Source: Gemmatimonadota bacterium (GTDB taxonomy: Bacteria; Gemmatimonadota; Gemmatimonadetes; Gemmatimonadales; Gemmatimonadaceae). From it: a DNA stretch of 64,000 nucleotides. The stretch covers positions 62,001 to 126,000 of the forward strand of contig BJHH01000002.1 in assembly GCA_014192065.1 (NCBI GenBank). The letters run 5' to 3'. Made by a program: the position numbers and the translations under genes. The notes under the pieces are model-generated. The model was not told where the DNA came from. It made no database searches and saw only the letters and a program-made list of their open reading frames with translations. Positions 1 to 64,000 of this stretch are shown in pieces; positions within the stretch are counted from its first letter, which is position 1, and each line of letters starts with the position of its first letter.

Positions 1-601
1 CGCGCGCGAGCTCGTCGAGGTTGTGCGACGCGATGACGATCGCGCGATTCGGATGCCGGAGCTCTGTCACGACCGAGCGAAACCGTTGCGTCCACAAGGG
101 ATCGAGCCCGTGCGTTGGCTCATCAAACACGACGACGTCATGCCCGCGCAACAACGCCTGAGCGAGCCCCACGCGCTGGAAGTTTCCCTTGGAGAGGGCC
201 TGCACCGGCTTCCGCCGATGCTCGCCGATTTCGAGGAGCGCAATCACGCGCTCCACCTCGACCTCGACCCGGTCGGCCGGAACGCCGTCGAGCGTCGCGA
301 GTCGACGCAGTGCATCGTCCGTACGCCAGCTTTTTCTCAGAGTCATTAGCTCGGGCAAGTAGGCAATGCCATGCTGCTCGACGTAGCGGCGCGGCTCGAG
401 CCCAGCGATCGTCATCGTGCCGGTCGTCGGACGAAGGAATCCGAGCAGCATCGCGATGATCGTCGTCTTGCCAGCGCCGTTCGGGCCGGCGATGCCGACC
501 ACTTCGCCGGCTGCGACATCGAGCGTCACATCGTTCACGGCGAGCACCGGCCGGCCGGTCAGTGACCGGTACGATTTCGAAACGCCCCGGAGCGAAATCA
601 T
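1..601 (-). CDS. ABC transporter ATP-binding protein (C-terminus off the left edge)
   Basis: Nucleotide-binding subunit of an ABC transporter, probably energising an export or ABC-2-type permease encoded beyond the left edge. The 200 visible residues contain Walker A GPNGAGKTT (39-47), a Q-loop region around YLPE (81-84), the signature LSKGN (136-140; a variant of LSGGQ), Walker B VVVFDEP (156-162) and the switch histidine in ASHNLDE (His193). The ATG at 601 starts a typical nucleotide-binding domain; a GTG frame just upstream runs in another frame and shows no domain. It begins 34 nt after the TPR gene stop, so the two are probably co-transcribed. The exported substrate cannot be deduced. 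Confidence 0.9.
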   Translation of the reverse strand, partial: MISLRGVSKSYRSLTGRPVLAVNDVTLDVAAGEVVGIAGPNGAGKTTIIAMLLGFLRPTTGTMTIAGLEPRRYVEQHGIAYLPELMTLRKSWRTDDALRRLATLDGVPADRVEVEVERVIALLEIGEHRRKPVQALSKGNFQRVGLAQALLRGHDVVVFDEPTHGLDPLWTQRFRSVVTELRHPNRAIVIASHNLDELAR

Positions 602-635
602 CCATCACTCCGGGTGGGCGCTACACCGCAGTCCG

Positions 636-1745
636 TCAGTTCAGAATCCTCAGGAGCCCAGCATCGGCGCTCCCGCGGAGGAACGACTCGGCGTCGCCTG
701 CTGGAATCAGGATGCCCGTCAGCGAGAATCCACGACGGGCCTCCTGTTGCATGAACTCCAACACCGATCGCGCTGGCAGGGTGCTGTCCGTGCGCATCTC
801 GCTGACGATCTCGTCCCACGTGCCGTTGTACTCGCGCCCGTCGCGCGCCACAACGTGGTGGGTCGCCGATTCCTGTTGCTGACCGGACAAGTCGGCGAGC
901 AGCGCGCCGAACAACTCGAGCTGACCGCGCACTTCCCGTTCGGCGGCGTCCACAGCGTTCTGTTCGATCTCGCCGAGCATCTCGTCGAGCGAGTCGGGCT
1001 CACCAGCGAGTTCACCAAGACGCTCATCCCACGGCTGAATCGACTCATCATCGTCGGTGAGGCGGTAGGTACTCTTGCGCAACTCGATGAGGCGCCAGAT
1101 GCCGAGCTCGTCCCAGTGGTCCTCGGGTTCCGTCTGTTCGAGGTGATAGAGCGACGCCTCGAACTCGCCGCGGTCATACAGCATGTTGCCGAGATAGATG
1201 CGCGCCTCGGAGTACTCCGGATCGACCTGCAGCGCGCGACGCAGCGTGGCGATGGCCTCCGTGTCCTGGCCGCGCCGGTGCTCGATATACCCCAACATCG
1301 CGATCGCCTCGGCGTGGTCGGGGGTCTGCTGCAGTGCCACGTCAAGGAAGCCCTGCGCATCGTCCAACAAGTTCTCACGAAAGAGCACGCGGGCAACCTG
1401 CAGCATCAGTTCGACGTCGTCGTGGTAGCCGAGGTCGAGGATCCGGTTGAACGACCGAACGGCCGCCGGCTGCTGGCCGAACTTGAGCAGCGTCTCGCCG
1501 AAGCCGGCGAGCGCGTTTTCGTGGTCGGGGTCGAGGACCAGCGCTTCTTCGAAACACTTGCGCGCCCAAGCAAACTCTTCGCGCGCCAAGCGCGCATACC
1601 CGACACCAATGTGGAGCTCGACGGCGTTGGGATAGAGCGTCAACCCCTCGCGCAGCATGCTGAGGGCGTCATCGTAGTTCCCTTCGTTGTAGAGCTGGTG
1701 AGCCCGCTCGTCGTACTCCTCGGAGCTCAGAAACGGCGAAGGCAT
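636..1745 (-). CDS. Tetratricopeptide repeat protein
   Basis: Predicted cytoplasmic scaffold of 369 residues with no signal peptide or membrane segment. From about residue 10 to 215 it is built of consecutive 34-residue TPR helices with the usual W/L/G/Y/A/F/P pattern, for example the units ending LYPNAVEL, LDPDHENAL and VDPEYSEA. The C-terminal 150 residues are acidic and not repeat-like (GELAGEPDSLDEMLGEIE around 235-255), followed by a small domain of unknown function. TPR arrays bind partner proteins; no catalytic residues are visible. It lies upstream of the ABC ATPase on the same strand, and an SD-like GGAGG precedes the ATG. Confidence 0.85.
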   Translation of the reverse strand: MPSPFLSSEEYDERAHQLYNEGNYDDALSMLREGLTLYPNAVELHIGVGYARLAREEFAWARKCFEEALVLDPDHENALAGFGETLLKFGQQPAAVRSFNRILDLGYHDDVELMLQVARVLFRENLLDDAQGFLDVALQQTPDHAEAIAMLGYIEHRRGQDTEAIATLRRALQVDPEYSEARIYLGNMLYDRGEFEASLYHLEQTEPEDHWDELGIWRLIELRKSTYRLTDDDESIQPWDERLGELAGEPDSLDEMLGEIEQNAVDAAEREVRGQLELFGALLADLSGQQQESATHHVVARDGREYNGTWDEIVSEMRTDSTLPARSVLEFMQQEARRGFSLTGILIPAGDAESFLRGSADAGLLRILN

Positions 1746-1836
1746 CGTCCTATTGACCTCCGGCTCGGGTAACTGACGGCAACCTAATCAGAAAGCGCAA
1801 AACAGAACAAGGGATGACCAGACCGGACCACCCAAA

Positions 1837-2793
1837 CTATCGCGGTCGCGACCCCAAGGGCCTCCGCGTATTCTCGGCAGCAAGCGCGACGGCAATTTCA
1901 CCGGCAAGCCGGGCATTGGATTCGAGTAACGCGAGATTCGTTGCGAGCGACTGCCCGCCGGTCGCCCGTTCGACGGCGGCGAGCAAAAACGGAGTCACCG
2001 CGGCACCGCGCGGGCGATTCGGGCCGGTCGCCGCCGCCGCGAGCGCGACGCGGACGGCCCGTTCGACCAATCTCGGGTCGAGCGCCGCACCGGTTGGCGG
2101 CGGCTGAACCACGAGCACCGCTGAGGGACGTCCAAGTTGGCGGCCCGCGAGGAACGCACGCGCGATCTCCGTCGCGGAATTGGCCGTCGCCGACACCGGG
2201 AGGCCGGTCGAGGCGGTGAAAAAACCCGGAAACTCCTCGGTACGATACCCGATGACCGCCACGCCGTACGAATCGAGTCGCTCGAGCGTCGCCGCAAGGT
2301 CGAGAATCGATTTCGCGCCAGCGCAGACGACCACCACGCTCGACCGCGAAAGTTCCAGTAGGTCGGCGGACTCATCAAACGATGGCTCCCCAAGCGCCGC
2401 CCGGTGCACACCGCCAATGCCGCCGGTGGCGAACACATCGAGGCCAGCCATCGTGGCAATCGCGAGCGCGCCGGCGACCGTCGTCGAGCCATCCCGACCC
2501 GACGCGATGGCGTAGCCAAGATCACGTGCCGACGCCTTCATCGCCCCGACGGAAAGGAACCGCTCAAGCGCCTCGCCGTCGAGCCCAACCACGGCCTTGC
2601 CGCCGACCGTTGCGGTCACGGCGGGCACCGCACCGACGGAACGAACTCCCGCGCACATCAGGCGGTAGGCCTCTCGGTTTGCCGGTGCGGGAAGTCCCTG
2701 CGCCAGCACCGAACTTTCGAGCGCCACGATCGGCGTGCCCGCATCACGCGCTGAGGCGACCTCCGGATTCCAGGCCATCATTGCATTCGACAT
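1837..2793 (-). CDS. psuG: Pseudouridine-5'-phosphate glycosidase
   Basis: PsuG (IndA-like) reversibly cleaves the C-C bond of pseudouridine 5'-phosphate to uracil and ribose 5-phosphate, salvaging pseudouridine from RNA turnover. The 318-residue length and continuous family similarity fit: PIVALESSVLAQGLPAPAN (21-39) with Glu26, GAMKAS with Lys86, TTVAGAL (104-110), FATGGIGGVH (121-130) and GAKSILD with Lys161, the Schiff-base lysine position. No psuK pseudouridine kinase is seen next to it, so the kinase must be elsewhere or missing. It follows the 75-residue protein by 21 nt in a minus-strand run and could share its transcript. Confidence 0.93.
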   Translation of the reverse strand: MSNAMMAWNPEVASARDAGTPIVALESSVLAQGLPAPANREAYRLMCAGVRSVGAVPAVTATVGGKAVVGLDGEALERFLSVGAMKASARDLGYAIASGRDGSTTVAGALAIATMAGLDVFATGGIGGVHRAALGEPSFDESADLLELSRSSVVVVCAGAKSILDLAATLERLDSYGVAVIGYRTEEFPGFFTASTGLPVSATANSATEIARAFLAGRQLGRPSAVLVVQPPPTGAALDPRLVERAVRVALAAAATGPNRPRGAAVTPFLLAAVERATGGQSLATNLALLESNARLAGEIAVALAAENTRRPLGSRPR

Positions 2794-2814
2794 GGTGTGG
2801 TGCGCGATGGCAGG

Positions 2815-3042
2815 CTAGGCGTCGTCGAACTCGTCGGCCTTGCGCGTGGCGAGCAGGTCACGCTCGCGCAGGTCCGGGTCGCGCACAGCCAGCAGCTTGA
2901 TCGTTTCGCCAGCGTAGCAGTCAAACGTCTTGCCGACACCGCGTGTGAGTACGATCTCGTGGCCATCCTCGAACCGGAGCACCACGTTCGGGTAGTCGAG
3001 ATTCAGGTATTGCTTGCGGAGCTTCAGCGGAGGCGTGGGCAT
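2815..3042 (-). CDS. Conserved small hypothetical protein (75 aa)
   Basis: Unrecognised 75-residue soluble protein, rich in charged residues, with a short beta-like core (NVVLRFEDGHEIVLT, residues 19-33) and an acidic C-terminus. It is supported as a gene by its position: it starts 6 nt after the kynureninase-like stop and ends 21 nt before psuG, with coding-like GC-rich third positions. No motif assigns a function. Confidence 0.7.
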   Translation of the reverse strand: MPTPPLKLRKQYLNLDYPNVVLRFEDGHEIVLTRGVGKTFDCYAGETIKLLAVRDPDLRERDLLATRKADEFDDA

Positions 3043-3048
3043 CGCGCC

Positions 3049-4242
3049 TCAGGTGACCACGCGACGGGTGGATTCATGCGCCTTCCACGCGCCGGTCGCC
3101 AGAATGTCGTCCACTTCGTGCACGACGCGATCCACTTCATCATCGGTGGTGTAGAAGTGCGGCGCAATACGGATTCCCGCGTCGGGCCGGTAGTCAATCA
3201 CGACGTCACGCGCGAGCAGTTCCTGCGATACCTCGGCACCGTGCGGTACATCGAAGGCGACGGTGCCTCCACGGCGGGCCGGGTCGCGTGGCACGGTGAC
3301 CGGGTAGCCACGCTCATCGGCGAGCGCGATCAGGCGCGTGGTCTGGCGGACAGACTTTTCACGAATCGCCGCGATGCCCGCGCGCCGTACGATGCGCGCA
3401 CCTTCGGTCGCCGTATAGAGCGCTGGAATCGCCGGCGTGCCGCCAAGCCAACGCGCCGCGCCAGACGCGTAGTCCATCTCCGGTTCGAAGGCAAACGGGC
3501 GCGCGTGCGCGAGCCAGCCAGTGAGCGCAGGCGCGTAGCGGTCGCTCATCGCCGGCGACGCCCAGAGAAAACAGCCACCCGGCCCGCCGCACAGCCACTT
3601 CAGGACGCCGCCCGTCAGGAAATCCGCACCAATCGCGCCCACGTCCACCGGTATGATCCCGACGGAGTGGTACGCGTCGAGCGAAACCAGTGCGCCCATC
3701 CGGTGCGCGTGCGCCGCGACCGTTGCGGCATCCACGATGAACGCACTCCGGAACAGCACGTGCGAGATGGCAACCAGCCGCGTGCGCTCATCGATGGCCG
3801 CGCAAAGCTTGTCGGCGTCGATCGACACGCCATCATCGCTCTCCACAACGACCACGCGCGCGCCTAGCCGTGGCGCGAGGTGGTCGTAGACGTAGCGCAC
3901 CGACGGAAAATCCAACGCGCTCATCACGATGGTGTCGCGCGGCGCGGAATAGTCGAGGGCCGACAGGACAGTCGCCTGTGCATTCGAGACATTCGGTATC
4001 ATCACCACTTCGCCCGCACTGGCGCCGATGAGCGGGGCGATCTCGTCGCCAACGCGTACCGGCATCTCCCACCAGGCGTCGGCCCAGGCACGCACACCGC
4101 GCCCAGCCCACAGGTCCACGTACTCGGCCAGTCGGTCCGGCACCGTGCGCGGCATCGCGCCGAGCGAGTTCGATACGAGGTAGGTGCAGCGATCGAGAAT
4201 CGGAAACTCGCCCCGAAAGGCGAGCAGCGGATCTGAGGTCAT
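3049..4242 (-). CDS. Kynureninase-like PLP enzyme (class V aminotransferase fold)
   Basis: Fold-type I PLP enzyme of 397 residues. The N-terminal YLVSNSLGAMPR (21-32) resembles the kynureninase NSLG motif. Asp189 in SLDAYHS should bind the pyridine nitrogen, and Lys215 in GGVLKWLCGG is the Schiff-base lysine. Kynureninase makes anthranilate and alanine from kynurenine in tryptophan breakdown, but other class V enzymes (desulfurase-like, lyases) are possible because substrate residues cannot be checked here. The ATG at 4242 was chosen because it overlaps the permease stop as ATGA (4239-4242), the classic coupled junction; longer in-frame starts would run into the permease gene. Coupling to an amino-acid permease supports amino-acid degradation. 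Confidence 0.8.
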   Translation of the reverse strand: MTSDPLLAFRGEFPILDRCTYLVSNSLGAMPRTVPDRLAEYVDLWAGRGVRAWADAWWEMPVRVGDEIAPLIGASAGEVVMIPNVSNAQATVLSALDYSAPRDTIVMSALDFPSVRYVYDHLAPRLGARVVVVESDDGVSIDADKLCAAIDERTRLVAISHVLFRSAFIVDAATVAAHAHRMGALVSLDAYHSVGIIPVDVGAIGADFLTGGVLKWLCGGPGGCFLWASPAMSDRYAPALTGWLAHARPFAFEPEMDYASGAARWLGGTPAIPALYTATEGARIVRRAGIAAIREKSVRQTTRLIALADERGYPVTVPRDPARRGGTVAFDVPHGAEVSQELLARDVVIDYRPDAGIRIAPHFYTTDDEVDRVVHEVDDILATGAWKAHESTRRVVT

Positions 4243-5588
4243 TTCGCGCGCCCGGCCCCACCCCCGGTGGCACCCCCGGTGGCACGTCCGCGGACGGAGC
4301 GAAGGGCGTAGAGCGCGACGGAGATCACGAGCGCGATGCCAATGGCCTTGAACTCGTCGAACGACACCGTGGACAGCAACGCGAGAATGGCGGCGGACGC
4401 CAACCAGGGCACGAGCGCACCGCCCGGAATCGTGAACGGCTTGGCTTCGAGCCGGACGTTCTTGCGGCGCAGGGCGACCACACCAAGACAACAGAGCAGG
4501 TACATCAGCAGCGCCGAAATATTGGCGACTTTCACGAGCGACATAAATGTGCCGGACGCGGCCAGCATCGTGACCACCACCGCGTACACAAGAATCGCGT
4601 TCGTCGGTACGTGGGTTGCCGGGCTGATGCGGGAAAGCGCAGAAGGCAGGAATCCATCGCGCGACATCGCGAAGACGCTGCGCGGCATGGCGAGCATCAT
4701 GCCCGAGGTGTGTGCGACCATCGACACCGCTGCGCCGACCATCAGCAACAGGCCGGCCCAGTGTCCGAATCCCTTCTCTGCGGCGGCGGCGAGCGGCGCG
4801 TCCTTGTGGTTCGCGAGGTCGGCGCCGAGGATGCCCTGCGCCGACTCCTGCACACCGAGATAGATCAGCGTGACGATACCGACTCCGAGCAGGATCGACC
4901 TCGGTACCGTGCGCGCCGAATCACGCACCTCGCCGCTAGGCACCAGCGCCGTTTCGACACCCAAGAAGGCGAACATCAGCGTCATCGACGCGCTAACGAG
5001 CGTACCGAGCGGCGGCATCCCCGGCCACGCGAGGTTGGCGCCCTGCACGGCAAAGAGGCCAATGGTTGCCATAAAGACCAGCGGGACGAGCTTGGCGATG
5101 GTGCCGATCTCGACGACGCGCGCAGCCTGCCCGACGCCGCGCAAGTTGATGAGGGTAAAGAACCCGAACACGGCGAGGATCAGCGCAATGCGCGACACAC
5201 CCTCGCCCGCGCCTGGAACCAGCGCATTCACCGCCTGCGTGAATCCGGCAGCGACCGCCGCGTGGGCAATCGTGCCGAACAGGAGCACGAGCACCCCGCC
5301 GAGGTAGCCGACAAAGGGCCCGAACGCCTGCTCCACGTATGCGTACGGCCCACCGGAGCGTGAGACGCGACTGCCGGCCTCGGCGAAGCAGAGCACGATC
5401 AGTCCGAAGACGACCGCGCAAATGACATAGGCCAGCCAGGCCGCGCCGCCCAACGATCCGGCCACGCCAGCCGGCAGCAGGAATACGCCGCCGCCAATGG
5501 TGATCGTAATGATGCCGGCGGTCAGTTCGCGGACACCGAGCGACCGGCTCAGTCCGCCTTCGGCGTCGAGCGCTGTGCGTTCCGTCAC
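4239..5588 (-). CDS. APC-family amino acid permease
   Basis: Inner-membrane amino-acid/polyamine/organocation transporter with about 12 hydrophobic segments. The APC consensus is visible in TM1 (GIITITIGGGVFLLPAGVAG, about 25-44) and after TM2 (SGGPYAYVEQAFGP). The GTG at 5588 is preferred over a TTG 12 codons upstream because a strong SD (GGAGGGG) sits about 5 nt before it. The C-terminus ends in a short Gly/Ala-rich tail partly encoded by two tandem 12-bp units near 4258-4283. It is translationally coupled to the kynureninase-like gene, which suggests the pair imports and degrades an amino acid; the substrate is not resolved. Confidence 0.9.
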   Translation of the reverse strand: MTERTALDAEGGLSRSLGVRELTAGIITITIGGGVFLLPAGVAGSLGGAAWLAYVICAVVFGLIVLCFAEAGSRVSRSGGPYAYVEQAFGPFVGYLGGVLVLLFGTIAHAAVAAGFTQAVNALVPGAGEGVSRIALILAVFGFFTLINLRGVGQAARVVEIGTIAKLVPLVFMATIGLFAVQGANLAWPGMPPLGTLVSASMTLMFAFLGVETALVPSGEVRDSARTVPRSILLGVGIVTLIYLGVQESAQGILGADLANHKDAPLAAAAEKGFGHWAGLLLMVGAAVSMVAHTSGMMLAMPRSVFAMSRDGFLPSALSRISPATHVPTNAILVYAVVVTMLAASGTFMSLVKVANISALLMYLLCCLGVVALRRKNVRLEAKPFTIPGGALVPWLASAAILALLSTVSFDEFKAIGIALVISVALYALRSVRGRATGGATGGGAGRAK

Positions 5589-5850
5589 ATCCCCTCCGTC
5601 AGCTGTCTGATCAGGTATGCGCAATGTGGCGGGAAAGGTACCGTAGAAATACGTTCCCGACAGTAGCCGCTATTCGCGTCACACTCGGCTATCGCGGTGA
5701 TTCACCAGACGCCGTTTCGCACGCTTCGTTCACCTGCTGCCCGACGACCGTTGGCGGTAGCACCCCTTCCCCAACGCTTCTGACCTCGCCATCGTAGGCA
5801 AGGGCCGCGGTAGGCGGCCAAGGGCCAACTGTTCACCCCGAGGTATTTCG

Positions 5851-8148
5851 ATGGACCCGATCCGACGCTGCGCACCGCTAGTCGCCGTGAGCCTGATCCC
5901 GACGCTGGTATTCGCGCAGGGAACAAAACGGCCGATGACGCCGATGGACATCCAGGAGATGAAGACGGCCACCGCGCCGGCGATCTCACCCAACGGGCAG
6001 CTTGGGGTCTACTCCATTTCGACACCAGACTGGCGGGCGGGCCGGCGCCAATCCGACCTCTATCTCGTATCGCTGACCGCCGGGCTGCCCAGCACGCGCC
6101 AGCTCACGTTCACCAAAGACAAGAACGAAGGACCGGCGCGATTCGCCGGGAACGACGCGATCGTATTCGCATCCGACCGTGACGCCGCCGCTGGCGCCTC
6201 GTCGGGCGAGGCGGGCGGTGGTGGACGCGGCGGTCGGGGCGGCGGTCCAGCCGCAGCGGACGGCGCCGGCAGCCAACTGTATCTCCTCCCGCTCTCCGGC
6301 GGCGAAGCGCAGAAGATCACCGACAGCGCGCCAGTGGGCCAGTTCCAGGTCACGCCAGACGGCCGACTGCTCGTGTACAGCGCCGGCCGCGCTGGGCAGC
6401 AGCAGCTCTGGGCGTTGAATGCGGCCAATCTGGCCGGTGGCAGCCCCTTACAGCTCACCCGCCAGTCGGCGCCCGTGGCTAACTGGCAAATCTCGAAGGA
6501 CAGCAAGTCCATTTTCTTCATGGCGGCCGATACACTCGACGCGGACGAACAGCGGCGCCGGGCCGCCAGGTTCGGTGTGGACATCCGGAACCAGATCCAG
6601 CCGCGTTCACACGTCTACGTTCTCGACGTCGCGACGCGGCAGACCCGCCGGCTTACGCGCGACTCGGCCTACAGCGTCACCGCGTTCACCGTCTCGAACG
6701 ACGCGAAGTACATCGGGTACAGCGGCACGCCGGACGACCGCAGCCACCGCGGCACGAACGACGAACGCAACACGGCCGACATCTACCTCATGGAAGTCGC
6801 CACGGGGAAGACCGAGCGCCTCACGAATAACTTCGAAGTCGCGGAGGGGAGCGTCAGCTTTTCACCCGACGGCAGTACGATCGCCTACACGGCGGCCGAC
6901 GAGTTCAAGATGATGCACCTTAGCAAGATCTACCTCCGTCCCATCGGCGGCGGCACTTGGCGCAAGATCGGCAAGGACTGCGACTGCGATGTCACCATCG
7001 GCTGGTGGAGCGATGACAGCAAGACGATCTATTTCAACGAAGGCGTGAAGGCGACCAACCAGCTGATGTCGATCGACGTCGCGTCAGGCAAGGTCACGCA
7101 ACTGACACACGAACTGGCCTCGGTCAACGTGAGCAGGGACGAGGCGACCGGCCGCGTCCTCGTCAACTACTCCGACCCCGTTACGCCGCCCGCCGTCTTC
7201 GCGGCGCCGTCGCTGGCGCAGGTTCCGACCAAGGCCTCGTGGATTCAGCTCACGCGGCCGAACCCGCAGGTCGACAGCTTCGCGCTCGGTGACGAAACGG
7301 AGATTACCTGGAAGTCCAAGGACGGCACGCCGGTCGGTGGTGTGCTCGTGAAACCGGTGGGCTACAAGGCGGGCACACGATATCCGCTCATTGTCGCGAT
7401 CCACGGCGGGCCGGCTGCCGCCGATCTGCTCACGTTTAATGGCGGCTACGGCTCGCAGACGTACGCGGGTGCCGGATACATGGTGCTGCAGCCCAACTAC
7501 CGGAACTCGACGAACTACGGCCAGAAGTTCAAGATCGAGAGTCAGGGTGACTACTTCACGAAGGGCTATGAAGACATCATGGCGGGCGTCGACTACCTCA
7601 TCGCCCAAGGACTGGTGGACGGCAACAAGATGGGAGTCCTGGGCTGGAGCGCCGGCGGCCACTGGTCCAACTGGATCCTGACGCACACCGACCGCTTCAA
7701 AGCCATCTCGTCGGGCGCGGGCGTCGCCAACTGGGTGTCGATGTACGCACAGAGCGACAACCAGCGCGTCCGTCAGTGGTACTTGGGCGATACGCTCTAC
7801 TTCGAGGGCAAGGAGTACGAGAAGTGGTGGAAACAATCGCCCATTGCCTACATCAAGAACGCCAAGACGCCGACGATGATCCACGTCGTCGACGGCGATC
7901 CGCGTGTGCCGCGGCCGCAGAGTGAGGAGATGCACATGGCCCTCAAACGGCTCGGCGTACCGACGGAGTTGTTCGTCTATCCTGGCGCCACACATGGCAT
8001 CCCGGACCCGCGCGACCAGTACACCAAGGCCGTGGCTGAGTTCGCCTGGATGGAGCAACATGTGCTCGGCAAGGATACCAAGCTGAAGTGGGCCGACCTG
8101 CTCAAGACGCTCGACGCACGGACCGCGACCGCGGCGATTCAGCCGTAA
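5851..8148 (+). CDS. Secreted S9-family prolyl oligopeptidase-like peptidase
   Basis: Exported serine peptidase of 765 residues that should trim peptides in the periplasm. An N-terminal signal segment (to about 24, ending VFAQG) precedes a beta-propeller with several PD40/WD40-like blades (for example SFSPDGSTIAY near 340), and a C-terminal alpha/beta-hydrolase domain from about 495. The predicted triad is Ser600 in GWSAGG, Asp683 in DGDPRVP and His715 in GATHG. A Gly-rich low-complexity loop (about 113-138) interrupts an early blade. The gene stands alone: 262 bp separate it from the divergent permease start. Endo- versus dipeptidyl-specificity is not clear. Confidence 0.9.
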   Translation: MDPIRRCAPLVAVSLIPTLVFAQGTKRPMTPMDIQEMKTATAPAISPNGQLGVYSISTPDWRAGRRQSDLYLVSLTAGLPSTRQLTFTKDKNEGPARFAGNDAIVFASDRDAAAGASSGEAGGGGRGGRGGGPAAADGAGSQLYLLPLSGGEAQKITDSAPVGQFQVTPDGRLLVYSAGRAGQQQLWALNAANLAGGSPLQLTRQSAPVANWQISKDSKSIFFMAADTLDADEQRRRAARFGVDIRNQIQPRSHVYVLDVATRQTRRLTRDSAYSVTAFTVSNDAKYIGYSGTPDDRSHRGTNDERNTADIYLMEVATGKTERLTNNFEVAEGSVSFSPDGSTIAYTAADEFKMMHLSKIYLRPIGGGTWRKIGKDCDCDVTIGWWSDDSKTIYFNEGVKATNQLMSIDVASGKVTQLTHELASVNVSRDEATGRVLVNYSDPVTPPAVFAAPSLAQVPTKASWIQLTRPNPQVDSFALGDETEITWKSKDGTPVGGVLVKPVGYKAGTRYPLIVAIHGGPAAADLLTFNGGYGSQTYAGAGYMVLQPNYRNSTNYGQKFKIESQGDYFTKGYEDIMAGVDYLIAQGLVDGNKMGVLGWSAGGHWSNWILTHTDRFKAISSGAGVANWVSMYAQSDNQRVRQWYLGDTLYFEGKEYEKWWKQSPIAYIKNAKTPTMIHVVDGDPRVPRPQSEEMHMALKRLGVPTELFVYPGATHGIPDPRDQYTKAVAEFAWMEQHVLGKDTKLKWADLLKTLDARTATAAIQP

Positions 8149-8167
8149 CGCCGCGGCGGTCACAGCA

Positions 8168-8204
8168 ACGGGGCGGGCGCCGGTAGCACACGGCCCCGCC
8201 CCGT
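8168..8204 (+). terminator. GC-rich hairpin after S9 peptidase
   Basis: A 10-bp inverted repeat (8168-8177 with 8195-8204) with a 17-nt loop lies 20 nt after the peptidase stop. There is no T-tract, so it may be a transcript-stabilising or Rho-assisted end rather than a true intrinsic terminator. Confidence 0.4.
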
Positions 8205-8337
8205 GCTGCTTGTGACTGTATATTCGAGTCAGCCTGGCAGCGCCAATGCGATCGAGCAGTGGGCGTCGCCAGTGGCTCAGGCCATCACCAGTCCGCCCAA
8301 GATTCGGTTTCCCCCGCGGACCCACGCACAAACGGCC

Positions 8338-11040
<2,703 letters not shown>

Positions 11041-11109
11041 TTGCGTGAGGTCCGGAGGTGCGGAGCCCCCGGTTTGCTGCTTGCCCACTCATCCCTCGAG
11101 TCGATCCCA

Positions 11110-12015
11110 GTGCCCCATACGGTAGCGGTGGTAGTCAACCCGGCGGCCGGGCGAGGGAGCGGCGCACAGCTGTTGCCGCGGGTACGCGCGGCGTTCGAAG
11201 AATCGGGAATCGCGATCGTCCGCCTCACGGCCAAGTCGGGAGATGAGACGCGCCTCGTCCGCGATGCCCTCGACGCAGGCGCCGGCACGATCGTCGTCGT
11301 GGGCGGCGACGGCACCTGGAGCCGTTGCGCTGGCGCAGTGCTCGACGCGGCGGCCGGCGACCGCGTGCGACTCGCGTTTCTTTCGGCCGGCACCGGCAAC
11401 GACTTCGCGAAAAATCTCGGTGCCCCGTCGCGCGACTTCGCGGCAATGGCGGCGCTGGTCACGGACCCATCGTGCGATCGGCGGGTGGACGTCGGGGTCG
11501 TGGAGAGCGGTGCGGCACGACACTGGTTCCTGAACGTGGCGGGCTTCGGGTTCGACGCGGCCGTGCTCGAGGACACGTCGAAAGGCGGGAGGCTCGGCGG
11601 AACCGCGGTGTATATCGTGGCTGCGCTCAAACGACTGATCGGCTACCCAGGCTTCGCGTACACGGAGGGGGGCTCGCAAGGCGAATCACGGCTCGCGATG
11701 ATGCTCGTCTTCTCGAACGGATCCCATTTCGGCGGCGCATTTTGTGTCGCGCCCTCTGCCCGCATCGACGACGGACTGCTCGACCAGGTCGAGATCGGCG
11801 ATGTACGGGGCCTCGCACGCATTCCCCTGTTCGTGAGCGCGGTGCGCGGGGCACATGTCGCACATCCGAAGGTGCGGGTGACCCGACGCAAGGAGTTCAC
11901 GCTCACGTTCAGCCGCGGGCCCGCCTGCGACCTCGACGGCGAGCTCGTGCAGCTCGCGCAGCGCGACGTCAGAATCCGATCGGTTCCCGGCGCGATCCGC
12001 GTCGTGTCACCTTAA
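11110..12015 (+). CDS. Diacylglycerol kinase-family lipid kinase (YegS/BmrU-like)
   Basis: Predicted ATP-dependent lipid kinase of 301 residues at the cytoplasmic face of the membrane; the family phosphorylates diacylglycerol, phosphatidylglycerol or sphingoid-like lipids. It has the N-terminal VNPAAGRG (9-16), the nucleotide loop GGDGTW (65-70) and GTGNDFAKN (94-102), in family order. The GTG at 11110 gives the normal start (MPHTVAVVVNP); a TTG directly after the aconitase stop would add 23 residues with no family similarity. It lies 69 nt after acnA on the same strand and may be co-transcribed. The lipid substrate is not determinable. Confidence 0.88.
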   Translation: MPHTVAVVVNPAAGRGSGAQLLPRVRAAFEESGIAIVRLTAKSGDETRLVRDALDAGAGTIVVVGGDGTWSRCAGAVLDAAAGDRVRLAFLSAGTGNDFAKNLGAPSRDFAAMAALVTDPSCDRRVDVGVVESGAARHWFLNVAGFGFDAAVLEDTSKGGRLGGTAVYIVAALKRLIGYPGFAYTEGGSQGESRLAMMLVFSNGSHFGGAFCVAPSARIDDGLLDQVEIGDVRGLARIPLFVSAVRGAHVAHPKVRVTRRKEFTLTFSRGPACDLDGELVQLAQRDVRIRSVPGAIRVVSP

Positions 12016-12163
12016 CCAGCACGGTGGCAGCGCCATCGCGACATCCCCCAGGCCAGACGCGCCGAGCGCCTCGCGCGCGAGGTCACCGGCCAGCACCAGG
12101 TTGCGTTCCCGCTCCGCGGATGCAACCTTTTCGTATCCCGGCACCTTGTGGAGGATCAGACGC

Positions 12164-12748
12164 ATGATGCAACTGGACGTGCATGTGAGGCGGATCACAG
12201 CCGCACTCGTCGTGAGCGCCGTTGGTGCGGTGCTGCAGGCGCAGGCGCCAGCCGCTGCGCCGCAGGAGCTGGCACCGAAGGTCGGCGACGTCGCACCAGA
12301 CTTCACCCTGCCGGCCAGCACGAAGGAAGGCAAACTCGCGCAACCACTTCGCCTCTCCAACCTCAAGGGCCAGGTAGTGGTTCTTGCTTTCTTTCCGAAA
12401 GCAAGAACCCGTGGCTGAACTGCTCAAATGAACGCGTACCGTGATCAGTACGCGCAGGTCTTCAACGGTGGCAAGGGCGTCACGGTGCTGAGCATCAGCG
12501 TCGACGTCGACACCATCCACGCCGCGTGGGCCCGCGAGGCGGGCTACCCGGTGACGTTTGTCAGCGACACCGCGAGGACCCTCGGCACGCAGTACAACGT
12601 GGGGGGCTTTCTCAAAACCTATTCCCGTGTGCTCTTCGTTGTGGGCAAGGACGGAAGAATCGCCCACGTGATGCGGCCGTTTCGCGAACTGGTGCAAGAC
12701 TCGTATGACGAACTCCAGAAGGCCGTGGCGACGGCGATGCAGCCCTAG
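12164..12748 (+). CDS. Candidate selenocysteine-containing peroxiredoxin (bcp/PrxQ type; in-frame TGA = Sec85)
   Basis: Read through one in-frame TGA (12416-12418), this is a 194-residue exported thiol/selenol peroxidase. Residues 1-27 form a signal peptide; GDVAPDFTLP (41-50) and the strand QVVVLAFFPKA (70-80) are typical AhpC/TSA. The TGA is codon 85, exactly where bcp-type proteins have the peroxidatic Cys (FxPKAxTxGCT). Thr82 and Arg155, the other conserved active-site residues, are intact, and the frame stays open and family-like to 12748. No Cys occurs anywhere, so without Sec it would have no redox centre. The ATG at 12164 has GGAGG nine nt upstream. Sec insertion is inferred from this and the downstream hairpin; the alternative is a single nonsense change (TGC to TGA) making a pseudogene. 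No sel genes are in the window. Confidence 0.75.
12379..12409 (+). other. 13-bp perfect hairpin just upstream of the in-frame TGA
   Basis: Positions 12379-12391 pair perfectly with 12397-12409 around a 5-nt loop, ending 6 nt before the TGA. Codons 73-81 that form it use A or T at seven of nine third positions, including rare AGA, unlike the GC-rich third positions around. This suggests RNA-level constraint, although a template-switch mutation or assembly artefact could also produce a perfect palindrome. Role unknown. Confidence 0.6.
12433..12454 (+). promoter_or_regulatory. Candidate bacterial SECIS hairpin
   Basis: A 7-bp perfect stem (12433-12439 with 12448-12454) closes the 8-nt loop CGTGATCA. 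The loop begins after 21 nt of spacing from the TGA and has a G at its second position, which fits the published bacterial SECIS consensus (short apical loop, G in the first two positions, roughly 16-37 nt from UGA). SelB would bind here during translation. Confidence 0.6.
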
Positions 12749-12772
12749 CCAGCAGCTGGAATCGATGATGCG

Positions 12773-12807
12773 AGCGGGCGGCGAAGCGACAGGCTTCGCC
12801 GCCCGCT
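12773..12807 (+). terminator. Terminator-like hairpin after the peroxiredoxin
   Basis: A 15-bp perfect GC-rich stem (12773-12787 with 12793-12807) with a 5-nt loop begins 24 nt after the stop. It separates the peroxiredoxin from the agu-que operon; no T-tract follows. Confidence 0.6.
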
Positions 12808-12865
12808 GCAATTGCGGCCACCGTTCCCTCTCGACACCACTCCTCCGCTCCGCGAGCTTTCCCCT

Positions 12866-13777
12866 ATGACCTCGCGCACCTCTGTCGTCGTTGGCCTCAT
12901 GCAGGACGCCGTCACCGGTGACTCGCAGCACGCGCTCGCCGCGACCATCACCCGTGTGCGCGAAGCGGCCGCGAAAGGCGCGCAGATCATCTGCCTGAAG
13001 GAACTCTTCAACGCACCATACTTCTGCAAAGCGCTGAAACAGGAATACTTCAACTTCGCCGAACCAATTCCCGGCCCCACCACCGACGCGTTGCGCGCCG
13101 TGGCTGCCGAATTGCAGGTAGTGCTCATCGTCCCGATTTTCGAGCGTCAGGCGCCTGGTGTATATCGCAACTCCGCCGCTGTCATCGACGCCGACGGCAC
13201 GCTGCTCGGCGTGTATCGCAAGATGCACATCCCGCACGACCCGCTCTTTGAGGAGAAGTACTACTTCGCTCCGGGCGACGCGGTGACCGAGGGTGAGGGC
13301 ACCGCCAGCGGGTTCAAGATCTGGAAGACGCGCTACGCAACGATTGGCGTGCTCATCTGCTGGGACCAGTGGTACCCCGAAGCAGCGCGCATCACGGCGC
13401 TCCTCGGCGCCGACATCCTGTTTTATCCCACCGCGATCGGCTGGCACCCGGCCGAAAAGGCGGTGTGGGGCGCATCCCAGGTGGACAGCTGGCGTACCGC
13501 CCAGCGGGCACACGCCATCGCCAACGGCGTTTTCGTCGCCTCGGTGAACCGCGTCGGGTTTGAACCAGAACCCGGCACGCAGGGGATCGAATTCTTCGGC
13601 CACTCGTTCATGGCCGACCCGTACGGCCGGATGATCGCCAACGCCGCGACCGAGCCAACCACGCTCATCGCCGAGTGCGATCTCAGCCTCATCGAGGGCG
13701 CGCGCCGCAACTGGCCGTTTCTGCGCGATCGCCGGATCGATGCCTATGGCCCGATCCTGAATCGCTGGATCGGATGA
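12866..13777 (+). CDS. aguB: N-carbamoylputrescine amidase
   Basis: Nitrilase-superfamily enzyme of 303 residues hydrolysing N-carbamoylputrescine to putrescine, CO2 and ammonia: the last step of the agmatine route. The triad is visible: Glu46 in LKELFN, Lys119 in YRKMHIPHDP and Cys165 in ICWDQWYPE. GWHPAEK (about 192-198) and the C-terminal GFEPEPGTQ region match AguB rather than generic nitrilases. The ATG at 12866 gives the usual N-terminus; a TTG 54 nt upstream would lie almost in the preceding hairpin. It overlaps aguA by ATGA, so both enzymes of the pathway are coupled. Confidence 0.95.
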   Translation: MTSRTSVVVGLMQDAVTGDSQHALAATITRVREAAAKGAQIICLKELFNAPYFCKALKQEYFNFAEPIPGPTTDALRAVAAELQVVLIVPIFERQAPGVYRNSAAVIDADGTLLGVYRKMHIPHDPLFEEKYYFAPGDAVTEGEGTASGFKIWKTRYATIGVLICWDQWYPEAARITALLGADILFYPTAIGWHPAEKAVWGASQVDSWRTAQRAHAIANGVFVASVNRVGFEPEPGTQGIEFFGHSFMADPYGRMIANAATEPTTLIAECDLSLIEGARRNWPFLRDRRIDAYGPILNRWIG

Positions 13778-14916
13778 CCGCCAAGCCGCGCGCAACGCAT
13801 ACGTCGGGCAGTCCGGGCGGACGTGCCGTCCGCTGGCCCGCGGAGTGGGAGCGACACGACGCCACCTGGATCGCGTGGCCGCACTGTGCGGCGGACTGGC
13901 CGGGCAAGATCGCGACGATCCCGTGGGTGCATGCGGAAATCGCACGCCTGCTCGCGGTGCACGAACGCGTGGAGATCCTCTGCCACTCCGCCGCGATTTA
14001 TGCCGCCGCGCACCGAACGCTGGCCGCGCACGGCGTCACACGAAACGTTCGGCTTCATCGGTGCCCGACCGACCGCGCCTGGCTGCGTGATTCGGCGCCC
14101 ACCGGCGTCCTCACCCGCGACGGGTCGCTCGAGTGGGTACACTGGAGCTTCGACGGCTGGGCCAAGTACCCGAACCACAGACGCGACGCGAAGGTCGGGG
14201 CCTTCGTGGCCCGCACGTCGCGCGTGCCCTGCACGGAACCGCTGCGTCCGGACACCGGCGCGCGTGCCGTACTTGAGGGCGGTGGCATCGAAACCGATGG
14301 TCGCGGCACGCTGCTCGTGACCGAGGAGTGGTTGCTCTCGCGCGTGCAGGTGCGCAATCCGGGACTGTCACGGGCGGGCTATGAATCGCTCTTCGCGCGG
14401 GAGCTGGGTATCCGTAACACCATCTGGCTCGGCGAAGGCTGCGTCGGCGATGACACGCACGGCCACGTGGACGACATCGCGCGTTTCGTCGCGCCCGGCG
14501 TCGTCGTGCTGGCACACGAAGCGGATTCCGGCGACGCGAACCATCGCCCGTCGGTCGACAACCTGAAACGGCTCCGGAGCGCCCGCGACGCCCGCGGCCG
14601 CGCGCTCACGATCGTACCACTCCCGTTTCCCCGCGCGGTGATGATGGACGGCGTACGGCTGCCCGCGAGTTACGCGAACTTCTACATCGCCAACGGCGTC
14701 GTGATTGTGCCGACCTTCAACGACCCCGCCGATCGCGAAGCACTGGACACGCTCGCCCGTGTGATGCCACGGCACGAGGTCGTGGGCATTCACTCCCTCG
14801 ACCTCGTCTGGGGTCGTGGCACACTCCACTGCCTGACGCAACAGCAACCGGCGGCCTTACGCCCTCGTCGCGGAACGGCGCGCCGTGGTGTAACACCCAT
14901 AGACGGCGCCCAATGA
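13774..14916 (+). CDS. aguA: Agmatine deiminase
   Basis: Guanidino-modifying enzyme converting agmatine to N-carbamoylputrescine and ammonia, feeding aguB. The 380-residue protein has the pentein-fold landmarks [16 protein letters not shown] (20-35), [10 protein letters not shown] near 170, the catalytic His/Asp region DDTHGHVDD near 230 and the nucleophile Cys353 in [11 protein letters not shown]. The ATG at 13774 lies inside the aguB stop and is the only sensible start. Residues after about 360 (Arg-rich tail) are beyond the usual end. No arginine decarboxylase is seen nearby, so agmatine must come from a distant gene or uptake. Confidence 0.96.
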
Positions 14917-15608
14917 ATCGTCCGGCGGTGCTCCTCCTGAGCGGCGGACTCGACTCGACGACGCTGCTCGCGCACGCGCTCAGCCAGCACTGGCAGGTCA
15001 GTGCGCTCACCTTCAGCTACGGCCAGCGCCACGCGAGCGAAGTATCGCGCGCCCGCGCCGTCGCGCGACAGTACGGCGTCACGCGTCACGTCGTCGCCGA
15101 GCTCGACCTGCGGCCGTTCGGTGGATCGGCGCTGACCACGACCGACATCGCGGTACCGAAAGACCGGTCACCGGAAGCGATGCAGACGGGGGTTCCGGTG
15201 ACGTATGTGCCGGCGCGCAACACCATCTTCCTCTCCTCCGCGCTCGCCTGGGCCGAGGTGCTCGGCGCCCACGACCTGTTCATCGGCGTCAACGCGCTCG
15301 ACTATAGCGGCTATCCCGACTGCCGCCCGGAGTTCATCGCCGCATTCGAGCAACTGGCCAACCTGGCGACGCGTGCCGGCACCGAAGACGGCGTGCGCTA
15401 CACGGTGCACGCGCCGCTGATGACGATGTCGAAGGCCGAAATCATCACGCTGGGTATGAGTCTCGGCGTCGACTACTCGACTACCACGAGCTGCTACGAC
15501 CCCGATCCGTCGGGCGCAGCGTGCGGCCGGTGCGACGCCTGCCAGTTGCGGAAGAAGGGGTTTGCCGAGGCCGGCGTCGCCGACCCGACCCGGTACGCTG
15601 CCGGGTAA
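14913..15608 (+). CDS. queC: 7-cyano-7-deazaguanine synthase
   Basis: ATP-dependent enzyme converting 7-carboxy-7-deazaguanine plus ammonia to preQ0 in queuosine biosynthesis. 231 residues; PP-loop SGGLDST (10-16) and zinc-binding Cys194, Cys204, Cys207 and Cys210 (SCYDPDP...CGRCDAC) are all present. It starts in an ATGA overlap with aguA, an unusual partner. queE follows by 34 nt and supplies its substrate; queD and folE are not in the window. Confidence 0.97.
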
Positions 15609-15642
15609 GCGGCGCGGCAGCACAGACACCCAACCACCACCG

Positions 15643-16281
15643 ATGTACACACTTCGAGAAATCTTTTTTACGTTGCAGGGCGAGGGCTTTCACACCGGCC
15701 GCGCCGCCGTGTTCGCGCGGTTTTGCGGATGCAACCTCTGGACCGGCCGTGAGGAAGACCGGCAATCCGCCACCTGCAAGTTTTGCGACACCGAGTTCGT
15801 CGGCGTCGGGCCAGATGGAGGAAAATTCCAGACCGCCGACGCGCTCGCTGATGCGGTGGCCGCGCGATGGCCGGTCGCGGCGGCGGCCGGCGGTGGCGAG
15901 CGATTCGTCGTCTGCACCGGAGGTGAGCCGCTGCTGCAACTGGACCGCGAGGCGGTGGATGCACTGCACTCGCGGGGGTTTACCGTCGCCGTCGAAACCA
16001 ACGGCACACAACAACCACCGCGCGGCATCGATTGGATTACGGTCAGCCCGAAGATCGGCGCACCACTCGCGCTCACGCGGGGCAACGAGATCAAGCTCGT
16101 CTACCCGCAGGAGGCCGGCGATCCGGCGCAGTTCGAGCAGATGGACTTCACCCACTTCTTCCTGCAGCCGATGGATTGCGCCGATCGCGCGCAGACGACC
16201 GCCCAGGCCGTGCAGTACTGCCTCGAGCACCCGCGCTGGAGGCTCTCTGTGCAGACCCACAAGGCGCTCGGCATCCGGTAG
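15643..16281 (+). CDS. queE: 7-carboxy-7-deazaguanine synthase
   Basis: Radical-SAM enzyme contracting 6-carboxytetrahydropterin to 7-carboxy-7-deazaguanine, the step before QueC. The 212-residue protein has the QueE-specific cluster motif Cys30-x14-Cys45-x2-Cys48 (longer spacing than classical radical SAM), the SAM-binding VVCTGGEPLL near 92-101 and ETNGT near 120. The ATG at 15643 matches the family start MYTLREIFFTLQGEG. Same strand as queC with a 34-nt gap, so it is the likely fourth gene of the agu-que operon. Confidence 0.96.
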   Translation: MYTLREIFFTLQGEGFHTGRAAVFARFCGCNLWTGREEDRQSATCKFCDTEFVGVGPDGGKFQTADALADAVAARWPVAAAAGGGERFVVCTGGEPLLQLDREAVDALHSRGFTVAVETNGTQQPPRGIDWITVSPKIGAPLALTRGNEIKLVYPQEAGDPAQFEQMDFTHFFLQPMDCADRAQTTAQAVQYCLEHPRWRLSVQTHKALGIR

Positions 16282-16340
16282 GCGATTCGTGGCCTGTTCG
16301 GGTTCCGCCAGCTCCGTGGAACAGGTAGATTCCCAACTCG

Positions 16341-16994
16341 ATGATCGCCACCCGCCTCCCCCGCTTCCTCGCCACCGGCTTTGTGGCCCTGCTCGGCGCC
16401 TCCGTGGCGCCGGCGCAGCAGTCGCCGCGCGCGTTGGGACCGACGATGGTATCAACGCGCGTCAAGGCCCCGGCGCTCAAGCGCGACACCACCGTTCGGA
16501 TTCGGGCCGTGACCAAGTCGCCGGTCAAAGCGCTCGAACGCCGTGGGTCAAATCCGAGGGGTCCGTTCGCCCGCGTCAGCGAAGTGCAGCGCGACTCGAT
16601 CATTGAGAATACGCGGTCGCTCCTCGGCATCCGCTACCAGTGGGCCGGCGAGACACCGGAGCGTGGCGTGGATTGCAGCGGACTCGTGAAATACGTGTTC
16701 GCCAAGCTCGGGATTGCGCTGCCGCACCATGCCGCTGATCTCGCGATGCTCGGCGAGTCGGTCGCCAAGGACACGTCCGAGATGCGGCCGGGCGACCTGC
16801 TCGTCTTCAGTAAGCTCAAGAGCAAGCGCATTTCGCATGTCGGCATCTACGTCGGCGACGGCATGATGATCCACGCTTCGTCCGGTGCGAAGCAGGTGGT
16901 CGAGACGCCAGTCCTGGAATTCCGCTCTGCGCTTCTCCGCGGCGTGCGTCGCGTGATCACGGTGGACTCCACGAAGGCGCCGGGTAGCAAGTAG
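16341..16994 (+). CDS. NlpC/P60 (C40) peptidoglycan endopeptidase
   Basis: Exported cell-wall hydrolase of 217 residues. A signal peptide (to about 25, VAPAQQ) is followed by a basic linker and the NlpC/P60 domain (about 82-210) with catalytic Cys112 in DCSGLVKY, His166 in SHVGIYVG and third residue His178 in MMIHASS. Members cut D-Glu/meso-DAP bonds in stem peptides. It follows queE by 59 nt and ends at a strong terminator, so it is probably the last gene of the agu-que transcript; a functional link with those genes is not evident. Confidence 0.92.
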   Translation: MIATRLPRFLATGFVALLGASVAPAQQSPRALGPTMVSTRVKAPALKRDTTVRIRAVTKSPVKALERRGSNPRGPFARVSEVQRDSIIENTRSLLGIRYQWAGETPERGVDCSGLVKYVFAKLGIALPHHAADLAMLGESVAKDTSEMRPGDLLVFSKLKSKRISHVGIYVGDGMMIHASSGAKQVVETPVLEFRSALLRGVRRVITVDSTKAPGSK

Positions 16995-17030
16995 CCTGAA
17001 TCGCGCAGGTTGTGATCGCCGTTCACCTTG

Positions 17031-17057
17031 CCCGGGCCGGTCCGCCCGGGTTTTTTT
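17031..17057 (+). terminator. Rho-independent terminator
   Basis: A 7-bp GC-only stem (17031-17037 with 17044-17050), 6-nt loop and seven T residues, 37 nt after the NlpC/P60 stop. It is the best canonical terminator in the window. Confidence 0.88.
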
Positions 17058-17099
17058 GCGTCCCTAGCGTCCTGCATTCCGCCGGGAATTCGTACTGCT

Positions 17100-17154
17100 A
17101 GGCACCAACTAGGCACCACCGAGGCACCACCGAGGCACCAACTAGGCACCAAAA
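17100..17154. repeat. Five tandem 11-bp repeats upstream of the TonB receptor
   Basis: Five consecutive copies of an 11-bp unit sharing AGGCACCA, with variable last three bases (act, ccg, ccg, act, aaa), lie 125-179 bp upstream of the receptor start. Helical-turn spacing resembles an iterated protein-binding site. It also sits behind the terminator, so it may equally be a mutable microsatellite. Confidence 0.75.
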
Positions 17155-17202
17155 AGGCGTAACGGCTTGCCATCTAACGCGAAAAGGTCAAAGTTTTAGT
17201 AT

Positions 17203-17250
17203 CTCGGTTCTTCTATGAACCGGGGTACTGACGGAATGCCCACGGCATTC
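17203..17250 (+). promoter_or_regulatory. Two hairpins in the TonB receptor leader
   Basis: Hairpin 1 pairs 17203-17210 with 17217-17224 (six Watson-Crick pairs extended through one G-T). Hairpin 2 pairs 17234-17240 with 17244-17250 around a 3-nt loop and is followed by a T-rich stretch. The second ends 28 nt before the start codon. They may control translation or attenuation of the receptor; no known riboswitch class was recognised. Confidence 0.45.
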
Positions 17251-17278
17251 TTCTGACTTTTGCCTACTTGAGGTAAAC

Positions 17279-20107
17279 ATGGCCCGAAACATTGTTCGGC
17301 GATTGGTCGCAGTGATGATGCTCCTGGTGGCGGTGCGCACGGCGTCGGCACAGGGCTCCGCGCTCTCCGGCAAGGTGACGAACAACGAAGGTGGCGCGCC
17401 AGTCGGCGCTGCCAACGTACAGGTCGTTTCGGGCATGGCCGTGTCCGGTAAGGCAACGAGTGCCGACGACGGCAGCTACCGCGTGACCGGCCTCGTCGAC
17501 GGCACCTACACCGTGATCGTGACCCGCATCGGCTACTCCGCGCGCCGTCTCGACCGAGTCGCGGTCAAAGGCGCTACGACGCTCAACGCAACGATGGTCG
17601 AGCTCGCGGCGACGCTGAATCGCGTGGTAACGACTGCCACGCGCGGCGCCACCCCGCAGAAGGAGCTCGACATCCCGGCCGCGTTGTCGGTGATCAGCTC
17701 CGAGAGCTTCGAGAACAAGCCCGCGCCGACGATCGGCGCCTACCTCAGCCAGGTACCCGGCCTCAGCATCTCGAGCGGCGGCATCCTGCAGAGCAACATC
17801 GTCTCGCGCGGCTTCAACAACGCCTTCTCCGGCGCGATGCTCAACCTGCAGGACTATCGCTTTGCCGGTGTCCCGTCGCTGCGGGTGAACGTCCCCGCGC
17901 TGTACAGCGGCACACGCGACGACATCGACCGCATCGAGGTACTCAACGGACCGGCCTCGTCACTCTACGGTCCAAACTCGGCCAACGGCGTACTGCACAT
18001 CATCACGAAGTCGCCATTTACGTCACAGGGCACGACGGTCTCGGTCGAGGGTGGCAACCAGTCGCTGTTCAAGGGCGGCCTGCGCCACGCCGGCGTGTTC
18101 GGCGCGAACAAGGAATGGGGCTACAAGTTCTCCGGTGAGTACTTCACGGCACAGGACTTCAAGTACAACGACCCGAACGAACCGGCCACCTTCCCGAGCG
18201 CAGCGCCGGCCGGCCGCGCGGGCAAGCCGTTGACGCGTGATTTCGCCCTGCGTCGGTACACGGGCGAGGGGCGCCTCGACTACCGTCCCAGCGAGCACCT
18301 CGAGAACATCGTCACAGCCGGTTACTCGCAGTTCAGCGGCATCGAGGTGACCACCGCGTTCGGCGCCGCGCAGGGGAAGAACTGGACCTTCATGAACTTT
18401 CAGGACCGGTTTAAGTACAAGAACTTCTTCGCGCAGGTGTTCCTCAACGCCAACAACTCGGGCAACGACGGCCCGAAAGACCTGAACGGCACCTACTATC
18501 TGCGCACCGGCATCCCGGTCGTGGACAAGTCGAGCGTACTGGTCGGCCAGGTGCAACAGACCGTAAACATCGCCGACTGGAAGCTCATCGGCGGTATTGA
18601 TTACATCTCGACGGCCCCACGCTCGGAAGGCACGATCTTCGGCCGCAATGAGGGATCGACCGATATCCACGAAACGGGCGCGTACCTGCAGGCCGCCTAT
18701 CCGCTCGCGAAAGACCTCGAGCTGACCGCCGCGATTCGCGGAGACCGGAACGACCAAATCATCGGCACGCAGTTCTCACCCCGAGTGGCCTTCACGTATA
18801 AGCAAAACGCGAACAGCAACTGGCGCGCCAGCTTCAGCCGCGCATTCAACTCGCCGGCCAGCTTCTCGTTCTTCCTCGACCAGGTGTCCAACCCGAACCA
18901 AGCGCCGGGCTTCGCCCTCCGCGCGGTCGGCAGCCCACCGAAAACCGGATGGCAGTTCAACCGGACGTGCGACGCGTCGATCAACGCCGGCATCTGCATG
19001 CGTTCACCATTCGTCGCAGGCGGCCCGGGCACGCCGCTCTCGTCGGCCGCCACCAACGCCTTCCCCGGTTTCATTTCACAGCTGACCGCCATCGCGACGT
19101 CGCTTCCGGTCTCGTCGTTCGGCGGCGCCGCTCAGAAGGCCGGCTTTCTTGGCCTCCTCGGCCAGATGATGCCGATCCTGTCAACGCTCCAGCCCACGCC
19201 GGCGAATATCGGCACCGTACTACGGATCGGGTCGGCGGCCGTGACACCGGCGAGCGTACGCGACGCAGGACCGCTCAACGCGTCGTTCAACAACACCTGG
19301 GAAATCGGCTACAAGGCCATCATCAAGGAGCGCATCCGCGTCGCCGTGGATGCGTGGTACCAGCTGCGTGGTGACGTTGGCGCCCCGATCGGCCAGCTCA
19401 ACCCGCTCGTGTTCTACGATCCGGCCACGCTCGGCGCCTACCTCGGCGGACGCATCGGCGCCGCTCTTGCGGCGCAGGGTATGCCGGCGGCACAGGCCGG
19501 GGCCACGGCTGCTGCTGCAGCCGGCGCGCTCACCCCGTTGATGGCAGCACTCCCGCAGGGCTCGCTCGCTCTCACCAACGCGCTTCTCGCCGGCGACCAG
19601 TCGATCATTGCGACCTACACGGCCGGCATCGGCACCGTGGACGTGCGCGGCTACGACGTAGCCGTTGACTGGCAGGTGGACGACAAGTGGCTGGTCGCCG
19701 CGACGTATTCGAACCAAGGGAAGATCGTGTTCCCCGAAATCGGCGGCACGCTCAACCCGTTGATGTCGAACTCGCCGAAGCACAGAGCGAGCGGCACGAT
19801 CCGTTACACCAACGAATCCAACGGACTCGGGTGGGAGTTCGGCACGCGCTACTCCGACGCCTTCCCGGTGAACTCGGGTCTGCTGAACTCGCTCGGTACC
19901 CCGCCCAACCCGACGGGCACCATGCTCTATCCCGCCGTCCGGGTACAGACGCTGTTCGACGCAAGCGCCAGCTGGCGCCTGCCGATCCAGCCGAAGGTGG
20001 TCTGGTCCCTCAGCATCAGCAACATCAATGACCAGGGCCTGGCCACCTTCGTTGGCACCGCCCCGATCGGCCGCCTCATCATGACGCGGTTGCAGTACAC
20101 GTTCTAG
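17279..20107 (+). CDS. TonB-dependent outer-membrane receptor
   Basis: Outer-membrane active transporter of 942 residues. Signal peptide to about 24 (ending SAQG), carboxypeptidase-regulatory-like beta-sandwich (about 27-105), plug domain (about 118-235, with RIEVLNGPASSLYGPNSANG) and a C-terminal beta-barrel ending in aromatic Phe (RLQYTF). An Ala-rich insertion near 720-760 is unusual for a barrel and probably an extracellular loop. No SusD partner follows, so it is not a SusC-type pair; the substrate (siderophore, peptide or vitamin) is not deducible. The leader carries an 11-bp repeat array and two hairpins. Confidence 0.93.
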   Translation: MARNIVRRLVAVMMLLVAVRTASAQGSALSGKVTNNEGGAPVGAANVQVVSGMAVSGKATSADDGSYRVTGLVDGTYTVIVTRIGYSARRLDRVAVKGATTLNATMVELAATLNRVVTTATRGATPQKELDIPAALSVISSESFENKPAPTIGAYLSQVPGLSISSGGILQSNIVSRGFNNAFSGAMLNLQDYRFAGVPSLRVNVPALYSGTRDDIDRIEVLNGPASSLYGPNSANGVLHIITKSPFTSQGTTVSVEGGNQSLFKGGLRHAGVFGANKEWGYKFSGEYFTAQDFKYNDPNEPATFPSAAPAGRAGKPLTRDFALRRYTGEGRLDYRPSEHLENIVTAGYSQFSGIEVTTAFGAAQGKNWTFMNFQDRFKYKNFFAQVFLNANNSGNDGPKDLNGTYYLRTGIPVVDKSSVLVGQVQQTVNIADWKLIGGIDYISTAPRSEGTIFGRNEGSTDIHETGAYLQAAYPLAKDLELTAAIRGDRNDQIIGTQFSPRVAFTYKQNANSNWRASFSRAFNSPASFSFFLDQVSNPNQAPGFALRAVGSPPKTGWQFNRTCDASINAGICMRSPFVAGGPGTPLSSAATNAFPGFISQLTAIATSLPVSSFGGAAQKAGFLGLLGQMMPILSTLQPTPANIGTVLRIGSAAVTPASVRDAGPLNASFNNTWEIGYKAIIKERIRVAVDAWYQLRGDVGAPIGQLNPLVFYDPATLGAYLGGRIGAALAAQGMPAAQAGATAAAAAGALTPLMAALPQGSLALTNALLAGDQSIIATYTAGIGTVDVRGYDVAVDWQVDDKWLVAATYSNQGKIVFPEIGGTLNPLMSNSPKHRASGTIRYTNESNGLGWEFGTRYSDAFPVNSGLLNSLGTPPNPTGTMLYPAVRVQTLFDASASWRLPIQPKVVWSLSISNINDQGLATFVGTAPIGRLIMTRLQYTF

Positions 20108-20132
20108 CCGACCATTGGTCGCAGTAGGTCGG

Positions 20133-20162
20133 AGGGCCGGCGGACAGGTGTCCGCCGGCCCT
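20133..20162 (+). terminator. Hairpin after the TonB receptor
   Basis: A near-continuous 13-14-bp GC-rich stem (20133-20146 with 20149-20162) begins 25 nt after the receptor stop; no clear T-tract. Confidence 0.6.
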
Positions 20163-20228
20163 CTCGCTATCCCGGAGCGTTGGCTCGACAGAACGCGCGC
20201 TCCACGTGCCGCGCTTTAGCTTTGATTG

Positions 20229-22094
20229 GTGACTTCCCCAGCCGCTACAACCGCACCGACCAAGAAAAAGGTCAACTACAGCAACGCCTGGGCCGAAACG
20301 CGCCAGCTCCTGCACAAGTACCGCGGCAAGCTGGCGATCGGCATGTCGTTGATGCTCGTCAATCGCCTCGTCGGCTTCGTCCTGCCGTACACGACCAAAC
20401 TCCTCATCGACGAAGTGATCGGTAAACACCGCGCCGACCTCCTCGTTCCGCTGGCCATGGCCGGTGCCGGCGCCACCGTTGTCCAGGCGATCACATCGTT
20501 CGCGCTCTCGCAGGTGATCAGCATTGCGGGGCAGCGCGCCATCACGGACCTGCGGCGCAGCGTCCAGGCCCGTGTGTTACGGCTCCCCGTCAGCTTCTTC
20601 GACTCGACGCAGAGCGGTATCCTGATCCAGCGTGTGATGTCCGACGCCGAGGGCGTGCGCAACCTCGTCGGTACGGGCATCGTGCAGCTGGTCGGCAGCC
20701 TCTTCACAGCATCGATCGCGCTCGGCGTGCTCTTCTGGCTCAACTGGAAGCTGACGACCGCTACCCTGCTCGTCCTCGGCGTGTTCGGCGGCGTGATGGC
20801 CTACGCCTTCAAGAAGCTGCGGCCGGTCTTCCGCGAGCGCAGCAAGATCTACGCTGAAGTGTCGGGCCGCCTCGGGCAGGCGCTGGGCGGCGCGCGCGTC
20901 GTGAAGGTGTACACGGCGGAAAAGCGCGAGGAAGTCGTCTTCACCAAGGGCGCGAACCGGCTCTTCCGCAACATCGCGAGCACTATTACCGGCACCTCCG
21001 CGGTGACGACGTTTGGCACGATCTTCATCGGCGCGGTCGGCGTGCTCATGACCGTCATCGGCGGACGCGACGTGCTCGCCGGCCAGATGACCCAGGGCGA
21101 CTGGGTGATGTATGTGTTCTTCATTGCGCTCGTGACCATACCGGTGATGCAACTCGCGTCCATCGGCACGCAAATCACGGAAGCGTTCGCGGGACTCGAC
21201 CGCATTCGCGACATCATGCAGACGCCAACGGAAGATGCCGGCGATGCCGACCGCGCTCCGATCGCCGACGTGCGCGGCGACATCGAGTTCGACCACGTCT
21301 GGTTCGAATACCGTGAAGGGTTGCCGGTGCTCAAGGACGTCACCTTCAGCGCGAAGGAAGGCACCACGACGGCACTGGTGGGCTCGAGTGGATCAGGAAA
21401 GAGCACCCTCATCTCGCTCATCATGGCCTTCGCCCGTCCGCTGAAGGGTCGAATCACCGTGGATGACCGCGACCTCGGTTCAATGCGGATTCGCGACTAT
21501 CGCCGCCAGCTCGGCGTAGTACTGCAGGACAACTTCCTGTTCGACGGCACGATCGCGGACAACATCGCGTTCTCACGCCCCGGCGCGACGCTCGACGAGA
21601 TCCGCGCGGTGGCGAGGGTCGCGCACTGCGAGGAGTTCATCTCGCAGTTCCCCGACGGTTTCGATACGGTGGTCGGCGAACGTGGAGTGAAGCTCTCAGG
21701 CGGCCAACGTCAGCGCGTGGCAATCGCACGGGCGATTCTCGCCGATCCCCGCATCCTGATCCTCGACGAAGCCACATCGAGCCTCGACTCCGAAGCCGAG
21801 CACCACATCCGCGAAGGCCTGCGGGCGCTGCGCCGCGGGCGCACGACGTTCGTGATCGCGCATCGCCTCTCGACGATCACGAGCTCGGACCAGATCCTCG
21901 TGCTCGAGGGCGGAGCGATCGTCGAGCGCGGCACGCACAGCGAACTCCTTGCCGCCAACGGGCGGTACCGGCAGCTCTACGACAAGCAATACCAGATCGA
22001 GCGCGACCAATTCGTAAATCCCGGCGAGGACTTTACTCCTGAGGAACCGGGCACCGCTGCGCCGGTGGGCGCGCGACCAGCGTCGGGGCTTTAG
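20229..22094 (+). CDS. MsbA-like ABC transporter (fused permease and ATPase)
   Basis: Half-transporter of about 620 residues that works as a homodimer, exporting lipid-A-type lipids or drugs. Six membrane helices occupy roughly 30-330 (ABC type-1 exporter domain); the nucleotide-binding domain has Walker A GSSGSGKST near 390, signature LSGGQRQR near 493, Walker B ILILDEATSSLD and the H-loop IAHRLS. GTG at 20229 is chosen; a TTG lies three bases upstream and neither has a clear SD. It is bounded by hairpins on both sides, so it is probably a single-gene transcript. The substrate is inferred only from family. Confidence 0.92.
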   Translation: MTSPAATTAPTKKKVNYSNAWAETRQLLHKYRGKLAIGMSLMLVNRLVGFVLPYTTKLLIDEVIGKHRADLLVPLAMAGAGATVVQAITSFALSQVISIAGQRAITDLRRSVQARVLRLPVSFFDSTQSGILIQRVMSDAEGVRNLVGTGIVQLVGSLFTASIALGVLFWLNWKLTTATLLVLGVFGGVMAYAFKKLRPVFRERSKIYAEVSGRLGQALGGARVVKVYTAEKREEVVFTKGANRLFRNIASTITGTSAVTTFGTIFIGAVGVLMTVIGGRDVLAGQMTQGDWVMYVFFIALVTIPVMQLASIGTQITEAFAGLDRIRDIMQTPTEDAGDADRAPIADVRGDIEFDHVWFEYREGLPVLKDVTFSAKEGTTTALVGSSGSGKSTLISLIMAFARPLKGRITVDDRDLGSMRIRDYRRQLGVVLQDNFLFDGTIADNIAFSRPGATLDEIRAVARVAHCEEFISQFPDGFDTVVGERGVKLSGGQRQRVAIARAILADPRILILDEATSSLDSEAEHHIREGLRALRRGRTTFVIAHRLSTITSSDQILVLEGGAIVERGTHSELLAANGRYRQLYDKQYQIERDQFVNPGEDFTPEEPGTAAPVGARPASGL

Positions 22095-22102
22095 CGATCG
22101 TG

Positions 22103-22135
22103 AAACGCCTGGGCGGCCCGTCCGCCCAGGCGTTT
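22103..22135. terminator. Bidirectional terminator between convergent genes
   Basis: A 14-bp perfect stem (22103-22116 with 22122-22135) with A and T ends lies between the ABC exporter and the convergent lipoprotein gene and can serve both strands. Confidence 0.72.
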
Positions 22136-22144
22136 CTGCGAAGT

Positions 22145-22624
22145 TTACGGAATCTTCTTGCCGAAGACGGGCGAACCGTCGCCGCTGGATGCCTTCCACG
22201 ATCCCGATACGTCGTCTCCCTCGATCACGAGGTCGAGCGTCACCTCGGATCCGTCGGGTGAACTGAGCGTCGCCTGCACGCGCTTGCCCGTCACCGTGAC
22301 CGTATTGAGGGGGATCGGCTGCGGCATCTGGTCGACCGTGAGCGTGCCGCCGAAGCTACCGTCGGCCCGCTTGCCAAACTCAATAGTGGCATTGAGCCCC
22401 GCGCCGCCATACGTGAGCGAAATCCCATAGGCTCCGGACGGGTCGACCTCCTTGGGCTTTGGCACCTCGGCCGTCACTGCTGGCCGCATCGCCGCCGTGG
22501 CGGCTGGCGCAGGAGCTGGCACAGGAGCTGGCACAGGAGCTGGCGCAGGAGCAGGTGATGCGGCGGGGCCCGCGCCGGCACAGGCGGCAAGGAGCATGGC
22601 GATAGGCAGGATGGAGGTGCGCAC
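22145..22624 (-). CDS. Small lipoprotein with Pro/Ala linker
   Basis: Secreted 159-residue lipoprotein. A GTG at 22624 starts a signal peptide ending in the lipobox LLAAC (lipidated Cys15). Residues about 20-45 are a Pro/Ala/Val linker encoded by tandem 12-bp units, followed by a roughly 95-residue beta-rich domain (SGAYGISLTYGG, GSFGGTLTVDQ) without recognised family motifs. Its compact beta repeats resemble small periplasmic ligand-binding or stability domains, but I assign no function. Confidence 0.78.
   Translation of the reverse strand: MRTSILPIAMLLAACAGAGPAASPAPAPAPVPAPVPAPAPAATAAMRPAVTAEVPKPKEVDPSGAYGISLTYGGAGLNATIEFGKRADGSFGGTLTVDQMPQPIPLNTVTVTGKRVQATLSSPDGSEVTLDLVIEGDDVSGSWKASSGDGSPVFGKKIP
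22506..22553. repeat. Four tandem 12-bp units in the lipoprotein linker
   Basis: Four copies of a 12-bp unit (ggcRcaggagct, last base varying) encode the alternating Pro-Ala-Pro-Val linker. In-frame copy-number change would only alter linker length. Confidence 0.8.
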
Positions 22625-22819
22625 TGGATGGCTCGGCGAATAGGGTGATGATGACGATGGCGGCGGGACGCTCCAAGTGCCAATCTATTAGCTGCCTCCC
22701 AGCCATGACCAATCGGCTGAGTTCCGCGTCGTGGACGCGAATTGCCGTTCCGATGTGCGTCACCTGTTACGCCTCATCCGTCGCGAGTTCGCCCTTCCCC
22801 CGTCGCCAGCCCCCTCGCC

Positions 22820-24439
22820 ATGAATTGGTCCCAATCGTACGACCCGTTGAATTCGCCGGTACTCTCGACGCTCGTCGCGGTCCTGCCGATTGCCGTGCTC
22901 CTCGGCGCGCTGGCGTCGCACCGGATCCGGGCCCATTGGGCGGCGGTCGGCGGTTTGGCCGTGGCGATTCTCGTGGCGATCGTTGGTATCGGAATGCCAA
23001 CCGGCCTCGCGCTCCGGGCCGCGGCGTTCGGCGCGGCGTATGGCCTGTTTCCGCTCGGCTGGATTATTCTCAACACGATCTTCCTCTACCAGCTCGCGGT
23101 GGACAGCGGGACGTTCGTCACCGTGCAGCGGAGCCTCGCCTCGCTGTCGAGCGACCGACGTATCCAACTCGTCCTGGTGGCGTTCTCGTTCGGCGCTTTT
23201 TTTGAGGGAGCGGCGGGGTTCGGCACACCCGTGGCAGTCACTGGCGCCTTTCTGATCGGCCTTGGCTTCGCGCCACTCGAAGCTGCGGTCTACTCGCTCA
23301 TCGCCAACACCGCCCCTGTCGCGTTTGGCGCGCTTGGCACGCCGCTGATCGCGTTGCAGGGCGTCACGGGACTCGACCTGCACGAACTCTCCGCGATGGT
23401 CGGCAAGCAGCTGCCGTTCTTCAGCGTGATCGTCCCTTTTTGGCTGATCGCCGCATACGTGGGGATCAAGAAGATGGTCGAGGTCTGGCCGGCGCTGGCG
23501 ACCGCCGGGCTCGCCTTCGCGATCCCACAGTTTTTGGTCTCCAACTACCACGGGCCTTGGCTCGTGGACATCATCGCATCGGTGGTCTCGATGGGGGCGC
23601 TGGCGCTGCTCCTCAAGTACTGGCAGCCGCCGGGACACGTCACCGCCGCGCACGACGCGAGCGCGCCCAAGCTGTCGCGCGCCGCCGTATGGCGCGCTTG
23701 GTTGCCCTGGATCATCCTCAGCCTGCTCGTCTTTGCGTGGGGCACCCCGCAGGTGAAGGGCTGGCTCAACACGATCTCGGCGCCGCAGATCAGGATCCCA
23801 GGTCTGCACGAGCTGATCCTGCGCACGCCGCCGGTGGTCGCCGTCCCCAAGGCCGAAGGCGCCGTGTTCTTGTTCAACTGGATCAGTGCCTCCGGCACGG
23901 CCATCCTGATCGCCGGTTTGCTCTCCGGATTCCTGCTTGGACTCCCCGCGCGCCACATCGGCAAGCGCTACGTCGAGACCGTCGGCCGTATCGCGCCGTC
24001 GCTGCTCACGATCGCCGCCATGCTCGCGCTCGGCTACGTGACGCGCTATTCGGGCACCGACGCGATTCTCGGGCTCGCGTTCGCGCACACCGGATCGCTC
24101 TACCCGTTCTTTGGCACGCTGCTGGGCTGGTTGGGCGTTGCGCTCACCGGATCGGACACCTCCAGCAACGTGCTCTTTGGCGGGCTGCAGGTGATCACCG
24201 CGCAACAGGTGGGTGTGGACCCCACGCTGATGGCCGCCGCTAATAGCTCAGGCGGCGTCATGGGCAAGATGATCGACGCCCAGAGCATCGTCGTGGCGGG
24301 CACCGCTACGCAGACTCAGGGACAGGAAGGCACGATTCTCCGACGCGTCTTCTGGCACAGTTTGGCGCTCGCTTCCCTCGTCGGTCTTCTCGTCCTCGTG
24401 CAGGCGAATATTTTCGTACCGCCTTCGCCGCCGCGTTGA
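22820..24439 (+). CDS. L-lactate permease family transporter
   Basis: Inner-membrane LctP/LldP-family proton symporter for lactate or glycolate, 539 residues with about 12-14 membrane spans. [21 protein letters not shown] near 125-145 is the hallmark of the family, and [16 protein letters not shown] near the C-terminus also matches. ATG at 22820 gives the standard start; an upstream in-frame ATG adds 26 non-hydrophobic residues. No lactate dehydrogenase is adjacent. It is divergent from the lipoprotein. Confidence 0.93.
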
Positions 24440-24495
24440 TCTAGGCGGCCAGGGGCATCTTGCCCGCCGCCGTGACGCTGTACAGAATGCGCCCT

Positions 24496-25086
24496 ATGAC
24501 GTGGTACGTTCCGACGCTTGGTGACCAGGTGCCCCACCGTGGCAACGCGTGTTCGCGTTGGTTCGGCCGCACCTGCATGCGCCTCATCGGCTGGCGGTTC
24601 GCCGGCGAAATCCCGAACCTTCCCAAGTTCGTCATCATCGTCGCGCCGCACACGTCGAACTGGGATTTTCCGATTGGAATCTTCGCCCAATTCGCGCTTG
24701 GATTTCGTGGCACGTTTCTGGGAAAGGACACCCTCTTCCGCTGGCCGCTTGGCCTCGTGATGCGTTGGCTCGGCGGCATTCCGGTGTTCCGCCAAGCCCC
24801 GGGAAACGTCGTGGAGCAGACCATCGATCATTTCAGGCGGCACGACCGAGTCCTGCTTGTCTTGTCTCCAGAAGGCACTCGCAAGAAGCGACCGGTCTGG
24901 CGCACGGGATTCCATTACGTGGCACGTGGCGCTGAGGTCCCGATTCTTCCCGTCGCCCTCGACTATTCGACGCGCACCGTCCGGTTCTTCCCGCTGCACC
25001 ACACCGCGGCGACCGTGGCGGAAGATCTACAGGAGTTGGGCCGACACTTCAACGCGACCATGGCGTTTTACCCAGCGCAATATTGA
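24496..25086 (+). CDS. 1-acylglycerol-phosphate acyltransferase-like protein
   Basis: PlsC-superfamily acyltransferase of about 196 residues, acting at the cytoplasmic membrane face. The HxxxxD motif is His52-x4-Asp57 in APHTSNWDF, followed by FLGKDTLFRWPLG and the glycerol-phosphate-like motif SPEGTRKK near 120. This short subgroup often handles phospholipid or unusual lipid acylation. Two close ATGs (24487 and 24496) are possible; the latter was chosen without SD support. It follows the lactate permease by about 55 nt. Confidence 0.87.
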   Translation: MTWYVPTLGDQVPHRGNACSRWFGRTCMRLIGWRFAGEIPNLPKFVIIVAPHTSNWDFPIGIFAQFALGFRGTFLGKDTLFRWPLGLVMRWLGGIPVFRQAPGNVVEQTIDHFRRHDRVLLVLSPEGTRKKRPVWRTGFHYVARGAEVPILPVALDYSTRTVRFFPLHHTAATVAEDLQELGRHFNATMAFYPAQY

Positions 25087-25154
25087 CCAGCCGATAGCGC
25101 GCGCCCAATATCGCGATTCCAGCGCAGCGCTGAGCGAGTCGTTAAGTTTGCTCT

Positions 25155-25406
25155 ATGAGACTCATTCCGACCCGTATCAACGCCGCTTGGATTGGCACCC
25201 TCACCGATGAAGACCTCCTCGACATTGAGGTGCGCCTGCACGAACGGTTCTCCGTGCTCGACCAGCGCCACCGGCGCGTGGCGAAGGAACGGTACAACCT
25301 GATGCAGGGTCCTGTGGAACTGATCGATGCGTGGGACCGCTGGAGCCGCGTGAACACCGCTGCCAAGGGCCGCGCCCTCGTTCCCCGCGTGATGCCCAAG
25401 GAGTAA
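25155..25406 (+). CDS. Small hypothetical protein (83 aa)
   Basis: Soluble, mostly helical 83-residue protein with alternating charges (DEDLLDIEVRLHERF, about 18-32), no motif and no membrane segment. It follows the acyltransferase by 68 nt and has coding-like composition. Function unknown; the helix pattern could form a coiled coil. Confidence 0.6.
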   Translation: MRLIPTRINAAWIGTLTDEDLLDIEVRLHERFSVLDQRHRRVAKERYNLMQGPVELIDAWDRWSRVNTAAKGRALVPRVMPKE

Positions 25407-25502
25407 ACACCCGCGCGCGTCGCTGTTCGGTTGCGCCGTCGCCGCCGAAGGCACCGTTGCCGCCAGCAACGCCGCGATCAGTGCGCGAACGACCCCTCTT
25501 CA

Positions 25503-27842
25503 TCATGGGACGACTCCTCCGCGTGGTCCGGCAGGCAGGTGCGTCTTCAGATACGTCGTGAGCAAATTGTATACGTGCGCACTGGTGTTGCGTCCCTCAG
25601 AGATTCCATGTGTGCGATTCGGGTACGCCATCATCTGGAACGGCTTGTTGAGCGACACCAGCTTATTGATCAGCTGCTCGGTACCCTGAAAGTGCACATT
25701 GTCGTCGCCCGTCCCGTGGACGAGCAGCAGGTTGCCCTTGAGTCCCTCGGCGAAGTTGATCGCCGAGGCGTCGTGGTAGGCGGCGCTGTCGGTCTGCGGG
25801 AGCCCGACGTACCGCTCCTGGTAGATCGTGTCGTAATTGCGAACGTCGGCCACCGGGGCCACGGACATCCCCACCTTATAGGTGTCCGCCGCGCGGAACA
25901 TCAGGAGCAACGTGGACGAGCCGCCGCCGCTCCAGCCCCACACGCCCATTCGGGTTGAGTCCACATATGGACGGCGGCCAATGATCTTTGCCGCCGCGCT
26001 CTGTTCCTTCACGCGCAGCGCGCCGATCTGGTTCAACACCGCCTTGCGCCAGTCGCGACCCTTCGGGCTCGGCGTGCCGCGCTGATCCACACTCGCGACG
26101 ATGTAGCCCTGCTGCGTGAGCGACGTGTGCCAGAGAAACTGCGATCCGCCCCACGCATCGCGCACCGTCTGATCCCACGGCTCGCCGTAGACGAAGAAGA
26201 GTACGGGATACTGCTTCGTCGAGTCGAAGTCGGCGGGCTTCATCATCCACGCATCGAGCGGCATTCCGACGCCGATGTCTACCTGAAAAAACTCCACCTG
26301 TGCCTGCGTTACGGCCGCGAGCCGCGTCTTGAGCGAATCGTTGGCGACGAGCCGCCGCGCGATCGTGTGCGCGGGAAGCCGCACCAGATCCGTGACGGGC
26401 GGAACGCCCCACGACGAGTAGCGGTGGATCGCCCACTTCCCGCCGGGCGACACATCGTAATCGTGGTTGCCTCGCGCGGCGGCGGGCGTGAGCCGCTCCG
26501 CTTTGCCACTGCCGTCAATGCGCGTGCGCCAGAGAAACATCTGCGTGCCATTCGTCGGCGATGCGTTGAAGTAGAGCCAACCGCCTGTCATGTCTATGCG
26601 CACCACCTTCATCACGTCGTAGGCGCCTTTCGTGACGAGCTCCATCCTGCCCGCCCGATCCACCATCCACGCATGCCGCCAGCCGTCCTTCTCGGTCACC
26701 CAGATGAACTGGGATCGATCGGGCGTCCAGTGCAGCGACGGGCCGGGACCCCAGCCGGTGTGATCATCGTAGATGTCGATCCAGGCGCTATCACGATCCA
26801 CCAACACGCTGCGGGCTTTGCCGCTCCTGGCGTCGCCGAACCAGAGCGTGTTGACCGTCTGCCGGCGGTTGAGTTGCTGGATGGCGACATCGGTGCTGTT
26901 CGCCGCCCAGTCCATCCGCGCCAGGTAATTGTCGCGTGGGTGGCCCGGCACCTGAACCCAGATCGTCGAGCCGCCGCTCGCGCTCACAATGCCGACCCGC
27001 GCCGCCGAGTTCGTCGTACCCGCTTTTGGATACTGCACCGGCGTGACAAACGAGTAGAGCGAATCGGTGTTGTTGATCAGCAGGAAGTCGCGCACACCCT
27101 TCGCGTCGAGCTGCCAATAGGCGATGCGCTGCCCGTCGGGACTCCAGCGAAAACCGTCGCGCATGCTGAGTTCTTCTTCGTAAACCCAGTCGAATGTGCC
27201 GTTGATCGTGGTCGGTGAGCCATCCGTGGTGAGCGCCAGCACCTGGCCGCCTCCGGCTGGCTCGACGTAGATGTTGTGGGCGCGCACGTACGCGACACGC
27301 TTGCCGTCTGGCGAGAACTTCGCGAACTGCAGCGTGGACGGCTTCGCCTTGGCGGCCGCGCCGCCCAGCTGATGCAACTTCTTCGTCGCGAGGTCCAGCA
27401 TCCAGAAGTCGCCGCGCGTGTTTTCGCGCCAGACCCGTGCGCTGTTCGTGAAGATCAGGAGGCGCGAGTGATCGCCGCTCCACTCATAGTCCTCGATCTC
27501 GACCGTGTCCCTGCCACCCGCCAAGATCAGCGCGCTCACGGGAACAAGCGTGCTCTGGCGACCGCTGGCCGCGTCGACCTGCACCAGTTCGGTGCCCTTG
27601 CCGCGCGGACCTGGTTCGACGACGGTGTACGTGCTGTCATTGAGCCAGCGCACCGCGCCGAAGCCCTGGCTCCGGAAGTCTCGCGTATTGAAGATCCGCT
27701 CGACAGAGAGAAGGGCGGGGTCGGGACGCGGTGCGACCTGTGCGCTGGCGTCATCGGCGCCGACAAACGTGAGTGCCGTGATGGCTGCAGCGAACCACGA
27801 TGCGTGCAGACGGCGGGCAAGAAATGTTCGATTGAGCCTCAT
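25503..27842 (-). CDS. DPP-IV-like S9 peptidase
   Basis: Exported 779-residue dipeptidyl-peptidase-like enzyme. Signal peptide to about 35 (ASAQ), eight-blade beta-propeller (about 50-495) and C-terminal alpha/beta-hydrolase (about 515-770). The triad is Ser638 in GWSGGG, Asp714 in HGTGDDNVHF and His745 in RTHGIS. DWVYEEE (218-224) supplies the paired glutamates that hold the substrate N-terminus in DPP-IV, so release of X-Pro dipeptides is a reasonable inference. It is isolated between the small protein (convergent) and the pilin gene (same strand, separated by a terminator). Confidence 0.93.
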   Translation of the reverse strand: MRLNRTFLARRLHASWFAAAITALTFVGADDASAQVAPRPDPALLSVERIFNTRDFRSQGFGAVRWLNDSTYTVVEPGPRGKGTELVQVDAASGRQSTLVPVSALILAGGRDTVEIEDYEWSGDHSRLLIFTNSARVWRENTRGDFWMLDLATKKLHQLGGAAAKAKPSTLQFAKFSPDGKRVAYVRAHNIYVEPAGGGQVLALTTDGSPTTINGTFDWVYEEELSMRDGFRWSPDGQRIAYWQLDAKGVRDFLLINNTDSLYSFVTPVQYPKAGTTNSAARVGIVSASGGSTIWVQVPGHPRDNYLARMDWAANSTDVAIQQLNRRQTVNTLWFGDARSGKARSVLVDRDSAWIDIYDDHTGWGPGPSLHWTPDRSQFIWVTEKDGWRHAWMVDRAGRMELVTKGAYDVMKVVRIDMTGGWLYFNASPTNGTQMFLWRTRIDGSGKAERLTPAAARGNHDYDVSPGGKWAIHRYSSWGVPPVTDLVRLPAHTIARRLVANDSLKTRLAAVTQAQVEFFQVDIGVGMPLDAWMMKPADFDSTKQYPVLFFVYGEPWDQTVRDAWGGSQFLWHTSLTQQGYIVASVDQRGTPSPKGRDWRKAVLNQIGALRVKEQSAAAKIIGRRPYVDSTRMGVWGWSGGGSSTLLLMFRAADTYKVGMSVAPVADVRNYDTIYQERYVGLPQTDSAAYHDASAINFAEGLKGNLLLVHGTGDDNVHFQGTEQLINKLVSLNKPFQMMAYPNRTHGISEGRNTSAHVYNLLTTYLKTHLPAGPRGGVVP

Positions 27843-27882
27843 TCCAATTCTCCTCGCGGGGTGGCCGGGACGGGTTAACCAT

Positions 27883-27919
27883 AAAGCCGCCCCCCCATCA
27901 CTGGCGGGGGGGCGGCTTT
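27883..27919 (-). terminator. Terminator after the pilin gene
   Basis: A 14-bp stem of mostly G/C (27883-27896 with 27906-27919) with flanking A/T lies 72 nt downstream of the pilin stop and 41 nt upstream of the peptidase start on the minus strand. Confidence 0.72.
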
Positions 27920-27990
27920 GATGAATCGCGGTGCAGGGGTCGTGTTCGTGCGCCGATTGACCCGGCGGCGCACCCCAACCTATAGCGTGA

Positions 27991-28362
27991 CTAGCAGACT
28001 GGGACGCTGTCGTTCGTGGACGTTCCGCCGACGGACACCGTACAGGTCTTGGTCGTTGACGGATGGGACGCCGTGGCGCTCCAACCCGTCGCGACCACCG
28101 GGCCCATCGTAACCGTCACGCCGGCCGAGTGCTGATAGCTCGTACCCAGCGCGGCCGTGCTCGGCGCGTAGGTGCTGTTGTTGTCAGAGAAATAGGCCTC
28201 CTGGGATACGATCAAATTGCGCAGGTCCAACTTCATCGAGGCGATGTACGCCTTTTCCTTTGTCGCCGCGAACTTCGGGAGCGCGATCGCCGCCAGAATA
28301 CCGATGATCACGACAACGATCAGAAGTTCGATCAGGGTGAAGCCCTTCTTTTGCGTTGCCAC
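27991..28362 (-). CDS. Type IV pilin / pseudopilin
   Basis: Fibre subunit of a type IV pilus or type II secretion pseudopilus, 123 residues. MATQKKG|FTLIELLIVVVIIGI shows the prepilin peptidase site after Gly7, and Glu12 (Glu5 of the mature protein); the hydrophobic N-terminal helix follows. Cys107 and Cys123 would form the C-terminal disulfide loop typical of type IVa major pilins. The start is GTG at 28362 with AGAGG just upstream. No assembly genes are adjacent, so it belongs to a dispersed pilus system or is a lone subunit. Confidence 0.93.
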   Translation of the reverse strand: MATQKKGFTLIELLIVVVIIGILAAIALPKFAATKEKAYIASMKLDLRNLIVSQEAYFSDNNSTYAPSTAALGTSYQHSAGVTVTMGPVVATGWSATASHPSTTKTCTVSVGGTSTNDSVPVC

Positions 28363-28738
28363 GTGTAGGCCTCTAAAAATGAGGGAGGCAGCCGATTAGG
28401 CGGGCTGCTGCGCCGAGCCAGATACTCAGTGAGTGCCATAATAGGCAAGAGGCTTGCCTCTGCACCCATCGGCGTAAGTTGTTTGGCAGCAACACGTTGA
28501 CTATCATGCATTCTCGCCGACTGCGACAGCGGTGACGCAAAACGCGGACGAGGGCGCAGACTGCGGCATGGTCACTGATCAAACGGCAAGGAGCCTGCGC
28601 AGGTCATCGTCGTTGATTCGGTGGCGATCGAGGCAATCGCACCCCGAGCTTGCGTGTGCTCTCGCGGCGTGAATATTCCGGAGTCCGGAAACGCTCCAGC
28701 TCCGCATCTGCCGAACGATCCCATTTGAGGAACTGCAC
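28363..28738. other. 376-bp divergent intergenic region (pilin / cupredoxin)
   Basis: No gene is apparent. It carries a 7-bp hairpin with 3-nt loop at 28443-28459, and a 6-bp perfect palindrome with 3-nt spacer at 28676-28690 that lies 48 bp before the cupredoxin start, both candidate operators. No clear sigma-54 site for the pilin gene was found. Confidence 0.5.
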
Positions 28739-29137
28739 ATGAAACCCATTCTCGTCGCCGCTGCGCTGGTGGCCTCGTCGTCGGTGGCATCAGGACAGGC
28801 TGCGCAGTCGGTGGTCATCACGCTCACGGAATTCAAGGTCGCAGTCCCAAAGGATACGGTGAAAGCCGGTCCGTTCACGTTCAGGGTGAAGAACGCGGGT
28901 TTGATGAACCACGCCATGTACGTCAGGGGCCCCGGAGTGGACAAGGGAACGCGGGACATTCAGGTCGGCCAGGAATCACCACTGGCGGTGACGCTGAAGC
29001 CCGGCACCTACGAAGTTTTCTGTCCCCTCTCCGACCTGTCCCACAAGGCGGCCGGCATGACGCACACCCTGGTCGTGACGGCTGCCGACACGCCCGCACC
29101 GGCAGCCGCACCGGCCAAGAAGAAGCCGGGCAGCTGA
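28739..29137 (+). CDS. Cupredoxin (plastocyanin/azurin-like) periplasmic protein
   Basis: Blue-copper electron carrier or copper-binding protein, 132 residues. A signal peptide (to about 20) precedes a beta-sandwich with the four type 1 copper ligands: His58 in NHAMYV, Cys95 in EVFCPLSD, His102 in SHKAAGM and Met107. The C-terminus is a Pro/Ala/Lys tail (PAPAAAPAKKKPGS). ATG at 28739 has an SD-like GAGG about 8 nt upstream. It stands alone between the pilin region and a terminator; the redox partner is not evident. Confidence 0.9.
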   Translation: MKPILVAAALVASSSVASGQAAQSVVITLTEFKVAVPKDTVKAGPFTFRVKNAGLMNHAMYVRGPGVDKGTRDIQVGQESPLAVTLKPGTYEVFCPLSDLSHKAAGMTHTLVVTAADTPAPAAAPAKKKPGS

Positions 29138-29185
29138 GCAAGGCACACGCGGCGCAGCGCTGGCACCGAAACTGGCGATACGAAC

Positions 29186-29213
29186 AAGGGCACCTCGGAT
29201 TCGAGGTGCCCTT
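29186..29213. terminator. Terminator between cupredoxin and tRNA-Gln
   Basis: A 12-bp perfect stem (29186-29197 with 29202-29213), 4-nt loop, followed on the plus strand by cccgtttt. It can end the cupredoxin transcript and, on the minus strand, the tRNA-Gln transcript. Confidence 0.65.
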
Positions 29214-29240
29214 CCCGTTTTCCACCAGCGACTTGCCAAG

Positions 29241-29313
29241 TTGCCCCTCTAGGTCTCGAACCTAGACTCTTCTGCTCCAGAGGCAGACGTGTTGCCAGTT
29301 ACACCAAGGGGCA
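29241..29313 (-). tRNA. tRNA-Gln (CTG anticodon)
   Basis: A 73-nt cloverleaf with acceptor stem TGCCCCT/AGGGGCA, anticodon stem TCTGC/GCAGA around the loop CTCTGGA (U33 then CUG), and T-loop GTTCGAG. The discriminator is A and CCA is not encoded. Confidence 0.95.
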
Positions 29314-29351
29314 ATAAAACCGGCCCAAAACGACTTCGGGACCGGAGCACA

Positions 29352-29380
29352 AAAGTACCTGCCAACGGACGCCCAATCAA
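29352..29380 (-). promoter_or_regulatory. Predicted promoter for tRNA-Gln
   Basis: On the minus strand a -35-like TTGATT is separated by 17 nt from a -10-like TACTTT, placing a start about 35 nt upstream of the mature tRNA. Confidence 0.45.
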
Positions 29381-29421
29381 GGCGGGACCTGCCCGATCGG
29401 GCCCCTGTATATGTTTTCAGG

Positions 29422-29949
29422 ATGACTACCGACCCGCGCTACCCGGTGGGCAAGTTCCACCGCCTCGAGACGTACACCGACGCGACACGCGCCGCCGCCA
29501 TCGCCACGCTCGCCGCCCTTCCAGTGGCTCTCCGAACCGCCGTCGCCGGCTTGAACGAAAGCCAGATCAGCACCCCCTACCGTGAGGGCGGCTGGACGGT
29601 GCGTCAGGTGATTCACCACCTCGCTGATTCGCACGCGAACGCGTACATCCGAACGCGGTTCACGTTGACGGCGGACAAACCGACGGTCATGCCCTACCCG
29701 GAAAACGTCTGGGCCGAACTGGCCGACGCCAAGTCGGCGCCGATCGAAGGGTCGCTCGCCATGCTCGACGGCATGCACGCGCGCTGGGTGAGCCTGCTTA
29801 ACGCGCGCCCCACCGCCGACTTCGCGCGCGCCTTTGTGCACCCGGAACATGGCGAGCGCACGCTCGACTGGATGGTGGAGATGTATGGGTGGCACTCACG
29901 CCATCACACGGCACACATCACCGAACTGCGGAAAGCCAAGGGCTGGTAG
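29422..29949 (+). CDS. DinB-fold (YfiT/BstA-like) protein
   Basis: Four-helix-bundle metalloprotein of 175 residues. The three metal-ligand histidines of the fold are seen in IHHLADSH (about 64-71) and WHSRHHTAHI (about 156-165). Members include YfiT-like hydrolases and thiol transferases that use bacillithiol, mycothiol or glutathione. Which thiol this organism uses is unknown, so only the fold is assigned. The gene is divergent from tRNA-Gln, with no operon partner. Confidence 0.88.
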   Translation: MTTDPRYPVGKFHRLETYTDATRAAAIATLAALPVALRTAVAGLNESQISTPYREGGWTVRQVIHHLADSHANAYIRTRFTLTADKPTVMPYPENVWAELADAKSAPIEGSLAMLDGMHARWVSLLNARPTADFARAFVHPEHGERTLDWMVEMYGWHSRHHTAHITELRKAKGW

Positions 29950-30107
29950 GCGGCGCTCCGAATGCCGCTGTTTTCGGCAGCCGGACAATACCCCGCGACT
30001 GATCAACCCGTGACGCATCCTTGACAGAGCCACGCCGCTGGTACCTCTATTCCCTGTTCGCCGACCACGGCAAACAAAGGGTTTGTGATTTCACTCCGGA
30101 GGAATTA

Positions 30108-32963
30108 ATGTCGCCGTGTTTGCGCCGATACGCTGCCCGCACCCTACTGGCCTTGGCATTCGCCAGTGGCCTTACCGGAACTCTGCTCTCCGCGCAGGGC
30201 GCAACCGGTTCGGTCCGCGGCAAGGTCACCGATGCCGCCACCGCTGCTCCGATTCGAGGCGCCCAGGTATTTATTGTGGGAACCCAGCTCGGCTCGGTGA
30301 CCACGGCCGACGGATCATACACGTTTAGCGGCGTGCCCTCGGGAACGCGCGTGGTGCGCGTGCGGACGATCGGCTACAAGCCGATGGACCAGACCGTCAC
30401 AGTCACCGCTGGCGCCGCGACCGCGGTGGACTTCTCACTCGTGACTGCGCCGACCACGCTCGATGAAGTCGTCGTCACCGGGACCGCAGGCTCCGCCCGC
30501 AAACGCGAAGTCGGCAATTCGATCGGCCAACTGCAACTCAGTGACGCGCCGCGCGTGTCCACCGACGTCTCGTCTATGCTCGCCGGCAGCCTTGCTGGCG
30601 TGAGCGTCGCGGGTGGCAACGGCAACGCCGGCAGCGGGTCGGCCATTCGCCTCCGCGGTACGACAAGCGTCGCCCTCACGAACCAGCCACTCATCTACAT
30701 CGACGGCGTGCGCACGCGCAGCGATGAGTACCCGCGCAACGGCATCTTTACTGGGACGACCCAGCGCGGCGCCAACGCCTATGCCAGCCCGCTCAGCGAC
30801 ATCAATCCCGAAGACATCGAACGGATCGAGGTCGTGAAGGGTGCCGCCGCGGCGACACTGTACGGCACGGACGCCGCCGCCGGCGTGATCCAGATCTTCA
30901 CCAAACGCGGCTCGCAAGGCGCGGCCAAGTGGACGATGCAGATCAACACCGGAATCAGCAAACTGCAGAAGTTTGGCACCGACTCGGTCCCGCTCCTCTT
31001 TATGGACCCGTTCGTCCGAAACGCGCAGCGGTATGGCGTGTCGGCCCAGGTGGCCGGCGGAACGCAAAACGACACCAAGTACCTCGTGTCGATCGGCGCC
31101 GATAACACCGACGGCGTGCTACCGAACGACCGCGACAAAAAGTACAACCTCCGCGTGAACCTCGACTTCAGGCCGGCCAAGAACCTGAACATCAGCTGGA
31201 ACAGCGCGTACACCGCCGACTTCATCGCGCAGACACCGGCCGGCAACAACGCCCAGGGCATCACGCTGAACGCGTTCCGGCGCGACCGCAACTATTTCGC
31301 CAACGCGCACCCGGATACCATCCGTCGCGTACTCGAGCAGCAGCTCAACCAGAGCATCGACCGCACGACGCTCGGCACAACGGCCACCTGGACACCGATC
31401 GTCCGCCTCTCGAGCCGGCTCACCGTCGGCTTCGATCGCGCGGCCCTCGAGAACCGAAACCTCCGGCCATACGGATTCCCGGCCGTCCCGTTCGGCTTCA
31501 TCCAGAACCAGCGCTGGTCGTCCACCACGCTGAGCACCGACTGGGTCAACAACTACGAATTCTCGCCGCGCACCGACCTCCGCATCACCGCGTCGGCCGG
31601 TACGCAGTACGTGACATCGCAGGTCTCCGACGTCGTCGGACTCAGCGAAAACTTTCCGGCACCCACCGAAGCCACGGTCGCCAGCGGATCGCTCAAGAAC
31701 GCCGATGAGAATCGCCAGACGATCGTCACCGGCGGCATGTTCGGACAGACACTGATCGGATACAAGGACCGCTACTTCGTCACCATCGGCGCGCGCATCG
31801 ACGGCAATAGCGCGTTCGGCAAGAACTTCGGGTTCCAGACCTACCCAAAAATCAGCGCGTCCTGGGTCGTCAGCGACGAGTCGTTCTGGAAGCCGTCGTT
31901 CGGTACGCTCAAGCTCCGCGTCGCCCGCGGCCAGGCCGGTCGCGCGCCCGGCGCCTTCGCGGCGGCGCAAACGTGGAATCCGGTGGGATGGGGCGGCCAG
32001 CCCGCCGTGCGGCCGAGCAACCTCGGCAACGCTGAACTCGGCCCCGAGCGCACGTCCGAGACCGAAGTTGGGTTTGACCACTCGGTGTTTGACGGCAGGA
32101 TTTCGACCGACTTTACCTGGTACAAGGCGGTCACGACCGACGCCCTCTTCAGCGTGCGCAACGTTCCGTCGAACGGCTTCCTCTCCAGTTCGCTCAAGAA
32201 CGCCGGCGAGATGGAGAAGTCGGGGATCGAGCTGTCGATCAACACGATCATCTTGGATCGGCCGTCGCTGGGCATCACCGCTGGTGTGAACATCAGCACC
32301 AACGCCAGTAAGGTCTTGAGTCTCGGCGGCGCGCCGTCGTTCTCGGTCGGCAACAATGGCTGGGTCGTCCTCGGGAAGGCCGCACCGGTGGTCCGCGGCC
32401 GCGTGATTCGCAATCCGGACGCCCGCGGCGCCGCACCGGACACCGCATCGAACTACGACTTCGGGCCAAGCCAGCCGACGCATATCATCGGCGGATCGTT
32501 GAGCGTGCGCACCTGGCGCGACATCAGCATCTCCCTACGCGGCGAATACCAGGGCGGTGCGTTCATGAACGAGGACGCATCGTATCAGGCCCTCACCCGC
32601 TCGGTCCTCTGGCCCACCTGCTTCGACGCCTACGCCAACATCGCGGCGCAGAAGCCGATCACGGTCCGCGAAACACTGACCTGCATCCCGGCCAACATCC
32701 GGGCCGACATGTTCATCTTCCCGGCCGACTTCTTCAAGCTCCGCGACATCACGATCAGCGTGCCACTCGGCAAGCTCATCCCGGGAACAGCGAGCAGCTC
32801 GTTCCTCTTCTCGGCAAAAAACTTCTTCCGGCGAAACTACGGCATGCCAATGTTCGATCCGGAAATGTCCGGAAACGACGGATTCAACTCGACGGTACGC
32901 TACATCTCCGAGCACATCCCGGCGCCCGCCGTGTTCACGACCTCCCTCCGCATCTCGTTCTGA
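30108..32963 (+). CDS. SusC/RagA-type TonB-linked outer-membrane transporter
   Basis: Outer-membrane barrel that imports bound oligomers together with its SusD lipoprotein. The 951-residue protein has a signal peptide (to about 35), a carboxypeptidase-regulatory-like domain (about 37-110), the SusC-family plug with IRLRGT and NPEDIERIEVVKGAAAATLYG (about 240-260) and a C-terminal barrel ending LRISF. The start ATG at 30108 has a textbook GGAGG 6 nt upstream, while a longer in-frame GTG would enter the 5' leader. Immediately followed by susD (11-nt gap). Ligand unknown: no glycosidase or peptidase is encoded in the pair. Confidence 0.94.
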   Translation: MSPCLRRYAARTLLALAFASGLTGTLLSAQGATGSVRGKVTDAATAAPIRGAQVFIVGTQLGSVTTADGSYTFSGVPSGTRVVRVRTIGYKPMDQTVTVTAGAATAVDFSLVTAPTTLDEVVVTGTAGSARKREVGNSIGQLQLSDAPRVSTDVSSMLAGSLAGVSVAGGNGNAGSGSAIRLRGTTSVALTNQPLIYIDGVRTRSDEYPRNGIFTGTTQRGANAYASPLSDINPEDIERIEVVKGAAAATLYGTDAAAGVIQIFTKRGSQGAAKWTMQINTGISKLQKFGTDSVPLLFMDPFVRNAQRYGVSAQVAGGTQNDTKYLVSIGADNTDGVLPNDRDKKYNLRVNLDFRPAKNLNISWNSAYTADFIAQTPAGNNAQGITLNAFRRDRNYFANAHPDTIRRVLEQQLNQSIDRTTLGTTATWTPIVRLSSRLTVGFDRAALENRNLRPYGFPAVPFGFIQNQRWSSTTLSTDWVNNYEFSPRTDLRITASAGTQYVTSQVSDVVGLSENFPAPTEATVASGSLKNADENRQTIVTGGMFGQTLIGYKDRYFVTIGARIDGNSAFGKNFGFQTYPKISASWVVSDESFWKPSFGTLKLRVARGQAGRAPGAFAAAQTWNPVGWGGQPAVRPSNLGNAELGPERTSETEVGFDHSVFDGRISTDFTWYKAVTTDALFSVRNVPSNGFLSSSLKNAGEMEKSGIELSINTIILDRPSLGITAGVNISTNASKVLSLGGAPSFSVGNNGWVVLGKAAPVVRGRVIRNPDARGAAPDTASNYDFGPSQPTHIIGGSLSVRTWRDISISLRGEYQGGAFMNEDASYQALTRSVLWPTCFDAYANIAAQKPITVRETLTCIPANIRADMFIFPADFFKLRDITISVPLGKLIPGTASSSFLFSAKNFFRRNYGMPMFDPEMSGNDGFNSTVRYISEHIPAPAVFTTSLRISF

Positions 32964-32974
32964 GGAATCCGACT

Positions 32975-34240
32975 ATGACTTCATTCAAAATCCGGTCGTT
33001 CCGTGGCGGCATGTGGATAGTGGCTCCCGCGGCCGTCGCACTCACGCTGACCGCATGCGATGTGCAGGTCACGAACCCGGGGCCGATTCAGGCCTCATTC
33101 CTCGACAACAAGAATGCACTGGGCGCCATCGTGAACGGCGCCGGCCGCAACCTGGCCGAGGCCATGAACTGGACATCGTACACTGGCGCTGCGATCGCGA
33201 GGGAGTTACACCCCGCAGGATCTACGGGATCGTTCGGGATCACCGTGCAGCAGCAAAACGGCAAGCTCACGGTTGACGAAGGCGACACGTACTGGAACAC
33301 GGCGCAGCTCGCCCGCTGGACGGCTGAGGATGCGATTAGGCGCACCAAGGAAATCCTTGGCGCCGACGCGGCCAAGAGCGTGCAGGTGGCGCAGGCGCTT
33401 GTCTGGGCCGGCTACGCCAACCGCCACCTCGGCGAGAACTTCTGTGACGGCGTGATTGACGGGAGCGCCAAGCAGCCCTACACGGTGTATCTCGACCGTG
33501 CCGAAGCGAACTTCACCGAGGCGATCGCCGTGGCCTCCGCGGCCGGGACGACGGGGGCGACACTCGTTACGGCCGCCACGGCGGGCCGGGCCGGTGTGCG
33601 CCTGCTCAAGAACAACCTGGCGGGCGCGGCGACCGACGCCGCCGGCATCGCGAACACTTTCGCCTACCAGATGTCGTACTTCATCACGGATCTGGACCAA
33701 TACAACCGCATCTTCTGGGCAGGTGCCAACCAGCCGTATCGCGCGCACACGGTGTGGAACACCTTTTACGAGAGCTACCGCAAGACGACGCGGGATCCGC
33801 GGGTGCCGTTCGACAGCAGTGCCGCGCAGTTGCTCGGCGATGCGGCCGTCGGCAGCCTCGGTCGCGTCCGCTGGTACTTCCAGACCAAGTATCCGGCGCA
33901 AGCGTCGAAGATCAACTTGTCGACGGGCTGGGAGATGCGGTTGATCGAAGCCGAGGTCAAGCTGGTCGCGAATGACGTGGCGGGCGCGATGACGCTGGTC
34001 AACGCGCACCGTGTGGCGCTGGCACTCGTGCCGTGGACGGCCACCAACGCCACGGAGGCGTGGGTGGCGCTCAAGCGCGAGCGGGGTATCGAGCTCTGGC
34101 TCGAGAGCCGCCGGCTGGGCGACTTCCGCCGCTGGGCAGCACTCTCGCGACCTGGCGTGTCCGACGACATGACCGGGCGCGACCTCTGTTTCGTCACGCC
34201 GAAGTCGGAAACGGACACGAACAAGAACTTCGTACCGTAA
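32975..34240 (+). CDS. SusD/RagB-type outer-membrane lipoprotein
   Basis: Surface lipoprotein that caps the SusC channel and captures substrate. 421 residues: signal peptide with lipobox LTAC (Cys28), then TPR-like alpha-helical SusD fold. The C-terminal part has the typical WxxxKRERGIELWLESRRLGDFRRW near 368-390. It is somewhat shorter than average SusD proteins. It follows SusC by 11 nt, and the pair ends at a 25-bp hairpin. Confidence 0.92.
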   Translation: MTSFKIRSFRGGMWIVAPAAVALTLTACDVQVTNPGPIQASFLDNKNALGAIVNGAGRNLAEAMNWTSYTGAAIARELHPAGSTGSFGITVQQQNGKLTVDEGDTYWNTAQLARWTAEDAIRRTKEILGADAAKSVQVAQALVWAGYANRHLGENFCDGVIDGSAKQPYTVYLDRAEANFTEAIAVASAAGTTGATLVTAATAGRAGVRLLKNNLAGAATDAAGIANTFAYQMSYFITDLDQYNRIFWAGANQPYRAHTVWNTFYESYRKTTRDPRVPFDSSAAQLLGDAAVGSLGRVRWYFQTKYPAQASKINLSTGWEMRLIEAEVKLVANDVAGAMTLVNAHRVALALVPWTATNATEAWVALKRERGIELWLESRRLGDFRRWAALSRPGVSDDMTGRDLCFVTPKSETDTNKNFVP

Positions 34241-34289
34241 GCGCAGATGGCGGATCCGGCCGCGACGCGGCGAGCCGGAACGCGTTAGT

Positions 34290-34340
34290 CCTGAACACAG
34301 AACCGGCCCGACGATTCGTCGGGCCGGTTCTGTGTTCAGG
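34290..34340. terminator. 25-bp perfect hairpin between convergent genes
   Basis: Positions 34290-34314 pair perfectly with 34316-34340, an almost uninterrupted palindrome. It overlaps the last codons of the convergent minus-strand lipoprotein gene, and serves as a bidirectional transcript end. Confidence 0.78.
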
Positions 34341-34824
34341 GGAGCCGGATTTCAGGAGGTGACCCGCCAAGCCGCCCCGGGTCGCCGGACGCGCGCGACC
34401 GGGCCTTCATCAGGGCAGTGACCACCGCACCCACGAATACACCCGCTACAGCACCCGCCGCGACCCACGACCGCTTGCGATCGAGTGTCCGAACGTCCAC
34501 GCGGGCCACTCCGGCCCGCGGCACCAGCACCGGGCCGCGCCCTGCGTACAGGACGGCCAAGCCGTCCCACGAGGTGAGCTGCTCGACATCCACTGTGGCC
34601 GTCCCTGATGAATCGACGCCGCGGATATGGCCCTCGATGATGCGGATTCGCGGGCCGACGGCCGACTGCATTGCCGCACTGCCGTCCGCGGTCAGTTCGA
34701 TCCGCGCGTCGCCTTGGGCGGGGACTCCAACACCCGTTGGAGGCAGGTAGCTGTAGCAGGCGGTGTTCACGAGCAGGGCGGCGGCACCGACCACCGCGAC
34801 GGCGGCACGTCGACGTGGAGCCAT
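34336..34824 (-). CDS. Hypothetical lipoprotein
   Basis: Predicted lipoprotein of about 162 residues (lipobox region VNTACYSY). ATG at 34824 is preferred over the GTG at 34833. A middle beta-rich region (ARIELTADG, GHIRGVDSSGTATV, VLVPRAGVARVDVR) is followed by a C-terminal hydrophobic stretch (VAAGAVAGVFVGAVVTALM, about 122-140), so it may be anchored at both ends. No family recognised. Its stop lies in the 25-bp hairpin shared with susD. Confidence 0.7.
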   Translation of the reverse strand: MAPRRRAAVAVVGAAALLVNTACYSYLPPTGVGVPAQGDARIELTADGSAAMQSAVGPRIRIIEGHIRGVDSSGTATVDVEQLTSWDGLAVLYAGRGPVLVPRAGVARVDVRTLDRKRSWVAAGAVAGVFVGAVVTALMKARSRASGDPGRLGGSPPEIRLP

Positions 34825-34929
34825 TAGCGGCACTCGAATTCCGAAGGCATGACCCGAAGATAGCGCGACTTCGCCGTGACCGGGGGCGCGGTCCTAGCGC
34901 GAAATCACGCAGCAGCCAGCTTAAACAAA

Positions 34930-34957
34930 AAAGCCGCCTGAGTACTCAGGCGGCTTT
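34930..34957 (-). terminator. Terminator of tRNA-Ala
   Basis: A 28-bp perfect palindrome (34930-34943 with 34944-34957) followed, on the minus strand, by a T-rich tract (complement of the A-run 34923-34932). It lies 83 nt after the tRNA. Confidence 0.82.
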
Positions 34958-35039
34958 CCCGCATACTGCGTATGGGTTGCCACGCGCACCGGCATTGGAA
35001 CTCTACGTCCTACCGCTCGGTGGCGGGCGATCATTTCAG

Positions 35040-35112
35040 TGGAGCTGAGGGGGCTCGAACCCCTGACCTCTGCAATGCGAATGCAGCGCTCTCCCAGCTG
35101 AGCTACAGCCCC
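35040..35112 (-). tRNA. tRNA-Ala (CGC anticodon)
   Basis: A 73-nt cloverleaf with acceptor GGGGCTG/CAGCTCC containing the G3-U70 wobble that identifies alanine tRNAs, anticodon stem CTGCA/TGCAG with loop TTCGCAT (U33 then CGC), and T-loop GTTCGAG. No encoded CCA. Confidence 0.96.
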
Positions 35113-35186
35113 TCACGTGCTATACCGGGGCGCGACTGGTCGAGCAGGCGGCCGGTCGCATTCCGGTCCCCAAAAGGACACCCCCG

Positions 35187-35222
35187 AAACAACAAACCCC
35201 GCCATAACAATCTCGGGCGGGG
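35187..35222 (-). other. Hairpin plus U-tract between the tRNA-Ala promoter and tRNA
   Basis: On the minus strand, a 7-bp stem (35197-35203 with 35216-35222) with 12-nt loop is followed by TTTGTTGTTT (complement of 35187-35196). It looks like an intrinsic terminator but lies downstream of a promoter and upstream of tRNA-Ala, so it may be an attenuator or end a short RNA. Confidence 0.45.
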
Positions 35223-35241
35223 CCGGCGTCACTTGAACTGA

Positions 35242-35269
35242 ATCTTAGCGCGCCGCTCGGCAAAGTCAA
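35242..35269 (-). promoter_or_regulatory. Predicted promoter for tRNA-Ala
   Basis: On the minus strand TTGACT, a 16-nt spacer and TAAGAT give a good sigma-70-type promoter, with a start near 35235, about 120 nt upstream of the mature tRNA. Confidence 0.6.
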
Positions 35270-35409
35270 GTGTGTGGATCACGCCACGCGCGAGTCGGAC
35301 GTACGCGGCCGGTGGTACAACATCGCGGTAGAACGGCCGCGCGACTGCTACTGTACACCGTGTACTGGCTACCGCCTATTCGCGGTTCTCGTCACCAACA
35401 CCCGCCTAC

Positions 35410-36375
35410 GTGCTACCAGTCCTGCCGAGCGCACTTCAGGTCCGCCAAGCCGCCGAACGCATCCGGGCGCACGCCGTCCGCACGCCGCTCGTCCGCAGCG
35501 ACACACTCAGCACCTTCCTCGGCGGCGACGTCTGGCTCAAGTGCGAGTGCGATCAGGTGACCGGCTCGTTCAAGTTCCGCGGCGCGACCAACGTGCTCGC
35601 GCTGATGACCCCCGAGCAACGTGCACGTGGCGTCGTCACCTCGAGCGCGGGCAACCACGGGGCAGGCATTGCCGCCGCCGCCCACGCGCTGGGGGTCGCC
35701 TGCACGGTCTACGTGCCGTCCGTTGCGCCAGCGGCAAAACGTGACCGCATCACCGCCATGGGAGCGCAGGTGGACAGTTCTGCGCCGCACTACGACGCCG
35801 CCGAGGCACTCGCGCGGGCGCACGCGGCCCGCGCCAACGCCACCTTCGTAAGCCCCTGCACCGGTATCGACCTCATGGCTGGCCAAGGCACCGTCGCGCT
35901 CGAAATCCTTGAAGATCTGCCGGCGGTGCGTACGATCATCACGAACGTCGGCGGCGGCGGGCTCTGCGGCGGCATGGGCGGGTTCATCAACGATGCCGCG
36001 CCCGCCGTGACGCTGATCGGCGCACAAAGCGACCGCACCGACGCGATGGCCCGCTCACTCACCGCCAACGCGCCGGCCGATGACGCACACGAACCGACGA
36101 TTTGCGACGGACTCGCCGGGCTCGTCGATGGCGAGATGCTGGCCCAGGGCCACGCCTCGCTCAAACGGATCGCCATCTCGACCGAACGCGCCATACGCGA
36201 CGCGATCGCGTACATCTGGATCGAGGAAGGAATCCAGGTCGAGGGCGCCGGCGCCGCCGGCATCGCCGCCTTGCTCTCGGGAACGGCGGGCGCAATCGAG
36301 TTTCCGTGCGCCGTGGTGCTCAGCGGTGGAAATATCGACCAGACGGTTCACGCTGACGTATTGCGCGGCGGTTGA
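35410..36375 (+). CDS. Threonine/serine dehydratase (catabolic type)
   Basis: Fold-type II PLP enzyme converting threonine to 2-oxobutyrate and ammonia, or serine to pyruvate. 321 residues without the ACT regulatory domain, so catabolic or serine-racemase-like. PLP lysine Lys55 in TGSFKFRGA, the substrate loop SSAGNHGAG (77-85) and the phosphate-binding loop VGGGGLCGG near 178-186 are visible. GTG at 35410 gives the standard N-terminus; no ATG is near. Together with tdh and kbl it gives a second threonine-degradation route. Confidence 0.9.
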   Translation: MLPVLPSALQVRQAAERIRAHAVRTPLVRSDTLSTFLGGDVWLKCECDQVTGSFKFRGATNVLALMTPEQRARGVVTSSAGNHGAGIAAAAHALGVACTVYVPSVAPAAKRDRITAMGAQVDSSAPHYDAAEALARAHAARANATFVSPCTGIDLMAGQGTVALEILEDLPAVRTIITNVGGGGLCGGMGGFINDAAPAVTLIGAQSDRTDAMARSLTANAPADDAHEPTICDGLAGLVDGEMLAQGHASLKRIAISTERAIRDAIAYIWIEEGIQVEGAGAAGIAALLSGTAGAIEFPCAVVLSGGNIDQTVHADVLRGG

Positions 36376-36454
36376 GGCAGTACGACAGTCAACCCCGCAC
36401 CGCCTACTCGCCTGTGGAGTTTCCCACTACCGGCTTCGTCCTTAGCTTTCCCTC

Positions 36455-37393
36455 GTGTCGCTCTCGGTAAAATTTCTTGGCACCTCGGCCTCCCGCCCCA
36501 CTGTGGAACGTGGGGTGAGTTCGCTTGCGATCGTGCGTGAGGGCGAGACGATCATGATCGACTGCGGCGAGGGCACCCAGCGCCAGATGATGCGCTATGC
36601 CGTCTCCTTCGCGCTGGGCGACATCTTCTTCACGCACTTCCACACCGATCATTTCCTTGGCCTGCTCGGCCTGCTGCGCACGCTCACGCTGCAGGCACGC
36701 GCCGAGCCGCTGCGCATCTGGGGGCCCAAAGGTCTCCACCAGATGATGAAGCGTGCCGACGGACTCGGCGTGGAACGATTGAGCTTCCCGCTCGAGCTGT
36801 GCGAAGTCACGCCGGGCGACCCGATCAAACGAAAGGATTACGCCATCCTTCCCTTCCCAGTCGATCACCGCGGTGCGGTGGCGGTCGGTTACGCACTGAT
36901 CGAAGAAGAGCGGCTAGGCGTGTTCAACCCCGATCTCGCGCGTGAACTCGGCATCCCCGAGGGCCCGCTCTGGGGCCGAATCCACAAGGGCCAGTCCGTC
37001 ACGCTCGACGACGGGCGTGTGATCGAACCGGCAACGCTTGTCGGGCCGACGCGGTCTGGCCGGCGCCTGGTCGTGACCGGCGACACCCGCCCCTGTGCCG
37101 CCACGATCGAAGCGTCCGCTGGCGCCGACCTCATCGTGCATGAGGCCACGTTCGACGACGAAGAGGCCAAGCGCGCGTTCGAAACGGGACACTCGACGGC
37201 TCGCGAGGCGTCGGACGTCGCGGCCATGGCGGGCGCGAAGCGGCTGGTGCTCACGCATTTCTCAGCGCGCTATTCGCGCGACCCGTCCGAACTCGAGCGT
37301 CAGGCGCGCGAGCGTTTTCCCGCAACCAGTTGCGCGCGCGATGGCCAGGAGATCGACGTCCCGTACGCCGGTATCGAATCGGGCCAGTCGTAG
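36455..37393 (+). CDS. rnz: Ribonuclease Z
   Basis: Metallo-beta-lactamase-fold endonuclease that processes tRNA 3' ends. 312 residues with a GTG start; HFHTDH (His61, His63, Asp65, His66) is the zinc site, and further ligands lie in VVTGDTRP and LTHFSARY near 261-268. None of the tRNAs in this window encode CCA, fitting a need for this enzyme. The 3' end overlaps the convergent DUF2203 gene by 94 bp. Confidence 0.94.
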   Translation: MSLSVKFLGTSASRPTVERGVSSLAIVREGETIMIDCGEGTQRQMMRYAVSFALGDIFFTHFHTDHFLGLLGLLRTLTLQARAEPLRIWGPKGLHQMMKRADGLGVERLSFPLELCEVTPGDPIKRKDYAILPFPVDHRGAVAVGYALIEEERLGVFNPDLARELGIPEGPLWGRIHKGQSVTLDDGRVIEPATLVGPTRSGRRLVVTGDTRPCAATIEASAGADLIVHEATFDDEEAKRAFETGHSTAREASDVAAMAGAKRLVLTHFSARYSRDPSELERQARERFPATSCARDGQEIDVPYAGIESGQS

Positions 37394-37755
37394 GACGGCG
37401 CCGGCATGCCTGGCGCCCACAGCAGGGGCACGACCGCTCCGTCACGCTCGCTGCGGAACGCGATGAGCCCCTGTTCTACCCGCGTTACGCGAATGTCAAG
37501 CCGTGCGAGCTCGCTGCGAAACAGGTCGATATCTGCCGCGAGCTTCTGGGCTTCAGCCATTAACCGATCGGCCTCCGCACTCGGCTCATCGGCACGGGTA
37601 CCGCTCGTGGCGTACTCGAACGCGTCCACCAGATCGCGCCAGCGGCGATAGCCGACCACAAGATCATCCACGATCCGGCGCACGAGCGGGAGCGAGGCGG
37701 TCGCGTCGGCGGGAGTCCAGGTCCTCGTACCGCGCCAGTCAGCTTCGTCGTTCAC
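37300..37755 (-). CDS. DUF2203-family protein
   Basis: Helical protein of 151 residues. TWTPADATASLPLVRRIVDDLV (12-33, a typical DUF2203 N-terminus) is followed by a long coiled helix pair and a C-terminal region near LLWAPGMPAP that corresponds to the family's WRLGE-like part. Function of the family is unknown. It overlaps the upstream thioesterase by ATGA and overlaps convergent RNase Z by 94 bp, so its end is tightly constrained. Confidence 0.75.
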   Translation of the reverse strand: MNDEADWRGTRTWTPADATASLPLVRRIVDDLVVGYRRWRDLVDAFEYATSGTRADEPSAEADRLMAEAQKLAADIDLFRSELARLDIRVTRVEQGLIAFRSERDGAVVPLLWAPGMPAPSYDWPDSIPAYGTSISWPSRAQLVAGKRSRA

Positions 37756-38267
37756 TGGCGCTGCCTCATCCGCTCGGCGTCGCGTTCCGCGAGCCGCAGA
37801 CGGCGGCGTTCAGCACCTGCGCCGTTGCGACGGCGCTCCTCTGCCGTTTGGCAGACGAGCGCGGGCACCTCGGTGGGCGTGCCGGACGCGTCGAGCGCCA
37901 CGAAGGTCGTATAGCAGGAGTTGGTGTGACGCCGGACGCCGGTCAGGATGTTCTCCGATTCGACGCGGACACCGACTTCCATCGACGTGCGTCCCACCCA
38001 GTTCACGCTGGCCTTCATGATCACGAGCTCGCCAACCATGATCGGTTCGCGAAAATCCACTCGATCAACTGATGCGGTGACGCACGGCATTCGGGCGTGA
38101 CGCATGGCGCACACGGCCGCCGTCTTGTCGAGCATCGCGAGAATCGCGCCGCCGAATACATGGCCGCGAGTATTCTCGTCCTGCGGCATCATCAACGCCG
38201 ACGATTCGTGCTGTGACTCGCGAACGGTGTGCGACGTCGTCGGTGAACCGGACACTGGGCTTGACAT
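37752..38267 (-). CDS. Acyl-CoA thioesterase (hotdog fold)
   Basis: Hydrolyses acyl-CoA thioesters in the cytoplasm. 171 residues; ALMMPQDENTRGHVFGGAIL (25-44) is the conserved motif of the YciA/BACH-type family, followed by hotdog strands through TTFVALD near 125. The ATG at 38267 was chosen because the family N-terminus begins there. That places its first 203 nt inside the open frame of the upstream lipoprotein gene. A downstream DUF2203 gene overlaps by ATGA. Confidence 0.9.
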   Translation of the reverse strand: MSSPVSGSPTTSHTVRESQHESSALMMPQDENTRGHVFGGAILAMLDKTAAVCAMRHARMPCVTASVDRVDFREPIMVGELVIMKASVNWVGRTSMEVGVRVESENILTGVRRHTNSCYTTFVALDASGTPTEVPALVCQTAEERRRNGAGAERRRLRLAERDAERMRQRQ

Positions 38268-39450
38268 GAACTGGAAGATGTACGCGAGTGGTCGCGGAGG
38301 CGAGCGCCATCCCCGCCACCGTCGTTCCGATACCTGCCACCTGCGCACCGCCCTCATACTCCGCGGCCTCGGCAAACGCCCTCCGGAGCGCCGAGCGCGC
38401 CGACGCGGACAGGCTCGCGTCGAGCCAGATCACCCGTTCCACTGCCGATGAAAGCCTCGCGACCGCACGTGGGTCGGTCGCTCCGAGACGAATGCGGAGC
38501 GCCCAGCTGCGCGCCCCAGGCTCCGCCGTGGATGTCACCGTGTCTGCGCCATGAATCCACGTCTCCTGGTCGCCGGACAGTAGCGAAAGCTCCGAAACGG
38601 CCCACCACGCGGGCACTGGCATTGGCCGGGGCGCCAGTTCGACGGGTGAGATGTCGGGATCGTGGCCGCGACCAGGCACAGCAAACCGCAGGGTGGGCAT
38701 GCGGGACGCGTCGCCGAGCGTGAAGCTCGCCGGATCGAACTCGAACGCCGCCAGCGCCTCCCGTGTGCGGCTCATCGCCACGCCGGGTATCGCCAGTAAG
38801 GAATCGCTCGCGGCGCGCCATTCGCGGCGTCCTTCCGCGATCGCCGAATCGGCCGTCGCACGGCCGAACAGGTCGGCGACGCTCAACGACTTGCCGGTGC
38901 GCACGTCAAGCACACCGCGCCGGTAGCCGTGCCGATGATCCGCCGAGCGTTCGTCCTCGACCTCGACGTCGGTGTGATGCTCATACGACAGATACGGGCC
39001 GTGAAGCGCCAGAATCTCGAGGTCGGCCGTGGCGCGAATCGCCGACTGCTCGTGTTCCGGTTCGTCTGGCCCAAGCGGCGATTCGTCAGGGTGGGTCTGT
39101 GCGTACTCGCGGGCGAGCCGAGTGACGACCGTGTCGCGATGCAGCTCTACGGAGTCACCGCGCTCGAGGTCGCGCGCAAACAGGCGATGTCCGACGAATA
39201 CAGCATCGAAGAACGAATGGTCGTCGTCCACGACATACAGCTCGGACAAACGGCCATCAACCTGCGACACGAGCATCGGCACACCGCGGATGCGCGCCGT
39301 GCCGTTGGCCACGGTGACCCAAAAGGTCGAGTCCGCGCTGACAACGAGGAACTCGGCATCTGGTTTGGGTGTGCCTCCGCCGCAGGCGACCGCGCTGACG
39401 ACCAGTGCGGAAACAATCCAACCGCGTTTAGCGCGCAAGCGCGGCGACAC
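38065..39450 (-). CDS. Hypothetical lipoprotein with C-terminal overlap into the thioesterase
   Basis: Predicted lipoprotein (lipobox VSAVAC, GTG start at 39450) of about 461 residues; the first 380 or so form a globular domain containing PYLSYEHHTDVEVEDE and VLDVRTGKSLSVADLFG, which vaguely resembles DUF3298/RsiV-type sensor domains. The last 65 residues are Arg-rich and are read in another frame of the thioesterase gene, so they probably are not genuine protein; a lost stop or frameshift near 38270 is likely. Exact start is uncertain, and it overlaps the aminotransferase stop by 23 nt. Confidence 0.6.
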   Translation of the reverse strand: MSPRLRAKRGWIVSALVVSAVACGGGTPKPDAEFLVVSADSTFWVTVANGTARIRGVPMLVSQVDGRLSELYVVDDDHSFFDAVFVGHRLFARDLERGDSVELHRDTVVTRLAREYAQTHPDESPLGPDEPEHEQSAIRATADLEILALHGPYLSYEHHTDVEVEDERSADHRHGYRRGVLDVRTGKSLSVADLFGRATADSAIAEGRREWRAASDSLLAIPGVAMSRTREALAAFEFDPASFTLGDASRMPTLRFAVPGRGHDPDISPVELAPRPMPVPAWWAVSELSLLSGDQETWIHGADTVTSTAEPGARSWALRIRLGATDPRAVARLSSAVERVIWLDASLSASARSALRRAFAEAAEYEGGAQVAGIGTTVAGMALASATTRVHLPVHVKPSVRFTDDVAHRSRVTARIVGVDDAAGREYSRPCIRRRDSRDARQDGGRVRHASRPNAVRHRIS

Positions 39451-40645
39451 CGGCCAACAACCGATCGACTTCTTCTGCCGATGTGTAGCAGGCGCAACCG
39501 GCGCGCACGAGCCCATCCTTGCCGTGGCCGAGCTGCGCGACGATTGTACTCGCGTAGAAATCGCCGTGCGAGACGAACACCCCCTGCGCGGCAAGCGCGC
39601 GCGTGACCGTCGCCGAATCGGTGCCATGGACGGTAAATGCCGCCGTCGGTGTGCGCGGACGGTTCGGCGGAGGACCGAAACGTGTCACGCCCGGCAGCGC
39701 GCCGAGGCCGTCCCACAGGCGGGTGAACAGTGCGTGCGCGCGTACGTGCAACTCGGCGAACGCCGATTCGAGGCGTGCCCTGCGGGTGGCCCCCTCGCCG
39801 ATTGACGCGAGAAACTCCACCGCCGCTCCTGCGCCGATGATTCCCTCGTGGTTCTGCGTGCCCGTCTCCAGTCGCTCGCCGTCAGCGCTCGGCGCCGGGT
39901 CGAGCCGCGGGATATCGAGTGCGTTGAGCAGCTCCCGCCGCCCGAACAGCGCACCGGTGTGTGGTCCATAGAACTTGTAGGGCGAGCAGGCAAGAAAATC
40001 GCAGCCGAGCGCTTGCACGTCCACGAGCGTGTGCGGCGCATAGTGCACCGCGTCCACATAGCTGAGCGCGCCCACCTGCCGCGCGAGCTGCACCACGTCG
40101 GCCACGGCATTGATCGTGCCGATGGCGTTCGAGGCCGCACCGATGGCGACCAGGCGCGTTCGCGCGGTGACCGCACCCTCGAGCGACGCTCGGTCGAGCT
40201 CACCCGTCGCGAGATCCGCCTTCACATGGCGCACCCGGACTCCGCGCTCATGCGCCAGCCGCATCCACGGCGCGATGTTCGCGTGATGGTCAAGATCGGT
40301 GACGACGATTTCGTCGCCTGTGCCCCACGTCATGCCAAGCGCGCGCGACACGTGATAAGTCAGCGTCGTCATGTTGTTGCCGAACGCCACCTCGGACGCC
40401 GTGCAGTTGAAGAAATCGGCCATCGCCCCGCGCGCCGCGAGCAACAACGCGTCGGTCTCGGCGCTGCTCGGGTATTCCCAGTGCGTATTGGCGTTGTGAT
40501 GCAGCAGATATTCGGTCATCGCATCCGCGACGCGACGCGACACTTGCGTGCCGCCCGGCCCGTCGAAATAGGCGACCGCCTGCGCGCCCTGCCGCCGCTC
40601 GAGCGCGGGGAACTGTGCGCGAATTGCCGTGAGCGACGCGGTCAA
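39428..40645 (-). CDS. Cysteine desulfurase-like class V aminotransferase (VC1184 type)
   Basis: Fold-type I PLP enzyme of 405 residues. YFDGPGGTQV (26-35) and NNANTHWEYP-like region (51-59: NANTHWEYP) are marks of the VC1184-like subfamily; Lys224 in CSPYKFYGPHTG is the Schiff-base lysine. Unlike IscS/SufS no obvious catalytic Cys loop with surrounding motif is seen in the expected position, so desulfurase activity is only tentative. It is coupled to the HIBADH-like gene by ATGA (40642-40645). Confidence 0.87.
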   Translation of the reverse strand: MTASLTAIRAQFPALERRQGAQAVAYFDGPGGTQVSRRVADAMTEYLLHHNANTHWEYPSSAETDALLLAARGAMADFFNCTASEVAFGNNMTTLTYHVSRALGMTWGTGDEIVVTDLDHHANIAPWMRLAHERGVRVRHVKADLATGELDRASLEGAVTARTRLVAIGAASNAIGTINAVADVVQLARQVGALSYVDAVHYAPHTLVDVQALGCDFLACSPYKFYGPHTGALFGRRELLNALDIPRLDPAPSADGERLETGTQNHEGIIGAGAAVEFLASIGEGATRRARLESAFAELHVRAHALFTRLWDGLGALPGVTRFGPPPNRPRTPTAAFTVHGTDSATVTRALAAQGVFVSHGDFYASTIVAQLGHGKDGLVRAGCACYTSAEEVDRLLAGVAALAR

Positions 40646-41532
40646 TCGATTACCTCGCCCGCCATCCGCTCGACCACCTTCACCGCCTCGACGTGATCGG
40701 CTTCGTCGCCCAGCTCACGATGGGCCATGCTCATGAGTTCTGCAGCCAGTTGGATCATCGGCGACGGCACCTTTTGCTCGCGCTGGACGCGGGCCGCGAT
40801 TCCTACATCTTTGTCGAGCAGCGCCAGGCGAAACGTCCGCGGGAAGGCGCGGGTCAGCACTCGCTGCGGAAAGAGATTCTGCGAACTGTTGGAGCGCCCG
40901 CTCGATGCGTTGATCACTTCGAGCGCGATCTTGGGGTCCACGCCGGCACGCGCGAGCGCTGTCAGTCCTTCGGCGAGGCTCCAGATGTGCACCGCAAGCA
41001 TCGCCTGGTTGACAGCCTTGAGCGCGTGGCCTGTACCGACGGGACCGCAGTGCACGACCGTCTCACCGAAGGTACCGAAGATGGCGGCCGCGCGTTCAAG
41101 CAGCGCGGCGTCACCGCCAACCATCACCGTGAGTGAGCCGATTTCCGCGCCGGCGACGCCGCCGGACACCGGGGCATCGAGAAACCCCACGCCGTGGCTG
41201 GCCAGTCGCGCGGCAATGCGCCGCGAGGTGGTCGGATCACCCGACGTGCAGTCAATGAGCGTCGCGCCCTCCTGCAGGCCGGCCTCAAGCCCCGTCGGCC
41301 CGTCGAGCAATGCCTCGACGTCCGCCGACGTCGGCAGACAGGTGATGATGAATCGCGCGCCGTTGGCGGCGTCGGCCGGCGATTCGGCGTGCGTGACGCC
41401 GTGGGTGGCGGCGAAGTCCGCAGCTTTCGCCGCGGTGCGGTTCCAGACGCGGAGTGAATACTCCGGCGTAGCGAGGTGGCGAGCCATCGGAGTGCCGATG
41501 GCGCCGAGTCCAAGAAAGGCGACGGCTGTCAT
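40642..41532 (-). CDS. NAD(P)-dependent 3-hydroxyisobutyrate dehydrogenase-family protein
   Basis: Beta-hydroxyacid dehydrogenase of 296 residues. The Rossmann fingerprint FLGLGAIGTPMARHL (6-20), the substrate motif DAPVSGGVAGA (119-129) and the catalytic lysine Lys172 in GHALKAVNQAM are all visible. Substrates in the family include 3-hydroxyisobutyrate, tartronate semialdehyde and succinic semialdehyde; the exact one is not certain. ATG at 41532; the upstream leader carries a 13-bp stem (41552-41619). First gene of the five-gene minus operon. Confidence 0.9.
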   Translation of the reverse strand: MTAVAFLGLGAIGTPMARHLATPEYSLRVWNRTAAKAADFAATHGVTHAESPADAANGARFIITCLPTSADVEALLDGPTGLEAGLQEGATLIDCTSGDPTTSRRIAARLASHGVGFLDAPVSGGVAGAEIGSLTVMVGGDAALLERAAAIFGTFGETVVHCGPVGTGHALKAVNQAMLAVHIWSLAEGLTALARAGVDPKIALEVINASSGRSNSSQNLFPQRVLTRAFPRTFRLALLDKDVGIAARVQREQKVPSPMIQLAAELMSMAHRELGDEADHVEAVKVVERMAGEVID

Positions 41533-41973
41533 CCCGATAAAATAGGAGAATGGGCAGTCGGTAAGGGAGGAGGCCGGCCCCCCACCAGCACCGGCACTCA
41601 ACCCCGTTACCGACTGCCCGCTCGATCTCCTTTGTACCTCTTGCTTACAACCCACGACCGTCGAAAAGGTTCCTCGCGGCTCAGCCGCGCCCCGCCGGTA
41701 GGAAATCGTGCGATACGGACGGACGGCTCAGGCGGAGGTTGAGGCCCGACGTTGCGTCACGGTTTTCCCACGACAGCCGGTTTCGCCAACAGGGTTGTTT
41801 GGCCCCACGCGACAGGTTTAACTTTGGCCCAACTGATAGATGATGCAAATACTTCGCCGGATCGTGACCGCTCGACCGACCTGAACGCCTTGGTCGCATC
41901 GAGCTCGTGCCGGTGTCGCACCGTTTACACGCAGTGGCCCGGTTGATTCACTGATCGCACGGGGACGGGACCC
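41533..41973. other. 441-bp divergent intergenic region (HIBADH operon / mgtE)
   Basis: Holds the structured leader at 41552-41619; nothing else was recognised. No M-box-like magnesium riboswitch was apparent upstream of mgtE. Confidence 0.45.
41552..41619 (-). promoter_or_regulatory. Structured leader hairpin of the HIBADH operon
   Basis: A 13-bp perfect stem (41552-41564 with 41607-41619) encloses 42 nt that can form an inner GCCGG/CCGGC helix. It ends 19 nt before the start codon on the minus strand and is followed by U-rich sequence, so it may act as an attenuator or riboswitch-like element. No known class recognised. Confidence 0.5.
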
Positions 41974-43437
41974 ATGACGCCGAACGACCCGCGCAAGGCA
42001 CAAAAGTCGCTCGCCGCGTTGCTCGCGCCCGACATCCTCGACCTGCTCGAGAGCGAGCCGAGCACGGTGGCCGCCGAGACAGAGGACCTGCACCCGGCCG
42101 ATCTCGCGGACGTCGCCGAGTCGTTACCGCACAGCCAGATCCCGCTCTTCCTGTCGGCGCTACCGGCACCGCGCGCGGCGGCGGTACTCGAGTATTTCTC
42201 GGAGGAGCTGCGAACGGAGCTGCTCGAGGCGATGAGCCCCGAACAGGCCGCCGCGCTCGTCGACGCGATGACGCCGGACGACCGCGCCGACACGCTCGAA
42301 GAGCTCGACGAAGCGCACGCCGGAGAGATCGTCGACGCGCTGCCCAGCGAGACGCGCCGAAACACGCAGCAACTGAGGGCGTACGAGCCGGACAGCGCCG
42401 GCGGCCTCATGACGACAGAAGTGGTGTCCGTTCCGGACAGCTACACGGTCGAGGAAGCGCTACGGCGAGTGCGCGAAATCGCGCGATCCGGACGGCGCGA
42501 GGCGATGAACGCGGTATACGCTATCGACGTCGACGGCACCCTCAAGGGTGTGATGTCGCTGCGTGAACTGCTCGCGGCGCCCGAAGGCGCGCGTGTCACC
42601 GACGTCGCGTGGCCGGAGGTGCGGCACGCGCTCGTGACCGCCGACCGCGAGGAAGTCGCGCGGCTGATCGCTGAATACGACCTCGTCGCGATCCCGATCG
42701 TCGACGATCGTCACCGCGTGCTCGGCGTCGTCACCGTCGACGACGTGATCGACGTGATCCAGGAAGAACAGACCGAGGACGTGCAGAAGCTCGGTGGTAT
42801 GGAAGCGCTCGATCAGCCGTACATGCAGATGAGCGTCGGCGCGATGATCCAGAAGCGGGCCGGATGGCTCGCCGTGCTGATCGTACTCCAGATGTTTACG
42901 GCGTCGGCGATGGAACGGTTCGATGCCGAGTTGATGCAGTTGCCGATCCTCATGCTCTTCATTCCGCTGGTGATGAGCGGTGGCGGCAACTCCGGTTCTC
43001 AGGCGACTTCGCTGATCACGCGCGCCATGGCACTCAAGGAAGTGCATCTGGGGGACTGGTGGCGGGTGGCCATTCGCGAACTCCCGACCGGCCTCGTGCT
43101 CGGCGTGATCCTCGGCGCGATCGCGGCCGCGAGAGTGTTTCTGTCGCAGCACGCCTTCGATCAGGGATGGGATCTCTTCGGCTACACGCTCGGCTACAAT
43201 TTCGAGAGAGACAACGGACCGTCCTGGCAGTTAGTCGCAGGAAACGTGTTCGCCTCGCTCACGGCGATCGTGATGTTCGGATCGATGGCCGGTTCCATGC
43301 TGCCATTCGTGCTTCGACGTCTTGGATTTGACCCGGCGAGCGCGTCAGCCCCGTTCGTCGCCACGCTCGTCGACGTCACCGGCCTGATCATCTACTTCTC
43401 GGTCGCCTTACTCATCCTCGGCAAATTCATGGGATGA
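41974..43437 (+). CDS. mgtE: MgtE-family magnesium channel
   Basis: Mg2+-selective inner-membrane channel, 487 residues in the family order: N-domain (about 10-130), two CBS domains (about 140-255, which gate the channel in response to Mg2+), plug helix and five transmembrane helices (about 285-485). SGGGNSGSQ near 330-340 is the conserved pore region. Followed by an EamA transporter after 25 nt. The regulatory site is the CBS/N-domain itself. Confidence 0.94.
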   Translation: MTPNDPRKAQKSLAALLAPDILDLLESEPSTVAAETEDLHPADLADVAESLPHSQIPLFLSALPAPRAAAVLEYFSEELRTELLEAMSPEQAAALVDAMTPDDRADTLEELDEAHAGEIVDALPSETRRNTQQLRAYEPDSAGGLMTTEVVSVPDSYTVEEALRRVREIARSGRREAMNAVYAIDVDGTLKGVMSLRELLAAPEGARVTDVAWPEVRHALVTADREEVARLIAEYDLVAIPIVDDRHRVLGVVTVDDVIDVIQEEQTEDVQKLGGMEALDQPYMQMSVGAMIQKRAGWLAVLIVLQMFTASAMERFDAELMQLPILMLFIPLVMSGGGNSGSQATSLITRAMALKEVHLGDWWRVAIRELPTGLVLGVILGAIAAARVFLSQHAFDQGWDLFGYTLGYNFERDNGPSWQLVAGNVFASLTAIVMFGSMAGSMLPFVLRRLGFDPASASAPFVATLVDVTGLIIYFSVALLILGKFMG

Positions 43438-43462
43438 CGAACCACCTCACCGTGTCGTACCC

Positions 43463-44392
43463 GTGACGACCACGCCGCCTGCCGCCCAACAGCCGGTAGC
43501 CGTGACCGGCACCGCGTTCACCCTCCTTGCCGCCGTCGGCTTCGCGGCCGTCAGCACGCTCACGAGCATCGCCGTCACACAAGGCTCGTCGCTGCCAAAC
43601 GTACTCACCTGGCGGTACCTGCTCGCGTCGGTTGTACTCGTTGGCTTTATCGGGATTCGCGGGTATCCGCGCATGGCGTCGAAGGAGATCGCGAAGTTCG
43701 TCCTCATCGGTGGCGGCGGACAGGCGCTGCTCGTGGGGCTCGCGCTCTCGAGCATTGCGTACATCCCCGTGGCGACGCTCGCCTTCCTGTTCTACACGTA
43801 TCCGTCGTGGGTGACGGTTGTGCAGGCGATCCGGGGTGCCGAGCGCGTCACCGCGCGCCGCCTGGTCGCACTCGCGCTGAGCTTCGGCGGCGTCGTGGTG
43901 ATCGCCGGTGTGCCGCTCGGCGCGGGCTCCGGCATCGCGGCCGCACCCAACTCCAGCTACTGGACCGGCGTCGCGCTCGCGCTGGCGGCGGCCGTCGTCT
44001 ACGGTGTCTACATCCCGACGATGCAGACGCTGCAGAAATCGCATCCGGTGCCGGTGACGAGTGCGCTCGGCAAGATCGGATCGTCCGTCTGCTTCCTGCT
44101 CTGGTCGATCGGCGACAAGTCCTTTGATACCGCGCTCACGATGCCCACCTGGGCCGCCATTACGGCGCTCGCGGTATTCAGCACCGTGCTGCCGTCCCTG
44201 TTCTTCCTGATGGGATTGATGCGGCTCGGACCCGTGCGCACCGCGATCGTGAGCACGGTTGAACCGTTTCTGACGGCGATTATCGGCGCTGTCGTACTCG
44301 GTCAGGTGCTGACCGGCCAGGTTTTTGCTGGTGGTGCGATGATTGTCGCGGCGGTCGTCGTCCTGCAGTACCGTCGCGAACGGGTGGCATAG
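43463..44392 (+). CDS. EamA-family (DMT) transporter
   Basis: Ten-helix inner-membrane permease of the drug/metabolite transporter superfamily, 309 residues, with two repeated EamA halves (TM1-5 to about 150, TM6-10 to about 305). The glycine-rich second half ends in IVAAVVVLQYRRERVA. GTG start at 43463. Exports metabolites or amino acids in the family; substrate unresolved. It follows mgtE closely, possibly in one transcript. Confidence 0.88.
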   Translation: MTTTPPAAQQPVAVTGTAFTLLAAVGFAAVSTLTSIAVTQGSSLPNVLTWRYLLASVVLVGFIGIRGYPRMASKEIAKFVLIGGGGQALLVGLALSSIAYIPVATLAFLFYTYPSWVTVVQAIRGAERVTARRLVALALSFGGVVVIAGVPLGAGSGIAAAPNSSYWTGVALALAAAVVYGVYIPTMQTLQKSHPVPVTSALGKIGSSVCFLLWSIGDKSFDTALTMPTWAAITALAVFSTVLPSLFFLMGLMRLGPVRTAIVSTVEPFLTAIIGAVVLGQVLTGQVFAGGAMIVAAVVVLQYRRERVA

Positions 44393-44409
44393 CCGGTACG
44401 TCCGGGCGG

Positions 44410-46254
44410 CTAGAGATCCTGCTCAAGCCAGACGTGCTTGCCATCCAGCACGTCGCGGGCCAGTCCGTACATCGCCGTATCGTGTGGACCGTAGAGCGAC
44501 CGGAACAGCTCGGCGATCCGGCCGCGCGACTCTGTGCAAAACGCGTCGGCGAGTTCAACTGCTTCGGGCTGGTTGTGTTGCGTGGCCAGCATCTGGGCCC
44601 GTGTGCATACCGCACTCATCGCGTACAACTCGGCGCCGATGTCTACGGCGCGGAAGAGCACCATCTGCCGCTTCTCGAGACCTTGTCCAAACCGCACCAT
44701 CGCGTGAAACAGCGTGCGACCAAGCTTTCGTGTGGCGCGCGCCGCGAACCGAAGATGTGTCGCCAGCCGCCCGAACTCGCCGAATGACTGCAGTCCCGGG
44801 AGCCAGGTCGCGGGATACCAGGTGAGGTAGAACGGCGCGGCCTTCACGGCCGCCGCGAGACGCTGGCCCATCGTGGATTTCGGCGAAATGATGGGAAACG
44901 CGAGCGAGAAGTGCTTGTCCACCGCCTCACGAGCGATGAAGAGCCGCATGATCTCGCTCGACCCCTCAAAGATCAGGTTGATCCGCGAGTCGCGCATCAT
45001 CCGTTCGACGGGAATCGCCGGCTCGCCCCGCGCACGCAGCGAGTCCGCGGTTTCGTATCCACGTCCACCACGCACTTGCAGCGCCTCGTCCACGAGATCC
45101 CAGGCCGTCTCGGTGTTCCACAGCTTCGCCATCGCCGCTTCGAGCCGGATGTCGGCACCGCGTTCGTACAGGCCAACCGTCTGCATCGCGACCGCTTCGA
45201 GCGCGAAGGTGTTCGCGGCAATGTGTGCGATCTTCTGCGCGACGGCGTCGTGTCGCCCCACTGGCTGCCCCCACTGCACGCGCGTGCTCGCCCAGTCACG
45301 CACCCACTTGAGCGCCAGCTTCGCGCTGCCTGCCACGCCTGCCGGAATCGTGAGGCGACCGATATTGAGGGTCATCAGCGCGAGCTTGAACCCCTTCCCT
45401 TCGCCCCAGAGGATGTTCTCGGCGGGCACACGCACGTTCGTGAACTTCATCCAGCCATTCTCGAGCGCCTTGAGGCCCATGAACCGGCAATGGTGCAGGA
45501 CTTCGACACCCGGCGAGTTCACCTCGACGATGAAGGCCGTGATCTGCCGCCGCGACTTGCCATGCACCAGACGATCCGGAGTGCGCGCCATCACCACCAT
45601 GAGCTCGGCGCGGGTGCCGTTCGTACACCAGAGCTTCTCACCGTTCAGCGTCCACGTCGTGCCGTCCTCGGACGGCGTGGCCGTGGTCATCATGTTCGCC
45701 GGATCGCTGCCGACGCCAGGCTCGGAGAGCGCGAAGGCGGTGATCGCACCTTTCGCGATACGCGGGAAAAACCGGCGCTTCTGTTCGTCGGTTCCGACGA
45801 GCGCGAGTGGCTGCGGCACGCCAATGGACTGTGACGCCGACACCAGCGCTGAGAGCGAACCGCACTTGGCCGAGATCATCGCGAGCGCTTCGACGTACGA
45901 GCGGATTGTGAGCCCGAGGCCGCCGTAGTCGCGCGGAATCTTAATGCCGAACGCGCCCATCTCGCGCAGCCGCTGGACGTCCGTCTCCTGGATGTGCCCG
46001 GTGCGATCGACTGCATCCGCATCGTAGCCGGCGAGAAACTCCCGCAACGCATCGAGGAATGGCCTCGCCCGTTCGCGTTCGACCGGGTCGCTGTCCGTAT
46101 GCGGATGGACGTGCGAGAGATCGAACCGGCCGAGAAAGATCTGCTGTACAAAACTCGGACGTGCCCACCCGGTTTCGCGCGCGGCTTCGGCGACGTCGCG
46201 CGCTTCGTCGGCGCTGACCGCGCGTTGGGAATTCTCAGGCCGCGTGGCAGTCAT
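44410..46254 (-). CDS. Acyl-CoA dehydrogenase (FadE/VLCAD-like)
   Basis: FAD enzyme oxidising acyl-CoA to trans-2-enoyl-CoA, 614 residues. N-terminal helical domain, mid beta-barrel with ALSEPGVGSDPANM (about 170-184) and WCTNGTRAEL, and C-terminal helices with RINLIFEGSSEIM near 425, whose Glu is the likely catalytic base. About 150 extra C-terminal residues resemble the VLCAD/ACAD9-type extension for long chains. It follows SURF1 by 15 nt on the minus strand. No electron-transfer flavoprotein genes are nearby. Confidence 0.93.
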   Translation of the reverse strand: MTATRPENSQRAVSADEARDVAEAARETGWARPSFVQQIFLGRFDLSHVHPHTDSDPVERERARPFLDALREFLAGYDADAVDRTGHIQETDVQRLREMGAFGIKIPRDYGGLGLTIRSYVEALAMISAKCGSLSALVSASQSIGVPQPLALVGTDEQKRRFFPRIAKGAITAFALSEPGVGSDPANMMTTATPSEDGTTWTLNGEKLWCTNGTRAELMVVMARTPDRLVHGKSRRQITAFIVEVNSPGVEVLHHCRFMGLKALENGWMKFTNVRVPAENILWGEGKGFKLALMTLNIGRLTIPAGVAGSAKLALKWVRDWASTRVQWGQPVGRHDAVAQKIAHIAANTFALEAVAMQTVGLYERGADIRLEAAMAKLWNTETAWDLVDEALQVRGGRGYETADSLRARGEPAIPVERMMRDSRINLIFEGSSEIMRLFIAREAVDKHFSLAFPIISPKSTMGQRLAAAVKAAPFYLTWYPATWLPGLQSFGEFGRLATHLRFAARATRKLGRTLFHAMVRFGQGLEKRQMVLFRAVDIGAELYAMSAVCTRAQMLATQHNQPEAVELADAFCTESRGRIAELFRSLYGPHDTAMYGLARDVLDGKHVWLEQDL

Positions 46255-46269
46255 GGGGATCCCGAGTAG

Positions 46270-47007
46270 CTAGCGGGACCGCTCGCGCGCCGCGAGCGCA
46301 ACTCCGCCAACGAGCGCGATCGTCGCGAACCCAAACCATTGCAACGCGTAGCCAAGGTGCGAGCCCTCATCGAGGATCGGCTGCTCAACGCGCGCCGGCA
46401 CCGAGTCGGCGTGTAGTACGCTGTCCGATGTCTGCATGATGAGATACGGGGCGACGGGAAACCCAACGATCCGTTCGGCGGCGCGGCGGTCGAGTTTGCG
46501 CAGCAGTCGCGTGGCGCTATCGCCGCACAGTACTGGCAGCGATGCACCGGCCGCGGCTCCGCAGTCCTGTCCCCAGATCTCGACATAGCCGGACACCGAG
46601 AGTGTGTCGCCTTCGCGCCATCGTGTGAAGACAACGGACTTTGCGTCGGGTGAGTACGCCCAGCCGCGGTTCACCAACACCACCGTGTCGGTGCCGGGCA
46701 TGACCATCGGTGTGAGGAGGTTCACCCCGGGCGATCCGTATCGCATGCGCGGTGCCCAGACGATGTCGCGGTCGTAGCGCATCGCGCCATGCGCGGTGAC
46801 GAGCCGATAATGACCGGTCGCGGTATCGGCCGGCAGCGTCCCGACCGGAACGCTTGGTTCGCCCAGCCGTGCGATGAGCGTCGCGTTGTACGCCTGGCGG
46901 GCCGTCAACCGACTGGTCTGCCAGAAACCCAGGCGGATGCACACCGCCGCGACGATCAGGGCGACCGTGAGCGTGAGCGCAACGCGGGGCGTTCGGGAAT
47001 GTGACAT
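46270..47007 (-). CDS. SURF1 family protein
   Basis: Inner-membrane factor for cytochrome c oxidase assembly (heme-a centre), 245 residues. TM1 near 11-32 (LTLTVALIVAAVCIRLGFWQ with the conserved GFWQTSRL), a periplasmic domain and TM2 near 215-240 (FGFATIALVGGVALA). ATG at 47007 is preferred over a longer in-frame start 53 codons upstream that overlaps the tRNA region. It suggests aerobic respiration with an aa3-type oxidase encoded elsewhere. Confidence 0.85.
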   Translation of the reverse strand: MSHSRTPRVALTLTVALIVAAVCIRLGFWQTSRLTARQAYNATLIARLGEPSVPVGTLPADTATGHYRLVTAHGAMRYDRDIVWAPRMRYGSPGVNLLTPMVMPGTDTVVLVNRGWAYSPDAKSVVFTRWREGDTLSVSGYVEIWGQDCGAAAGASLPVLCGDSATRLLRKLDRRAAERIVGFPVAPYLIMQTSDSVLHADSVPARVEQPILDEGSHLGYALQWFGFATIALVGGVALAARERSR

Positions 47008-47119
47008 CGTCACGCAGGAATCTACCCGCGGGTTTCTCCGGGGATGCGTCCTCGGTTGCTCGCCGTAACCGGCGACCGTCACGCAGAACCGACGGCGCAC
47101 GAATCGCTCCAGCAATGGC

Positions 47120-47148
47120 TTGTCCGCCCCGACGGTGCCGGGTACCTT
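47120..47148 (+). promoter_or_regulatory. Predicted promoter for tRNA-Arg (and perhaps rho)
   Basis: TTGTCC and TACCTT are separated by 17 nt; a start near 47155 would lead into tRNA-Arg, then rho. Confidence 0.4.
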
Positions 47149-47206
47149 TCGCATCCCGCCGCCCACCCCTTGGATCAGTTGCTGTTGCGCCCAAGAAGGC
47201 GGTTTG

Positions 47207-47280
47207 GCGCGAGTAGCTCAGCTGGATAGAGCGTCGGCCTCCGGAGCCGAAGGTCGTGGGTTCGAATCCCACCCCGCGCA
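47207..47280 (+). tRNA. tRNA-Arg (CCG anticodon)
   Basis: A 74-nt cloverleaf: anticodon stem TCGGC/GCCGA around CTCCGGA (U33 then CCG), T-loop GTTCGAAT, D-arm AGCTCAGCTGGATAGAGC. The acceptor stem GCGCGAG/CCCGCGC has an A6-C67 mismatch. Discriminator A, no encoded CCA. It lies 53 nt before rho. Confidence 0.93.
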
Positions 47281-47333
47281 TCGCGCTTCCCCCCTCCTCC
47301 CGGCCGTCCCGCGACACGGCACCAGTTCCCCAC

Positions 47334-48590
47334 GTGGACATCTCGGAACTCCGCAGCACACCGCTTCCCCAGCTCCTGGCCATGGCCGAGGAGCTTCAGC
47401 TCCCTGCCACGGCAAGTCACCGTCGGCAAGATCTGATATTCCATATTGAGCGGGCGCTGCTCGAACAGGGGACCACCCTCCAAGCCGAAGGGACGCTTGA
47501 GCTGGGCCGCGAAGGGTTCGGGTTCCTGCGGAGCGCGGACTACAGTTACCTCGCCGGCCCGGACGACGTGTACGTCTCGCAGACCCAGATCCGCCGATTC
47601 AAGATCAAGACCGGCGACACCATCCGTGGCAAAGTGCGCCCTCCCAAGTCGTGGGAGCAGTATCTCGCGCTCCTGCAGGTGGAGTCGATCAACGGCCTCG
47701 CGCCGGAAGAGATCCAGAACCGGGATCCGTTCGACAATCTGCGTCCAAAATATCCGGATCAACGGCTGAGGCTTGAAAGCGCATCCGGCGACCTGTCGAT
47801 GCGCGTGGTGGACCTCATTGCCCCGATCGGTAAGGGTCAGCGCGGGTTGATCGTCGCACCGCCGCGCGCGGGCAAGACGATCCTGCTGCACAAGATGGCG
47901 ACGGCGATCTGCGAGAATCACCCGGAAGTCACGCTGATCGTCCTGCTCATCGACGAGCGCCCCGAGGAAGTCACCGATTTCATCGCCACCGTTCCGAAGG
48001 CGGAGGTCATTTCCTCCACCTTCGACGAACCGGCAGCCCGCCACGTGCAGGTGGCCGACATGGTCATCGAAAAAGCGAAGCGCCTCGTTGAGGCCAAGCA
48101 GGACGTGGTGATTCTCCTCGACTCCATCACGCGGCTCGCACGCGCCCACAACACCGTGACGCCGATGTCTGGCAAGATCCTGTCGGGCGGCGTGGACGCC
48201 AAGGCGATGGAAAAGCCAAAGCGATTCTTCGGCGCGGCACGGCGGGTCGACGGCGGCGGGTCGCTGACCATCGTCGCCACCGCGCTCGTGAGCACGGGGT
48301 CGCGGATGGACGAAGTCATCTTCGAGGAGTTCAAGGGCACCGGCAACATGGAGCTGGTGCTCGACCGCGACATCGCCAACCGCCGCATCTTCCCCGCTAT
48401 CGACATGCTCAAGTCGGGCACGCGAAAGGAAGAGCTCCTCCTGAACGAAACGGAAAAGAACCGCGCCTTCCTGATTCGTCACTTCCTCGGCGACCAGTCC
48501 CCGGAGGACGCGATCGCGTTCCTGCTCAAACGGATGGCGCGCACGAAGAACAACGAGGAGTTTTTCGAACGCATGGCGGAAGGCGAATGA
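47334..48590 (+). CDS. rho: Transcription termination factor Rho
   Basis: Hexameric RNA helicase ending transcripts, 418 residues. N-terminal helical domain, RNA-binding cold-shock-like domain with GFGFLRS (61-67), P-loop APPRAGKT (175-182), Walker B region with DERPEEVTD near 209-217 and the Q/R-loop [20 protein letters not shown] near 284-303. The GTG at 47334 gives the usual start MDISELR. First gene of rho-ruvX-mltG-rlmI-like, each overlapping the next by 4 nt. Confidence 0.97.
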
Positions 48591-49030
48591 GCGCGGCGTC
48601 CCTGGGCCGGTATCTGGCCGTTGATCTCGGAGACCGCCGCATCGGACTCGCCATTGCCGATCCCACCGGAACGATTGCGTCGCCCGCCGGCTGGATCGCG
48701 CGCCGGGCCGGCCATCGGGTGCCGATCGCCGTGCTGATCACCAAGGCAACCGAGCTCGAGGCGAAAGGCTTTGTCGTGGGCCTCCCGCTCGACGGCTGCG
48801 GCGAAGAGGGACCGCGCGCGCTCGACGCGCGCCGCCTCGCCGAAGAACTCACGAAACGCACCGGCCTTGAAGCGCGGCTGGTGGACGAGCGATTCACCAC
48901 GTCCGCCGCATTGCGGGCCATCAGGAAGCTCGGCGGTTCGACGCGCGGACGGAAGGGCGACGTCGACGCCGTCGCAGCCACCGTGCTGCTGCAGTTCGCC
49001 CTCAAACTCGGCGAGCGGGAACAGGCATGA
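48587..49030 (+). CDS. ruvX: Putative pre-16S rRNA nuclease / Holliday junction resolvase RuvX (YqgF)
   Basis: RNase H-fold nuclease, 147 residues; the family processes 16S rRNA 5' ends and has been proposed as a Holliday junction resolvase. DLGDRRIGLAIAD (11-23), GLPLDG (63-68), VDERFTT (97-103) and the DVDAVAATVLLQ segment (126-137) with metal-binding Asp match. ATGA overlap with rho. Confidence 0.92.
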   Translation: MSAASLGRYLAVDLGDRRIGLAIADPTGTIASPAGWIARRAGHRVPIAVLITKATELEAKGFVVGLPLDGCGEEGPRALDARRLAEELTKRTGLEARLVDERFTTSAALRAIRKLGGSTRGRKGDVDAVAATVLLQFALKLGEREQA

Positions 49031-50154
49031 GCCGGGCAGCACGCGTTCAGCGCAATCCACGCCGAGCTCTCGTCGCGGCGATCGCGGCCGCGACGCTCAT
49101 CGTGCTCGGGTGGGGCGTCGTCGGCAGTCCGCTCAACCTGCGACGCGGCAACGAAGTGCGGCTATTCATCCGAAAGGGCTCGTCATTTCGTGAGGCGGCC
49201 GATTCGCTCGCGGCAAACGGCGTCATCGCTTCGTCCCGTCTCTTTTCGCTATATGCGCGCCTGCGCGGTACCGACCGCTCCCTCCGGTGGGGCACCTATG
49301 TGCTGCGCGACGCCATGTCGTGGGAGCAGGTGCTCGAGTCGCTGCGCCTCGGCAGGGGCGTCGTACGCACCGTGACGATTCCCGAAGGGTGGACGATCGC
49401 CCAGATCGCACCCGTGCTCGCCGAAGCGCTCGATCTGTTGCCCGATTCTATCTTGGCCGCCGTCCGCGACACCGCGCTGCTCCACCGGCTCAACGTGCCG
49501 ACGCCAACGCTCGAGGGGTACCTCTTCCCCGACACGTATACGTTCGCCGACCGTATCACGGCGCGCGACGCCGTTCACACGATGGTCGAGCGGTTCGAGC
49601 AGGTATGGAAACCGCAGTGGGACTCACTGCTGGTACCGATGAAACTCAATCGCCACGCCATCGTCACTCTTGCGTCCATCGTCGAGGCGGAGGTTCGCCG
49701 CGGCGAAGAGCGTCCCATCGTTGCGGCCGTGTACCTCAACCGGCTGCGTATCGGGATGGCGCTGCAGGCGGATCCGACGATTCACTACGCGTTGGGGCGG
49801 CGCCCCGGTCGCGTGCTCTTCAGTGACCTTCGGGTGAAGTCGCCGTACAACACCTATCTCAATCCAGGGCTCCCGCCGGGTCCGATCGGATCGCCAGGAG
49901 CGGCCAGCCTCGAGGCGTCGCTCAAACCGGCAAAAGTCCCGTACCGATTCTTCGTCGCCGCAGCCGACGGACACCACGAGTTCAGGCGTACGTACGCCGA
50001 GCACCTCGAGGCCATCCGCATGGTGCGTACACCGTCGGACTCAGCGACTGCGGCCGCGAAGCAGGCGGCAGCGGACAAGCAGAAGGCCGCGGACAAGCAG
50101 AAGGCCGCGGACACGCTAAAGGCCGCGGGCGCGCCGAAGGCCAAGACGCCGTGA
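49027..50154 (+). CDS. mltG: Endolytic transglycosylase MltG
   Basis: Membrane-anchored enzyme that cuts nascent glycan strands and sets their length, 375 residues. TM near 11-32 (LVAAIAAATLIVLGWGVVG), LysM-like region, catalytic EAEV (SIVEAEVRRGEE near 218-228, with the active-site Glu) and DPTIHYALG / SPYNTYLNPGLPPGPIG / AAADGHHEF. The C-terminal tail is a Lys/Ala-rich repeat (50071-50124). ATGA overlap with ruvX and GTGA with the next gene. Confidence 0.93.
   Translation: MSRAARVQRNPRRALVAAIAAATLIVLGWGVVGSPLNLRRGNEVRLFIRKGSSFREAADSLAANGVIASSRLFSLYARLRGTDRSLRWGTYVLRDAMSWEQVLESLRLGRGVVRTVTIPEGWTIAQIAPVLAEALDLLPDSILAAVRDTALLHRLNVPTPTLEGYLFPDTYTFADRITARDAVHTMVERFEQVWKPQWDSLLVPMKLNRHAIVTLASIVEAEVRRGEERPIVAAVYLNRLRIGMALQADPTIHYALGRRPGRVLFSDLRVKSPYNTYLNPGLPPGPIGSPGAASLEASLKPAKVPYRFFVAAADGHHEFRRTYAEHLEAIRMVRTPSDSATAAAKQAAADKQKAADKQKAADTLKAAGAPKAKTP
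50071..50124. repeat. Tandem 18-bp repeats at the mltG 3' end
   Basis: Three in-frame units of 18 bp (the third degenerate) encode a Lys/Ala tail. It may be a flexible periplasmic extension. Confidence 0.7.
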
Positions 50155-51320
50155 GCGGATCCGATGCTGTTGTGTCCTCGCGAGGCGCGCTCCGCTGGAC
50201 CGAAGGCCATCCGTGGATCTTCAAGTCCGACATCACACAATCGCCAGCCGCACCGGCCGGATGCGTCAACGTGCGCGACGCGCGCGGCCGACCGCTCGGC
50301 TGGGCCCTCTGGAGCCCGGCGTCGGAAATCGCGCTGCGCCGCGTCGACGCCGACCCTGCTGCGCGAATCGACTCCGCGTGGTGGCATTCCCGCCTCGCAC
50401 GAGCGATTGGCCGGCGGGCACCGCTCGAGTCCGACGCGACGGCGTTCCGCCTCGTTCACGCCGAAGGCGATGGCTTGCCGTCGCTCGTTGTCGATCGCTA
50501 TGACCGCTGGCTCGTCGTGCAGTTGCTGTCGGCCGGCATCGAGACGTTTCGTGACGACATCGTGGGCGCCCTCGTGGACCTGACGGGCTGCGAAGGCATC
50601 CTCGCCCGCAACGACGCATCGGTTCGCTCGCGCGAAGGACTCAGCCGTGACGTGGAACTCCTCCACGGGACCGTGCCAGACGAGGTGACCGTTATCGAGC
50701 ATGGAGTGCGCTACGTCGCCGCACTGCGCACCGGGCAGAAGACCGGCGCCTTTCTGGACCAGCGTGAAAATCGCGCGCTCGTGGCATCCGTGGCGCGCGG
50801 TCGCGCCCTCGATCTGTTCAGCTACCACGGGTCGTTCGCGCTGCACCTCGCTCGCCGTGCCGACCAGGTCATCGCCGTCGACAGCTCCGCGGCCGCGCTC
50901 GACCGTGGCCGCCAGAACGCGGCCCTCAATGGCACCGCGAACATCACCTTTACCGAAGCCGACGCATTCGAGTTTCTGCGCGCCGAATTGCAGACTGGAG
51001 CGCGATACCAGACGATCGTCGTCGATCCACCGGCCTTCGCAAAAAACCGCGCGTCCCTGGCGGGCGCGGTCCGCGGATATCGCGACCTGAACCTGCACGC
51101 GATGCGACTGCTCGAGCCCGGCGGCCTGCTGTTCACGGCCAGCTGCAGCTATCACCTGACCAAACCCCTCTTTCTCGACATGCTTCGCGACGCCGGGGCG
51201 GCATCCGGGCGACGAATGATCCTGCGTGGCCTCACTGTACAGCCGCTCGATCACCCCGAGCTGATCACCATTCCGGAAACCGGTTACCTCAAGGGTGCGC
51301 TGCTCGAGGCGCTCGATTGA
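50151..51320 (+). CDS. RlmI-like 23S rRNA methyltransferase
   Basis: SAM-dependent methyltransferase of 389 residues: PUA domain at the N-terminus (to about 95), central domain and C-terminal Rossmann domain with DLFSYHGSFALHLA (about 224-237), AVDSSAAALD and VVDPPAFAKN (about 288-297). FLDQRENR and the VDPPAF motif match the RlmI/RlmK family (5-methylcytosine in 23S rRNA). Starts with GTG in a GTGA overlap with mltG. The exact modified site is inferred. Confidence 0.9.
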   Translation: MSGSDAVVSSRGALRWTEGHPWIFKSDITQSPAAPAGCVNVRDARGRPLGWALWSPASEIALRRVDADPAARIDSAWWHSRLARAIGRRAPLESDATAFRLVHAEGDGLPSLVVDRYDRWLVVQLLSAGIETFRDDIVGALVDLTGCEGILARNDASVRSREGLSRDVELLHGTVPDEVTVIEHGVRYVAALRTGQKTGAFLDQRENRALVASVARGRALDLFSYHGSFALHLARRADQVIAVDSSAAALDRGRQNAALNGTANITFTEADAFEFLRAELQTGARYQTIVVDPPAFAKNRASLAGAVRGYRDLNLHAMRLLEPGGLLFTASCSYHLTKPLFLDMLRDAGAASGRRMILRGLTVQPLDHPELITIPETGYLKGALLEALD

Positions 51321-51521
51321 TTCCGGCTGAGAAGCCCCCGCAGCCCTGGTATTGTGCGAGCGCGCTGTGACGTTGACGACCCGCACGATGTCGATTGAGA
51401 GAGAGGGAGGTTTCGAGCGTCGGCAGCGAGAGACCGTTGACCGGCCGACGTTCGATCCTACCTTTCAACCGTATCGTTCACACCATCCGCGCGAGCCGCT
51501 CTCCCCGCCAGCCGTGACCGC

Positions 51522-52301
51522 ATGACACACGTCAGGGCCCCACGCTCTCTCCGCCACGAATACGACGAATACGTCGAGCGTGAGATTGAGGCGTATAAGG
51601 AATCCGTGCCGCGCATGCATCTCATGGGGATCGCCGACCTCGCCCTCAAGGCACTCGAGGGCGAGCTACAACTCGGCATGAAGGAACTGCTGCTTGCCGT
51701 CGAAGTCGATCGGATCATTGCGCGACGCCTGAAAATCCCCGCGTTCGACACCTGGCGCCGTCGCCGCGTGCGGAATGCGGCCGAGCCGAAGCGGCCGGAG
51801 TACTGGGGCCTCAGGCCCGACACGCCGCTCGCGCATGCGATCCACCCAGGCTCGCTCAGGGCGCCGGTCATTGTCTCCGGTGCGCGCATTCAAGGATCGG
51901 CGCTCTACCTCGCCGCCAATGGCTGTGACGTGACGGCGATCGAACCCGAGGCCGAAGTGGTTGAGCGGGTGTTGAACGCTGCCGCCGAAGCCGGGCTCGC
52001 ATCGCGTGTGACCGGGCTGACCGCAGACCTCCGGAACTGGAAACCGGACGGCTTGGTCGCCGCCGTCATCTGCACACCAGCCGCGTTTTCGGATCTGACG
52101 CCGCTCGAACGCGAGCGCGTGATCGCGGTACTCCAGACAGCAACCGCCGATGGCGGCGTGCATCTCGTGGAAACGATTGTCGCCGGTCAGATCGCGCTCA
52201 CCGAAGACGAACTCCGCAGTCATTACCGAGGATGGGAAATCAGCTTCGTGCAGGAGCCAGGAACCGCTCGGACATTCGTTGCTCGGAAGTCCGTTATGTA
52301 A
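51522..52301 (+). CDS. Degenerate SAM-methyltransferase-like protein
   Basis: 259-residue cytoplasmic protein. Helical N-terminal half (to about 110), then a Rossmann-like segment VIVSGARIQGSALYLAANGC and TAIEPEAEVVERVLNAA that mimic motifs I/II of class I methyltransferases but without a clean GxGxG, and AAVICTPAAFSDL in place of motif IV. It may be inactive or bind a different ligand. ATG at 51522; the 201-nt gap to rlmI-like shows no promoter I could call. Two hairpins follow. Confidence 0.65.
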   Translation: MTHVRAPRSLRHEYDEYVEREIEAYKESVPRMHLMGIADLALKALEGELQLGMKELLLAVEVDRIIARRLKIPAFDTWRRRRVRNAAEPKRPEYWGLRPDTPLAHAIHPGSLRAPVIVSGARIQGSALYLAANGCDVTAIEPEAEVVERVLNAAAEAGLASRVTGLTADLRNWKPDGLVAAVICTPAAFSDLTPLERERVIAVLQTATADGGVHLVETIVAGQIALTEDELRSHYRGWEISFVQEPGTARTFVARKSVM

Positions 52302-52306
52302 TGATT

Positions 52307-52340
52307 TGACACACTATGGGTTTTATAGCGTGTCATTTTC
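52307..52340 (+). terminator. Hairpin with T-run after the methyltransferase-like gene
   Basis: An 11-bp stem with one A-C mismatch (52307-52317 with 52325-52335) followed by TTTTC. An unusually AT-rich patch; a good candidate for the transcript end. Confidence 0.55.
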
Positions 52341-52370
52341 AAACGGTCGCCCAATTACAGGCGGCCGTTT
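52341..52370 (+). terminator. Second hairpin after the methyltransferase-like gene
   Basis: An 11-bp stem with one G-T pair (52341-52351 with 52360-52370), 8-nt loop, then cgttt. Tandem with the preceding terminator. Confidence 0.5.
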
Positions 52371-52490
52371 CGTTTCCAACCTGTTGCCGGATCGTCAGTT
52401 AGCTGACAACGAGGCGCGGCCTAAAACGTGCAACGGTTGGCAATGCATGGAACAGTCCCTTTCTATAGAAAAGCGCGAGCCGGAGACCCG

Positions 52491-52673
52491 ATGACCAAGC
52501 AAGCCGGAAAGATCAGTCGAAATGGAAAGAGTAGCGATGAACCGGTTGGTATTGTGATCTCGAGCGGGACGCGCCGCGAGGACAGTCCGCGTTTCGCCGC
52601 GTACGTCTGGGGTCCGGTCCCGGAATCGGAACTCGACGCGGCCCTGAACGCCGGGCTCGTCGCGGTAGCGTAG
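52491..52673 (+). CDS. Small hypothetical protein (60 aa)
   Basis: Basic N-terminus (MTKQAGKISRNGKSS) then a compact ending FAAYVWGPVPESELDAALNAG. ATG at 52491 has SD-like GGAG upstream. No family recognised. It converges with the 15-residue peptide gene on a shared terminator. Confidence 0.55.
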   Translation: MTKQAGKISRNGKSSDEPVGIVISSGTRREDSPRFAAYVWGPVPESELDAALNAGLVAVA

Positions 52674-52710
52674 CGACTGCAGCGCCGTCGAAACGGCGGG
52701 GAAAAAGAAG

Positions 52711-52739
52711 AGGGGCACTGGCCAACAGCCAGTGCCCCT
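52711..52739. terminator. Bidirectional terminator between two tiny genes
   Basis: A 12-bp perfect stem (52711-52722 with 52728-52739), 5-nt loop. On the minus strand it is followed by CTTCTTTTT, making it a better terminator for the minus-strand peptide gene. Confidence 0.75.
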
Positions 52740-52757
52740 TCTGCTTTCAAGCGAAGA

Positions 52758-52805
52758 CTACTTCTTCTTCTTCGCCTTGGCCTTCGCCTTTTTCTTTGCA
52801 GCCAT
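52758..52805 (-). CDS. 15-residue Lys/Ala peptide gene
   Basis: Encodes MAAKKKAKAKAKKKK, ten lysines in 15 residues. ATG at 52805 has AGGAG eight nt upstream, and its stop lies 18 nt before the terminator at 52711-52739, so it looks like a complete minimal gene. Lys-rich codons are mostly AAG. Similar poly-Lys/Ala tails occur on histone H1-like and ribosomal proteins, so nucleic-acid binding is a reasonable guess. Alternatively it is a leader peptide. Too short for standard gene callers. Confidence 0.5.
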   Translation of the reverse strand: MAAKKKAKAKAKKKK

Positions 52806-53164
52806 GGTGCAGCTCCTGTGAAGGAGTGGATTGCCCTGGCGATCCCCCGGTGGATCGCTGGGATCGGTGCCGCGTTTCCGCGGCGCCGCTTGTTCGCGCC
52901 TTCAACGAGCGTGGCGCGTGAAATCCGTTGATCGAAGATTCAGTTGTCAGCGTAGCGTGCCTCTACAACATACCGCATGCGCACACCGCGTGTGCTATAG
53001 AATTGTTCGCGAATCAATTTCGCGCAAGTGCCTGTACCACTTCGCGTTAATGTACCGACGATCGATACCGGCCCAGCGTTTCATCGTTTCGCACACATTC
53101 ACGCGGCGCACGATCCGAGTTGGCGCACTCGTGTGCGAGCGGTCTCGGATACAGATTGTAGCGT
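52806..53164. other. 359-bp divergent intergenic region (Lys/Ala peptide / SDR)
   Basis: Contains the two leader hairpins at 52839-52887 and an AT-richer stretch near 53000-53045 with the palindrome TTCGCGAA. No promoter could be called with confidence. Confidence 0.4.
52839..52887 (-). promoter_or_regulatory. Two hairpins in the leader of the Lys/Ala peptide gene
   Basis: A 7-bp stem (52839-52845 with 52852-52858) and a 9-bp stem with one G-T pair (52866-52874 with 52879-52887). Both lie 34-82 nt upstream of the peptide start on the minus strand and may stabilise the short mRNA or regulate it. Confidence 0.4.
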
Positions 53165-53956
53165 ATGGATCTCATTCTCAGAGGGAAGAACGCGCTGGTG
53201 TGCGGCGCGTCGAGCGGACTCGGACTCGCAATCGCGCGCGAACTCGCAGCCGAAGGCGCGCACGTCGCACTCGTCGCGCGACGCGAATCAGAGCTCACAG
53301 GCCAGTGTCAGGCGATCGAAAAAGAATTCGGCGTTCGGGCCATCCCGGTGCCCGCCGACCTCACACAGCCCGATGCAGCGATGCGCGTCGCCGCCGCCGC
53401 CACCGACGCACTTGGCTCGGTTGACATCTGTGTTGCGAACACTGGTGGACCTCCGTCCACGCTGTTCGAGTCCACAACCGACGAGCAATACCAGCAGGCG
53501 CTCACGCTGAACCTGCTCGCATCGATTCGGCTGGCGCACGCCGTCGTGCCCGCCATGCGCGAGCGCAAATGGGGACGGATGATCTTCCTCACCTCGATGG
53601 CAGCAAAACAACCCGTCGCCGGCTTGATCCTCTCAAACACCGCGCGGGCCGGACTGCTTGGGTTTGCCAAGACGCTCGCAACGGAAGTCGCCCGCGACGG
53701 CGTGCTCGTGAACACCGTGCTCCCGGGACACTTCGACACCGCGCGCGCCACGCAACTCGCCGAAATGCGCGCTCAGCGCGAGGGGCGACCGGTGGCAGAG
53801 ATCCTCGCGTCCCGCGCATCGGGCATCCCGTTGGGACGTTCGGGGCTGCCCCGCGAGATGGCAGCGGTGGTGGCGTTCCTGGCGTCCGAACGGTCGAGTT
53901 TTCTGACCGGCACGGCGATCCAGGTCGACGGCGGCCAGGTCGGATCGATCATCTAA
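53165..53956 (+). CDS. SDR-family oxidoreductase with altered catalytic Tyr/Lys
   Basis: 263-residue short-chain dehydrogenase resembling 3-oxoacyl-ACP reductase. NAD(P) fingerprint GASSGLG (14-20), Ser144 in FLTSMAAK and C-terminal FLTGTAIQVDGGQ are present. The canonical Y-x-x-x-K position holds SNTAR (Ser157 to Arg161), so the catalytic Tyr and Lys are missing. The protein may have another chemistry or be a binding protein. ATG at 53165, isolated from tdh by 160 nt. Confidence 0.85.
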   Translation: MDLILRGKNALVCGASSGLGLAIARELAAEGAHVALVARRESELTGQCQAIEKEFGVRAIPVPADLTQPDAAMRVAAAATDALGSVDICVANTGGPPSTLFESTTDEQYQQALTLNLLASIRLAHAVVPAMRERKWGRMIFLTSMAAKQPVAGLILSNTARAGLLGFAKTLATEVARDGVLVNTVLPGHFDTARATQLAEMRAQREGRPVAEILASRASGIPLGRSGLPREMAAVVAFLASERSSFLTGTAIQVDGGQVGSII

Positions 53957-54116
53957 GCTGCAGCGCGAACTGCGTTCTTCGCGGACTTTCGAGATGCCGT
54001 TCATGATGCGACTTTTCACTGGGTCCCGCGGCGGTCGTACACGCCCGTGACACCCGCTAAGCGCCTGCACATGCGCCAATAATCCGCGAAACTTCTCTCT
54101 TCCGATTGAGCTGACG

Positions 54117-55145
54117 TTGAAAGCGCTGGTCAAGACCGCCGCCGCAGCCGGCTTCACGCTGCAAGACGTTCCCGTGCCGACGATCCGGGACAACGAAGTG
54201 CTCATCAAGGTCCGCAATGCTGGGGTGTGCGGCACGGACGTGCACATCCACGACTGGGACGCGTGGGCGAGCGGCCGCTGTCGCCCCCCATTCACGGTCG
54301 GCCACGAGTTCGCCGGCGAAGTTACACAGGTCGGCAGTCTCGTGGCCGATGTCAAGATCGGCGATCGCGTGACCGCGGAGGGCCACATCGTCTGCGGCCG
54401 CTGCCACCTCTGCCGCACCGGCAACTCACACGTTTGCCCGAATACACAAATCATCGGCGTGGATCGTGATGGCGGGTTCGCCGAGTTTATCGCGATGCCG
54501 GCGACCAACGTTTGGCACCTCGACGACGACGTCTCGTTCGAAGTGGGCGGCATCCACGACCCGATGGGCAACGCCTTCCACACCGCGCTCGAGGGCACAC
54601 AGATGCCGGGCGCGACGGTGCTCATTACGGGCTGTGGGCCGATCGGGATCTTCGCCGTCGGAATCTGCAAAGCGGCCGGCGCCTCCCGCATCATCGCCAG
54701 CGACGTGAACCCGAAACGCCTCGAGTTGGCGCGCCTTATGGGCGCGCACGACGCCGTGCAGCCAGCTGACGCGGTCGCGGCCGTGAAGAAGGCCACCGAC
54801 GGACTTGGCGTGGACATCGTGCTCGAGATGAGCGGCGTCCCGGCCGCCGTGCATCAGGCGTTCGACCTCGTCCGAGCGGGCGGGCGCGTCCAGATGCTGG
54901 GAATCCCGGCGAAACCGATGGAAATCAACCTCGCCACGGAGATCATCTTCAAGGGAGTCACGGTGTATGGCGTGGTGGGTCGTCGGATGTACGACACCTG
55001 GATCCAGATCACGCAGTTCCTGCGCAGCGGACAGTTTGACCCGCGACCGGTGATTACGCACCGTTTTCCTCTGGAAGGCCACGCCGAAGCCATCGCGGCG
55101 ATCAAGTCGGGCGAAGCCGGCAAAGTCGTGTTCGAGATCGGGTGA
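54117..55145 (+). CDS. tdh: L-threonine 3-dehydrogenase
   Basis: Zinc-dependent medium-chain dehydrogenase oxidising threonine to 2-amino-3-ketobutyrate with NAD+. 342 residues; catalytic zinc Cys38 (GVCGTD) and His63-Glu64 (VGHEFAG), structural zinc Cys93, Cys96, Cys99 and Cys107, and the Rossmann motif GCGPIG near 170. It uses a TTG start at 54117, the only plausible start. Five-nt gap to kbl, which takes its product. Confidence 0.97.
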   Translation: MKALVKTAAAAGFTLQDVPVPTIRDNEVLIKVRNAGVCGTDVHIHDWDAWASGRCRPPFTVGHEFAGEVTQVGSLVADVKIGDRVTAEGHIVCGRCHLCRTGNSHVCPNTQIIGVDRDGGFAEFIAMPATNVWHLDDDVSFEVGGIHDPMGNAFHTALEGTQMPGATVLITGCGPIGIFAVGICKAAGASRIIASDVNPKRLELARLMGAHDAVQPADAVAAVKKATDGLGVDIVLEMSGVPAAVHQAFDLVRAGGRVQMLGIPAKPMEINLATEIIFKGVTVYGVVGRRMYDTWIQITQFLRSGQFDPRPVITHRFPLEGHAEAIAAIKSGEAGKVVFEIG

Positions 55146-55149
55146 CCCC

Positions 55150-56358
55150 ATGGCATTGAACAACGGATTCCGCGCGGACCTTGAGCAACAGATTGCGACA
55201 CTCAAGGCCAACCGCGTTTACAAATCGCTGAATTACCTCGAGTCTCCGCAGGCCGCGCGCGTACAGATGGAAGGGCGCGGCGAAGTACTGATCCTCTCGT
55301 CCAACAACTACCTCGGCCTCTGCAACGAGCCATCGGTGGTCCAGGCAGGAATCGATGGCCTCGGCAGGTACGGCGCCGGCACGGCCAGCGTGCGATTCAT
55401 TTGCGGCACCTACGCGATTCACCGCGAGCTGGAGGAAGCCCTCGCTCGCTTCGTCGGCACTCCGTCCGCGATGAGCTTCGCATCGGCCTGGAACGCCAAC
55501 GAGGCGCTCACCGCCACCGTCGTCGAGGAAGGCGACTTCGTGGCCAGTGACGCGCTCAACCACGCGTCTATCATCGACTCGATGCGCCTCGCGAAGGCCA
55601 TTACCAAGTGCACAACCGCCGTGTACAAGCATGGCGACATCGACGACCTCGTCGAAAAACTCAAGACCGCGAAGTCCGCGAGGCGTCGCCTCATCTGGAC
55701 CGATGGCATCTTTTCGATGGAAGGCGCCATCGCGAAGCTTCCGCAGCTCCTGCAGGTCGCGCGCGACTACGACGCCGTACTCATCGTGGACGACTCACAC
55801 GCCACCGGCGTGCTTGGCGCCAGCGGACGCGGAACGGCCGAGCACTTCGGTGTCGTCGGGGAAGTCGACATTATCACGTCCACGCTCGGTAAGGCGCTGG
55901 GCGGCGCGGCGGGCGGATTCGTGGCCGGCCCGGCTGCGCTCTGCGACATCCTCACCCAACGTTCGCGCCCACAGCTATTCTCCAACGCACTGCCAGCCAC
56001 GGTGGCCTGCAGCGCGCTCGAAGCCGTCCGCTTCGTCGAAGCCCATCCGGAGCGTGTCACCGCACTGCGTGACAATGCCGCCTACTTCCGTAGTGCGCTC
56101 CGCGAGGCCGGCCTCAAGCCGATGGATGGCGAGACACCGATCGTACCGATCATCATCGGCGAGACAGCCGATGCCATCCGGATGAGTGACCTACTGCTGG
56201 AACAGGGCATCTTCATCACTGGATTCGGATTCCCCGTGGTGCCGCATGGCACGGCCCGGCTCCGATGCCAGGTCTCGGCGGCCCATACCCGGGCCGACCT
56301 CGAACACGCCGTGAGTGCCATTCGGGATGTCGCCAAGCGTGTCGGCATCCTAGCCTGA
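55150..56358 (+). CDS. kbl: Glycine C-acetyltransferase (2-amino-3-ketobutyrate CoA ligase)
   Basis: PLP enzyme splitting 2-amino-3-ketobutyrate plus CoA into glycine and acetyl-CoA, 402 residues. SNNYLGLCN (51-59), DDSHATGVLG (Asp214, His217) and the Schiff-base Lys248 in STLGKALGGAAGG match the alpha-oxoamine synthase family. ATG at 55150. Ends at a terminator. Confidence 0.97.
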   Translation: MALNNGFRADLEQQIATLKANRVYKSLNYLESPQAARVQMEGRGEVLILSSNNYLGLCNEPSVVQAGIDGLGRYGAGTASVRFICGTYAIHRELEEALARFVGTPSAMSFASAWNANEALTATVVEEGDFVASDALNHASIIDSMRLAKAITKCTTAVYKHGDIDDLVEKLKTAKSARRRLIWTDGIFSMEGAIAKLPQLLQVARDYDAVLIVDDSHATGVLGASGRGTAEHFGVVGEVDIITSTLGKALGGAAGGFVAGPAALCDILTQRSRPQLFSNALPATVACSALEAVRFVEAHPERVTALRDNAAYFRSALREAGLKPMDGETPIVPIIIGETADAIRMSDLLLEQGIFITGFGFPVVPHGTARLRCQVSAAHTRADLEHAVSAIRDVAKRVGILA

Positions 56359-56398
56359 CCCGTTGCTGACTCGTGGTACTGGGGCTCGTACGCAGAGC

Positions 56399-56433
56399 AA
56401 AAGGGGCGCGGCCAGATTGGCCGCGCCCCTTTT
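56399..56433. terminator. Terminator after kbl
   Basis: A 16-bp stem (56399-56414 with 56418-56433) with A- and T-rich ends serves kbl and the convergent RNA-binding gene. Confidence 0.82.
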
Positions 56434-56478
56434 CTTTTCCACTGCCCAGCGACAGTTCGTCGCGGAGGCTCACATGGC

Positions 56479-58257
56479 TTACGGCGTGCGGCGGGGACGA
56501 CGCGGCCGGCGGGCCGGCTTCTCGGCAACTTCCTCCACGGCCGGCTCGTCAACGACCCCCACCATGAGCAATTCTGGCGGCGGCGTCATGCGTGACGCGG
56601 ACGCGCCACGCCCACCGCGTGGCGGTGCGCCTCGAGGACCCATACCACGTGGCGCCGGTGGTGCCGCCGGTGCCTGAGGTTCGGCTGAGCGTGCGTGTTG
56701 CTCGCGCTCAGCCAGCTGGTCGGCCACGCTGGCCGCGGCTGCCGCGCGCGCCACTTCGAATCCGTCGCCACGGCGGCGCAGGTCGATGATGTCCTGATCG
56801 TGGGCGTCACGCAGGATCCGCGCAAAATTCCGCACCGAAAGGCTTTCGCTATCACGACCGAGGAGTTCGCGCGACTTCTGCCGCACCACTTCATCCGGCG
56901 CGGAATCGTCCGCGCCAGTCATGGCCACTACCGCCGACCGGACGAGGTTCATGGCCTCTTCGCGCGTCAGTCGCATTCCGGCAACGCCGATGGTCTCATC
57001 GACCGTCACCGCCACCGCGACCGGTGCTTGCTCGCGCGACGCTTTACCGCGTGGCTGGCGTGCACGTGGTGCGCGAGGTGCGGCTGATTCGGCTGGTGCT
57101 GGTGCGGCTGATGGTGCGGCTGATGCGATTCGCGGCGCTCGCTCAGCGGCGGCGAGTTCCGGTGCCGCCGTGGCATGCAGCACGTCGGGCGCGGCCGTCA
57201 CCTCGCGTTCCTGCTCGGGCATCAACTCGCCCTGGGCGCCTACGGAACCGATTGGCCCAGACGTATCACCATTGGCACCGCGCTTCCGGCCCCGACCACC
57301 GCGACGGCCACGGCGTGACCGACCTTCGCGCGGTGCATCACCAGACGACGACACCTCGCCGTTTCCGGCTACTGCACCCGGTGCTACCGTCGCAGGTGCA
57401 TTGGCGGCAGTCCGCTCCGCGCGCACCGCTCTCGCCCCTGGCGGACCGACTTCGAGCTGGCCGTTCTCGAGCTTCGTCACCTGGATGAGACCCTTGTTCG
57501 CCGCCTCCTGACAGAACTTCGAGAACTTCGACATGCCCAAGCTCTTCTCATCGAACGAGCTGTCGACTTCCTGCATCACCTGCTTGAGGCGATCGGAGCG
57601 CATGACATCGTGATTCTGTTGCATGCGCGAGATCGCCTCGCTCACGAGCTCCCACGGATCCCACCGCGTCATCGTTTCGGTCTCGCCCGACTTGATGAGC
57701 CCGGCGAGCGCGTTGTAGCTGTAGTACTCGTCGCAGTTCTGCACGAGCAGATCGGACGACGACTCACGGATGCCGACGCCGATCACGTACTTGCCGTATT
57801 CCTTGATCTTCATCACGAGGCTTGAAAAGTCGGAGTCGCCGGAGAGGAGGATGAAGGTGCCGATTTCAGGGCGAGTGAAGATCAGTTCCATCGCATCGAT
57901 CGCAAGCCGGATGTCCGTGGCGTTCTTCTTGGACGAACCATAGGCGGGCGCCATGATCATGTCGATCGACGACTCGGCGAGCGGCACGATGTACTGCGGA
58001 TAGCGACGCCAGTCGGCGTACGCACGCTGCACGGCGACCTTGCCCTTGATGATGTCCGAGCCAAGCAGGCTGCGGAGCTCGTGGCCGAGGTCCGACCGGA
58101 TCCCCATCGTGACGTTGTCGAAGTCGATGAGGAGCGCCGCATTCGGCGCGTGAACGATGTTGCCGCCGCTCCCGCCCTGGGAGATGGCTTGGGGTCCGCG
58201 GTGCATGGGTGCAATGGACCCGTGCGGTGCGGATACGTGCGTGTGTCTGCCTTTCAT
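56479..58257 (-). CDS. NYN-domain / LOTUS / RGG RNA-binding protein
   Basis: Cytoplasmic 592-residue protein that should bind and perhaps cut RNA. NYN (PIN-like) domain at about 39-185 with acidic ligands in LLIDFDN (Asp45, Asp47), KKNATDIRL (Asp115) and LSGDSDF (Asp141, Asp143). A first OST-HTH/LOTUS domain at about 203-270, RGG/RG-rich box (REGRSRRGRRGGRGRKRG, 310-327), Pro/Ala linker, second OST-HTH-like domain (about 430-503) and a Pro/Arg tail. ATG at 58257 chosen; the frame is open upstream without similarity. Convergent with kbl. Resembles eukaryotic MARF1-like architecture. Confidence 0.82.
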   Translation of the reverse strand: MKGRHTHVSAPHGSIAPMHRGPQAISQGGSGGNIVHAPNAALLIDFDNVTMGIRSDLGHELRSLLGSDIIKGKVAVQRAYADWRRYPQYIVPLAESSIDMIMAPAYGSSKKNATDIRLAIDAMELIFTRPEIGTFILLSGDSDFSSLVMKIKEYGKYVIGVGIRESSSDLLVQNCDEYYSYNALAGLIKSGETETMTRWDPWELVSEAISRMQQNHDVMRSDRLKQVMQEVDSSFDEKSLGMSKFSKFCQEAANKGLIQVTKLENGQLEVGPPGARAVRAERTAANAPATVAPGAVAGNGEVSSSGDAPREGRSRRGRRGGRGRKRGANGDTSGPIGSVGAQGELMPEQEREVTAAPDVLHATAAPELAAAERAPRIASAAPSAAPAPAESAAPRAPRARQPRGKASREQAPVAVAVTVDETIGVAGMRLTREEAMNLVRSAVVAMTGADDSAPDEVVRQKSRELLGRDSESLSVRNFARILRDAHDQDIIDLRRRGDGFEVARAAAAASVADQLAEREQHARSAEPQAPAAPPAPRGMGPRGAPPRGGRGASASRMTPPPELLMVGVVDEPAVEEVAEKPARRPRRPRRTP

Positions 58258-58682
58258 TTGTCTCTGGCGTGTTCGCCTGTGGCCGGGCCACGGCTTGCAG
58301 CACTCCGCGCTCGCAGTCGCGATCGCAGGTGCATTAGCTACAGCCCTAATGGTGACGGGGCGGAGGCGAACGCGCACATCATCTCTACCGGGGGCTCTGC
58401 TTTCTAGAAACCCGGCCGGGAGACGCTGATGGCGAAGATGCCAACGTCCCAGCGGATGCCGGTCTGCGGCTGAAACCGTTGCCCGGCGCCCCCGTTGGGC
58501 GGCCTTGGGTATCTGGTTCGCACCTGCAATCCGACTCCGAATAATAGCCAGCAGAGTGCCGAAGTCCAAGGCCGCGCGAGCTAAACATTTCTGGCACAAT
58601 GGGCTACGGCGATGGACCGCTAGGCTGCCACGGGGTGTATCTTTTTGAAACTCCCTCCCTTGGGCAGTCGTATGGTAGCGCT
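58258..58682. other. 425-bp divergent intergenic region (NYN protein / histidine kinase)
   Basis: No gene seen; long antisense frames run through it without similarity. No clear promoter or terminator could be called. Confidence 0.4.
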
Positions 58683-59891
58683 GTGAACCGACTTGGATTT
58701 CGCACAAGGCTGTTCCTGTTTTTGGCCTTGTTTGCGGTTGTTCCCGCGACGGTGTTGACGCTCGCGTGGGGCGCCGCGGTCACTCGCGTGCTCCCGCTGA
58801 TGGCTGGCAATGCCGCGTGGGACACCGTATCCGCGACGGGCGACCGTGCACTCGAAGTCGCCCGCCATGGCGCGCGCACGGCGGCCGACAGCGCGAGAAT
58901 CGCCGAGCATCAGCAGGCGCTGGCCAACTCGATCACGATGTCGCGGCGCTTCGAACTGCTATCGGCGCGGGCGCCAGCAGCCTTGGTCTTCGCGAGCCTC
59001 CTGCTCCTCGCCTGCCTGACGTTTATCGCGGCGCGGGTAGCGGGGCACCTGAGCCGGCAGTTCAGCCGACCGTTGCACGAACTGGTCAGCTGGACCGACA
59101 TGATCGCTCGCGGCGATGCACTGCCGCCCGCTGCCGCACGTGGTGCGCCGGAGTTCGGCGTGCTCCGATCTGGCATGCAGCAGATGGCCACCGACCTCGA
59201 GGCCGGCCGCAGGGCGGCACTAGAAGCCGGGCGCCTGGCGGCGTTCCGCGAAAGCGCGCGCCAAGTCGCCCATGAACTGAAGAACCCGCTGACACCAATC
59301 CGGTTCGCAGTGTCGCGGTTGCGCGGCAAGGTGGCGCCTGAACTTGCGGAGACCGTGGAAGTGCTCGCGACGGAATCCGCGCGGCTTGAGCAGATGGCCA
59401 AGAGCTTCGCGCAATTCGGCCGCCTCCCCGACGGCCCGGTCGCCGAAGTGGACATTGGCGAGTTGATCGCCAATGCCGTCAGGGTTTCGGTGCCGGATGA
59501 GTTCCCTTGCGACGTGCTGATCGACCCTACCCTTCCACCGCTCATGGGCCAGCACGACGCGCTTGGACGGGCCCTCGGCAATGTGCTGCTCAATGCCGTG
59601 GAGGCATGCGGGCCGCGGGGCCGGCTCTCCATCCACGTCGCCGCCGTGCCGGACGGCATGGCCATGGTGGTCAGCGATGACGGGCCAGGAATTGACGAGT
59701 CGAAACTCGCGACGATCTGGGACCCGTATGTCACCCACAAGGCGGGCGGCACAGGGCTGGGACTGGCGATCGTACGGCAGACGATCGAGGCACATGGCGG
59801 CCGGGTCCACGCGAAGAGCGCGCCAAGCCACGGAATGGAAATCACCCTCACACTGCCGGCGGCCTCTGCCCGCGCAGAGGAGAATCGCTGA
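58683..59891 (+). CDS. Sensor histidine kinase (NtrY-like)
   Basis: Membrane kinase of 402 residues. TM1 (about 9-32), short periplasmic region, TM2 (about 98-118), HAMP-like helix, HisKA with phosphoacceptor His197 in RQVAHELKNPLTP, and HATPase_c with N-box NVLLNAVEA, G1 DDGPGID and G2 GGTGLGL. GTG at 58683 is chosen (MNRLGFRTRLF). Its TGA overlaps the ATG of the next gene by one nt, so it is coupled to its response regulator. Confidence 0.92.
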   Translation: MNRLGFRTRLFLFLALFAVVPATVLTLAWGAAVTRVLPLMAGNAAWDTVSATGDRALEVARHGARTAADSARIAEHQQALANSITMSRRFELLSARAPAALVFASLLLLACLTFIAARVAGHLSRQFSRPLHELVSWTDMIARGDALPPAAARGAPEFGVLRSGMQQMATDLEAGRRAALEAGRLAAFRESARQVAHELKNPLTPIRFAVSRLRGKVAPELAETVEVLATESARLEQMAKSFAQFGRLPDGPVAEVDIGELIANAVRVSVPDEFPCDVLIDPTLPPLMGQHDALGRALGNVLLNAVEACGPRGRLSIHVAAVPDGMAMVVSDDGPGIDESKLATIWDPYVTHKAGGTGLGLAIVRQTIEAHGGRVHAKSAPSHGMEITLTLPAASARAEENR

Positions 59892-61270
59892 TGCCATCCG
59901 TCCTGATCGTTGATGACGAAGCGAATGTGCGCCGAATGGTCGGCGCGCTGCTCACGGCCGAGGGGTACGAGGTCCGCGATGCTGGAGACGGCGCCTCGGG
60001 CGTGACGCGCGCGGAGGAATCGGAACCGGATCTCGTGCTCCTCGACCTGATGATTCCCGGCGCGCTCGACGGGATGGCCGTGCTGGAGCGGCTGCGCAAG
60101 ACCTTTCCCGATTTGCCCGTCATCATGATGAGCGGCCGGGCCGGTCTCGCCGACGCGGTTAAGGCAACGCGACTCGGCGCCGTGAATTTTCTCGAAAAAC
60201 CGCTCACTCCAGAAGGCGTGCTGCTCGCCATGGCGAGCGCACTCGAACTCCGGCTGGCCCGGCGGGAGCGCACCGCGCTGCGCGCCGATCTCGGACTCGC
60301 CGGTGAACTGGTCGGCGACAGCCCGGTAATGCACGACCTGCGCGCCATGATCGCGCGCGTGGCGGTGACTGACGCGCGGGTGCTCATCACCGGAGAGAGC
60401 GGCACGGGCAAGGAACTGGTCGCCGCGGCAATCCACGCGGGCAGCCCCCGGCGCGCACGGCCGCTCGTGCGCGTCAACTGCGCCGCGATTCCGCGCGACC
60501 TCGTTGAAAGCGAGATGTTCGGCCACGAACGCGGCTCGTTCACTGGCGCGACGGAACGCCGGATCGGCCGGTTTGAGTTGGCGCATACGGGCACGCTGCT
60601 GCTCGACGAAGTCGCCGATCTCGGAGCAGAAGCTCAGGCCAAGTTGTTGCGGGCGATCGAGGCCAAGGAGATCGAACGGGTCGGAGGCGGCAAGCCGATT
60701 CGCATCGACGTCCGGATCGTCGCCGCGACCAACCGCGACCTCGCCAGAGCGGTGCGCGACGGCAACTTCCGCGAGGACCTCTACTTCCGACTCAACGTGT
60801 TGCCGGTCGAGGTGGCGCCGCTCCGTGAACGCCCCGGCGACGTGTCGCTCTTGGTGCGCCACTTCGCTGAGCTGCAACGCCGCAAGTCGGGACAGACACC
60901 CCCCACGTGGACCGACAGCGCCGTGCAGGCACTCGCGAGGTACCGCTGGCCGGGCAATGTGCGCGAGTTGGCGAATATCGTCGAGCGACTTTCGATCCTT
61001 TGCGGCGGTCGGGACATCACCGGCGAGGACGTCCATCGCGTGCTGCCACCGGGAAGCGACGGCGTGTCGGCACTCGCCTTGCCCGACGCGGAGGCACCGG
61101 ACGTGACGCTCACCGACGCGCTGGATGAATACGAACGACTGTTGATTGCCCGGGCGCTGTCCGCCGCGCACGGCGTGGTCGCCGAGGCAGCACGGCGGCT
61201 TCGCACCGACAGGCCCAATCTCTATCGAAGGATGAAACGGCTCGGCATCCTCATGAATCATCAACGATGA
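59891..61270 (+). CDS. Sigma-54-dependent response regulator (NtrC/NtrX-type)
   Basis: Activates sigma-54 RNA polymerase when phosphorylated, 459 residues. REC domain with phosphoacceptor Asp52 (LVLLDLMIPG), AAA+ domain with Walker A GESGTGKE near 168, the sigma-54 contact GSFTGA (usual GAFTGA; one substitution) near 215 and Walker B LLLDEVADL, then Fis-type HTH (LRTDRPNLYRRMKRLGI). Paired with the upstream kinase. Confidence 0.95.
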   Translation: MPSVLIVDDEANVRRMVGALLTAEGYEVRDAGDGASGVTRAEESEPDLVLLDLMIPGALDGMAVLERLRKTFPDLPVIMMSGRAGLADAVKATRLGAVNFLEKPLTPEGVLLAMASALELRLARRERTALRADLGLAGELVGDSPVMHDLRAMIARVAVTDARVLITGESGTGKELVAAAIHAGSPRRARPLVRVNCAAIPRDLVESEMFGHERGSFTGATERRIGRFELAHTGTLLLDEVADLGAEAQAKLLRAIEAKEIERVGGGKPIRIDVRIVAATNRDLARAVRDGNFREDLYFRLNVLPVEVAPLRERPGDVSLLVRHFAELQRRKSGQTPPTWTDSAVQALARYRWPGNVRELANIVERLSILCGGRDITGEDVHRVLPPGSDGVSALALPDAEAPDVTLTDALDEYERLLIARALSAAHGVVAEAARRLRTDRPNLYRRMKRLGILMNHQR

Positions 61271-61362
61271 TGCTGCGTCGCACGCTCTCGGCACACACTG
61301 GACCGCGACGGCACGAGCCGTGCATGGGTGGCCACGCCGTCACGCCACGTCTGGAGATCCCG

Positions 61363-63150
61363 ATGCATCACGCCACACACCAGCTCCCTTCAACGCGAAT
61401 CGTCGTGCGGGCCAGATGGCGCTCGGTTGCGACCACGGTCGCGCTGCTGGTCGTACCGACCCTGGCCTTCCCGCAGGGCGGCACGGCGACCATGCCGACC
61501 ATGCCGACCACGGCGATCGCGCGCCGCGCTGCCGACATCTGGAACGCCACCGCCACCGCACGAACGAACGGCGCGTACGACCTCGCCACCGGCAAATCGG
61601 TCGACGGCAACGTAGCCACCCTCAACGGGCCAGTGACGATCGCGGGTACGATTCGCGGATCACTGGTCGCAATCAATGCCGATGTTCGCCTCGCGGCGGG
61701 CGCCAGAGTGGAGCGCGACCTGATCGTGATTGGTGGAACCATCACGGGCGCGGACTCCGCCTCGCTCGGCGGTGAGATCGTGCATCAAGCGGAGTTGTTG
61801 CGGTACCACCTTGAGAACGACCGGATCCAGATTGACCGTGAGCCGGAAGACGACGACAGCTGGTGGCAACGCCGCAAGATCCGCCGGGAATGGACGCGCG
61901 GTGCAGCGTATTCGGAGTTTCTGTACGTCGCATCGCGCACGTACAACCGCGTCGAAGGGTGGTCGTTCGTTGCTGGGCCGCGCATCCAGCGCCCAACGTC
62001 GTTTGGCGCGATCAATGTCGAGCTGTTCGGTGTGGTGCGCGCGGCCAAGCCAATGCGCTGGGACCGCGAGACCGTTGGCCATGAAGCCAAGGCAGAGTTG
62101 CTCTTCGGCAAACCCATCGGCGTCGCCTTCGGCGCGCGTGCATTCGACCTGATGCAGCCGACGGAATCGTGGCAACTCGGCGAGGGCGAGGTGGGATTGG
62201 CCTCCGCATTGCTGCACGAAGACTACCGCGACTACTACGTGCGTCACGGTGGCGAAATCTTTGTGCGACTCGTGGCCGGGAAGGAGGCCGACCTGACGCT
62301 GGCGCTCACCGACGAGCAGTGGGGCAACCGATTGGCACGCGACCCGTGGACGCTGACGCATGCCGAAGATCCTTGGCGGCCAAATCCCACGCTCGACGCT
62401 GGCAGCGTACACCTGTTAACGACCCGACTCCGCATCGACACGCGGACCCGCGAGAGTTCACCGCTCGGCGGATGGTACGTACACGCGGAATTCGAGCAGG
62501 GCGGTGGGCGGATCACCCGGCTTGGCGCGCCAATCCTCACGTTCGCCCCACGCGCTCCGGAACAGATCTGGTACTCGCGCGCCTTCGTGGACCTGAGACG
62601 CTACAACCAGATCGCACCCGGGCTGTCGCTTGACCTGCGCGTCGCGGCTGGCGGCTGGGTAGCGGGCGATCCGCTTCCAACTCAGCGACGCCTCGGCGTG
62701 GGCGGCCCCGGAACGATTCCTGGCTACGCCTTCCGAACGTCATCCGGTTCGCCGACATCGGCCGATCTGTTTAATTGCACAACCAGCGTGATCCAGCCAG
62801 GTACGCCGGCGCAATGCGACCGCGTGGCGCTCGCGCAGGCACAACTCCGCTCGAATTTTCTGTTCGACGCGTGGCGCGATGACCTGCATGACGACTGGTG
62901 GCGCCCGGGATTTAACCACCGCACGGCTTGGGTATTGTTTGCCGACGCTGGCCGTGGCTGGATGGTCCATCGCGAGTCGGGCTCGGCCCCAACGCCTGTC
63001 TCACGCGATGCAATCCCCGCACTGAACTCGTTCAAGATGGATCTTGGTGCGGGCGTGGACTTCGGCGACTTCGGGGTCTACTGGGCAAAGGCGGTGCGCG
63101 ACAACGATGCACCGATCCGCCTTATCGTCCGACTCCAGCGCCGCTTCTAA
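61363..63150 (+). CDS. Outer-membrane barrel protein with bactofilin-like N-region
   Basis: 595-residue exported protein. Signal peptide to about 40 (TLAFPQG), then a beta-helix-like region (NGPVTIAGTIRGSLVAINAD, about 88-107) resembling bactofilin/polymer-forming repeats, followed by a linker and a C-terminal barrel with the Omp85/D15 signature region RRLGVGGPGTIPGY near 445-458. ATG at 61363 has GGAG upstream; earlier in-frame ATGs at 61267 and 61270 would overlap the regulator stop. Role not assigned. Confidence 0.75.
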   Translation: MHHATHQLPSTRIVVRARWRSVATTVALLVVPTLAFPQGGTATMPTMPTTAIARRAADIWNATATARTNGAYDLATGKSVDGNVATLNGPVTIAGTIRGSLVAINADVRLAAGARVERDLIVIGGTITGADSASLGGEIVHQAELLRYHLENDRIQIDREPEDDDSWWQRRKIRREWTRGAAYSEFLYVASRTYNRVEGWSFVAGPRIQRPTSFGAINVELFGVVRAAKPMRWDRETVGHEAKAELLFGKPIGVAFGARAFDLMQPTESWQLGEGEVGLASALLHEDYRDYYVRHGGEIFVRLVAGKEADLTLALTDEQWGNRLARDPWTLTHAEDPWRPNPTLDAGSVHLLTTRLRIDTRTRESSPLGGWYVHAEFEQGGGRITRLGAPILTFAPRAPEQIWYSRAFVDLRRYNQIAPGLSLDLRVAAGGWVAGDPLPTQRRLGVGGPGTIPGYAFRTSSGSPTSADLFNCTTSVIQPGTPAQCDRVALAQAQLRSNFLFDAWRDDLHDDWWRPGFNHRTAWVLFADAGRGWMVHRESGSAPTPVSRDAIPALNSFKMDLGAGVDFGDFGVYWAKAVRDNDAPIRLIVRLQRRF

Positions 63151-63153
63151 CTC

Positions 63154-63828
63154 GTGCGCACGACTTTCGGCGTTCTGCGGTTTGGGGTGGCGTTGGCCGC
63201 CTGTTTCGCGACCGGCGCTGTTTCGGTCCGCACGCTCGGCGCCCAGGACCGACCCGCGCTCACGCTCGAGCTACCCGCCGACTCGTTGCTTGGCCGGCGC
63301 GGACCGCTGATTCGCGCAACCAACATGCTGGCCGGTGAACGCATCAGGCAGCTGTTGCTCGCCGGATTTCCCGCGAGATTTCATTTCCGGATCGAGTTGT
63401 GGACCGAGGGCCGGCTCGTCGACCGGCTCGTCACCGCTGGCGAATACGACATCCTAGCGCAGTACCTGCCAGCCGAAAAACTGTACCAGGTGACGCAGGT
63501 GCAGAACGACCATGCGCTTCCGCTTGGCAAGTTCGCGGCGGTGCAAGATGCGGAACGGGCCATTGGTCGCGCCCACACGGCGCCGGTGGTCGCCAGGCCT
63601 TCGGACCGGACCCAGTACTATCAGGCGACGCTGCTCGTCGAGGTGCTGTCGGAAAAAGACCTCGACGAAGTGGCGCGCTGGCTACAGGGCGATGTCGCGC
63701 CAGGCCTGACGGGTCGGGCGAATCCGGCGTCGATCGTGTCCCGCGGGTTACGCACCGTCGCCTCGCGCTTGCTGGGCGGAGAGAAACTCGAGTACGACGC
63801 CACCAGCCCGCGATTTCACACGCCCTAA
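63154..63828 (+). CDS. DUF4390-like exported protein
   Basis: 224-residue exported protein with a signal peptide (to about 31, ending LGAQ) and a DUF4390-like beta domain (FHFRIELWTEGRLVDRLV near 71-88 and TQYYQATLLVEVLSE near 152-166). GTG at 63154, three nt after the barrel gene. DUF4390 genes sit next to ntrYX-type genes in some proteobacteria, as recalled from published genomes, so the same grouping here suggests a functional link. Confidence 0.7.
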   Translation: MRTTFGVLRFGVALAACFATGAVSVRTLGAQDRPALTLELPADSLLGRRGPLIRATNMLAGERIRQLLLAGFPARFHFRIELWTEGRLVDRLVTAGEYDILAQYLPAEKLYQVTQVQNDHALPLGKFAAVQDAERAIGRAHTAPVVARPSDRTQYYQATLLVEVLSEKDLDEVARWLQGDVAPGLTGRANPASIVSRGLRTVASRLLGGEKLEYDATSPRFHTP

Positions 63829-63834
63829 GTGGCG

Positions 63835-64000
63835 TTAGGCGCGCTTTCCGGCAGTCGGCATTGCGTGGGTCGCGCCGCGATGCTCGAGCGCCTCGATCCG
63901 GTGCAGCACCCCGGCGCCGTAAAACAGGCGGATGTATTTGGCTTGGATCGGCGTCAGACGGCGTACCGCCCACGAGAGATGCACGAAGTGCGGCTCGACC
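63835..64000 (-). CDS. Partial gene at the right edge (C-terminus only)
   Basis: Fifty-four C-terminal residues are visible, beginning VEPHFVHLSWAVRRLTP and ending GKRA, with TAA stop at 63835-63837. Coding-like; not recognised. It converges with the DUF4390-like gene. Confidence 0.5.
   Translation of the reverse strand, partial: VEPHFVHLSWAVRRLTPIQAKYIRLFYGAGVLHRIEALEHRGATHAMPTAGKRA

Follow-up and report, generated by a model that had tools for sequence, protein, structure and literature searches.

Bacterial peroxiredoxins (Prx) with selenocysteine (Sec) in a TxxU motif are an established selenoprotein family (PMC9312934, PMC13188914, PMC2398784, PMC1088965), as the sequence-only reading of the locus described here had correctly stated. 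The bacterial SECIS model describes a hairpin with a loop of 3-9 nt, a stem of 4-16 bp, a spacing of 16-37 nt, a G at loop position 1 or 2 and an MFE no higher than -7.5 kcal/mol (PMC13188914). In an earlier survey, Prx forms with Cys, not those with Sec, were associated with higher oxygen (PMC1794560). The candidate Sec-Prx gene considered in this work is located in a 64,000-nt stretch of a Gemmatimonadota contig (BJHH01000002.1, positions 62,001-126,000; the window).

The gene occupies positions 12164-12748 of the forward strand and codes for 194 amino acids, with putative Sec at position 85 and the TAG stop codon at 12746-12748. TGA at 12416-12418 (codon 85) is the sole internal stop of this frame, which is otherwise open up to the TAG. 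The read-through product covers the whole PF00578 (AhpC-TSA/Redoxin) domain with its residues 40-168 (90 bits, cut-off 26) and contains the P78-x3-T82-x2-U85 motif together with Arg155. Among 44 aligned homologues Arg155 is invariant and Thr82 is conserved in at least 90%. The sequence-only reading had described a family-like frame open on both sides of the TGA, with Thr82 and Arg155 retained; this description, including its coordinates and residue numbers, proved correct. The full read-through translation has no resolving Cys and no Cys of any kind, as had also been noticed. E. coli BCP has its resolving Cys five residues after the peroxidatic one; the window protein has Asn90 in this position. 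Additional Cys residues of the homologues are confined to the leader, at least 55 residues before Sec/Cys, and the lack of a UxxC or CxxU pair makes these proteins unlike thiol:disulfide oxidoreductases. An AlphaFold2 model based on the alignment of 44 family members has a Prx fold (pLDDT 89.5), and the best 50 Foldseek matches in PDB are all peroxiredoxin-family structures, Bcp4 (3hjp, E 9e-14) being the first.

Homologues were matched in 147 out of 148 genomes of the family, the closest ones having either one internal TGA or no stop. When duplicates are removed, 144 distinct homologues carry TGA (106) or TGC/TGT (38), and nothing else, at the codon aligned to codon 85, which agrees with the earlier assignment of this codon to the peroxidatic Cys position. 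The sequence-only reading had named random nonsense and frameshift changes at other positions of homologues as a sign against a selenoprotein; no further TGA occurs within the aligned region of these 144 homologues. Comparison with the five nearest copies gives dN/dS of 0.08-0.29 for codons +1 to +59 after the TGA, indicating that the protein is still under selection past this codon. TGA copies are not confined to this family: further families of the order, and of the class, have them too; six genomes of the same phylum sampled outside the class gave weak matches or none. On this distribution, the Sec arrangement is maintained throughout the class that includes the window genome.

A hairpin core is located downstream of the TGA at positions 12433-12454 of the forward strand. 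It has a 7-bp stem (CGCGTAC/GTACGCG) and an 8-nt loop (CGTGATCA), which corresponds to CGCGUAC-CGUGAUCA-GUACGCG in RNA, with the apical loop beginning 21 nt after the UGA. The hairpin (MFE about -11 kcal/mol) agrees with the bacterial SECIS model in every constraint, as expected from the SECIS-like structure suspected earlier. Folding of the single sequence did not reveal a significant signal (dinucleotide-shuffle z = 0.17), and the 7-bp arm of the window alone is unremarkable, as about 10% of synonymous recodings yield one. Comparative tests were used after this failure of the single-sequence test. Of the 106 TGA copies, 103 have the perfect 7-bp arm, where synonymous recoding would give about 11; the 38 Cys copies all lack it. 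Of 96 distinct sequences, 94 have G-C, C-G, U-A or A-U as the outer stem pair, while shuffles pair in 57 on average and in 70 at most; this indicates covariation by compensatory change in the SECIS stem.

Codon usage after the TGA is also constrained. In the Sec copies, codons +6 to +9 are GCG (104/105), TAC (106/106), CGT (95/106) and GAT (102/106), even though elsewhere in these genes only about 8% of the Arg codons are CGT. In the Cys copies, CGC predominates at +8 and GAC does so at +9, and TAT is commoner than TAC at +7. On these counts, synonymous codons variable in the Cys copies are frozen by the SECIS in the Sec copies. At the class level, the core GCGUAC(CGUGAUCA)GUACGC is nearly letter-perfect at about 40% protein identity. 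It is the comparison of homologues that decides the matter, and on its strength the hairpin is certainly a genuine SECIS.

The sequence-only reading had suggested a search for the sel genes, and all of them were found in the window genome (2.45 Mb in 16 contigs, 97.8% complete). Family models identified full-length selA (C7:34980-36308, 531 bits), selB (C3:242521-244359, 365 bits, positions 1-579 of 581) and selD (C3:165243-166163, 380 bits). The tRNA-Sec gene adjoins selD (C3:165031-165123, 82.6 bits) and was called by ARAGORN as SeC with anticodon tca. Other selenoproteins of this genome were sought via two single families, PF00578 and FdhA. The remaining peroxiredoxins lack TGA. fdhA, coding for the formate dehydrogenase alpha chain (L166, C1:159186-161054, outside the window), has one internal TGA at the usual Sec position (context CNRTUHAPSVVGL) and, after it, a hairpin whose loop is GGTCT; this constitutes an independent sign that selenoproteins are encoded in this genome. 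A scan of the window for TGA-interrupted frames gave many matches, apparently overlapping-frame noise of GC-rich DNA.

Presence of the TGA copy goes along with selA in the family: selA was matched in 89 of the 96 genomes with a TGA copy among the matches listed and in 10 of the 52 others, some of these 10 possibly carrying a TGA copy beyond the matches listed (Fisher p = 4e-20, only a guide because the genomes are related). Seven genomes (G002, G067, G089, G097, G101, G122, and G136) have a TGA copy but no selA match. Most of these assemblies are incomplete, but completeness reaches 96% in G122; such genomes count against the selenoprotein reading.

At first sight, the in-frame TGA resembles a nonsense mutation, and it might also be a misread Cys codon. 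Yet 106 distinct homologues have TGA at this very codon and none elsewhere, purifying selection persists after it and the SECIS is restricted to the TGA copies. As all these distinct copies share the constrained SECIS, a sequencing error cannot account for the TGA, and we consider the chance that the gene is a pseudogene or an artefact to be negligible. Read-through of the UGA, or its reassignment to another amino acid such as Trp or Cys, would equally leave the frame open past the TGA, as would any code in which TGA is a sense codon. However, TGA terminates ordinary genes of the window (among them the ORF that stops at 13777 and its neighbours), the sel machinery of the genome is complete, no SECIS is found where the codon is Cys, and no TGA is found in the other peroxiredoxins of the genome. 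Such recoding is therefore hardly credible. The TGA codon 85 is almost certainly read as selenocysteine at the catalytic position.

The product is probably exported to periplasm or envelope, as judged by the leaders. Residues 1-28 or so (12164-12247, forward strand) form a probable N-terminal signal peptide with an AxA-type site AQA/PAAA, assigned by hydropathy and the AxA rule; the exact cleavage site is a prediction. By the same simple rules, 141 of the 142 homologues that could be tested have a hydrophobic leader, and 131 have AxA. Residues 1-30 of the AlphaFold2 model have low pLDDT. One relative (L046) has a lipobox-like LAGIAC sequence.

Taken together, the computed codon, its conservation, SECIS, Sec machinery and fold family lead us to consider it very probable that this is a functional selenoprotein gene coding for an exported Sec peroxiredoxin in which UGA85 is decoded via the SECIS. 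SelB with Sec-tRNA-Sec would bind the SECIS hairpin, whose loop begins 21 nt after UGA(85), so that selenocysteine would be inserted there in place of termination. The product would be a peroxiredoxin of the BCP/AhpC-TSA kind, located in periplasm or envelope, and its U85 selenolate, held by Thr82 and Arg155, would reduce hydroperoxides according to established peroxiredoxin chemistry. With neither a Cys nor a second Sec in the protein, an external thiol would have to reduce the oxidised Sec, as in 1-Cys type enzymes.

The active-site Pro of the PxxxTxxC/U motif is retained by all 42 Cys copies, whereas 88 of 135 Sec copies have Phe, Tyr, Ile, Ser or Val at this position. All independent pairs for Pro loss with Sec point in one direction, and they are too few for significance. 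The window copy retains its Pro; outside the genus of the window, many Sec members have lost it. Pro-less Sec copies include L031, L081, L092, and L168.

Rather than in peroxide reduction, the main job of the selenoprotein could also lie in thiol-dependent oxidoreduction or in redox sensing, with the Prx fold as the scaffold. Scores far under the cut-offs of all peroxidase equivalog models, the Pro missing in many Sec relatives and the exported location all speak for such a role. Against it, TxxU and the catalytic Arg are kept (with Arg155 invariant), there is no UxxC/CxxU pair and the best fold matches are peroxidases, which makes this function quite unlikely in our view.

Another hairpin is located upstream of the TGA, within the coding sequence. 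This perfect 13-bp structure with a 5-nt loop (GGTTCTTGCTTTC-TTTCC-GAAAGCAAGAACC; 12379-12409, forward strand) ends 6 nt before the TGA. Under synonymous recoding of the window gene, the 13-bp arm has p = 0.001, and the folding energy of the whole region around it is marginal (p = 0.08). Arms of at least 11 bp, a threshold picked after viewing the data, are present in 10 of the 106 Sec copies, where 0.2 would be expected, and absent from all 38 Cys copies, with about six changes on the tree; the copies are related. This hairpin is compatible with the VLAF-FP-KART peptide if AGA or AGG codes for the Arg. It may have arisen neutrally, when an imperfect palindrome was corrected by template switching. 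A role of this hairpin in decoding is not obvious, since a UGA-decoding ribosome would cover part of it. The joint proposal that in some lineages, including that of the window, the upstream hairpin, formed through the choice of synonymous codons, may serve alongside the SECIS as a second recoding cis-element and that it is Sec, not Cys, that makes the Pro dispensable is tentative, and we regard it as unlikely.

The protein tree implies at least five switches between Sec and Cys with 144 rows and 10 with 177 rows, few of them being forced by well-supported branches (two in the 144-row tree). Several genomes of the window's genus, including G107, G137, G084, G045, and G066, have a Cys copy directly upstream of the Sec copy; such tandem pairs include L069, L070, L073, L074, and L076. 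G126 has two Sec copies in tandem (L055), and the window genome has a single copy. In the tree, two contigs titled 'Terrabacteria group' (L029) and 'Acidobacteria' (L033) are placed within the Sec clade of Gemmatimonadota, the aligned part of L029 being identical to Gemmatimonadota L031. These are probably mis-binned contigs or transfers.

The name of the phylum is absent from the selenoproteome papers checked for it, and the titles and abstracts of the open-access literature on this phylum and selenoproteins or selenocysteine contain no report of the Prx lineage. As far as the open-access literature goes, a class-wide Gemmatimonadota Sec-Prx lineage without a resolving Cys is apparently undescribed. 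The sequence-only reading had considered a secreted Sec enzyme of the bcp type notable in such an organism; the Sec-Prx family as such has long been known. As standard gene prediction truncates such genes at the UGA, the enzyme is probably mis-annotated across the whole class. If the Sec enzyme acts as a peroxidase, as we infer, selenium-based peroxide defence is widely kept in the class despite the reported link between oxygen and Cys forms (PMC1794560). Tandem Sec/Cys paralogues and repeated switches offer a natural setting in which to ask why Sec persists and which residues of the active site it makes dispensable.

Compared with the described bacterial Sec-Prx (COG1225/PF00578), the Gemmatimonadota lineage has the same PF00578 domain, Sec in T-x-x-U and a bacterial SECIS downstream. 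It differs in having a leader, no resolving Cys and often no Pro, these traits being read from the Gemmatimonadota copies alone. PrxU (NF040737), the thioredoxin-dependent enzyme of the Eubacterium acidaminophilum type, belongs to the same Sec peroxiredoxin superfamily but is a different equivalog, as the window protein scores 49.6 bits against a cut-off of 270. BCP/PrxQ thiol peroxidases (NF006960, NF053650) are the nearest in sequence and fold and give the best NCBIfam match, the Sulfolobus BCP-like structures 2ywn and 3hjp being the closest ones. Nevertheless, the score with the thioredoxin-dependent thiol peroxidase model NF006960 is only 61.2 bits (cut-off 140), and BCP/PrxQ are Cys enzymes, whereas the window protein has predicted Sec in the peroxidatic position. 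Scores this far below the PrxU and BCP cut-offs point to a separate lineage within the Sec-Prx kind. With its 8-nt loop, 7-bp stem and GU at loop positions 2 and 3, the hairpin conforms to the bacterial SECIS model of bSECISearch (PMC13188914), but the Gemmatimonadota SECIS is unusually frozen in sequence over the whole class.
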